32,747 bases of DNA, from the IMG/VR virus record IMGVR_UViG_3300028041_000004, positions 1-32,747 of that record; one strand, 5' to 3'. The notes under the pieces were generated by a model. That model worked only from the letters and a program-made list of their open reading frames with translations, was not told the DNA's origin and searched no databases. Below are positions 1 to 32,747 of the stretch, in pieces. Source of the stretch: a virus. The translations under genes and the position numbers were made by a program. Positions within the stretch are counted from its first letter, which is position 1, and the number at the start of each line of letters is the position of its first letter.

Positions 1-387
1 CGTATCGGCCGGCGCCTGGAGGCGTTGCACAGCGTGGCGTTTGATCGGGTGGTGTCGGATGAGGTGAAGGTGGCGGCGTCTCGGGAGGGCTGGTCGCTGG
101 ATGGTGTTGGCGATCAGAAGGCTCGCGAGGTGTGGGCGGTGTTGGCTCCGGTGGTGCGTCATGCTGCGGTTCAGTTCGAGGCGGCGGTGCGGGCGGCGGA
201 GCGTGTCTTGTCGGCGGGGGATGGGGCGGATTCGTCGTTGCGGGGGACACTCCTCGGGTCCGAGGAGGGCGAGTCGGCGTCGGAGGAGCTTGAGCGGTTG
301 CGGGAGCGTCAGGCGCGGCGGATTGCTCGGGGCGAGTTCGATCCGGGTCGTTCGGAGCCTCAGCCGAAGGTTGGGAGGCGAGGGTGA
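1..387 (+). CDS. Hypothetical protein, 5' end cut by window
   Basis: The frame is open from the first base, so the true start probably lies outside the window; an internal TTG at 25 would give 120 aa. The visible part is alpha-helical, rich in Ala, Arg and Glu, and ends in a charged tail. No recognised domain or catalytic motif is visible. The stop overlaps the GTG of the next gene in a GTGA, which suggests translational coupling. Position just before the terminase genes fits an accessory or DNA-packaging-associated phage protein, but that is position only. Confidence 0.6.
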   Translation, partial: RIGRRLEALHSVAFDRVVSDEVKVAASREGWSLDGVGDQKAREVWAVLAPVVRHAAVQFEAAVRAAERVLSAGDGADSSLRGTLLGSEEGESASEELERLRERQARRIARGEFDPGRSEPQPKVGRRG

Positions 388-803
388 TTATCGATAGATC
401 CGCTCAGGTTCGGCCGGGATTGTTGCGCCGGGTGTTGCTGGCAGCGATGGAGGGGGCGCTGCACGTTGCTGAGCACCCGTGGCGCTACTCGCCCCGTTGG
501 CAAGCGCGACGGTTGCGGGGCTGGTGGACCGCCCCATTCCGCACGCGGGTCGACTTCTACGAGCACACGCGCATCGAGCACAGGGTCTTCCCGTACAAGC
601 TCAGGGTGAGCGTGGTGGAGTCGGCGCAGGAGCGGATTGACCGCGGTGGATTGGTGCGCTTTCCGGCTGGCACTTTCCACCTGACCTCGCCGCTCATGGT
701 CACGCGGCCCCACACGACGATTCAGGACGCCCACCTCGCTGTGCATGGAGCGCACGCGATCGAAGTGCCGCACGCTTCCGGCGAGGAGGTCGACCGTGGA
801 TAG
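384..803 (+). CDS. Short protein ending in a beta-helix-like segment
   Basis: A 139-aa protein starting at a GTG that overlaps the previous stop. Residues 1-60 are basic and rich in Trp and Arg. Residues 86-130 resemble the opening turn of a pectate-lyase-like right-handed beta-helix: a RGGLVRFPAGTFHL segment, then alternating hydrophobic strands. Families with this fold normally continue for several hundred residues, but this protein stops almost at once. It may be a truncated tailspike or depolymerase relic, or a small unrelated beta protein. The 3' end overlaps the next gene by 8 nt. Confidence 0.6.
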   Translation: MIIDRSAQVRPGLLRRVLLAAMEGALHVAEHPWRYSPRWQARRLRGWWTAPFRTRVDFYEHTRIEHRVFPYKLRVSVVESAQERIDRGGLVRFPAGTFHLTSPLMVTRPHTTIQDAHLAVHGAHAIEVPHASGEEVDRG

Positions 804-963
804 GTCGGGAAGCGAGCGGGAACCGTACTGCCCGCTGTGCGACTACGACCGTCACATCTGCCCTGGTTGCGGCGTCGGTGTCGACCATGGACAGGTGGCG
901 TGCAAGCGCCCGCCCTGCGTATCGGCAGAGCCACAATCCGGCGAACCTCGTGAGGCGCCGTGA
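796..963 (+). CDS. Small zinc-ribbon protein
   Basis: A 55-aa protein. The GTG at 796 is preferred over an in-frame ATG at 745 because a strong Shine-Dalgarno (GAGGAGG, 783-789) precedes it. Six cysteines in a CPLC ... CPGC ... C ... C pattern (residues 10-40) suggest one or two bound zinc ions. The tail is Pro/Glu/Ser-rich. It overlaps both neighbours and so belongs to the same operon. Function unknown; nucleic-acid binding is a guess from the fold type. Confidence 0.6.
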   Translation: MDRSGSEREPYCPLCDYDRHICPGCGVGVDHGQVACKRPPCVSAEPQSGEPREAP

Positions 964-1190
964 TCGGCTGGTGCGTCCACTGCGACACCCGCAGGTCGGT
1001 GCGCCGGTCGGGCCTCTGTGACGCGTGCAACGCGTACCTCGCGAAGTACGGCCGGCTCCCATCGGCGCGCGTTCTGCGTCGTCGCCTCGAGCGTGACGAG
1101 GAGCGCCGCCTGGCGAGGGTGCTTGACAGACGCTGGTGGCCTGTGTGTAACTCTTCTCAGGCTGGGATTCGTGTGGGTGGGGATCGGTAG
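960..1190 (+). CDS. CxxC zinc-finger protein
   Basis: A 76-aa protein starting at a GTG within a GTGA overlap. The N-terminus carries WCVHC (residues 4-8) and, after a basic linker, LCDAC with an adjacent AYLAKYGRLPS helix. This pairing of two CxxC knuckles with a following helix is seen in HNH-associated zinc fingers and small actinophage DNA-binding proteins. No HNH catalytic histidines are visible, so it is not called an endonuclease. The C-terminal half is highly basic. It lies immediately before the terminase small subunit and could contact DNA during packaging (inference). Confidence 0.6.
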   Translation: MIGWCVHCDTRRSVRRSGLCDACNAYLAKYGRLPSARVLRRRLERDEERRLARVLDRRWWPVCNSSQAGIRVGGDR

Positions 1191-1200
1191 GTGGTCGAAG

Positions 1201-1665
1201 ATGCCTGGTCCCACTCCGAAGCGTTCCGATCAACGCCGCCGCGCGAACAAGCCTGAGGTGCCGATCGACCGGGTGGCTGCCGCCGCCAAGGTGTCGATCC
1301 CGGCAGCGTCGAAGGACTGGCATCCGGCCGCGAAGCGTTGGTACCAGTCGCTTCGCCGTAGCGGTCAGGCGGCCTTCTACGAGGAGTCGGACTGGGCGAC
1401 GGCGTGGGTTGTCGCCGAGTCGATGAGCCGAGAGTTGAACCCGCAGCCGATCGTGTCGAAGGACGGAGACGTGGTGATGGTCGAGCAGCCGCCGAAAGGC
1501 GCGTCGCTCGCCGCCTGGCTGAAGGCGATGACCGCGCTGATGGTCACCGAGGGCGACCGGCGCCGCCTGCGTCTCGAGTTGGTGCGCCAGGGCGCGGAGG
1601 AGGCGAGCGACGATGTCGTCACCGAGCTCCGTGTTGTCGCCGAGCGCCTCCAGAAGTCCAGCTAG
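1201..1665 (+). CDS. terS: Terminase small subunit
   Basis: A 154-aa protein directly before terL and overlapping it, as is normal for small subunits that recognise phage DNA and load the large subunit. The ATG at 1201 follows a GGTAGGTGG stretch; earlier in-frame starts (from 1018) would run through the zinc-finger gene and are rejected. The sequence opens with MPGPTPKRSDQRRRAN, a basic N-terminus seen in many actinophage TerS proteins, then has helical segments with conserved-looking Trp (WHPAAKRWYQSL, about 41-52). Assignment rests on position, length and this N-terminus. Confidence 0.8.
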   Translation: MPGPTPKRSDQRRRANKPEVPIDRVAAAAKVSIPAASKDWHPAAKRWYQSLRRSGQAAFYEESDWATAWVVAESMSRELNPQPIVSKDGDVVMVEQPPKGASLAAWLKAMTALMVTEGDRRRLRLELVRQGAEEASDDVVTELRVVAERLQKSS

Positions 1666-3268
1666 CCGCCTCGACACACTCCCGACTGTCGTTCCGACTC
1701 TCACGCTCGGCTGGGAGGCCGCAGCGTGGGCGCACCGCTGGCTGCGTCAGCCGAACGGGCCGAACGCCGGCCAACCGTTCCGGCTCACCGACCGCCAACT
1801 GCTCTTTCTCCTGCACTGGTACGCCGTCGACGAGGACGGCCGTTGGCTCTACTCGCATGGCGTGCGCCGCCTGGCGAAAGGCTCTGGTAAGTCGCCGTTC
1901 GCCGCAGCGTTGGCGTTGATCGAGTTCTGCGCCCCGGTACGCCTCGAGCGGTTCGACGATCGGCAGCTCGGCGGCTGTCGAGGCAAGCCGGTGGCGATGC
2001 CGCTGGTGCAGATCGCGGCGACGGCGGAGTCGCAGACGGCGAACACGATGCGCATGGTCCGCGCGTTCGCTCCGAAGGGTTCGCCGGTCGTCGAGGAGCA
2101 CGGCCTCGACCCGGGGAAGACCCGCTACTACAAGCTGCCCGAGGGGACGCTCGAGATCATCACGTCGTCGGCGACCGCAGCGGAGGGTGCGGAGGCGAGC
2201 TTCACGATCGGCGACGAGACCGAGCATTGGAAGCCGGCGAACGGTGGCGTCGAACTTGCTGCGGTGCTGCAGGACAACCTCGCGAAGTCGGGGTCGAGGA
2301 TGTTGGAGACCTCGAACGCGTGGGTGCCGGGCGCCGACACGGTCGCCGAGGGCACGTGGGATGCGTGGGTCGCCCAGGAGGAGGGCCGCACCCGCGGGAA
2401 GACTCGCATCCTCTACGACGCTCGCATAGCGCCACCCGAGACGGACATGGCGAACCCCGAGTCGCTTCGCGCTGCGCTCGAGTGGGTGTACGAGGACTGC
2501 TCATGGCAGGACGTGCATCCGATCATGGAGCGCATCTGGCGGCCCGACGCTCGGCCTGACGACTCGAAACGCAAGTACCTGAACTGGCCGACCGTCGCCG
2601 ACGACGCGTGGATCACACCCCAAGAGTGGGCGGCCCTCGCCGACGGCTCGCGAAAGGTCACTGCCGCCGACGAGATCGCCGTGTTCTTCGACGGGTCGAA
2701 GTCGCGGGACGCTACGGCCCTCGTCGGCTGCCGCCTCTCTGACGGCCATGTGTTCGTCATCGACGTGTGGGAGCCGGACACGGCGCACGACACCGACAGC
2801 GTCGTTCCTGTCGAGCTTGTGGATCTGCGGGTGGCGGAGCTGGCGTCGGGCAGGTTCGGCCGGGTGGTCGGGTTCTTCGGTGACGTTCAGGAGTGGGAGT
2901 CGTTCGTCAAGATCGAGTGGCCGAAGCGGTTTCCCGACTTGCGGGTTCAGGCGGTGCCGAACGGCAAGGATCCGCAGTCGGTTGCGTGGGATATGCGGTC
3001 GCACACGATGGAGTTCACTCGCGCGGTCGAACTGGTCGAGGCGGAGATCCGCGACGGCTTGTTCACTCACGACGACCATCCGGTGCTCGCCAGGCATGTG
3101 GCGAACGCTCGCCGGCGGCCGAACCGCTACGGCGTGTCGGTCGGCAAGGAGACGCCGAGTTCGCCGAGGAAGATCGACGCTGCTGTGTGCATGGTCGGCG
3201 CGCGCATGGTCCGCCGGCTGGCGCTGGCCGCCGAGCCGCGCCGAAAGCGGAGCGGCACCGTCTGGTAG
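1613..3268 (+). CDS. terL: Terminase large subunit (ATPase and nuclease)
   Basis: A 551-aa packaging motor. It hydrolyses ATP to push DNA into the prohead and cuts the concatemer. The N-terminal ATPase shows a Walker A-like AKGSGKS (residues 88-94) and Walker B FTIGDE (197-202). The C-terminal RNase H-like nuclease has acidic residues D360 and D366 in FFDGSKSRD and D522 in KIDAA, matching the usual metal-binding set. The ATG at 1613 has a GGAGGAGG ribosome site just upstream and lies inside the end of terS (53-nt overlap), indicating coupled translation. Full length, no visible defects. Confidence 0.95.
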   Translation: MSSPSSVLSPSASRSPASRLDTLPTVVPTLTLGWEAAAWAHRWLRQPNGPNAGQPFRLTDRQLLFLLHWYAVDEDGRWLYSHGVRRLAKGSGKSPFAAALALIEFCAPVRLERFDDRQLGGCRGKPVAMPLVQIAATAESQTANTMRMVRAFAPKGSPVVEEHGLDPGKTRYYKLPEGTLEIITSSATAAEGAEASFTIGDETEHWKPANGGVELAAVLQDNLAKSGSRMLETSNAWVPGADTVAEGTWDAWVAQEEGRTRGKTRILYDARIAPPETDMANPESLRAALEWVYEDCSWQDVHPIMERIWRPDARPDDSKRKYLNWPTVADDAWITPQEWAALADGSRKVTAADEIAVFFDGSKSRDATALVGCRLSDGHVFVIDVWEPDTAHDTDSVVPVELVDLRVAELASGRFGRVVGFFGDVQEWESFVKIEWPKRFPDLRVQAVPNGKDPQSVAWDMRSHTMEFTRAVELVEAEIRDGLFTHDDHPVLARHVANARRRPNRYGVSVGKETPSSPRKIDAAVCMVGARMVRRLALAAEPRRKRSGTVW

Positions 3269-3288
3269 CTGCGAGGAGGTGAGGTCGG

Positions 3289-4650
3289 ATGGCTCTGTCC
3301 CGTGAAGCCGCAGTCGAGGTCGTCAAGGGCAGGCTGTGGCCTCTCCTCGTCGCCGAACGCGAACGCGTAGCCCGGATCGATCGGTGGATGCGGTGGGATC
3401 ACGACGACCCGCACCGCCCGCGGCACGCGACGCAGGAGTACCGCGACCTCGCGAAGCGTGCGCAGGCACCGTGGGGGCGTCGCGTTGTCACCGCCGTCAC
3501 CGACCAGCTGTACGTCGAGGGCTACCGGCCGGCTGCGGCGTCGGACAACGCCGAGTCGTGGGCGTACTGGCAGGCGAACGGGCTCGACGCCCGGCAGATC
3601 GCCATTCACGAGGCTGCGGTCGGCTACGGCCTCGCCTACAACGTCGTGCTGCCCGGCAAGTCGTGGTTGGGCGACCGGATGCCCGTCATTCGCGGGCTCG
3701 ACCCGTCGCAGATGGTCGCCGTGTACGCCGACCCGGCGTGGGACGACTGGCCCGAGTACGCGCTGCGCGCCGAAGGATCCCGCGTGGGTGGCTGGCGGCT
3801 CCGTCTCTACGACGACGAGCTCGTCCACCAGCTGATCCTCTCCTCGTCGGGCGACCGCCTCGAGTACCGCACCGCACAGGCGCACGGCCAGGGTGTGTGT
3901 CCGGTGGTGCGGTTCACGAACCACCTCGATCTGCGAGGCCGCGCGGACGGCGACGTCGACCCGATCATCCCGGTGCTCGGCCGGATCGATCAGACCGTGT
4001 TCGACCGTCTCGTCGTGCAGCGATTCGCGTCGTGGAAGGTGCGCTACATCGCCGGCATGGCGAAACCAGAGTCCGCCGACGATGCCGCCGCCGAGCGGTT
4101 GCGGCTGAAGGTCGAGGATCTCCTCGTCGCCGAGGACCACGACACGAAGTTCGGGACGCTCGAGGAGACGCAGCTCGCTCCGTTCATCGAAGCCCACGAC
4201 GCCGACGTGCGCGCGCTCGCCGCGCTGTCACAGTCGCCGGCGCACGAGCTGGTCGGCACGATGGCGAACCTGTCAGCCGAGGCGCTCGCGGCCGCCGAGG
4301 CGTCGCTCACTCGTCGGGTGACGCGGGTGAAGCATCCGCTGGGTGAGGCGTGGGAGCAGACGCTGCGCCTCGCGGCGAAGGTGATGGGCGACAACGACGC
4401 AGCGAAAGACATCGCGTCGGAGGTGACGTGGCGCGACATGGAGTCTCGGTCGCTCGCTCAGGCAGCGGACGCGCTCGGGAAGCTCGCAACCATGCTTGGC
4501 GTGCCCGTCGAAGTGCTGTGGGAGAAGATCCCCGGCTGGACGCAGCAGGACGTCGAGCGGGCGAAGACGATCGCCGCCGAGGGCGGCGGCCTCGACGCGC
4601 TGCTCCGAGAACTCGCCGACGGGCAGACATCTCCCGAACTGGTCGGGTGA
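3289..4650 (+). CDS. Portal protein
   Basis: A 453-aa protein after terL with a strong ribosome site (GAGGAGGTGAGG) before its ATG. Portals form the dodecameric ring through which DNA enters and leaves the head. The N-terminal region with RVVTAVTDQLYVEGYRP, the long central alpha/beta part and the C-terminal helical region (LAALSQSPAHELVG, then SAEALAAAEASLTRRV) fit the SPP1 gp6-like portal family seen in many actinophages. Length and the terL-portal-MuF order agree. Confidence 0.9.
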   Translation: MALSREAAVEVVKGRLWPLLVAERERVARIDRWMRWDHDDPHRPRHATQEYRDLAKRAQAPWGRRVVTAVTDQLYVEGYRPAAASDNAESWAYWQANGLDARQIAIHEAAVGYGLAYNVVLPGKSWLGDRMPVIRGLDPSQMVAVYADPAWDDWPEYALRAEGSRVGGWRLRLYDDELVHQLILSSSGDRLEYRTAQAHGQGVCPVVRFTNHLDLRGRADGDVDPIIPVLGRIDQTVFDRLVVQRFASWKVRYIAGMAKPESADDAAAERLRLKVEDLLVAEDHDTKFGTLEETQLAPFIEAHDADVRALAALSQSPAHELVGTMANLSAEALAAAEASLTRRVTRVKHPLGEAWEQTLRLAAKVMGDNDAAKDIASEVTWRDMESRSLAQAADALGKLATMLGVPVEVLWEKIPGWTQQDVERAKTIAAEGGGLDALLRELADGQTSPELVG

Positions 4651-4653
4651 CGC

Positions 4654-5418
4654 GTGGCGGCCACCGTTGAGGCTCGGCGGCTCACCGAGGCGCATCGGCT
4701 GGCGCAAGCCCGGCTGGGCGTCGCGACCGCCCGCCAGATCCTCACCGTGTGGCCGCTCCTCAACGTCGACGACCTGGACCGCACGTTCGACCGCTGGCTC
4801 CTCGTCGCCATGCGCCTCGTCCAAGCACAACGACGTGCGTCGGCGTCGCTAGCCGCCGGCTACCTCACCGCGTTCCGCACCCTCGAGCTCGGCGTCACCG
4901 AACCCACCACCCCAACCCTCGCCGACACCATCGACGAGAAACGCCTCACAGCGTCTCTGCTCTCCGCCGGGCCGGCCGTCGTGAAACTGTCCATCGCACG
5001 CGGCCTCACGCCCGCGAAAGCATCCGAAGCCGGGCGTGTCGCGAGTGCCCGTTCGGCGTTGCGCCACACCCTCAACGGTGGCCGCGAAACGATCGTCGCC
5101 ACCGTCGAATCCGACCGCAGCGCGCTCGGCTGGGCGCGGGCAACCTCCGGCGCCGCCTGCGCGTTCTGTCTCATGCTTGCCAGCCGCGGTCCCGTCTACA
5201 AGGGCGCGAAGACCGCAGAGTTCCACGCCCACGACTCGTGCTCGTGCACCGTCGAGCCGGTCTACCGGCGTGACGCCGACTGGCCGCCAGGCGCCCGCGA
5301 GGCACGGCAGGTGTGGAACGAAGTTCAACGCGAAGCCCGCGAACACGGCGACCTCAAGCGAGGCACCGAGAACGACGCGCTCAACGCGTTCCGCCGCGCG
5401 CTAGCCGCCCGGCGATAG
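4654..5418 (+). CDS. MuF-like minor head protein
   Basis: A 254-aa protein starting at a GTG 3 nt after the portal stop. The C-terminal region carries a Cys/His set typical of MuF-type proteins of actinophages: CAFC (C169, C172), then HAHDSCSC (H191, H193, C196, C198), likely a metal site. The N-terminal half is helical. MuF proteins sit in small copy number in the head next to the portal and may act in assembly or be injected; some carry toxin or protease domains, but none is visible here. The gene is followed by a hairpin before the scaffold gene. Confidence 0.85.
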   Translation: MAATVEARRLTEAHRLAQARLGVATARQILTVWPLLNVDDLDRTFDRWLLVAMRLVQAQRRASASLAAGYLTAFRTLELGVTEPTTPTLADTIDEKRLTASLLSAGPAVVKLSIARGLTPAKASEAGRVASARSALRHTLNGGRETIVATVESDRSALGWARATSGAACAFCLMLASRGPVYKGAKTAEFHAHDSCSCTVEPVYRRDADWPPGAREARQVWNEVQREAREHGDLKRGTENDALNAFRRALAARR

Positions 5419-5421
5419 ATC

Positions 5422-5440
5422 CCGCACCGCGACGGTGCGG
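5422..5440 (+). promoter_or_regulatory. 8-bp hairpin between MuF and scaffold genes
   Basis: CCGCACCG and CGGTGCGG are perfect inverted repeats separated by CGA, just after the MuF stop and 15 nt before the scaffold ribosome site (GAGGAG, 5451-5456). There is no T-run, so it is not a classical intrinsic terminator. It could be a processing or mRNA-stabilising structure that raises scaffold and capsid expression relative to upstream genes (inference). Confidence 0.55.
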
Positions 5441-5465
5441 CGACCACAGAGAGGAGCCACCCGCG

Positions 5466-5942
5466 ATGGGTGACGACCCCAAGAAGGAACCCGCCGACGC
5501 GAAACCCGACGACACGTTGGGCGACGCCGGCAAGAAAGCTCTCGAGGCCGAACGCAAAGCCCGGCGCGAAGCCGAGCAGCGCGCGAAGGACTTCGAGGAC
5601 CGCCTCAAGCAGATCGAGGACAAAGACAAGTCCGAGGTCGAGAAGCTCACCGCGAAGGTGGCCGAGGCAGAGAAGCGGGCAGCCGACGCCGAGGCGAAGG
5701 CACTCCGCTACGAGGTGGCAGCCGAGAAGGGCGTGAAGGCCCGCTGGCTGTCCGGCTCGACTCGCGAGGAGCTCGAAGCCGCAGCAGACGAGTACCTCGC
5801 CGACCATCCCACAGCGGACGGCGGCGAGAAGAAGCCGACGCCATCCAAGCCCGCAGAGGACTTGAAGGGCGGAGGCGACCCCACGACGGAACCCGACGTC
5901 GATCTCCACAAGGTCGTCGCCGAGATCCCTCGCGGGTTCTGA
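5466..5942 (+). CDS. Scaffolding protein
   Basis: A 158-aa protein with ATG at 5466 after a GAGGAG ribosome site; earlier in-frame starts would overlap the MuF gene extensively. The sequence is almost wholly charged: residues 20-85 form a predicted coiled coil rich in Lys, Glu and Ala, followed by an acidic hinge and a Pro/Gly/Asp-rich tail. This composition and the place directly before the capsid gene are typical of scaffolds, which shape the prohead and are then lost. No protease motif is visible, so release without cleavage or use of a protease elsewhere is possible. Confidence 0.85.
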   Translation: MGDDPKKEPADAKPDDTLGDAGKKALEAERKARREAEQRAKDFEDRLKQIEDKDKSEVEKLTAKVAEAEKRAADAEAKALRYEVAAEKGVKARWLSGSTREELEAAADEYLADHPTADGGEKKPTPSKPAEDLKGGGDPTTEPDVDLHKVVAEIPRGF

Positions 5943-5991
5943 ATTCACCGCTCGGCACCTGCCACGGAGCCGCCGCGGTCCCTCTTCCTGA

Positions 5992-6009
5992 CAGAAAGCA
6001 GGTGTCCCC
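5992..6009 (+). promoter_or_regulatory. Leader motif before major capsid gene
   Basis: The 12-nt sequence CAGAAAGCAGGT (5992-6003) lies 6 nt before the capsid GTG. The identical 12-mer occurs before the major tail protein gene (10706-10717). It contains a partial Shine-Dalgarno (AGGT) and an A-rich stretch unusual for this G+C-rich sequence. It is probably a ribosome-loading leader for highly expressed genes. Confidence 0.6.
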
Positions 6010-6930
6010 GTGGCAAACGAAACTCTGAAGGCCGAGCGCATCGTCGAAGCGGCCGTCCTCCTCCTCCAGCGCGAGATCGTGCTGCCCCGCCTCGTGTGGC
6101 GTCAGGCAGACGCCGACTTCGTCGGCGCGAAGGACGACACCATCACCCTTCGGGTGCCGGCCGTCCTCGACGCTCGCACCCGCACGATGCGGTCCGACGA
6201 CGCTCTCGTCGCCGACGAGTTCGCCGAGACCGCTGTCCCGGTGAAGCTCGACACCCACGTCTACAGCCTCCTGAAGGTGCGTGACGAGGAACTCACCCTC
6301 GACATCCGCGACTTCGCTCGCCAGGTGCTCGCCCCGCAGATCCGTGCGGTGGCCGAGGGCATGGAGGACGCTGTCGCATCCGCTCTTGCTTCCGCGACAG
6401 CTGAGGCGGATCCGGTGACGTTCGTCGAGGGGAGCGACGAGCCGTTCGACGTGCTCGTCGACGCTCGCCGGGCGCTCAACCTCCTGAACGTGCCGATGGA
6501 GGGCCGCGTGCTCCTCGTCGGCGCGAACGTCGAGGCGGCGATCCTCAAGAGCGACCACTTCAACCGGGTCGACCAGGCCGGCACCGACTCGGCTCTCCGC
6601 GAGGCAACCCTCGCCCGGGCTGCCGGGTTCACGATCGTCACGTCGAACGCGATCGACCCCGACGCTGCGTGGGCGTTCCACCGCACCGCCATCGCCATGG
6701 GCATCGTCGCCCCCGCCCTTCCCGACGGTGCGCCGTCGAAGGCGCGGGTCGCGCTTGAGGGCCTCGCGATGCGCTACCTGCGGGACTACGCCCCCGAGAA
6801 CTCGACCGGCCCGGTCGACCGCACCCTCGTCGACAGCTTCGTCGGCGCTGCCAGCGTCGAAGACGGCGACTCCGGTTCGGAGACGAACAAGCGGATCGTC
6901 GAGATCGATTTCACCGGCGCGGGCAGCTAA
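6010..6930 (+). CDS. Major capsid protein
   Basis: A 306-aa protein following the scaffold. It has the features of a P22-coat-like HK97-fold capsid protein of actinophages: an N-terminal helix (residues 5-25) then LPRLVWRQADADFVGAKDDT, a beta-rich E-loop region (about 50-75), a long spine-type helix (AEGMEDAVASALASATAEAD, about 115-135) and a P-domain segment (GRVLLVGANVEAAIL). The GTG start has the CAGAAAGCAGGT leader 6 nt upstream. The C-terminus is acidic and Ser/Gly-rich. The two glycosyltransferase genes directly downstream make this protein a possible glycosylation substrate (inference). Confidence 0.88.
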   Translation: MANETLKAERIVEAAVLLLQREIVLPRLVWRQADADFVGAKDDTITLRVPAVLDARTRTMRSDDALVADEFAETAVPVKLDTHVYSLLKVRDEELTLDIRDFARQVLAPQIRAVAEGMEDAVASALASATAEADPVTFVEGSDEPFDVLVDARRALNLLNVPMEGRVLLVGANVEAAILKSDHFNRVDQAGTDSALREATLARAAGFTIVTSNAIDPDAAWAFHRTAIAMGIVAPALPDGAPSKARVALEGLAMRYLRDYAPENSTGPVDRTLVDSFVGAASVEDGDSGSETNKRIVEIDFTGAGS

Positions 6931-6937
6931 CGCACCG

Positions 6938-8278
6938 ATGGCGGGGGACGAGAACGGCAACCCACAGCGGACCGTTGTTCTCGTTCCCCGCCGTGCCGGT
7001 CTCGCCGACCGCGACCGCCTGTGGGAGTTCGCCCGCAGCTGGTGGGCGAACGATTTCCCCGACTGGGCGATCGTCGAGGGCCACCACGAGATCGGACCGT
7101 TCAACCGGTCGAAGGCGCTCAACGACGCAGCCCGTTCCGCCGGCGACTGGGATGTGGCCGTTCTCATCGACGCCGATGTGCTCGCCCACCGAGACACCGT
7201 CCGCACCGCCGTCGACGTCGCGGCGGCCACCAATCGCATGGTCCTCGCCTACCACGAGAGGATCCACCTCTCGCAGCGGGGCACCGAGCGGGTGCTCGCC
7301 GGGTTCGACGGCAACTGGAAGCAGTCGGGCATGGTGCATCGGGTCTTCCTCGACTCGTGCTCGAGCGCCGTCGTCGTCTCCCGAAAGCTGTGGGACGACG
7401 TCGGTGGGTTCGACGAGAAGTTCTCCGGGTGGGGGTGGGAGGACGTCGCGTTCCGCATCGCGTGCGAGACGATCTCGGGTCATCCGATGGTGCAGCTCGC
7501 CGCCCCGCTGTTCCACCTGCACCATCGGGTGAGTAGCGAGAACAACACCCGCGAAGCCACCTACCAGGCGAACAAGGCGCGCGGCGACCGATACCGCGCC
7601 GCCCACTGGGACGTCGGTGCTGTCCGCCAACTCATTGACGAACCCGACCCCGTTGAGGTGCCGGTGGTCGGCCCGACCCGCATCCCCAGGATCCTGCACC
7701 GCACCGTCCCCGAAACGACCACCCCTCAAGTCGAGGCGTGGTGGGACCACTTTCGGATGCTCCACCCGGGTTGGGATCTCCGCACCTACCGTGATCCGCT
7801 CGACCCGGCCAACTGGCCGGAGACCGGCGACCTGTGGGAGCTGTGCCAGTCCGGCGCGCAGCGCGCCGGCCTGATCCGCCTGGAAGCCTTGTGGCGGTGG
7901 GGTGGCGTGTACGTCGACAGCGACGTCGAGCCATACCGCTCGCTCGAACCGTTGCTGCATCTGCCGGCGTTCGCCGCGTGGGAGGACGCCAAGGTCGTCC
8001 CTGACGCGGTGCTCGCCAGCGAACCCGGCCATCCCGCGTTCCGGCTCATGCTCGACCGGGCCCGTGCGTCGATCACCGCCGGTGCAAAGGCATGGGAGTC
8101 CGGTCCGGGCGTCACCACAGCGGTGCTTCCCGGCCGTCACGACGTGCTGTTGTTGCCGCCCGGCTCGTTCTTCCCGTACCACTACTCGGAGAAGCAGCGG
8201 CGCAGAGAGGACCACTTCACCGCTCAGCCGTGGGCGTTCGCCGCCCACCACTGGCACCACAGCTGGAAGGGCAAATGA
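6938..8278 (+). CDS. Two-domain glycosyltransferase
   Basis: A 446-aa protein starting at an ATG 8 nt after the capsid stop. It joins two GT-A-type modules. Residues 10-200 resemble galactosyltransferase-type GT2/GT27 domains: a DxD in LIDADV (D78, D80) and the C-terminal signature FDEKFSGWGWED (158-169). Residues 245-446 resemble the GT32 DxD sugar-transferase family (OCH1-like): IPRILHRTVP (249-258) and WGGVYVDSDVEP (321-332) with D327 and D329. Both domains keep their metal-binding acids, so both may be active, possibly adding two sugars in sequence. It overlaps the next transferase gene by 4 nt. Likely acts on capsid or tail proteins, or on a host surface glycan. Confidence 0.85.
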   Translation: MAGDENGNPQRTVVLVPRRAGLADRDRLWEFARSWWANDFPDWAIVEGHHEIGPFNRSKALNDAARSAGDWDVAVLIDADVLAHRDTVRTAVDVAAATNRMVLAYHERIHLSQRGTERVLAGFDGNWKQSGMVHRVFLDSCSSAVVVSRKLWDDVGGFDEKFSGWGWEDVAFRIACETISGHPMVQLAAPLFHLHHRVSSENNTREATYQANKARGDRYRAAHWDVGAVRQLIDEPDPVEVPVVGPTRIPRILHRTVPETTTPQVEAWWDHFRMLHPGWDLRTYRDPLDPANWPETGDLWELCQSGAQRAGLIRLEALWRWGGVYVDSDVEPYRSLEPLLHLPAFAAWEDAKVVPDAVLASEPGHPAFRLMLDRARASITAGAKAWESGPGVTTAVLPGRHDVLLLPPGSFFPYHYSEKQRRREDHFTAQPWAFAAHHWHHSWKGK

Positions 8279-8940
8279 GCGTCGCCGTGGTGATCCCGTG
8301 GAAAGCGGGATGCCCGCATCGGGAGCGCGCCCTCCGATGGGTACGGAACCGCTACGAAACGCTCGGCCTACCAGTCGTCGCCGGTGTCGTCGACGGCGAA
8401 TGGTGCAAGGCCGACGCTGTCGCCGCCGGGCTCGCCCTGACCGACGCCACGATGGTCGTGGTCGCCGACGCAGACGTGTGGTGCTCGCAGCTACCCGACG
8501 CGATCGACGCGGTAGCGGCAGGCGCTGCGTGGGCTGTGCCCCACGACCGGGTGCACCGTCTGACCGAGACGTCAACCGAACTGGTCCTCGCCGGGTGTGA
8601 GCCGAACCGGTCGATGGAATGCGACGAACGGCCATACCGAGGGCGCGCCGGCGGCGGCATCCTCGTCATCCACCGCGCGCTCTACCGCCAAGCCCCGTTC
8701 GACGCCAGGTTCGTCGGCTGGGGCCAAGAAGACGACGCCGCAGCCGTCGCCTGGTCCACGCTGTTCGGTCCGTCGTGGCGAGGATCGAGCCCGCTGTGGC
8801 ATCTGTGGCATCCCCCGCAGCAACGCATGAACCGCGTGCGCGGCAGCGACGCCAGCTGGGCCTTGTACCGCCGCTATGTGGCGGCCCGCCGGAATCCCGA
8901 GCGGATGCGCTCCCTGATCGGAGAGGTGGTGACCGTCTGA
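8275..8940 (+). CDS. Glycosyltransferase, GT2/GT27-like
   Basis: A 221-aa single-module transferase starting within an ATGA overlap. It has an N-terminal nucleotide-binding strand (SVAVVIPWKAGCPHRERAL), a DxD motif in VADADV (D65, D67) and the galactosyltransferase-type motif FDARFVGWGQEDD (142-154), where GWG-x-ED marks the acceptor site and catalytic base. It resembles the N-terminal half of the upstream transferase and may have arisen by duplication. The ATG of the head-tail connector gene overlaps its stop, so it is transcribed with the structural genes. Confidence 0.85.
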   Translation: MSVAVVIPWKAGCPHRERALRWVRNRYETLGLPVVAGVVDGEWCKADAVAAGLALTDATMVVVADADVWCSQLPDAIDAVAAGAAWAVPHDRVHRLTETSTELVLAGCEPNRSMECDERPYRGRAGGGILVIHRALYRQAPFDARFVGWGQEDDAAAVAWSTLFGPSWRGSSPLWHLWHPPQQRMNRVRGSDASWALYRRYVAARRNPERMRSLIGEVVTV

Positions 8941-9404
8941 TGCTTCCCGCGCTCGCCTCCGTCGAGGACTTCACCGCCCGCCTCGGCCGAGACCTCGCTG
9001 ATACCACCGAAGCAGCCCGCGTGCAGGCGCTGCTCGAGGATGCGTCCGTACTTGTCCGCCAGGCGGCCGGGCTGACGTGGGTCGACGAGAACGGTGACCT
9101 CGTCGAGGACGTGCCTGACGTCGCTGTCATGGTGACGTTGGCCGCCGCACGGCGCGCGTTCGACAACCCGTCGGGCGTAGCGGCGAAGAGCGTCGACGAC
9201 GTCTCGATCACCTTCTCCCGCGGCAGCGGCCTCTACCTCCTCGACGAAGAGAAGACGCTGCTTGCCGGCCTCGGTGGCGGACGGAGCGGACTGTGGACCA
9301 TCTCCACCACCCGCGGCGACGGCGATACGGACCGCTACCTCGACGTCGTCGGCTGGGATGGTGCACCGTCAGAGCCGATCCCATTCCTCCCGCCCGGGGC
9401 GTGA
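8940..9404 (+). CDS. Head-tail connector protein, gp6-like
   Basis: A 154-aa protein whose ATG overlaps the previous stop in TGATG. The N-terminal 85 residues (LASVEDFTARLGRDL ... ALLEDASVLVRQAAGLTW ... DVAVMVTLAAARRAFDNP) match the helical fold of HK97 gp6/SPP1 gp15-type adaptors that bind under the portal. The C-terminal part is beta-rich with a Gly-rich loop. Position after the head genes supports this role. Confidence 0.8.
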   Translation: MLPALASVEDFTARLGRDLADTTEAARVQALLEDASVLVRQAAGLTWVDENGDLVEDVPDVAVMVTLAAARRAFDNPSGVAAKSVDDVSITFSRGSGLYLLDEEKTLLAGLGGGRSGLWTISTTRGDGDTDRYLDVVGWDGAPSEPIPFLPPGA

Positions 9405-9411
9405 TCCGGCC

Positions 9412-9750
9412 GTGATCCCGCTGGCGACCACGACGATCAAGGTGATCCTCCCAGCAGCGGTCGGAGCGAACGTGGACCCCCTTTCCGCCGCGGGGACGGC
9501 GACAACGGTCGCCGAAGGCGTGCGGGCGCACATTCGGGTCCTGTCGGGCGACGAGTCGACAACCGGCGCCGCCTCGCAGTCGGACGTGCGCTACCGCCTC
9601 AAGTGCGACCCAGTGGTGATGTCGGCTCGGTCGCGCGTCATCGACGAGTCCACTGGCCTCGCCTACGAGGTCGTCTGGGCTCAACCGGTCACCGCCTTCG
9701 GACTCGACCATGTAGCAGCCGAACTCCGCCGTGTAGCCGGGTTGGCCTGA
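9412..9750 (+). CDS. Head-closure / head-tail adaptor-like protein
   Basis: A 112-aa, largely beta-stranded protein. The GTG at 9412 is 8 nt after the connector stop; longer in-frame starts would overlap the connector gene. The sequence runs through IPLATTTIKVILPA, a flexible stretch, VRAHIRVLSG, then VRYRLKCDP and LAYEVVWAQ strands, compatible with a small SPP1 gp16-like stopper fold. The assignment rests mainly on position between connector and tail-completion genes. The next ATG overlaps its stop. Confidence 0.6.
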   Translation: MIPLATTTIKVILPAAVGANVDPLSAAGTATTVAEGVRAHIRVLSGDESTTGAASQSDVRYRLKCDPVVMSARSRVIDESTGLAYEVVWAQPVTAFGLDHVAAELRRVAGLA

Positions 9751-9980
9751 TGGGGCTCGCAGACGACCGCGAGATCCTCGAGGTGGCGCTTCGCCAGGTT
9801 GCGCCGAAGTCGTTGTCGAACCCGGTGTTGACCGGCTGGGTTGTGGTCGTCGAGTTCATGGACGACACGGGCGATCGTTGGCTCACCCGCTTGGACGCCA
9901 AGAACATGACCGTGTGGGGGCGTGAAGGCATGTTGCACAACGCGCTGCTCGGCGACTGGGACCGAGACGACGATGAGTGA
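9750..9980 (+). CDS. Hypothetical small tail-completion region protein
   Basis: A 76-aa acidic protein coupled to both neighbours by overlapping codons (TGATG upstream, 8-nt overlap downstream). It has a short N-terminal helix and a beta hairpin (WVVVVEFMDDTGDRWLTRL). No family recognised. Its place among head-tail joining genes suggests a structural or assembly role. Confidence 0.6.
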   Translation: MGLADDREILEVALRQVAPKSLSNPVLTGWVVVVEFMDDTGDRWLTRLDAKNMTVWGREGMLHNALLGDWDRDDDE

Positions 9981-10266
9981 CGTCCGCCTCAGCCACGCGG
10001 CCATCGCCCGCCTGGTGGCGTCGTCGCCGGTGATGGACGAGCTCGAGGAGCGTGGCGAGCGGGTCGCCGAGGCGTACCGCTCTGCTGTCGGTTCCCGCCG
10101 GCTGGCGGCCAACACTGAGGTGCAGCGCGACGCCGATGACCGCGGTCCGCTCGTCACCGTAGGCCCACGGGGCGCCGGATCGTTCTTCGCGTTCTTCGTG
10201 GAGTTCGGCACGATCCGCCAGGCGGGCAACGCGGCTTTGACATCGGCACTGGACCACGCGCGGTGA
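9973..10266 (+). CDS. Tail-completion protein, HK97 gp10-like
   Basis: A 97-aa protein starting at ATG 9973 within the end of the previous gene. An N-terminal helical stretch (MDELEERGERVAEAYRSAV, about residues 19-37) is followed by strands and a final FVEFGTIRQAGNAALTSAL segment. This helix-then-FVEFGT pattern is typical of HK97 gp10/minor capsid-tail proteins, which cap the head-tail interface. It overlaps the next gene by GTGA. Confidence 0.75.
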   Translation: MSDVRLSHAAIARLVASSPVMDELEERGERVAEAYRSAVGSRRLAANTEVQRDADDRGPLVTVGPRGAGSFFAFFVEFGTIRQAGNAALTSALDHAR

Positions 10267-10682
10267 GCGACGTGCAGGTGTTCGCCGACGTCGAAGCCGC
10301 CGTCAAAGCATGGGCGAAAGCACACCCCCTGCTCACGCCGTTGATCGCTGGGCGCGTGTTTCTCGCCCCGAACGCCAACTCGGCCGCGCACATCCACCTC
10401 GAACGGGTCGGCGGAACCGCCGACGCGAGCGAAGCGCCCGTCGACCACGCCCGCATCCGCTTCCACTGCTGGTCCCCCAACAACAACCAGGCCGCCGCCA
10501 TCGCCTACACGGTGATGCGCGCGTGCCGCGAGATGACCGCCAACACGCCCATGGGTGCTGCGGCGGTCGGTTTTGGTGCCCGCGTCCTGAGCGGCCCCGT
10601 CCCCGTGCGGATCGAGGCCGACCAGCTCGCGGGCTGGCATCGCTACCGGCTCGACGTCGAATTCTCGATCCGCGCCGCGTAG
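10263..10682 (+). CDS. Tail terminator protein
   Basis: A 139-aa alpha/beta protein starting at an overlapping GTG. The layout is an N-terminal helix (DVEAAVKAWAKAHP), strands around RVFLAP and HIHLERVGG, a helix containing NNQAAAIAYTVMRACREM, then a final beta strand pair ending RYRLDVEFSIRA. This fits the tail-terminator fold (lambda gpU / SPP1 gp17 type) that ends tail-tube growth and joins it to the head. It lies immediately before the major tail protein, the usual place. Confidence 0.75.
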   Translation: MSDVQVFADVEAAVKAWAKAHPLLTPLIAGRVFLAPNANSAAHIHLERVGGTADASEAPVDHARIRFHCWSPNNNQAAAIAYTVMRACREMTANTPMGAAAVGFGARVLSGPVPVRIEADQLAGWHRYRLDVEFSIRAA

Positions 10683-10705
10683 GGCAGTCCCGCTCCCACC
10701 TGAAG

Positions 10706-10724
10706 CAGAAAGCAGGTCAACCCC
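10706..10724 (+). promoter_or_regulatory. Leader motif before major tail gene
   Basis: CAGAAAGCAGGT (10706-10717) lies 7 nt before the major tail ATG and is identical to the sequence before the capsid gene. In both cases the spacer ends in CCCC before the start. It probably sets a high translation rate for the two most abundant virion proteins. Confidence 0.6.
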
Positions 10725-11258
10725 ATGGCAAACAGCGAAGCTGTCGAGATCGGCCCCGGCCTCCTCTACGTCGCCCCCTACGGCACACCCGAACCCGACG
10801 ACGCCGACGACACCCTCGACGCCGCGTTCCGCGCGGTCGGCTACACCGAGGACGGCTCGACGTTCGAGTACGAGATCACGAACGAGGCGATCGAAGTCGC
10901 CGAAGAGTTCGACCCGGTGAAGTACGCGACGACTGGCCGCCGCGCGTCGATCACCTTCCAGATGGCGGAGATCACCCGCCAGAACCTCGCGCTCGCGATG
11001 AACGCCGGCGCCGACGCAGCCGAGACAGGCGACCTCGAACCGCCCGAGCCGGGCGAAGAGGAGCGCATCACGATCGTGTGGGACTCCGCGGACGCAGACG
11101 AACCCGAGCGGTGGGTGCTCCGCAAGTGCCTGCAGGCGGGGACGGTGAGCATCCGCCGGCAGAAGTCGCCGAACAAGACGCTCATCCCGGTGACCTTCCG
11201 GCTCGAGAAGCCGACCGGGCAGGCCCCGTTCGTCATCCTCGGCGCGACCGGCTCGTAG
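10725..11258 (+). CDS. Major tail protein
   Basis: A 177-aa tail-tube subunit. The sequence is acidic and beta-rich: LLYVAPYGTPEP, FRAVGYTEDGSTFEYEI, then a helix (ITRQNLALAMNAG) and late strands (LRKCLQAGTVSIRRQ, LIPVTFRLEKP). This matches the actinophage tail-tube fold, a beta sandwich with one flanking helix. The place between tail terminator and the assembly chaperones fits, and the gene shares its leader motif with the capsid gene. It is a possible glycosylation target alongside the capsid (inference). Confidence 0.85.
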   Translation: MANSEAVEIGPGLLYVAPYGTPEPDDADDTLDAAFRAVGYTEDGSTFEYEITNEAIEVAEEFDPVKYATTGRRASITFQMAEITRQNLALAMNAGADAAETGDLEPPEPGEEERITIVWDSADADEPERWVLRKCLQAGTVSIRRQKSPNKTLIPVTFRLEKPTGQAPFVILGATGS

Positions 11259-11262
11259 CCCG

Positions 11263-11658
11263 GTGGCGTTCGAGGATTTCGACGCCGCCCGCCGCGAACG
11301 AGACCTCGAGCCCGTCGCCTTCCAGTTGGGAGGCGAACGGTTCGAGTGTGTGCCGGTCATGCCGGCGCAGGTCATGTTCGACTTCTTGGCTGGCGGCAGT
11401 TCGACCGTCGAGCGGTTCCAGACGGCGGTGGCGTTCATCGTCGGCGTGCTGGTGGAACCGGACGGCGAGGAACGGTTCCGCAAGGTGCTCGACACCCGCG
11501 ACGACCCGATCGACTACGACACGCTCAGCGCGCTCGTCGCATGGCTCGTCTCCACCTATACGGGCCGCCCTACGACGCGGCCGTCCGCCTCGCCCAGTGG
11601 GCTTTCCGACACTGGGCGGTCATCGAAGCCGAAGTCCCGCAAGGGTTCTGGTCGCTGA
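11263..11658 (+). CDS. Tail assembly chaperone (G-like, zero frame)
   Basis: A 131-aa protein starting at a GTG 4 nt after the major tail stop. Residues 1-97 look like a folded chaperone (FEDFDAARRERDLEPVAF ... TLSALVAWLVSTYTG). The last 30 residues are a low-complexity Ser/Arg/Lys/Pro tail, as expected where the zero frame runs through sequence selected for another frame. Together with the -1 frame extension, it forms the G/GT pair that binds the tape measure and recruits tail-tube subunits. Confidence 0.8.
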   Translation: MAFEDFDAARRERDLEPVAFQLGGERFECVPVMPAQVMFDFLAGGSSTVERFQTAVAFIVGVLVEPDGEERFRKVLDTRDDPIDYDTLSALVAWLVSTYTGRPTTRPSASPSGLSDTGRSSKPKSRKGSGR

Positions 11659-11834
11659 GCGGACGAGCCGCGCTCAACATCATCTACCGCTTCCACGTCC
11701 TCCACGGTTGGGGGCCGCGACATTCGGAGCTGGTTGAAGAGTTGAACGAGCAACTCGACGATTCGGTCGCTGCTGCTCGTCGCCGTGGCGCGCGCCGTTT
11801 GGCCGTGCTGAACGCGGGAGGGGAGGTGCGCTGA
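11541..11834 (+). CDS. Tail assembly chaperone extension (T-like, -1 frame)
   Basis: This frame lies at -1 to the upstream chaperone, overlaps its 3' part and ends in an overlap with the tape-measure ATG. From about 11571 it encodes YDAAVRLAQWAFRHWAVIE, then a helical, charged region ending AVLNAGGEVR. The ATG at 11541 has no Shine-Dalgarno, so production as a fusion by ribosomal frameshifting is more likely than separate initiation. The frame is open leftward to at least 11346, so the exact junction is not fixed by stops. Confidence 0.7.
   Translation: MARLHLYGPPYDAAVRLAQWAFRHWAVIEAEVPQGFWSLSGRAALNIIYRFHVLHGWGPRHSELVEELNEQLDDSVAAARRRGARRLAVLNAGGEVR
11563..11574 (+). promoter_or_regulatory. 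Candidate -1 frameshift site
   Basis: In the zero frame the codons are GGC CGC CCT ACG. Slipping one base back re-pairs GGC with GGG and CCT with CCC, both readable by the same tRNAs, and continues as TAC GAC GCG. No canonical X-XXY-YYZ heptamer is present in the overlap, so the site is uncertain. It was chosen because the zero-frame sequence turns low-complexity just after it. Confidence 0.4.
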
Positions 11835-13831
11835 TGCCCGAGGTGATCGCCGAAGCGCTCGTCGGTTTGCGCGCCGACATGAACGACCAGCAGGCCCGCC
11901 GCGAGATCGAGCAGAGCGTTCGCAACGCCGAACGCCAGATCCGGCCCGTCGACGTACCCGTCGACACCCGCCGCGCTTCCGCTCAAATCGCCGAGCTGGG
12001 CGGCCTGATGAAGGGCCTTCTCGGCGCCGCTGCCGTCCAACAAGGACTCCGGCTTGTCGGCGACTTCTCCGACGCAACCCGCGACCTGGTCGAGGCGCAG
12101 TCAGCAGCGAACTTCCAATTCGAGTCGGGCGCGCGTCTCATCGAGGAGTACGCGGACCGGGCCGACCGGTCAGCCGGGCTGTCGCGCCGCGCGGCGACCG
12201 AGATGACCACCACGTTCGGCGCGTTCTTCGACCAGCTCGGCATCGGCGGCGAGCAGGCGGCGAAGCTTTCCCTCGGTCTCACGCAACTCTCCGGCGACCT
12301 GGCGTCGTTCCGTAACCTGAACGTCGAGGACGCAGCCCAGAAGATCGCGGCAGGACTCGCCGGCGAAACCGAGCCGCTCCGACGTGTCGGCGTGTTCCTC
12401 AACGAAGCGAGCGTGCAAGCCAAGGCGGCCGAACTTGGCCTTGGAGCGATGCACGGCGAGTTGACTGACGGCGAGAAAGTGCTCGCCCGCTACCACTTGA
12501 TCCTCGAGGGGCTCGCGAAGGCTCAGGGCAACTTCGCGGCCACATCGGATGAGTTGGCGAACACACAGAGAGCGCAGCAGGCGGCATGGGAGAACCTCAA
12601 AGCCATCCTCGGCGAGCAGGTCAACCCGACGCTCATCTCCGTCCAACAGGCGCTCACAGGACTCACCGGGAGCACCGCAGCGGCCGGCGATCGGGTCGGC
12701 TGGTTCGGTAACGCGTTCCGTACCGCCTACGAATTCATGGTGCCCGGCATCGGCGCGCTGCAGCGCCTCGGCGCGAGCGGTCGGGACGCGGCCGACGCGT
12801 CAGGTGTGATGGCCGACGCTCAGCGAGCAGCAGCGGACGCAGTGCAGTCGATGACCTTGAACGTCGAGGCGCAGATCGAGGCGCTTCGCCGGCAGGTGGA
12901 CGCCGTGTACGACGCAGTCGACGCCGATCTGGCTCGACGACAAACGGCGCTCGCCGTCGAGGACGCGCAACTGCGGGTTGAGCAGGCGCAGCGAGACCTG
13001 AACGACGCCATGAGCGGCGGAGGGCGGTTCGCTGAGCAGGCTGCCCGCGCTCAGGAACGTCTGGCCGACGCGCATTCTGACGTTGCCCGCGCTCAGGAGC
13101 GTGTGAAGCGACTCACCTGGGATCTGTCGGACGCCCAGGAGGCGCTCGCCGAGGCGGTGTTCCACTACGGCGCGGGAAGCCGCCAAGCACGCGACGCCGC
13201 ACGCGACGTTGAACGCACCCAGGCCGATCTCGAGCAGGCGAACACCGACTCGGCGAAAGCCGCTCGCGACCTTGCCCGCGCGCAGGATGAGGCGACGCGT
13301 GCTGCTACGCGCTCGGAAGCGATAGCGGACGCGTCACGTCGACTCGAACGCGCTCGCATCGATCTCGAGGCGGCGGTGTTCCGCGCGGTGAAGGCAGAGT
13401 CGGCGTTCGCCGACGCGTCGAACACGACCGCCACGAAGCAAGAACGCGAACGCGAAGCCGTTACCCGCACCCGCGACGCGCTGCGCCGCTACAGCGAAAC
13501 CCTCGAAGGCCCAGTGAAGGCCGCGGTCGACGCTCGCATCAAGCAGCTCGACGACCTCATCGCCCGCCTAGAGCGCACCGAATCGCTGCTCGGCTCGACC
13601 GGGCTTGACGGCACCGTCCCTCCGCCGGTCTCCGCAGGTGCGCTCGCGCCCGGCGCGGTCACCGGCGGGACTCTGAGCGGGCCAGGCACGATCGGCGGCG
13701 GCCAGCTCGGCGCTGGCAGCATCGGCGCGGGCGACATGCTCGCCAAGAGCGTCAGCGTGACGTTCAACTATCCCGTTCCGCCCGAACAGACCGCCGCCTA
13801 TGTCGACGCAGTATCCGGCGGCCGGCCGTGA
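11834..13831 (+). CDS. Tape measure protein
   Basis: A 665-aa protein, the longest tail gene, right after the chaperones. Residues 1-300 resemble the phage tape-measure N-terminal domain: RLVGDFSDATRDLVEAQSAA, then FGAFFDQLGIGGEQAAKLSLGL and ELANTQRAQQAAWENLK, a strong family signature. Residues 330-590 are almost entirely coiled coil with heptad-like Ala/Arg/Glu repeats. The C-terminal part is Gly/Ala/Pro-rich. At the usual 1.5 angstrom per residue this predicts a tail of about 100 nm. No peptidase motif is evident. Its ATG overlaps the previous stop. Confidence 0.92.
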   Translation: MPEVIAEALVGLRADMNDQQARREIEQSVRNAERQIRPVDVPVDTRRASAQIAELGGLMKGLLGAAAVQQGLRLVGDFSDATRDLVEAQSAANFQFESGARLIEEYADRADRSAGLSRRAATEMTTTFGAFFDQLGIGGEQAAKLSLGLTQLSGDLASFRNLNVEDAAQKIAAGLAGETEPLRRVGVFLNEASVQAKAAELGLGAMHGELTDGEKVLARYHLILEGLAKAQGNFAATSDELANTQRAQQAAWENLKAILGEQVNPTLISVQQALTGLTGSTAAAGDRVGWFGNAFRTAYEFMVPGIGALQRLGASGRDAADASGVMADAQRAAADAVQSMTLNVEAQIEALRRQVDAVYDAVDADLARRQTALAVEDAQLRVEQAQRDLNDAMSGGGRFAEQAARAQERLADAHSDVARAQERVKRLTWDLSDAQEALAEAVFHYGAGSRQARDAARDVERTQADLEQANTDSAKAARDLARAQDEATRAATRSEAIADASRRLERARIDLEAAVFRAVKAESAFADASNTTATKQEREREAVTRTRDALRRYSETLEGPVKAAVDARIKQLDDLIARLERTESLLGSTGLDGTVPPPVSAGALAPGAVTGGTLSGPGTIGGGQLGAGSIGAGDMLAKSVSVTFNYPVPPEQTAAYVDAVSGGRP

Positions 13832-14265
13832 GCGCCACCGTCTTCTCCCTCGGCTCCATCGAGATCAACTCGGGCGAGGACGTGAACGGCGTCGAATGGT
13901 GGGGTGTCTTCCCGCAAGGGTGGAACTCGCCGCGCTCCGCTGGCCGAGTCGTCGACCGAGGCACGGCTCCCGGCTCTGTGATCGTCGGCGCCCGCCAATC
14001 GCACCGGTCGCTGCTGCTGTCGAAAATCCAAGTGTTCGCACCCGACGAGGAAGGCCGGTGGGCTGCGCAGGCGCTTCTCGAGGCGACATGCGAAGCGATG
14101 ATCACCACACCCGCCACGCTCACCGTCTCCGAACCGGACGGCGACGTGTCGATGGACGTCCGCTACGTCGAAGGTCTCGCTATCCGGGTGCGTTCCGGCG
14201 CATGGTTCGAGTTCGATCTGCCGCTCGTCGCGCTCTCGCCGATGAAGTCCATCAGCGGGTCGTAG
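13828..14265 (+). CDS. Distal tail protein (Dit-like)
   Basis: A 145-aa beta-rich protein starting at a GTG overlapping the tape-measure stop. The order tape measure - this gene - hub is that of distal tail proteins, which form the hexameric ring at the tube end. Visible features are a VNGVEWWGVFPQGWNSP stretch, a receptor-like helix (AAQALLEATCEAM) and late strands ending WFEFDLPLVALSPMK, consistent with a Dit/gp-19-type N-terminal tube fold. No carbohydrate-binding insertion is present in this protein. Confidence 0.75.
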   Translation: MSATVFSLGSIEINSGEDVNGVEWWGVFPQGWNSPRSAGRVVDRGTAPGSVIVGARQSHRSLLLSKIQVFAPDEEGRWAAQALLEATCEAMITTPATLTVSEPDGDVSMDVRYVEGLAIRVRSGAWFEFDLPLVALSPMKSISGS

Positions 14266-14271
14266 CCGACG

Positions 14272-15792
14272 ATGTTCGACTACATGATCAAGGTCGCGAA
14301 CCTTGGCGCGAGCGAGGTCACCCTCACGAACGCTTGGCCGACAGGGCCCGTCGAAACCGAACTGAACCGCCCTCAGCGGTTCGTGTTCGCCATGGACGTC
14401 CTCGACCCGCAAGCCGCCCTGTGCGTGCCTCTCGCCCGCGAGATCAACGTCTACCGCAACACGACTCGCATCTTCGCCGGGCCGATCGTGAACGCCCACG
14501 TCGAAGCCGACACGGCGACCGTCACCTTCGAGTGCGACGGGCTGCTCGCCTACTTCGCGCACCGCAACATCGACTCTGGCGCCGACCGAACCAACTTCCT
14601 CTCAAACCCCGAATTCGAGGACAACGTCACCGGATGGACCGCGGTCAACACCACAGCGACCGCCGTCACCTCGCAACGCATCCTCGGGTTGAAGAGCGCA
14701 CAGCTGGTGCAATCCACGGCACTGCAGGACGCCTACCTCAAACAAGATGTTGCCATCGTCGGTACCGGCGTCGGGTCGCTCTACACGATCGTCGCATGGT
14801 TCAAGATCGACCCGACCGCGTGGATCGGTGAGGCGATCGGGGGGCGCGGACTCACGCTCTCCCGCATCGTCGGCGGCGACATCCAACAGTCAGGCGACTT
14901 CTACATCGACGGCGACACACCTCGAGGGTCGTGGCAGCGGGCCGAGACCACCGTGTGGGTGCCGCCGAACGCATCCGAGACCCTCCAGGTGCGCTTGTAT
15001 TCGCCCGGCGGGACGATCTGGTGGGACGCCGCGTCCCTCACCCTCATGGAGTCGCTGGCATCTGCGGAGGCCGGCGACGACTTCCTCATGGACCAGACGA
15101 AGATCGCGAAACGGATCGCCGAGTTCGTCCAAGACCCCACCTTCGGCAAGGACAACGTCGGGATCCTCACCGACTGCCCACTCTCCGGCGTCGAACGGGA
15201 ACGTCACTACCAGTTCGCCGACCACACCAACGCGCTCCAGGCGCTCGTCGAGTTCACGGAGATGGAGAACGGCTTCGACATCGAAGTCGATCCCGCTGAC
15301 CGCACCTTCCGCACCCACTACCCGTTCAAGGGTGCAGACAGGACCGGGACCGTCACCCTCACCCCTCCAGCAGCGGCCGACGACTCCGACCAATGTTTGC
15401 TGCAGCGTTGGCGGTACGCGGGAGATCAGGCGGCGAGCGGTGTTGTCGTGCTCGGCGAGGGTGACGGTCCCGACCGCGAGGAGGGCGGAGCGGCCGATCC
15501 CACTGCCTTCGACGGCCGCACAATCGAACTCGTCACCACTCCTCGCGCTACGGCTGCGATCGACACCCTCGACGAGATCGCATCGAGAGAGCTCGTCGAC
15601 CGTCTCCGCCCCGAGATCGTCGAGATCGCCGTTCTCGACCCGACGTTCGTCGCGCTCCTAAAGACGGGTGATGTCGTCACGGTCACCGTCGACTGGGGGA
15701 TAGTGCAGTGCTCGGGAGCGTGGCGGATCACCCGCACCGCCGAAGACCTGGCCGCCGGCACACTTCAGGTCACGTTGAGGCCGATGCCGTGA
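14272..15792 (+). CDS. Tail hub protein with inserted carbohydrate-binding-like domain
   Basis: A 506-aa protein. Residues 1-100 and 270-506 together look like the hub (Tal/gp27-like) fold: beta domains with FVFAMDVLDP near the start, QALVEFTEMENGFDIEVDP in the middle and a C-terminal strand set ending GTLQVTLRPMP. Residues 107-260 are a separate jelly-roll of the CBM4/9 type, opening NFLSNPEFEDNVTGW and closing with WWDAASLTLME, a classic pattern for this module. The domain probably binds a host cell-wall glycan. The next gene starts at an overlapping GTG. Confidence 0.8.
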   Translation: MFDYMIKVANLGASEVTLTNAWPTGPVETELNRPQRFVFAMDVLDPQAALCVPLAREINVYRNTTRIFAGPIVNAHVEADTATVTFECDGLLAYFAHRNIDSGADRTNFLSNPEFEDNVTGWTAVNTTATAVTSQRILGLKSAQLVQSTALQDAYLKQDVAIVGTGVGSLYTIVAWFKIDPTAWIGEAIGGRGLTLSRIVGGDIQQSGDFYIDGDTPRGSWQRAETTVWVPPNASETLQVRLYSPGGTIWWDAASLTLMESLASAEAGDDFLMDQTKIAKRIAEFVQDPTFGKDNVGILTDCPLSGVERERHYQFADHTNALQALVEFTEMENGFDIEVDPADRTFRTHYPFKGADRTGTVTLTPPAAADDSDQCLLQRWRYAGDQAASGVVVLGEGDGPDREEGGAADPTAFDGRTIELVTTPRATAAIDTLDEIASRELVDRLRPEIVEIAVLDPTFVALLKTGDVVTVTVDWGIVQCSGAWRITRTAEDLAAGTLQVTLRPMP

Positions 15793-16211
15793 CCGTCGAC
15801 ATGCCCCGCCCGGGCAACAGCGCGCAAGCCGACCGCCAACGTATCCGCCGTCTCGAACGGCAGCGCACGGGCACCCAACAGTCCATTCCTTCGTCGTGGG
15901 TCTACTGGGAACAGCTTTTCGACTACGCGGGCGGGACGGCGCCGAGCGACAAATACAGCCCGCCGTTCACTTGCGAGCTCGTCGAAGTGTTCGCAACCCT
16001 CCGTACCGCCGGTTCGTCGTCGACGGCAGCGCAACTGCTCATCAACGCTGGCGCTCAGGAGACGTTGACGATTCCGGCGGCATCTGATCGGGCGCTCATC
16101 ACCGTCCGCCACGGTCTCCAACGTCGCGTCGACAACGTCCAGTTCACGGCGACGCTCGGCACGGGCGCCGCCGACCTTCTCATCCACTGCCTGTTCAGGA
16201 GGCGAGTATGA
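15789..16211 (+). CDS. Small tail or baseplate protein
   Basis: A 140-aa protein starting at a GTG within a GTGA overlap. The N-terminus is basic and disordered (residues 1-35). Residues 40-140 are predicted beta: FDYAGGTAPSDKYSPPF, LVEVFATLRT, ALITVRHGLQRRVDNVQF, LLIHCLFRRRV, like a small jelly roll. No family recognised. It overlaps the tailspike gene by ATGA and is likely a tail-tip component or attachment adaptor. Confidence 0.65.
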   Translation: MTVDMPRPGNSAQADRQRIRRLERQRTGTQQSIPSSWVYWEQLFDYAGGTAPSDKYSPPFTCELVEVFATLRTAGSSSTAAQLLINAGAQETLTIPAASDRALITVRHGLQRRVDNVQFTATLGTGAADLLIHCLFRRRV

Positions 16212-18196
16212 CCTTCCGCGCCGACGGGCACCTCCTCAATCGAATCCGAGTCGAGGCAGTGCCAACGTCATCTATCCGCAGCGACGCTGACGGTTCTCCG
16301 CGCCGGCTTCGCGCCGTCACGGTGACACGAGACGGTGCCCCGGTCTCTGTGTTCAGGGACGCTGACTGCACCGCAGAGATAGAAGCGCCGACCACAGACC
16401 GGCATGGCAAGGCTGTGTTCTTCGTAGACAAGCCAGGCACCTACGAGGTGACTGTCGCCAACACCGACACGGCCCGGTCGCCGATGCCCCAAACGTGGCA
16501 GGTGTACGGCCCGCCTGGTGGCGGTGGAATCTCCGAGCAGCAGCTCGCCGATGCCGTGGCCGGCGTTGTCGGCGCAGCGCCTGAGGCGCTCGACACGCTC
16601 AACGAGCTTGCCGCGGCTCTCGGCGACGACGCGAACTTCGCTGCGAGCGTCACCACGGCACTCGCCGGGAAAATCTCGGCGACGGAGAAGGGCGCGGCGA
16701 ATGGTGTCGCGACGCTCGACTCCGACGCCAAGCTGACACCGTCACAATCGGCCACGAGTGGAGCGGCGCTGTCGGTCGAGTCGTTCGGTGGTGTGGGCGA
16801 CAACTCGACCGACAACGCGGCCGCACTCGTGGCTGCTGAGAACGCCGCCCGTCTCGCTGGTGTGGGCATCAGGATGGGCAAGGGCATCTTCCGGTCGTCG
16901 GTCGCCCCGACCATCGACTGGAGCGGCGGCTTTCTGGAGGGGGAAGGATCGGGGTCGACGACCGTCGCCGAGACGGGCGTCACCGTCCTCCGAATCACCG
17001 ACACTGCGGCCAACGGGGTAAACCTCGGCGGCACGGGCGACAGCGCTGTCCGCTATGACCTCGCTCTCCGCAACCTTGTGATCGAAGTCCCCAACTCGGG
17101 CACGGGCGTCGGGATCAACGCGGGTGGCGACCGCATCAAGAACCACGTCGAGATCGAAAACGTGCGGGTGCGACGTTTCGGGTCGCACGGCCTGGTCACC
17201 AAGTTCTGCGACTACCTCCGAATGGACGGCGTCATCATCCGCAACAACGGAGGCGATCCGTGGTACGCCGACCAGGCTACGAACGCCTGCACCATGCGGG
17301 GCGGCGCTCTCGTCGGAACGGGCGTCTCGGGTAACGGGGCGGCGGGGTTGCGAGCAGTCGACATGGACGGATGCGGCCTGTGGGGCGTGGAGTTCGGCCA
17401 GATTGATTACGGGATCGTCGAGAGCGGCGGCGGCTCGCAGGGGGTCACCTTCACCGACTGCCGCATGGAGACGGTCTACCTCCGCCACGTCGTGCTCGGA
17501 AATGGGTCGATTCCGTACACGAGCCGCTGGGCGTTCAACGAGTGCTCCTTCTACGGGAACAACACCCTGACCCCGCTTGTGCTCGTGGACGGCGCCCGCC
17601 AGGTGACGTTCGACAAGTGCGTTGCTACGCAGCTTCCCGCTGGTGGCGTGTTCGTCAAGAGCAACCGCGCCACGAGCATCAACAAGGCCATCAAGGTCAT
17701 CGACTGCGTCGTTGACGCTGGCCGGAACCTCCTTGAGGGCAACGGCGCCCCTGGGACCATGTACAACCGCAACGTCAACGTCGTCGGCGGTGACGCTTCA
17801 GACGTATTCCAGGGGCCGTTCGCTCTGTCGTTCAGGGTGAAGGCAGCCGACTTGGTGTCCGCGGGAGACAAGCTGCTCGGCGCCGCTCCAAGGTCGAGTC
17901 TGCTGGTCCGCAGCGTGTACGTCACGAGCGACACTGCGATCGGGAACAGCTCGTCCGACTACTACACCTTCGACGTGCGGCGCTTCACGAACAGCAACCA
18001 GGGCACGACGGCGTCGAGGACGACGCAGACGGCGGGGTTGTGGGCGACGGCGTTCCGTTCGCAGTCGTTGACGCTCGGCTCGCAGGCGACGTTCAACCAG
18101 GGCGACACGTTCGTGCTCAACCTTGGCATCACAGGGTCGCCAACGGCCCTGGGCGATCTGGTTGTCACCGTGAACTACGACCCGTCAGGCGACTGA
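16208..18196 (+). CDS. Tailspike/tail fibre with beta-helix domain
   Basis: A 662-aa protein. Residues 1-105 are a beta domain (attachment module, with a VTVTRDGAPVSVFRD Ig-like stretch). Residues 110-165 carry a helical phage-fibre segment (ALDTLNELAAALGDD, NFAASVTTALAGK). From about residue 190 the pectate-lyase-like right-handed beta-helix begins (SFGGVGDNSTDNAAAL) and runs to about 540, with typical N-rich turns and short VxFxxC strands. The C-terminus (about 550-662) is a beta cap, probably for trimerisation. Such proteins bind and often degrade surface polysaccharide; no active site can be fixed by eye. It ends with a tandem TGA TAA. Confidence 0.88.
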   Translation: MTFRADGHLLNRIRVEAVPTSSIRSDADGSPRRLRAVTVTRDGAPVSVFRDADCTAEIEAPTTDRHGKAVFFVDKPGTYEVTVANTDTARSPMPQTWQVYGPPGGGGISEQQLADAVAGVVGAAPEALDTLNELAAALGDDANFAASVTTALAGKISATEKGAANGVATLDSDAKLTPSQSATSGAALSVESFGGVGDNSTDNAAALVAAENAARLAGVGIRMGKGIFRSSVAPTIDWSGGFLEGEGSGSTTVAETGVTVLRITDTAANGVNLGGTGDSAVRYDLALRNLVIEVPNSGTGVGINAGGDRIKNHVEIENVRVRRFGSHGLVTKFCDYLRMDGVIIRNNGGDPWYADQATNACTMRGGALVGTGVSGNGAAGLRAVDMDGCGLWGVEFGQIDYGIVESGGGSQGVTFTDCRMETVYLRHVVLGNGSIPYTSRWAFNECSFYGNNTLTPLVLVDGARQVTFDKCVATQLPAGGVFVKSNRATSINKAIKVIDCVVDAGRNLLEGNGAPGTMYNRNVNVVGGDASDVFQGPFALSFRVKAADLVSAGDKLLGAAPRSSLLVRSVYVTSDTAIGNSSSDYYTFDVRRFTNSNQGTTASRTTQTAGLWATAFRSQSLTLGSQATFNQGDTFVLNLGITGSPTALGDLVVTVNYDPSGD

Positions 18197-18200
18197 TAAG

Positions 18201-18217
18201 CGCCGCCGTCTGCGGCG
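18201..18217 (+). terminator. GC hairpin after tailspike gene
   Basis: CGCCGC and GCGGCG form a perfect 6-bp stem with a 5-nt loop (CGTCT), starting 1 nt after the tandem stops. No T-tract follows directly (a CCCTTT occurs 9 nt later), so termination is uncertain. It separates the tail operon from a gene with its own promoter. Confidence 0.45.
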
Positions 18218-18230
18218 AGATGTGCCCTTT

Positions 18231-18257
18231 CCGGCAACGTGGAATCCGTGTCGGAAC
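18231..18257 (+). repeat. 27-bp direct repeat, copy 1
   Basis: A perfect 27-bp repeat beginning CCGGCAACGTGG and ending GTGTCGGAAC; copy 2 starts 57 bp downstream. With the preceding TT, the outer bases form an inverted TTCCG/CGGAA pair, giving it an operator-like look. It lies upstream of a leaderless promoter for a small HTH gene. Confidence 0.8.
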
Positions 18258-18287
18258 GCCCGCGTCTGCCTGGAAAGCGTTCCGAAT

Positions 18288-18314
18288 CCGGCAACGTGGA
18301 ATCCGTGTCGGAAC
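18288..18314 (+). repeat. 27-bp direct repeat, copy 2
   Basis: Second perfect copy, ending 2 nt before the TACGCT -10 element of the HTH gene, so it would overlap the -35 region. GTTCCG at 18279-18284 can pair with CGGAAC in either copy, so alternative hairpins are also possible if the region is transcribed from upstream. Confidence 0.8.
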
Positions 18315-18316
18315 CG

Positions 18317-18330
18317 TACGCTTCGCCGGC
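18317..18330 (+). promoter_or_regulatory. Leaderless promoter of HTH gene
   Basis: TACGCT (18317-18322) fits the actinobacterial TANNNT -10 box and lies 8 nt before the GTG at 18331, the spacing expected when transcription starts at the start codon. No Shine-Dalgarno is present. The -35 region falls inside repeat copy 2. Confidence 0.55.
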
Positions 18331-18606
18331 GTGGCGCACCCGCACAAGGGCGAGGTTCCCCGGAAGATTGCAGCTCGTCTGGTCGAGCTCCAACAGACGC
18401 TCGACGCGACGCGCGAGGAGCGGGACAATCTGATCGTCCAGGCGCTGAACGAGGGCGGATCACTTACCACCGTCGCTGAGCTCGTCGGCCTCTCACCATC
18501 CGGCGTACGGAAGATCGCCAAGCAGCGCGGCTGGACCGACGCAGCGTGGAAGGCACGGCTCGAGGAGCGCCGAGACTGGTCGTTCCTCCGACCCGACAAG
18601 GATTGA
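18331..18606 (+). CDS. Small HTH DNA-binding protein
   Basis: A 91-aa protein with start chosen at GTG 18331 because of the leaderless promoter; an in-frame ATG at 18220 would add 37 residues that merely translate the two DNA repeats. Residues 9-42 form a charged helix with coiled-coil character (RKIAARLVELQQTLDATREE). Residues 46-68 are a helix-turn-helix (SLTTVAELVGLSPSGVRKIAKQ). The C-terminus is Trp/Arg-rich. It probably binds DNA, plausibly the two 27-bp repeats upstream (inference). It is not a tail protein and interrupts the tail operon, as a moron would. A structured RNA starts 4 nt after its stop. Confidence 0.7.
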   Translation: MAHPHKGEVPRKIAARLVELQQTLDATREERDNLIVQALNEGGSLTTVAELVGLSPSGVRKIAKQRGWTDAAWKARLEERRDWSFLRPDKD

Positions 18607-18610
18607 TCGG

Positions 18611-18720
18611 GTTGCAGTGGCCACCATCCTTTGCCTTTCGGCTCGCTGGCTAGGCGAACGGATGCGGTCAACTGGGCTGCCAGCCCTAGACCCGCTCTAG
18701 CAGGCGCAGGCCACTGCAAC
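18611..18720 (+). ncRNA. Candidate structured RNA, four-way junction
   Basis: A perfect 12-bp closing helix pairs GTTGCAGTGGCC (18611-18622) with GGCCACTGCAAC (18709-18720). Inside, 18625-18635 pairs with 18653-18664 as 11 bp with one bulged C (18659) and one U-G pair (18632-18656). Two further hairpins follow: GGGCT/AGCCC (18674-18678/18682-18686) and CTAGA/TCTAG (18686-18690/18696-18700), which share C18686. The wobble is U-G only if the plus strand is transcribed (A-C on the minus strand), which gives the orientation. No coding frame is apparent. It is not a tRNA: no T-loop consensus, too long. It matches no RNA family I recognise. Confidence 0.65.
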
Positions 18721-18722
18721 AC

Positions 18723-18779
18723 CACGAACGGTACAGCAGGCCGCGCGCGAAGTCATCACTACAGCTGCCTGCATTCGTG
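18723..18779 (+). other. Second nested stem-loop after the structured RNA
   Basis: CACGAA (18723-18728) pairs with TTCGTG (18774-18779) and, inside it, GCAGGC (18736-18741) pairs with GCCTGC (18767-18772), separated by an asymmetric 7/1-nt internal loop. It lies 2 nt after the four-way junction and 47 nt before the next start codon. It may be a second domain of the same RNA or part of the leader of the downstream gene. Confidence 0.45.
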
Positions 18780-18826
18780 ACCTTCAGCCCGACGTTTCGA
18801 CAACGCACTCGTGAGGTGATCGCACC

Positions 18827-19855
18827 GTGGCCCTCTCAGTCATCGGGTCGTTCACCATGCCGATGGGCTCGAGCGCCGACTACTTCAAGCGGGTCTTTCG
18901 CTACGGCAACTACCTGATCGCCCTGCGCCCCGATACGTCGCCACGGCCGACGGCGACCATCCTCGACGTTTCGGACCCGACGGCTCCGACGCTGGTGGCT
19001 CATCGCATGTCCACCGTTGCTGGCTTCTGGCAGGGGGCGGTCAAGAGCAGCAACTGGCTCTACCTAGTCGGGTCGAGCTCTGCGTCGTTCGGTACGGGAG
19101 CAAGAGTCACCAAGGTCGACCTCACACAACTCCCGTTGTGGGTCGAGACGACAGGCACGTACACGGCGACCAACGAACACGCTGGTGGGCCTGTCGTCCT
19201 GCCGAGCGGTCGCCTCGCGGTGCAGCATCTGTCGTCGGCGCCCACATCGCGGTGGCGGACGTGGGATGTCTCCGGTACTCCGACGGTTGTCTCGACGTCC
19301 GCGTCCGCAAACACGTCAGACCCTCGGTACAACTTCTACCAGCGGCAAGCCGTTCTGGCCGACGGGCCGCGAGTGTTTCACACGGCCTGGGGTACGACTG
19401 TCCTTCGGCGAGTCTCATACGCGTCGGAGCTCGCCCCAACGCTCGAGGGCACGACGACCCTTCCGACGTCTGCCACGAGCAGCCCGCGCGGTATCGAAGC
19501 GCGCGGCGACTACCTGTGGGTGCTCACATCCAGCAGCCGGATCGTCACTTATGACGTCTCCACGCCGTCGGCGCCCGTCCAGCTCGCCAACAATCTGCCG
19601 ACTGGTGTCACCCGCGAAGTCATCTCCGCCTTCAATGAGGGTGTAGCCGACGACGCTCTCATCTCCGCAGGGGACCGCGTGGCCGTACACGACGGCCCTG
19701 TCATCGGGAACCCGACCGACAGCGTTGCGATCGGCACAACGGCCCGTGATGCTATCGGCGACGCTGACGCGATCTGGGTCGTCGCCGACCAGTGGCTGTA
19801 CGTGATCGGCCACGACTACGGCGGCGGCTGGACGGTCGGCTCCATCAAGTTCTGA
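18827..19855 (+). CDS. Beta-propeller tail protein (LVIVD-like repeats)
   Basis: A 342-aa protein with GTG start 8 nt after GAGGTG. It is built from about six beta-blade repeats of the type Y-x-YL-x-AL...TATILDVSDPTAPTLV; others are RVTKVDLTQLPLWVE, RWRTWDVSGTPTVV and RIVTYDVSTPSAPVQL. This resembles LVIVD-repeat propellers, usually found on bacterial cell surfaces. There is no signal peptide. Placed between tailspike and endolysin, it is probably a receptor-binding or tail-decoration protein. A cluster of Ser/Thr suggests possible glycosylation sites (inference). Confidence 0.75.
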   Translation: MALSVIGSFTMPMGSSADYFKRVFRYGNYLIALRPDTSPRPTATILDVSDPTAPTLVAHRMSTVAGFWQGAVKSSNWLYLVGSSSASFGTGARVTKVDLTQLPLWVETTGTYTATNEHAGGPVVLPSGRLAVQHLSSAPTSRWRTWDVSGTPTVVSTSASANTSDPRYNFYQRQAVLADGPRVFHTAWGTTVLRRVSYASELAPTLEGTTTLPTSATSSPRGIEARGDYLWVLTSSSRIVTYDVSTPSAPVQLANNLPTGVTREVISAFNEGVADDALISAGDRVAVHDGPVIGNPTDSVAIGTTARDAIGDADAIWVVADQWLYVIGHDYGGGWTVGSIKF

Positions 19856-19868
19856 GAGGAGCCGCCCC

Positions 19869-20678
19869 GTGCGCCTCACCTGGCTCGCCAACGTGCTCAC
19901 AGCGGCGGGGCTCGAGGTTGTCGAGCATGGCGACTGGCGAGCACGCGGCCGCGACCTCAACAGCGTTGAAGGCGTCGTCTGCCACCACACCGCCACCAGC
20001 GCCCGCAGCAGAGACGAAGCCGTCGTCCGACTGCTCATCAACGGCCGCTCCGCCCTACCCGGCCCGCTCTGCCAACTCGGACTCGACCGACGCGGCCGCT
20101 ACCACCTCATCGCCGCCGGCAAGGGCAACCACAACGGCCACGGACTTTGGGGCAACCAGAGCATCGGGATCGAGGCGTTCAACGATGGCGTCGGCGAACC
20201 ATGGCCGACCGTCCAGGTCGACGCCTACGTTCGAGGGTGCGCCGCGATCTGCCGCAAAGCCGGCTGGCCCGCGTCGAAGGTGCTCGCACACCGGGAGACC
20301 GACCCGAACCGCAAGGTCGACCCCCGCGGCATCGACATGGACGTGTTCAGAGCCCGCGTCGACGTCGCTCTACGCCCCGCCACACCCCCGGCGCCCCGCT
20401 TCGACTACCCGGAGAAAGAAGTGCGAACAACCGCTCTCATCGAAGTCCCGCACGTCGCCTACGGCGTCGGCAAAACCAAATGGAACCCCGGCCTGGGCCG
20501 TGATCCGATCATCGTCGGCGCTGTCGTCCACGGCCCGAGCCCCGACGACGGCGACGGCTGGTGGGAGAACTCACGGGGTGCCACCGTCCGCGTACAACCC
20601 CGCGGCGGGAACGTCGTCATCACCACCAACGGCCACCTTGAAGGCAAACCCATCAGCGTGTGGGTCACGGTCGCATAG
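19869..20678 (+). CDS. Endolysin, N-acetylmuramoyl-L-alanine amidase
   Basis: A 269-aa amidase that cleaves the bond between muramic acid and the peptide stem of peptidoglycan at lysis. Residues 30-165 match the Amidase_2/PGRP fold: VEGVVCHHTAT with H39/H40 near the zinc, IGIEAFN (E102), LAHRETDP with H141 and KVDPRGID with D151 as likely third zinc ligand. Residues 185-269 are a separate beta domain (VPHVAYGVGKTKWNPG ... KPISVWVTV), probably for wall binding. GTG start after GAGAGGAG. There is no signal peptide, so export depends on the membrane proteins encoded downstream. Confidence 0.9.
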   Translation: MRLTWLANVLTAAGLEVVEHGDWRARGRDLNSVEGVVCHHTATSARSRDEAVVRLLINGRSALPGPLCQLGLDRRGRYHLIAAGKGNHNGHGLWGNQSIGIEAFNDGVGEPWPTVQVDAYVRGCAAICRKAGWPASKVLAHRETDPNRKVDPRGIDMDVFRARVDVALRPATPPAPRFDYPEKEVRTTALIEVPHVAYGVGKTKWNPGLGRDPIIVGAVVHGPSPDDGDGWWENSRGATVRVQPRGGNVVITTNGHLEGKPISVWVTVA

Positions 20679-20683
20679 GTTCG

Positions 20684-21004
20684 ATGGCGAACGGCGACGG
20701 CGAGATCGGGCCGGGGGAGATCGCCCGCACCCTTGCTCGCTTGGAGAAGGCGATCGCCGCGCTCGACGCGAAGGTCGAGGGGCTGTCGTTCGTCCGCCAG
20801 GACGTGTGGGCAGTCGAACGCGAAGCGATCCACGAGCGCATCGAGGTCGTCCGCCAGGTCGCCGAGGCCGACACCGACGAGGTCCGAAAGGATCTCGCCG
20901 CGACGCAGGACAACCTTCGATGGCTCGCCAGGGGCGTGGCCATGATCGTGATTGCAGCGGTCCTCGCCACGGTGTTGGCGGTGAACGGGATCGGCCCGCC
21001 GTGA
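20684..21004 (+). CDS. Coiled-coil membrane protein, holin-associated
   Basis: A 106-aa protein with ATG 5 nt after the endolysin stop. Residues 10-80 form a long charged helix (IARTLARLEKAIAALDAKVEGL, then VRQVAEADTDEVRKDL); residues 82-101 are a transmembrane helix (LARGVAMIVIAAVLATVLAV). This coiled-coil-plus-single-membrane-span layout resembles XhlA-type lysis proteins. A GTGA overlap couples it to the next gene. Confidence 0.75.
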   Translation: MANGDGEIGPGEIARTLARLEKAIAALDAKVEGLSFVRQDVWAVEREAIHERIEVVRQVAEADTDEVRKDLAATQDNLRWLARGVAMIVIAAVLATVLAVNGIGPP

Positions 21005-21483
21005 CCGTCCTTCGGACCGTCGGCCGCTGGGTCACCGACTGGCGCAACGGTGCTGTCATCGCCGCGAGCCTCCTGGCCGGCGGATTTCTGTTCTTCGTCG
21101 TCGACGCCAGCCGCGGCCGCCACGACGCCCTCCAAGCGTTGAAGGCAAACGCCGCGCAGTCGATGGACATCCGCGAGGCGCAGTCGCAGCGCATCACCGG
21201 CCTGCAGGACGACATTCGACTGCTCACCGACGAGGTCGTGCAGCTCCGACAGATGCTCGTCGCTGCCGGGGTCGACCCACCCCCTCGCACGGCGACCACC
21301 AGGCGACGACCTTCGACGACGACGACCACGGTGCCGCGCCGCACGACCACCACCACGACGTCGTCCTCTCGTCCGAGCCCTTCGACCACGTCGACGACGA
21401 ACCCACCGCCGCCCGCCCCATCGACATCAACGACGACCACCACCCGGCCCTGCGCCGTGTCGATCCCCGGAGTCTGCCTGTGA
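21001..21483 (+). CDS. Membrane-anchored protein with Thr/Pro-rich tail (spanin-like)
   Basis: A 160-aa protein. Residues 18-36 are a membrane span (AVIAASLLAGGFLFFVVDA), residues 40-92 a coiled coil (AQSQRITGLQDDIRLLTDEVVQLRQ begins at about 61), and residues 95-150 are a low-complexity Thr/Ser/Pro stretch with runs of up to six Thr, ending with CAVSIPGVCL. Two cysteines could form a disulfide. The N-in/C-out membrane protein with extended external stalk suggests a wall-spanning lysis protein. The ACG/ACC-rich DNA is a low-complexity repeat. Coupled to both neighbours by GTGA overlaps. Confidence 0.7.
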   Translation: MTVLRTVGRWVTDWRNGAVIAASLLAGGFLFFVVDASRGRHDALQALKANAAQSMDIREAQSQRITGLQDDIRLLTDEVVQLRQMLVAAGVDPPPRTATTRRRPSTTTTTVPRRTTTTTTSSSRPSPSTTSTTNPPPPAPSTSTTTTTRPCAVSIPGVCL

Positions 21484-21626
21484 CCCCCACCGTCCTCGCC
21501 CTCGCCGTCCTCGCCGTGATCGTCGTAGCGGTGCTCGCCCGACGGCTCGAGCCGGTCGTCGGGTTCGCCGCGGCGCTCATCCTCCTCATCATCTGGATCG
21601 TCGCCACCGGCAGGACCGCGCTGTGA
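21480..21626 (+). CDS. Small two-span membrane protein (holin-like)
   Basis: A 48-aa protein starting at a GTG overlapping the previous stop. Nearly all residues are hydrophobic: span 1 at 4-20 (TVLALAVLAVIVVAVLA), a short RRLEP turn, span 2 at 25-42 (VVGFAAALILLIIWIVA). The size and two-helix hairpin are compatible with a small pinholin or antiholin. It is next to the endolysin and other membrane genes. Confidence 0.65.
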   Translation: MTPTVLALAVLAVIVVAVLARRLEPVVGFAAALILLIIWIVATGRTAL

Positions 21627-21700
21627 CCTGGCGCCGCACCTTCGCCGCTCTCAACGCCATCGCCCGCCCCCGCATCAACACCTACAGGAGCTCGCTGTGA
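21623..21700 (+). CDS. Tiny basic peptide in lysis operon
   Basis: A 25-aa frame (GTG 21623) linked by GTGA overlaps to both neighbours. It begins MTWRRTFAALNAIARPR. It may be a real peptide or only a coupling element that carries ribosomes to the next start, whose CAGGAG ribosome site lies inside it. No function is suggested. Confidence 0.35.
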   Translation: MTWRRTFAALNAIARPRINTYRSSL

Positions 21701-22026
21701 CCGACCGCGCGACCGTCAACCTCGTCGTCCGCTTCCTCGGCGCCGCCAGCATCCTCTTCGGCGCAGCCACCGCAGCCCTCGTCGCCCTCGTCATCTGGCT
21801 CTCCCACGGCACCGGCACCGTCGACGCAGCAGCCGTCGCCCTCGTCGGCCTCGTCGCCCAACCCACAGCCGCAGCCCTCGCCGCCCTCGGCGCACTCCTC
21901 GTGTCGACCAGGTCGACGCCCGACAAGGCGGAGATCGAAGAGGCGCTCGCCCCGCTCGGCGCGCCGCTCCCCGTGCGAGTCGAGAACGAAGGCGCGAGCG
22001 AAGCCGTCCCCGTCGAACCGACCTGA
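21697..22026 (+). CDS. Holin-like membrane protein
   Basis: A 109-aa protein, GTG start 5 nt after a GGAG ribosome site. Two hydrophobic spans: residues 10-36 (VRFLGAASILFGAATAALVALVIWL) and 42-68 (AAVALVGLVAQPTAAALAALGALL). A hydrophilic C-terminal tail (residues 70-109) is acidic. The two-span topology with cytoplasmic tail and the site in the lysis cassette fit a class II holin. It ends in a CTGA overlap with the next frame. Confidence 0.7.
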   Translation: MTDRATVNLVVRFLGAASILFGAATAALVALVIWLSHGTGTVDAAAVALVGLVAQPTAAALAALGALLVSTRSTPDKAEIEEALAPLGAPLPVRVENEGASEAVPVEPT

Positions 22027-22205
22027 CCGGCGAACCCGACGTCGCCGTTCTCCGCGACCGGCTCGCGTTCCTCGGCGCCCTCGGACTCGCCCGCCTCCTC
22101 GTCCTCGAGTACGACTTCGATGTCGGCGAAGCGTGGGAACGGGCGATAGACGCCGCAAGGTGGGCCGACGACGAGCCACCCACACCAGCCCAACTCGGCT
22201 ACTGA
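22023..22205 (+). CDS. Small acidic protein, CTG start
   Basis: A 60-aa frame that runs from a CTG overlapping the holin stop to a TGA at 22203. There is no in-frame ATG, GTG or TTG nearby, so the CTG (CTGA overlap) is the likely start. The sequence (TGEPDVAVLRDRLAFLGALGL ... EAWERAIDAARWADDEPPTPA) has normal codon use and a helical look. Function unknown. It is the last gene of the late operon before the terminator. Confidence 0.55.
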   Translation: MTGEPDVAVLRDRLAFLGALGLARLLVLEYDFDVGEAWERAIDAARWADDEPPTPAQLGY

Positions 22206-22208
22206 ACT

Positions 22209-22234
22209 GCCCCCGGCCCTCGACGGCCGGGGGC
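22209..22234. terminator. Strong bidirectional terminator
   Basis: GCCCCCGGCC and GGCCGGGGGC form a perfect 10-bp stem with a CTCGAC loop, followed by CTTCTTC. It ends the rightward late operon and lies 14 nt before the end of the convergent minus-strand recombinase gene, so it can serve both. Confidence 0.85.
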
Positions 22235-22247
22235 TTCTTCGCGTCCG

Positions 22248-23189
22248 TCAGCTGGCGACGTGCGCCGACAGCACGAACGTGGCGTTCCGATCTAGCGACC
22301 GCTTGTGCTGGTCGTACCTGCTCGTCACACGAGGATCGCTGTGGCCGGCGGAATGCTGAACGTCCCGCAACGGCACCCCAGCGTCCAGGGCGAGCGTTAT
22401 GAACGTCCGACGCAGCGAATGGGGAGTGATGTGCTTCGACACACCAGCCGCCCTCAGCACCCGCTGCACCACCCGGCTCGCCGAATAGCGATCCATCCTC
22501 GTCCCATAGTCGGACCGGAACAACGGGCCCGACCGGCGATCACCAACGCACAAACTCACCGCCTTGTACGTCGTCACCGACAGCGGGATCGTCGCGACCT
22601 TCTGCCCCTTGCGCATCGTCCGCACCGTGTGGTGACCGTCGAGATCCTCGATCGTCTCGATGTTCACGCCGAGCGCCTCCGAGATCCGCAGCCCGTTCAA
22701 CCCGAGGAGAGCGAAGAGGGCGTAGTCGCGATGCCAGCCCTTGCGGTCGGTGCGCTGCGAGACGTCGAGGCACTTCATCAGCTCGATCAGCGACAGATAG
22801 GGCCGGGCGATGTCGTCGGCGACATTCGGCAGCTTCACCTTCGCGGTCGGGTCGCGGTCGACGAGTTCCTCGTCGAGCAGCCACCCGTAGAACGAGCGGA
22901 CCGCGCTCAGCTTGTGCGAGACGGTCGCCGGCAGGTTGTGGCGTCGCTCGGCGCAGGTCGCGCCCCACAGTTCGACGTGGCTGCGGCGGACGTCGGTGTA
23001 GTGGATCCCGAGGTCGTCCAGGAACCGGAAGTAGTCGGCGAGAATCAGCGCATAGTTGCGGCGCGTGTCCGGGCGGAACGACGTCGACCACGCTCGGACG
23101 AGCGTTTCGCGGCTGGGGCCGACGTTGCGGTCGCGTTCCGAAACGATCACCGGCGTGAGCACGCGCGTACTCTGAGTCGAAGACTCCAT
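22248..23189 (-). CDS. Tyrosine recombinase 1 (XerC/D-like)
   Basis: A 313-aa site-specific recombinase. An N-terminal SAM-like core-binding domain (about 25-120) precedes the catalytic domain. Catalytic residues are R168 (GLRIS), K194/K197, H257 and R260 (HSLRR), H283 (AGHSD) and nucleophile Y292 (SRYDQ). The set is complete. The start ATG at 23189 has AAGGAG upstream on the minus strand. It lacks an AP2-type arm-binding domain, so it resembles Xer enzymes more than lambda-type integrases. It may resolve dimers or integrate at a different site from the second recombinase. Confidence 0.9.
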   Translation of the reverse strand: MESSTQSTRVLTPVIVSERDRNVGPSRETLVRAWSTSFRPDTRRNYALILADYFRFLDDLGIHYTDVRRSHVELWGATCAERRHNLPATVSHKLSAVRSFYGWLLDEELVDRDPTAKVKLPNVADDIARPYLSLIELMKCLDVSQRTDRKGWHRDYALFALLGLNGLRISEALGVNIETIEDLDGHHTVRTMRKGQKVATIPLSVTTYKAVSLCVGDRRSGPLFRSDYGTRMDRYSASRVVQRVLRAAGVSKHITPHSLRRTFITLALDAGVPLRDVQHSAGHSDPRVTSRYDQHKRSLDRNATFVLSAHVAS

Positions 23190-23214
23190 GGAGGTACAGC
23201 TCCTTGTGGGTCCA

Positions 23215-23249
23215 GGCCCTCGCTCGGAGTTCCCGCTCCGACGGGGGCC
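23215..23249 (-). promoter_or_regulatory. Hairpin in recombinase 1 leader
   Basis: TCGGAG (23224-23229) pairs with CTCCGA (23236-23241), enclosed by GGCCC/GGGCC (23215-23219/23245-23249). It lies 26 nt upstream of the recombinase start codon and downstream of its proposed promoter, so it would be in the 5' leader of the mRNA. A regulatory role is inferred only from position. Confidence 0.4.
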
Positions 23250-23268
23250 GCTTACTTGTCGAACCAGA

Positions 23269-23298
23269 ATCGTGCGCGCAGATTGTGGCGGCCGTCAA
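23269..23298 (-). promoter_or_regulatory. Candidate promoter for recombinase 1
   Basis: On the minus strand TTGACG (23298-23293) is followed after 18 nt by CACGAT (23274-23269). The -35 is good and the -10 weak. A small palindrome (TCAC-N5-GTGA, 23308-23320) lies just upstream and could bind a regulator. Confidence 0.4.
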
Positions 23299-23409
23299 GC
23301 GGTTTCATCACTATGCGTGAATAGCCGCGAAGCGCCTACCCACTCTCACCTGCGGTTTCGCGCACACACTTCCGCAGCGGGCCAGCGGGCGCGCTGCCAC
23401 CCTTGACGC

Positions 23410-23565
23410 ATGAACAAGTACCCGACCTTCACATGCCACTTCTGCGCTGCTCGCGTAGGACCGGGACGCGACAAGTCGCCGTTCTTCATCCTCACGAACG
23501 ACGAAGGAGTGCTCGGCTTCTGCTGCGGCGAGTGCGCCGTGGAGTGGTCACGGCGGGACGCGTAG
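23410..23565 (+). CDS. Small zinc-finger protein
   Basis: A 51-aa protein on the plus strand between minus-strand genes. It carries CHFC (C9, C12) and CCGEC (C38/C39, C42), a two-knuckle zinc site, with FFILTNDEGVLGF strands between, much like treble-clef or MYM-type fingers. There is no clear ribosome site. It does not overlap other genes. Function unknown; possibly a phage accessory protein. Confidence 0.55.
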   Translation: MNKYPTFTCHFCAARVGPGRDKSPFFILTNDEGVLGFCCGECAVEWSRRDA

Positions 23566-23805
23566 CTACTCGCCGGATGCGGGCGCTTGCCCGATGTCAG
23601 AACCGTGCGCTCGTATGGCCGATGGGGATTGCCCCGCCGGCCAAACCGGAACCAGCGTCCACGTCGCGTCCTGCTCCGGGTCGATGAGCGGCCACCGAGT
23701 GCTGGCCGCTTCCTGAGCGTCCGACCGGCTGCCGTACGGGCCCTCTAGAACGGCCGACTGGTCGAAGTCGTTGACCCACACGGTCCACTCGATGAGCCAG
23801 GTCAT
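23566..23805 (-). CDS. Small hypothetical protein after methyltransferase
   Basis: A 79-aa protein; its ATG at 23805 has GGAGGTGGC directly upstream and overlaps the methyltransferase stop (ATGA), so it is co-translated. It begins MTWLIEWTVWVNDFDQS and reads like a small alpha/beta protein (WVNDFDQSAVLEGPYGSRSDA), followed by a more polar C-terminus. No family recognised. Being coupled to the methyltransferase, it may modulate it or act as a companion accessory protein. Confidence 0.6.
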   Translation of the reverse strand: MTWLIEWTVWVNDFDQSAVLEGPYGSRSDAQEAASTRWPLIDPEQDATWTLVPVWPAGQSPSAIRAHGSDIGQAPASGE

Positions 23806-25136
23806 GCCACCTCCAGGAACATGCCGACGCGCTGCTCGGCGAGGTGCGCGTTTCGTGCGTCGATGTCGATGCCGACCGCTCGCCGACCCATGCCGACGGC
23901 GACGGCGAGGGTGGTCCCGCTGCCGGCGAACGGGTCGAGGACGGTCCCGAGTCGCCATGCGTTGTGGCCGCAGTCGGTCCAGCCGACGGTGATGTTCTCG
24001 GCGCTGGTGATGTCCCGACCTACGGCCTTGACCAAGACACTACGGCTCCCGCCGAGCCCCTGACCCTTGGCGCGGTCGTTGAAATCGCCGATAGCTGCTC
24101 GCGCTGCGGCGTAGTCCTCCGAGCGTTCCGTGATCCGCTCAGACGGCTTCCCGCACTCTTGACACACCCGCTGAGGACACATGAGGCTGATGAGTCGCCG
24201 AGGCAGTTCCTCCGGCCACACGGCGTAGTGGGAGCCGGTGTACGGCTGCGTCGGCACGTTCCAGTGGTCTAGAAGCGGGGCGCCCGCGGGGTTGCTGTTG
24301 ATGCGACCACCACCCTCAGCGGCGGGGTGCGCCGCCATGTTCGGGGTCTGCCCCGGTGCTTCGTAGGGGTCACACGCCCGCCGCGTCGTGTCGACGATCC
24401 CGTACTTCGGCTCCGAGCGTTCGGCGTCCATGTCGAAGTAGCGGGCCCGTCCGGTGCAAGCCGTCGTGATGTAGCTCGATGCCGGGCGACACTTGTCGCC
24501 GAGCGCACCGACAGGCGGGTTCGGCCGTGTCCACACGATGAGGTTGCGAACGCGCCATGGGTCGATGGTTTGAGCGGGGTTGAGGAGATTGCGGCCGTAG
24601 GCGAGCGACCAGGCGTACAGCGAGGGGATCCCGCACAGCGACTTGTCGAGCGGCCACTCGTCCTTCTGAGCATTCTTCTGCCGCCAATGCGCAGCGTTCC
24701 CTTCACGGGCACGTTCGGCGCTACCACCGAATCCTGGCTGTCCCTCTCGCAGACCTCCCGGCAAGTAGTCGCCGCCGCCACCGCCGGAACCGGCGTAGGT
24801 GTCGCCGAGCTCGACGCACAGCGAGCCGTGAGGTGCGAGCACCCGCCGCCACTCGGCTGTGAGAGCCAGGAGTGTGTCGAGGAACGCCGCTGGCGTCGGT
24901 TCTGCTCCGACTTCCTTCGCCTTGTCCGGATGGTCGGCGGGCAGATACGAGCGAAGGGCGAGGAACGGCGGTGAGGTCACGATCACGTCGACGCTGCCGT
25001 CGGGGATGTCTGCGAGCCGGTCGAAGACATCACCGACCAGGAACCGCGCACCGCTCCAATCCGTTCCGGCCAACCGCCCGAGTCCCGGCCGAACCTGAGC
25101 GGTGCTCGGAGTTGTCACGCCGTCGTCACGAACCAT
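23802..25136 (-). CDS. DNA methyltransferase (N4-cytosine/N6-adenine type)
   Basis: A 444-aa SAM-dependent DNA methyltransferase. The ATG at 25136 follows GGAGG; a start at 25202 would run into the att region and is less likely. Catalytic motif IV TSPPF (54-58) comes before motif I DPFAGSGTT (401-409), the order of beta-class enzymes. SPPF is more usual for N4-cytosine than N6-adenine methylation. An inserted segment (about 60-380) contains the target recognition region and a CxxC-type zinc knot (MCPQRVCQECGKP). No restriction gene is adjacent, so it is an orphan enzyme that probably protects phage DNA from host restriction. Confidence 0.88.
   Translation of the reverse strand: MVRDDGVTTPSTAQVRPGLGRLAGTDWSGARFLVGDVFDRLADIPDGSVDVIVTSPPFLALRSYLPADHPDKAKEVGAEPTPAAFLDTLLALTAEWRRVLAPHGSLCVELGDTYAGSGGGGGDYLPGGLREGQPGFGGSAERAREGNAAHWRQKNAQKDEWPLDKSLCGIPSLYAWSLAYGRNLLNPAQTIDPWRVRNLIVWTRPNPPVGALGDKCRPASSYITTACTGRARYFDMDAERSEPKYGIVDTTRRACDPYEAPGQTPNMAAHPAAEGGGRINSNPAGAPLLDHWNVPTQPYTGSHYAVWPEELPRRLISLMCPQRVCQECGKPSERITERSEDYAAARAAIGDFNDRAKGQGLGGSRSVLVKAVGRDITSAENITVGWTDCGHNAWRLGTVLDPFAGSGTTLAVAVGMGRRAVGIDIDARNAHLAEQRVGMFLEVA
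25125..25132 (+). repeat. GTCACGAA motif, left of att core
   Basis: One copy of GTCACGAA 68 bp left of the att core, within the start of the methyltransferase gene; a partial copy (GTCACG) lies 11 bp before it at 25114-25119. The same octamer occurs twice to the right of the core. Possible integrase arm-type site. Confidence 0.35.
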
Positions 25137-25199
25137 GCTGGGGAAACACCTCCGGTCACACGCCAACCGCAGGCCACACACGGCTACCTCACCGACTGG

Positions 25200-25248
25200 C
25201 ATCCCTTACAAGGAGGGGGTCGGGGGTTCGAGTCCCTCCGCGCCCACC
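25200..25248 (+). other. attP core: 3' half of tRNA-Val(TAC)
   Basis: The stretch reads as a tRNA from the anticodon stem to the 3' end: loop CTTACAA with anticodon TAC (25207-25209), GGAGG, variable loop GGGTC, T-arm GGGGG-TTCGAGT-CCCTC, acceptor strand CGCGCCC, then ACC. The expected 5' half (GGGCGCG..., D-arm) is missing; A28-G42 in the anticodon stem is mismatched. A tRNA 3' end next to an integrase gene is the usual attachment site. An integrated prophage would have the 5' half on this integrase-side copy, so this is read as attP. Confidence 0.8.
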
Positions 25249-25311
25249 CGAAAACAGCCTGCTCACAGGCACCATACGCCCTCCGTGTGACAAGTCAACC
25301 AGCAGCACCTC

Positions 25312-25329
25312 GTCACGAAACGTCACGAA
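25312..25329 (+). repeat. Tandem GTCACGAA motifs right of att core
   Basis: Two copies of GTCACGAA (25312-25319 and 25322-25329) spaced exactly 10 bp apart, one DNA turn, between the att core and the integrase start. They may be arm-type integrase binding sites or an operator; they are just upstream of the -10 element and would overlap the -35 region. Confidence 0.45.
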
Positions 25330-25344
25330 GTCCCACCCAGGGCG

Positions 25345-25356
25345 TACCGTGCGGCC
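25345..25356 (+). promoter_or_regulatory. Leaderless promoter for integrase 2
   Basis: TACCGT (25345-25350) matches TANNNT and lies 6 nt before the ATG at 25357. No Shine-Dalgarno is present, which supports leaderless expression. The GTCACGAA repeats overlap the -35 region, so the integrase may repress its own gene (inference). Confidence 0.5.
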
Positions 25357-26469
25357 ATGCGCGGAAGCGTCACCCGCCAGTCGAAAACGTCGTGGAGACT
25401 CCGATGGGACGGCGGAATCGACCCCGAAACCGGCCGGCGCCGACAGTTCTCCAAGACCGTTCGCGGCACCAAGAAGCAGGCCGAAGCCGTCCTCAACCGC
25501 CTGCTCGGCGACCCCGACAACCCCGCACCCGAACGACACACCCTCGCCGAGCTCGTCGACGCGTGGTTCGAGCTCACCGAACCCGACCTGTCGCCGAAGA
25601 CCATTGAGGAACGCCGGCGCACCTGGCGGCTCCACATCGAACCCACCCTCGGCTCGATGCCGCTCGCGCAGATTCGCGCCCACCAGCTCGACGCCCTCTA
25701 CTCCGCGCTCCGCAAGCAAGGGAAGACGCAGACGGCCATCAAGGTCCACGCGCTGCTGTCGGGTGCGTTCGGCCAGGCCGTCAAGTGGGACTGGCTCGCA
25801 TCCAACCCCGCCGCTCGAGCGACACCGCCACGCCAGCCGAAGGTGAAAGTCAACGTCCCCAACCTCGACGACGTCGCCCGGGCGCTCGAAGCGTGCGCCG
25901 CCTGGGCTGACGTCGGGTTCGACGTCCTCGTCCGGGTGATGGTGCTGACGGGGATGCGCCGCGGGGAGGCGTGCGCCCTCCGGTGGGCCGACGTCGACCT
26001 CGAAAACGGCAGCCTCCACATCCACCGCTCCGTTGTCGCCGTCAAGGGCGCGCTGATCGAGAAGCCGACGAAGACGGAGAACGATCGGCGTATCGCCATC
26101 GGCGCCACCGCCGTCGCCCTGCTGGCCGGCCACCGACTCGCGACCGCCGAACGGCTCCTCAAGCTCGGCGTCGGCCTGGGCGATGGCAGCTACGTGTTCC
26201 CCGCCGACCTCGACGGCACCAAACCCACCCACCCGTCGACGGTCTCCCACCGCTGGCAGCGAGCGTGCCGACGCGCCGGCGTGAGCGGCATACGCCTCCA
26301 CGACCTACGCCACCAATCCGCCTCGCATCTCATCGCCGACGGCCGCGACCTCCGCACCGTCATGGAACGCCACGGCTGGACGAGCCTCGCCACAGCGCAG
26401 CGGTACATCCACGCCGTCGAACAAAAGGACCGCGAAGCCGCCGAAGCCCTCGAACGAATCCTCGGCTAG
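25357..26469 (+). CDS. int: Tyrosine integrase 2 (lambda-type)
   Basis: A 370-aa integrase adjacent to the att site, so it is the likely phage integrase for the tRNA-Val gene. Residues 1-50 form a three-stranded arm-binding domain (SWRLRWDGGIDPETGRRRQFSKTV). Residues 60-150 are the core-binding SAM-like domain. The catalytic domain has R201 (GMRRGE), K239, H315 and R318 (HDLRH), and nucleophile Y350. At the second His position there is W341 (HGWTSL), a substitution also known in Cre and Flp, so activity is expected. The ATG has a leaderless promoter upstream. Its stop overlaps the 3' end of the next minus-strand gene. Confidence 0.92.
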   Translation: MRGSVTRQSKTSWRLRWDGGIDPETGRRRQFSKTVRGTKKQAEAVLNRLLGDPDNPAPERHTLAELVDAWFELTEPDLSPKTIEERRRTWRLHIEPTLGSMPLAQIRAHQLDALYSALRKQGKTQTAIKVHALLSGAFGQAVKWDWLASNPAARATPPRQPKVKVNVPNLDDVARALEACAAWADVGFDVLVRVMVLTGMRRGEACALRWADVDLENGSLHIHRSVVAVKGALIEKPTKTENDRRIAIGATAVALLAGHRLATAERLLKLGVGLGDGSYVFPADLDGTKPTHPSTVSHRWQRACRRAGVSGIRLHDLRHQSASHLIADGRDLRTVMERHGWTSLATAQRYIHAVEQKDREAAEALERILG

Positions 26470-26981
26470 TCGCCGATGGACACGTCGTCGAGCCGCCAGC
26501 CGTCCTCGGTGCGGGTCATGTCGCACCAGACCGTGTCGCGGATCTTCGCCCCGAACGAGTTCTCGCTGTCGACGTAGGCGCTCACCGTCCACCTGTCACC
26601 CATGCGCCCAACCCTCGCAGTCGACAGGGGCGGATAGTCGGCCGTCGCCGGAGCCTTCAGCCGGCGGTCGACGAAGTCTTGGCAGGCGTAGTAGGCGTCA
26701 GCCGCGGTTGGCTCGTCATCCCCGTTCGCTGAGACGAACACGAGACCAGCGAAACAGACGGCGAGGAAGCCGACGATCAGCGCGACACGCCGCCGTCCAA
26801 GGGGTGTCCGCTGCTGAACGGGGGGCACGACAGGAATGTCCTCGGCCCGCAACTCCGCCGGGTCGACGGCCTGGTGACCGCCGCTCGCCACATGCTCAGT
26901 CCACCGCGCGCCATCCCAATAACGGCGCTCGAACCGCCGCCACGGATCCGCATACCAACCAGCAGGAGACGGCTCAGCCAC
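26466..26981 (-). CDS. DUF2510 membrane protein
   Basis: A 171-aa protein starting at GTG 26981. Residues 6-30 are a DUF2510 motif (AGWYADPWRRFERRYWDGARWTEH), a short actinobacterial domain with a WYxDP...RYWDGxxWT pattern. Residues 63-84 are a membrane span (RRRVALIVGFLAVCFAGLVFVS). The C-terminal 80 residues form an extracytoplasmic domain (ACQDFVDRRLKAPATADYPP ... VDSENSFGAKIRDTVWCDM). It lies between integrase and repressor, where superinfection-exclusion or lysogenic conversion genes are common. No stronger functional clue exists. Confidence 0.75.
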   Translation of the reverse strand: MAEPSPAGWYADPWRRFERRYWDGARWTEHVASGGHQAVDPAELRAEDIPVVPPVQQRTPLGRRRVALIVGFLAVCFAGLVFVSANGDDEPTAADAYYACQDFVDRRLKAPATADYPPLSTARVGRMGDRWTVSAYVDSENSFGAKIRDTVWCDMTRTEDGWRLDDVSIGD

Positions 26982-27038
26982 TTCTTGTCACACCCCCGCG
27001 CGACGATCCCGAGCGGGCCACAAGACGCGGAGTGGGAT

Positions 27039-27203
27039 GTGGATACGAACGAACGGCTGGTACGGCTCGAACGGCGGCTGGAAATAGTCGAACGGGATCA
27101 GCGCGATCTGTTGGAAACGCTCGACATGGCGCTGCTGATGCTTGAACGACGGGTGGATCGGCTACTTCAGCCACGGTCGGACTTCTTAGACAACGCGTCG
27201 TAG
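27039..27203 (+). CDS. Small coiled-coil protein
   Basis: A 54-aa frame starting at GTG 27039 with a GGAGTGG stretch 4 nt before. Residues 5-43 read as an amphipathic helix (RLVRLERRLEIVERDQRDLL, LDMALLMLERRVDRLL). It overlaps the 3' end of the convergent repressor gene by 37 nt. Longer in-frame starts run through DUF2510 antisense and are rejected. Function unknown; it may be a small dimerising accessory factor. Confidence 0.5.
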   Translation: MDTNERLVRLERRLEIVERDQRDLLETLDMALLMLERRVDRLLQPRSDFLDNAS

Positions 27204-27550
27204 AGGTCGATGAGTGACTGGCGCTGTCCCGGTGTGAGGTCAGTTGCTCGCCGCATGTGCGAGCGAAGGTCGGATGCGTCGACGACGTACCCGCCAGCTC
27301 GCAGCAGAAGGCCGTTGTCTAAGCCCAGTTCGTCTTCGATGCGCCTCACCATCTCGATGGCCAAGTTCGCGATCTGGCCAGCCATGATGCGATTCAGGTG
27401 GCCGTCGTTGATGCCGATGGCGGCGGCGACGGCGCGATACGAGCGTCGTTGGTGATCGATCTCCTCTCGGAGCCTCTTCCCGAGCTGTTGGAGGCGCACG
27501 GTGGCAGCGTCCATGTCGGGAACCGGCTGGTCAACGCCCACGTGCTGCAT
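27167..27550 (-). CDS. CI-like repressor, XRE-family HTH
   Basis: A 127-aa protein in the immunity region, divergent from a Cro-like gene. Residues 36-63 are a helix-turn-helix (RSYRAVAAAIGINDGHLNRIMAGQ). The C-terminal part (LTPGQRQSLIDLYDALSKK) is helical, probably for dimerisation; there is no LexA-type Ser/Lys protease domain, so induction would differ from lambda. The ATG at 27550 overlaps palindrome O1, which suggests autoregulation. An internal ATG (MDAATV, codon 13) is an alternative start. Confidence 0.8.
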   Translation of the reverse strand: MQHVGVDQPVPDMDAATVRLQQLGKRLREEIDHQRRSYRAVAAAIGINDGHLNRIMAGQIANLAIEMVRRIEDELGLDNGLLLRAGGYVVDASDLRSHMRRATDLTPGQRQSLIDLYDALSKKSDRG

Positions 27551-27561
27551 CGTACGCAGCA
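27543..27561. promoter_or_regulatory. Operator O1 (19-bp palindrome)
   Basis: TGCTGC-N7-GCAGCA, a perfect 6-bp inverted repeat. It covers the repressor start codon: on the minus strand ATG CAG lies in the site. It belongs to a family of four sites in this interval. Confidence 0.75.
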
Positions 27562-27624
27562 GATAAGTACGGGCACGTAGTTCACGGTCCAGCGGCGCCC
27601 CGGTTTGTCCCGGAAGATTCTCGA

Positions 27625-27643
27625 TGCTGTTTCTGACGCAGCA
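27625..27643. promoter_or_regulatory. Operator O2 (19-bp palindrome)
   Basis: TGCTGT-N7-GCAGCA, one mismatch from perfect symmetry. It lies 3 nt upstream of the -35 box of the rightward promoter. Confidence 0.7.
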
Positions 27644-27646
27644 GCC

Positions 27647-27674
27647 TTGACGCTGCGGCAGACGCAGGTATGCT
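27647..27674 (+). promoter_or_regulatory. Rightward early promoter, leaderless
   Basis: TTGACG (27647-27652), 16-nt spacer, TATGCT (27669-27674), then 7 nt to ATG 27682. Both boxes are close to consensus and the spacing implies transcription starting at the A of the ATG. O3 covers the spacer and O4 the -10 and start codon, so bound repressor would block it. Confidence 0.75.
27651..27669. promoter_or_regulatory. Operator O3 (19-bp palindrome, weaker)
   Basis: CGCTGC-N7-GCAGGT: the inner 4 bp of each arm (CTGC/GCAG) match and the spacing is 7 as in O1. It sits in the spacer of the rightward promoter. Confidence 0.6.
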
Positions 27675-27689
27675 GCATCTCATGCAGGA
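27671..27689. promoter_or_regulatory. Operator O4 (19-bp palindrome)
   Basis: TGCTGC-N7-GCAGGA; five of six arm pairs intact. It overlaps the -10 box and the start codon of the Cro-like gene and is 20 bp (two turns) from O3, favouring cooperative binding. Confidence 0.7.
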
Positions 27690-27921
27690 CTTGCTAGAGG
27701 CGTGGGGCGAGTCGATCGAGGACTACCTCAACGGTCGCAGCCACAGATGGCTCGCCAAGCAGGTGGGAGTGCACTCGACGACCATCGACCGCATCGTCGC
27801 CGGGAAGCTCAACCCGAACGACGAGTTGAAGTGGAAGATCGCCGGGGCGCTCGGAGTGCGGATGGATGTCCTTTTCGCATGGCCGAAGGTTGTTCCGCCC
27901 GTGCCGGCAGCCGCGTCGTGA
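27682..27921 (+). CDS. Cro-like HTH protein
   Basis: A 79-aa XRE-type DNA-binding protein. The ATG at 27682 fits the leaderless promoter better than an in-frame ATG at 27670, which lies within the -10 box. The helix-turn-helix covers residues 19-44 (SHRWLAKQVGVHSTTIDRIVAGKLN), followed by ELKWKIAGALGVRMDVLFAWP. It is divergent from the repressor and leads the early operon, as Cro does. The first codons are ATG CAG, as in the repressor gene, because both lie in a palindrome. The next gene overlaps by GTGA. Confidence 0.8.
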   Translation: MQDLLEAWGESIEDYLNGRSHRWLAKQVGVHSTTIDRIVAGKLNPNDELKWKIAGALGVRMDVLFAWPKVVPPVPAAAS

Positions 27922-28340
27922 CTCGCCGACGTGAGGTGCCGACGCTCGCGTTCACCATCCGCGAAGCCGCCGAGGCGCTGCGCCTCGACGACAAGACCCT
28001 CCGCTCGTGGGTGAACACGGGGATCGTTCGCACCGTTACTTGGAACCGCACCGCCTTCGTCCCGCGCGTCGAGCTCGACCGAATCATCGACGAGGGAATG
28101 GCGGGGACCTTCCCGCCGCCTGCGGTGGCCGCACCAGCACCTTCTTCGGCAGAGGGCGCTGACAGCACAGCTGGTGCGGTCACCGGAGCCGGCGGTCCAC
28201 GCGAGCGCCACGCAGGGGAAGTCGTGGCACTCGGCCGAAGCGGCGAGGCGGGCGTGCCTGTCCGTCGCCCGCCGGCTCCCACAACGAAACAGCCCCGCCG
28301 CGCGGCAACGCGGCAGGGCCGAGACAGCGCCGCGCTGTAG
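27918..28340 (+). CDS. MerR-type HTH protein, likely excisionase
   Basis: A 140-aa protein starting at an overlapping GTG. Residues 9-60 form a winged HTH of the excisionase/HTH_17 type (LAFTIREAAEALRLDDKTLRSW, then RTAFVPRVELDRIIDEGM). The rest (60-140) is low-complexity Ala/Pro/Gly/Arg and probably disordered. Excisionases bend DNA at att sites and direct integrase to excise; a matching integrase gene is 1.4 kb away. It could instead be a transcription factor. The tail is unusually long for a recombination directionality factor. Confidence 0.7.
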   Translation: MTRRREVPTLAFTIREAAEALRLDDKTLRSWVNTGIVRTVTWNRTAFVPRVELDRIIDEGMAGTFPPPAVAAPAPSSAEGADSTAGAVTGAGGPRERHAGEVVALGRSGEAGVPVRRPPAPTTKQPRRAATRQGRDSAAL

Positions 28341-28361
28341 ACCGCGGCACAGGAGAGCGTA

Positions 28362-28685
28362 ATGGCATATCCGAGCATGGGGTTGATCATCGACCCCGAC
28401 GAGACGTTCGAGGTGCGCACGCAGACGACTGCGGGCGGCACTCGGATCGTTGCTGTCGAGATCCGGTTGGCGTCTGGCTGGTTCACCATCCAGGGTGACC
28501 CTGAGCCGCTGTTGGCGTTCTTCGCTAAGGCCCACCACGACCTGGCGGTCGCGATCGCCAACGCGTGGCCGAAGGACGCCACGTCGCGCTGCCTGACCGA
28601 TGTCGAGCACGCAACACTCGCGCCGAACAAGACGGCCGCGGTCGCCCACTACACGCAGCTCGCCGAGGACGCGGCCCGTGTGTGA
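28362..28685 (+). CDS. Hypothetical early protein
   Basis: A 107-aa protein with ATG after CAGGAGAG. Residues 1-50 look beta-stranded (MGLIIDPDETFEVRTQTTAG, VAVEIRLASGWFTIQG); the C-terminal half is helical (PLLAFFAKAHHDLAVAIANAW). No family recognised. It precedes the coiled-coil gene and nuclease in the early operon. Confidence 0.65.
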   Translation: MAYPSMGLIIDPDETFEVRTQTTAGGTRIVAVEIRLASGWFTIQGDPEPLLAFFAKAHHDLAVAIANAWPKDATSRCLTDVEHATLAPNKTAAVAHYTQLAEDAARV

Positions 28686-28908
28686 GTTCGACGCCGACAT
28701 CCGCGCGGAGATGGCGAAGCTCGAGCAAGACCTGCGCCGCGCCGGGAAGCTCGCCGAACGCGCGCCCGACCATCCGAGCCTCGCTGCGTGGCTGCCGTTG
28801 ATCGTCGCCGAGTCGAAGCAGCTGGCCGCGAAGCTCGAAGCCCGCCGCCTCGCGGCCAACGACGACGCCGACCGCGCGTGGGTGGAGTTCTCGGAGACGC
28901 AGCGGTGA
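28678..28908 (+). CDS. Small coiled-coil early protein
   Basis: A 76-aa protein from GTG 28678, overlapping the previous stop by 8 nt. It is almost wholly helical and charged (MAKLEQDLRRAGKLAERAP, then VAESKQLAAKLEARRL). It lies directly before the nuclease gene and overlaps it by GTGA. It may pair with the nuclease or the OB-fold protein, but no evidence beyond position exists. Confidence 0.6.
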   Translation: MCEFDADIRAEMAKLEQDLRRAGKLAERAPDHPSLAAWLPLIVAESKQLAAKLEARRLAANDDADRAWVEFSETQR

Positions 28909-30149
28909 CCGCGACCGCCGACGCCATCTGGACGGAGATGGCGGTACGCCTCGAACCGAAGCGTGACCGCTACGGCCGCTACCTCATCGAGGGCAAGCCG
29001 TACACGCGGGTCACGACGTTCGCGGAGACGATCGACGACCGCTACAACCTCGAACGCTGGAAGCAGCGGATGACCGCCGTCGGGATCGCCGCCCGCCCAG
29101 ACCTGTACGCCCAGGTCGCCTCTACGCCCGTCGCCGACAAGAGCACGTTGAACAAGTTGTGCGATCAGGCCGTGGAAGCCGCCAAAGGCTCCGCCGGGGC
29201 GAACCTTGGTACGGCGCTGCACAGGTTCACGGAGCGGATCGATTCGGGTGAGCCGATCAACGTGCCCGCCCCGTGGAACGCCGACATCGACGCCTACCAG
29301 CAGACGATGAACGCCGCCGGTGTCGAGGTGCAACGCGAGTTCATCGAACGGGTTGTCGTCATCGACCAGCTCGAGCTCGCCGGCACCTTCGACCGACTCG
29401 TGCGGCTCCCCGGGCATCCGCTCCCGCTCATCGCCGACCTCAAGACGGGGGCGACGCTCGACTACTCGTGGGGAGCGATCGCGATCCAGCTCGCCTGCTA
29501 CGCGAACGCATCCCGGCTCTACGACATCGCCTCCGACTCGACCGATGCGATGGTCGACGTCGACCGCGAACGCGCGCTCGTCATCCACTTGCCAGCGGGC
29601 ACCGCCAACTGCGTGCTCTACGAGGTGGACATCGCCGCAGGGTGGACCGCAGCGCAGCTTTGCGCCGACGTTCGAGCGTGGCGGAAGCGGAAGAATCTCG
29701 CCTCCCCCCTCGCCGCGGCACCAGCCTCGGCGTTGGCCGATCCCGCGGACCTCGAGCGGTTCCGCACGCGGGTGCGGGCGATCATCGAGTTCAGCGAAGA
29801 AGCCGGCGCGACACTCGCCCGCTCCTGGCCCAAGTCGGTCCCAACCCTCCGCGAAGGCGGACACACGACCGCCCACCTCGAGGCGCTCAACACGATCTGC
29901 ACGAAGGTCGAAGCGCACTTTCTCATCCCGGACCCGTTTATGACCGCGGCACGCAAAGCCGCGAGCCGTCTGCGGAGCGAAGGGTTTGACGTAGCCCTCG
30001 TCGAGCAGTTGCGCAAGGCGCACACGCCCGAGGAGTTCGCGTTGATCGCCGGCGACCTCGTCGAGGGTCGCTCGTGCTTGCAGTTCACCGAAGACGGCGC
30101 GCCGGTTGTCGCGCCGTTCCCCACCAGCGAAAGCGAGACCAAGCAGTGA
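28905..30149 (+). CDS. PD-(D/E)XK exonuclease, RecB/Cas4-like
   Basis: A 414-aa nuclease. H106 in LGTALHRFTE, D163 in LAGTFDRLV, D178 and K180 in ADLKTG, and Q195/Y199 in IQLACYA together form the RecB-type nuclease motif set (H, D, D-x-K, Q-x-x-x-Y). Residues 230-414 are a largely helical C-terminal region. Phage enzymes of this family act in recombination and DNA end processing. The downstream OB-fold-like gene and RusA-like gene form a recombination module with it. GTG start within a GTGA overlap. Confidence 0.85.
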   Translation: MTATADAIWTEMAVRLEPKRDRYGRYLIEGKPYTRVTTFAETIDDRYNLERWKQRMTAVGIAARPDLYAQVASTPVADKSTLNKLCDQAVEAAKGSAGANLGTALHRFTERIDSGEPINVPAPWNADIDAYQQTMNAAGVEVQREFIERVVVIDQLELAGTFDRLVRLPGHPLPLIADLKTGATLDYSWGAIAIQLACYANASRLYDIASDSTDAMVDVDRERALVIHLPAGTANCVLYEVDIAAGWTAAQLCADVRAWRKRKNLASPLAAAPASALADPADLERFRTRVRAIIEFSEEAGATLARSWPKSVPTLREGGHTTAHLEALNTICTKVEAHFLIPDPFMTAARKAASRLRSEGFDVALVEQLRKAHTPEEFALIAGDLVEGRSCLQFTEDGAPVVAPFPTSESETKQ

Positions 30150-30550
30150 CCGACATCTGGGACGACCCCGACCTGATCACCCCCAGCAACTTCGTGAAGT
30201 TCGAGAACGTCGGCGACAAGGTCGTCGGCGAAGTCCTCGCCGTTCAGCGTGGCAACGACTTCAACGGCAAGCCGTGCCCGCAGATCATCGTCCGAACCGA
30301 CGACGGCGAGGAACGCACCGTGACCGCCGGGCAGGCGCAGCTGCGGGCGAAGCTCGCCGACCCCGAACACGGACGACCCCGGCCGGGGGATCGGATCGCG
30401 ATCGTGTTCACCCGCACCGAGAAGGTCGACAAGGGCACGCTCAAGCACTTCGACGTGCAGGTGAAGCGTGGCGCTGGCGTGGTGTCGGCGCCAGTCGAGT
30501 CCGATGCGGCGGCTGGCGGTTCGGGTCTCGCCGCTGCCGACCTGCTGTAG
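30146..30550 (+). CDS. OB-fold-like ssDNA-binding protein
   Basis: A 134-aa protein coupled by GTGA to the nuclease gene. It begins MTDIWDDPDLITPSNFVKF and has a five-strand pattern (DKVVGEVLAVQRG, QIIVRTDDGEERTV, RIAIVFTRTEK, HFDVQVKRG) compatible with an OB-fold. The C-terminus ends in small and hydrophobic residues with an acidic touch, not a clear SSB tail. Proteins of this type accompany RecB-like nucleases in many actinophages. The ssDNA-binding role is inferred. Confidence 0.65.
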   Translation: MTDIWDDPDLITPSNFVKFENVGDKVVGEVLAVQRGNDFNGKPCPQIIVRTDDGEERTVTAGQAQLRAKLADPEHGRPRPGDRIAIVFTRTEKVDKGTLKHFDVQVKRGAGVVSAPVESDAAAGGSGLAAADLL

Positions 30551-30560
30551 CAGCGGCTCG

Positions 30561-30977
30561 GTGCTCTCCTACACGCTCACCTACGAGAAGCGGCCCTGGA
30601 CGCTCAACAGCGAACGCCAGGGCGGCTACTCCAAGACGGGCGCCAAGGGCGGTGGCGGGAAGTTCGGTCGCGCTGCTCGCACACGCGAATGGCGCGGCCA
30701 TTTCCGTGACCTCGCCGAGCGGATGGGCATGCCCGCGATGGAAGCGATCTGCGTGACCGCGCAACCGTTCACGCGTAACCGGGTGCGGCCCGACACGGCC
30801 GCCTGCGTTGGCGCGGTGAAGGCGGCTATCGATGGGCTCGTCGATGCGGGTGTGATCGTCGACGACGGCCCGGACGTCGTCACGGAGATCACGTTCCTCG
30901 CGCCGCAGCCGACAGGCACCGACGCGTTGCAGCTCATTGTTTCCGGTTGGCCCGCCGAACGGGATGAGGTCGCCTGA
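30561..30977 (+). CDS. RusA-like Holliday junction resolvase
   Basis: A 138-aa protein; GTG 30561 lies 10 nt after the previous stop. It has the RusA-type beginning (YTLTYEKRPWTLNSER) and the conserved acidic set: D78 in RPDTAA, D91 in AAIDGLVDAGVI and D101/D102 in IVDDGPDV. These coordinate Mg2+ for cutting four-way DNA junctions, here probably for replication intermediates or packaging substrate preparation. A Gly/Lys/Ser-rich stretch (23-40) is typical of actinophage members. The next gene starts at an overlapping ATG. Confidence 0.8.
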   Translation: MLSYTLTYEKRPWTLNSERQGGYSKTGAKGGGGKFGRAARTREWRGHFRDLAERMGMPAMEAICVTAQPFTRNRVRPDTAACVGAVKAAIDGLVDAGVIVDDGPDVVTEITFLAPQPTGTDALQLIVSGWPAERDEVA

Positions 30978-31165
30978 TGGGCGCGCTCTTCGTCATCACC
31001 ATCCTCTGCGCTGGCGGGTTCTCGTGGATTGCGTGGCGGTTATGGGAGTGGGATCGGCCGCAGCGCGAGCGTGACCGCGAGTTGCTCGGCGGTACGAGCG
31101 AGTTCGCCGCGTTCCGCGAGTCGCTGTCCGTGATGCCACGCCGCGCGGGGGAGCCACGCCGATGA
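30977..31165 (+). CDS. Small membrane protein
   Basis: A 62-aa protein with an N-terminal membrane span (residues 2-21, GALFVITILCAGGFSWIAW) and a charged cytoplasmic-type tail (RERDRELLGG). No family recognised. ATG overlaps the previous stop, and ATGA links it to the next gene. Confidence 0.65.
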   Translation: MGALFVITILCAGGFSWIAWRLWEWDRPQRERDRELLGGTSEFAAFRESLSVMPRRAGEPRR

Positions 31166-31641
31166 CCGATTCAAGCGCACAGCATCGGCCGGAAGGCGGG
31201 CGCTCGCGACAGACAGCGTCGCGCGCCGCTTCACACCCCGATGACCCGTCGGCGTCGTTCGCTGACCGCCTGCTCCTGGCGCTCGGCATCTGGCCTGTTC
31301 ACGTCAACGAACTCGGCCAGGAAGCCGCCATCGAAGCCGCCGTACAGTTCCGCTGGGACGCGCACCGCTTCCCGATGGTGTGCGAGGACTTCGGCACGGA
31401 GCGAGAGCTACGGACCGAGTTGACGAAGGCGCTGCGGGGAGTCGAGACGATCCTCGCCAACGCGTACGGCCACGCCGAGGCGCGATACGAACCGCAGGCG
31501 CTTGAAGCTCTCGCTCTCGTCCGTGAGGCCCTGACCTGGGTCGACGACCCGCACGGCGAACTTGCCGACGAGTGCCCAACCTGCGGGGCGCTCTACGGCG
31601 AGAACGGTCACGACGCTGAATCATGCGAGGAAACCCCATGA
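31162..31641 (+). CDS. Hypothetical protein with C-terminal zinc knuckle
   Basis: A 159-aa protein starting in an ATGA overlap. Residues 1-35 are Ser/Arg/His-rich and disordered. The middle is helical (DRLLLALGIWPVHVNELGQE, LRTELTKALRGVETIL). Residues 138-156 hold ECPTCGALYGENGHDAESC, a possible zinc-binding CxxC-H-C knuckle. No family recognised. The ASCH gene starts inside its last codons. Confidence 0.6.
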   Translation: MTDSSAQHRPEGGRSRQTASRAASHPDDPSASFADRLLLALGIWPVHVNELGQEAAIEAAVQFRWDAHRFPMVCEDFGTERELRTELTKALRGVETILANAYGHAEARYEPQALEALALVREALTWVDDPHGELADECPTCGALYGENGHDAESCEETP

Positions 31642-32219
31642 AGGCCATATCGCTGTGGCAGCCGTGGGCGAGTCTGATCGCCTATGGCGTCAAGACGATC
31701 GAGACGCGATCATGGTCAACGCCGTACCGGGGCCGCATTGCGATCCACGCGGCCAAGACCACGAAGGGCATTGACCAACTGCCCGGCGACTGCGAGGGCA
31801 AGACCGAGGGCGGCTGGGTCTACGGCTACCTCGGTGACTTCCAGGCGTCCTACTGCCGCCGCACCAGCGACGAGGGTCATCGAGGCGACACCCAGCTCGT
31901 CTGCCTGGTGGACGACGTATCACCGATGGGCAGTGTCGATCTCGACATGCCGCTCGGCGCTGTCGTCGCGACGGCGATGCTCGTGGACTGCGTTCGGACC
32001 GAGCGCATCCTGTGGGAGCCAGATCGCTTCGACGTGAAGGGCAATCTGGTCGAGTGGAGTCGATTCGCGGGCTGTCCGTCGTGGGCCGACGCACGAGTCG
32101 CTGAGGAGCAGCGTCCGTACGGCGACTTCTCGCCTGGGCGGTGGGCGTGGCTGCTTCGGGACATCATGCCGCTCGAGGTTCCGATCCCCGCTCGCGGCAG
32201 GCCGCAGCATGACGAGTGA
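31638..32219 (+). CDS. ASCH-domain protein
   Basis: A 193-aa protein with ATG 31638 after GAGGA; it starts MKAISLWQPWASLIAYG, then VKTIETRSW and YRGRIAIHAAK, the classic ASCH/PUA-like opening (Trp, ETR, RGRIAIHAAK). The domain covers about residues 1-175, with further strands (VVATAMLVDCVRTERI, RWAWLLRDI). ASCH domains bind RNA or modified nucleic acids and some act as hydrolases of modified nucleosides. In phages they are frequent accessory genes. The link to the orphan methyltransferase in this genome is only a possibility. Confidence 0.85.
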   Translation: MKAISLWQPWASLIAYGVKTIETRSWSTPYRGRIAIHAAKTTKGIDQLPGDCEGKTEGGWVYGYLGDFQASYCRRTSDEGHRGDTQLVCLVDDVSPMGSVDLDMPLGAVVATAMLVDCVRTERILWEPDRFDVKGNLVEWSRFAGCPSWADARVAEEQRPYGDFSPGRWAWLLRDIMPLEVPIPARGRPQHDE

Positions 32220-32427
32220 ACCGCTCCAATCCGGCGAGAGGTCGACTGTGGCTGAACTGGCTCATCCCGACGTGCTCAAGCAGGCGAAAGCCGAACGGCA
32301 GGAGCGGATCAAGAAGATGCGCGCCTGCGAGTGCGGATGGCCGATCACCCGCTACCGCAACGGCGACGGACACCACCCCGAGTGCCCCGCCCATCAGCCC
32401 GACTTCGGCGAACGGAGCGAGCCATGA
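32209..32427 (+). CDS. Small protein with Cys/His cluster
   Basis: A 72-aa protein overlapping the ASCH gene end by 11 nt. Residues 40-63 hold CECGWPITRYRNGDGHHPEC, a plausible zinc site (CxC, HH, C), preceded by a Lys/Arg-rich helix. Function unknown. The next gene begins in an ATGA overlap. Confidence 0.6.
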   Translation: MTSEPLQSGERSTVAELAHPDVLKQAKAERQERIKKMRACECGWPITRYRNGDGHHPECPAHQPDFGERSEP

Positions 32428-32651
32428 AGCGGGAGTGGTTCGTGACCTACGAGGTGACCAGCCGGTCGATCGTCATAACGAAGTTTGGCGAGAACCCGCA
32501 CGAGATCACCGCAGAGGAAGCATCCGCCCTACGCGACGATCTGCTCGCCGCGACCGTGGCCGAGCACGAACACCGGATGCTGCGGGACGACGGACTGTTG
32601 CGCTCCGACGAAGCGCCCGGTAACGGCAAGCAGCAGGAGGGCGCGCGGTGA
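32424..32651 (+). CDS. Hypothetical small protein
   Basis: A 75-aa protein starting at an overlapping ATG. It has a short beta part (WFVTYEVTSRSIVITKF) followed by a helix (ITAEEASALRDDLLAATVAEHEHRM). No recognised family. It is the penultimate gene of the early operon in this window and overlaps the lipoprotein gene. Confidence 0.6.
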   Translation: MKREWFVTYEVTSRSIVITKFGENPHEITAEEASALRDDLLAATVAEHEHRMLRDDGLLRSDEAPGNGKQQEGAR

Positions 32652-32747
32652 TCCGCCTCCTCATCCCCATCGCCATCCTCGCCCTCCTCCTCACCGCGTG
32701 CGGAGCGTGCGCCGACGGCGACCCACTCGACCAACCCATCACCACCC
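32648..32747 (+). CDS. Lipoprotein, 3' end cut by window
   Basis: A GTG at 32648 overlaps the previous stop. The visible N-terminus is a lipoprotein signal peptide: one Arg, a hydrophobic core (LLIPIAILALLL), then lipobox LTAC with Cys17 as the acylation site. The frame continues beyond the window. Phage lipoproteins often act in superinfection exclusion or alter the host surface. Confidence 0.6.
   Translation, partial: MIRLLIPIAILALLLTACGACADGDPLDQPITT

Follow-up and report, generated by a model that had tools for sequence, protein, structure and literature searches.

A non-coding gap between the tail and lysis genes of a soil-type bacteriophage carries a perfect 12-bp inverted repeat, the interior of which can be drawn as further helices. 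This locus raises the question of whether the repeat closes a structured RNA, as an earlier note on this DNA supposed, whether it serves the phage in some other way, or whether it has no function at all. The window (the whole stretch of DNA analysed) is the 32.7-kb (32,747-nt) record itself, with 67.7% G+C. Its genes include those for terminase, portal, tape measure, tail proteins, an amidase endolysin, a methyltransferase and an exonuclease; the best portal matches are to phages of Gordonia, Arthrobacter and Streptomyces, and this gene content suggests a temperate phage of actinobacterial type. Two tyrosine recombinases are encoded, a XerC/D-like one with Xer-like N-terminal domains (22248-23189, - strand) and a typical phage integrase (25357-26469, + strand). 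A glycosyltransferase-like gene (8092-8940; phrog_1721, E 4e-18) lies amid the structural genes and has a counterpart at 48% identity in comparison locus L099.

Position and predicted fold of the element

The element follows a small HTH gene and precedes the propeller and endolysin genes, with the following features in order:

18230-18257 and 18287-18314 (span 18230-18314), + strand: a 28-bp direct repeat in two identical copies, immediately before the HTH gene or at its start
18331-18606, + strand: gene for a small HTH DNA-binding protein, 91 aa from GTG (128 aa from an in-frame ATG at 18220)
18611-18622, + strand: 5' arm of the closing helix, GTTGCAGTGGCC, exact inverted repeat, paired in the MFE structure
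18625-18664, + strand: internal hairpin P2, CATCCTTTGCC...GGCGAA-c-GGATG, with one bulge, in the MFE structure
18666-18692, + strand: hairpin P3, GGTC/GACC with inner GGGCT/AGCCC, in the MFE structure
18693-18706, + strand: weak hairpin P4, CGCT/GGCG, in the MFE structure
18709-18720, + strand: 3' arm of the closing helix, GGCCACTGCAAC, exact inverted repeat, paired in the MFE structure
18721-18826, + strand: remainder of the gap, with the ribosome-binding site GAGGTGAT before the GTG at 18827, roughly 90 nt from the stem

The HTH reading frame stops with TGA at 18604-18606, the 5' arm begins 4 nt later, and the 220 nt from 18607 to 18826 are without clear coding composition, which bears out the placing of the element in a non-coding gap directly behind this gene. 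The HTH protein has a weak match to the HTH family phrog_7061 (E 2e-4), and searches of Pfam and NCBIfam with E limits of 0.001-0.01 returned no family; distant homologues were found in the Gordonia phages Gudmit and Annalisa, with 34% identity and a weak E of 2e-3. The offset between the two copies of the 28-bp repeat, 57 bp from start to start, is a multiple of 3, and the window holds no further copies; the 21-bp core of the repeat has no exact match in IMG/VR, and phages gave short chance matches only. These repeats are candidate operators or, if translation begins at 18220, candidate repeated codons. Given the two upstream repeats, the HTH unit would resemble a self-contained cassette.

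The two arms match perfectly over 12 bp and are 86 nt apart. In the predicted fold the 5' arm is lengthened by two G-C pairs (18609-18610) past a bulged A, resulting in a stem of 12-14 bp. The thermodynamic folding that the earlier note had recommended returns, for the + strand of 18600-18730, the four-way junction as drawn. Its energy is -61.3 kcal/mol (z -3.99), the MFE structure is identical to the centroid, and the ensemble diversity is 8.2 compared to 24.6 in shuffles. All helices described in the note are present in this structure, i.e. the perfect closing helix, the 11-bp internal helix with a single bulged C, the GGUC..GACC hairpin and the small fourth hairpin. The note had also derived the orientation from a sole wobble pair. 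This holds for the two long helices; the whole MFE structure contains four G-U pairs, three of which are located in the small helices, and therefore the argument is weaker than stated. The + strand does fold better than the - strand (-57.9 kcal/mol, z -2.2), but the preference is slight, and as DNA the element folds equally well on both strands.

The sequence ACCA directly follows the 3' arm (18721-18724), as the note had observed, and it is the one feature in favour of a tRNA-like decoy. A match of four bases is expected often, however, and the CC of the ACC is paired in the MFE structure. The closing stem has 12-14 bp instead of 7, the sequence contains no GTTCRA T-loop, ARAGORN finds no tRNA or tmRNA in the window, and no Rfam family matches at E up to 5. 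The tRNA-like reading is thus without support, and we give it hardly any credence.

Frequency of comparable repeats and folds

The earlier note considered a perfect 12-bp repeat within so short a distance very unlikely to arise by chance, a judgement that does not survive comparison with the background. The real window contains four perfect repeats with arms of 12 bp or longer, three of them inside genes, while shuffled windows hold 0.97 such repeats on average and 64% have at least one. In 217 kb of related phages, perfect repeats of this length with loops of 40-130 occur 15-16 times. This amounts to one in about 14 kb, and almost all lie in ORFs with coding-like composition; the two repeats of the window with comparable loops represent the same density. 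On the other hand, when the 220-nt gap alone was shuffled 1500 times, no shuffle held such a repeat. The repeat is therefore beyond chance for the gap alone, and not for the whole window.

These counts lend weight to an explanation according to which the element has no function and is a GC-rich inverted repeat of background frequency that fell into a gap by accident. With roughly 3 kb of gaps in the window, as estimated from the gene list, the rate observed in the relatives gives about a 20% chance of finding one repeat in them. The absence of such repeats from the shuffled gap argues against an accident, as do the z-score of the whole element (-4.3) and its position abutting a gene end. We regard the accident as quite possible, if short of probable.

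Stability of the fold points in the same direction as the counts of repeats. The interior between the arms, tested alone, is no more stable than shuffles (z -1.06, p 0.14 on the + strand; z 0.06 on the - strand), and hence the excess over chance sits in the closing stem; the four-way junction beyond that stem is at chance level. P2 alone does beat shuffles (p 0.0025), but it was chosen post hoc, after the fold had been seen. In a scan of the full window, carried out at reduced shuffle depth and for the + strand only, the 120-nt segment with the element ranks ninth of about 545 segments by fold z-score, and coding segments fold better, e.g. the one at 11281 with z about -6.

The latter belongs to a long near-perfect fold within coding DNA at 11270-11410. 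Another one is found in the fibre gene (16751-16833), with 34-nt arms that are 85% complementary. A strong fold at 23160-23290 (151 nt, -72.3 kcal/mol, z -3.2) spans the start of the XerC/D-like recombinase gene and the gap before it, and may represent a regulatory or an attachment region.

The rarity of the repeat was thus overstated, and the stability of the element is unremarkable in phage genomes so rich in G+C. There is a methodological lesson in this result: in phage genomes of 68% G+C, neither a perfect 12-bp repeat nor a fold with z near -4 is unusual, even within genes, and therefore comparative or transcript evidence is needed.

Relatives of the element and of its neighbourhood

Comparison of the element with the covariance models of 4227 Rfam families gave no match at the gathering score or at E up to 5, in agreement with the earlier note, which had recognised no known RNA family. 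Searches with blastn against phages and plasmids returned only chance matches of 19-23 nt with E of 1 or more, and the exact arm pattern has no match in IMG/VR. The covariance-model search recommended by the note was carried out with a single-sequence model over related and comparison loci and 46 whole records (about 50 phages); it yielded chance-level scores only and no homologue.

In GTDB genomes the exact arm pattern has seven matches, all in two Prevotella species. We rejected them as homologues, as they are dispersed long hairpins that differ from the element in interior, G+C and host type. The genomes of these two species contain dispersed elements of ~100 bp, with near-perfect stems beginning TTGCAGTGGCCGCC, one copy per locus and a variable middle, which look like a REP/MITE-like repeat family.

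The history of the region has a bearing on how these negative results should be read. A portal profile retrieves 80 related contigs from IMG/VR, with identities reaching 78%, and these relatives have the genes from terminase to capsid (the head module) in common with the window. Neither the tape-measure, minor-tail and fibre genes nor the HTH and propeller genes match anything in any portal relative compared, and the HTH, tail and tape-measure proteins have no relative in IMG/VR. The element and the HTH gene are absent from 48 whole related records, save for one marginal HTH-type match (E 0.007). Because the tail module of these relatives is unrelated, absence of the element from them is no evidence against an RNA, and the structured RNA envisaged in the earlier note stays a prediction. 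For the tail region as a whole (9.2-20 kb), hardly any relatives can be detected in IMG/VR or among named phages, and such an orphan region beside a portal that is 71-78% identical to several contigs indicates a sharp exchange of modules.

A trans-acting non-coding RNA, processed from the late operon or expressed within it, has a precedent among actinophages: three abundant late intergenic RNAs have been described in Rhodococcus phage WC1, one of which (nc_2) maps mid-genome, and similar RNAs with no function assigned are known from mycobacteriophages (PMC10986025). The compact fold with paired ends would suit such a molecule. However, Rfam, pattern, BLAST and covariance searches provided neither a family nor a homologue, no promoter-like site was found, and the interior does not exceed chance. 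While a phage RNA is possible from precedent, nothing specific points to one here, and we consider it unlikely; the packaged, anti-defence or regulator RNA that the earlier note suggested would be guesses. One form of it would be a new small RNA with a four-way junction that is made from the late operon and acts in trans, e.g. against a host nuclease or regulator, and whose relatives are missing since the tail module is unsampled; we deem this variant very improbable. If true, the trans-acting RNA would constitute a new family.

It is also conceivable that the repeat acts as DNA, either as two half-sites of an operator bound by the HTH protein or as an invertible segment for a tyrosine recombinase. 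It is an exact inverted repeat adjoining an HTH gene, in a phage with two recombinases of this kind, one of them XerC/D-like, and the equal folding of both strands as DNA agrees with such a site. Yet no further copy of the arm occurs above chance in the window, no sigma-70-type promoter is found in either orientation, and at least 3.5 kb separate the element from the recombinase genes. A MITE or another mobile palindrome was rejected, as the element is present in a single copy in the window and has no target-site duplication at its ends. On balance we find a DNA-level site distinctly unlikely.

A possible role in the late mRNA and comparison with known systems

The reading that we prefer, with less than even confidence, is that the element is a cis-acting structure in the late rightward mRNA, where the HTH transcription unit has its 3' end. 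The closing stem of 12-14 bp would slow down RNA polymerase and/or block 3' exonucleases, and in this manner would separate the HTH message from the downstream propeller and endolysin genes or set its level relative to them, while the branched interior would be filler whose pairing is fortuitous. Transcription through the element, as well as termination or stabilisation by it, is inferred. The position of the element in a non-coding gap, just past the HTH stop, and the well-defined + strand fold with its low ensemble diversity are consistent with this proposal, and the confinement of the excess stability to the closing stem fits a function that requires the stem only. The distance to the next ribosome-binding site is too great for the stem to mask it.

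Additional support for the cis-acting structure comes from the Gordonia phages Gudmit and Annalisa, in which the last minor tail gene is followed immediately by a small cassette with the distant HTH homologue. In the gap behind this cassette lies a strong hairpin, rich in G+C and with T after it. This hairpin looks like a normal intrinsic terminator, and since it stands at the corresponding place, we prefer a role at the transcript end; the parallel is an analogy of position, not homology. In Annalisa, too, two tyrosine recombinases are encoded, after the HTH cassette. Against the proposal, the similarity to the Gordonia HTH proteins is weak, their cassette precedes integration genes and not lysis genes, the element has no U-tract and an apex of 86 nt, and a terminator scan found none. 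Moreover, the searches gave no homologue in which the pairs could covary, and perfect stems of this length occur at background density in these genomes. A cis-acting structure and an accident without function are nearly tied, and the element is at best a local mRNA structure rather than a demonstrated new RNA.

With respect to known systems, tRNA-like structures have in common with the element only the ACCA adjoining a closing stem; they possess a 7-bp acceptor and a T-loop, whereas the element has neither and gives no ARAGORN or Rfam signal. The late non-coding RNAs of actinophages (nc_1 to nc_3 of WC1, and the right- and left-end RNAs of mycobacteriophages) are intergenic like the element, which also occurs in a temperate phage of actinobacterial type; they were seen by RNA-seq, whereas the element is known here from its sequence, and no sequence relation to them was found. 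Intrinsic terminators combine a loop of 3-8 nt with a run of T, while the 12-bp stem of the element encloses a branched interior of 86 nt and is followed by ACCACGAACGG, which contains no run of T, and for these reasons a standard intrinsic terminator was rejected. Nonetheless, the element shares with terminators and with the intercistronic 3' stabilising hairpins of late phage mRNAs a G+C-rich perfect stem right after a gene. If it does act in cis in the late mRNA, it would be a further case of a phage dividing up its polycistronic message with no standard terminator.
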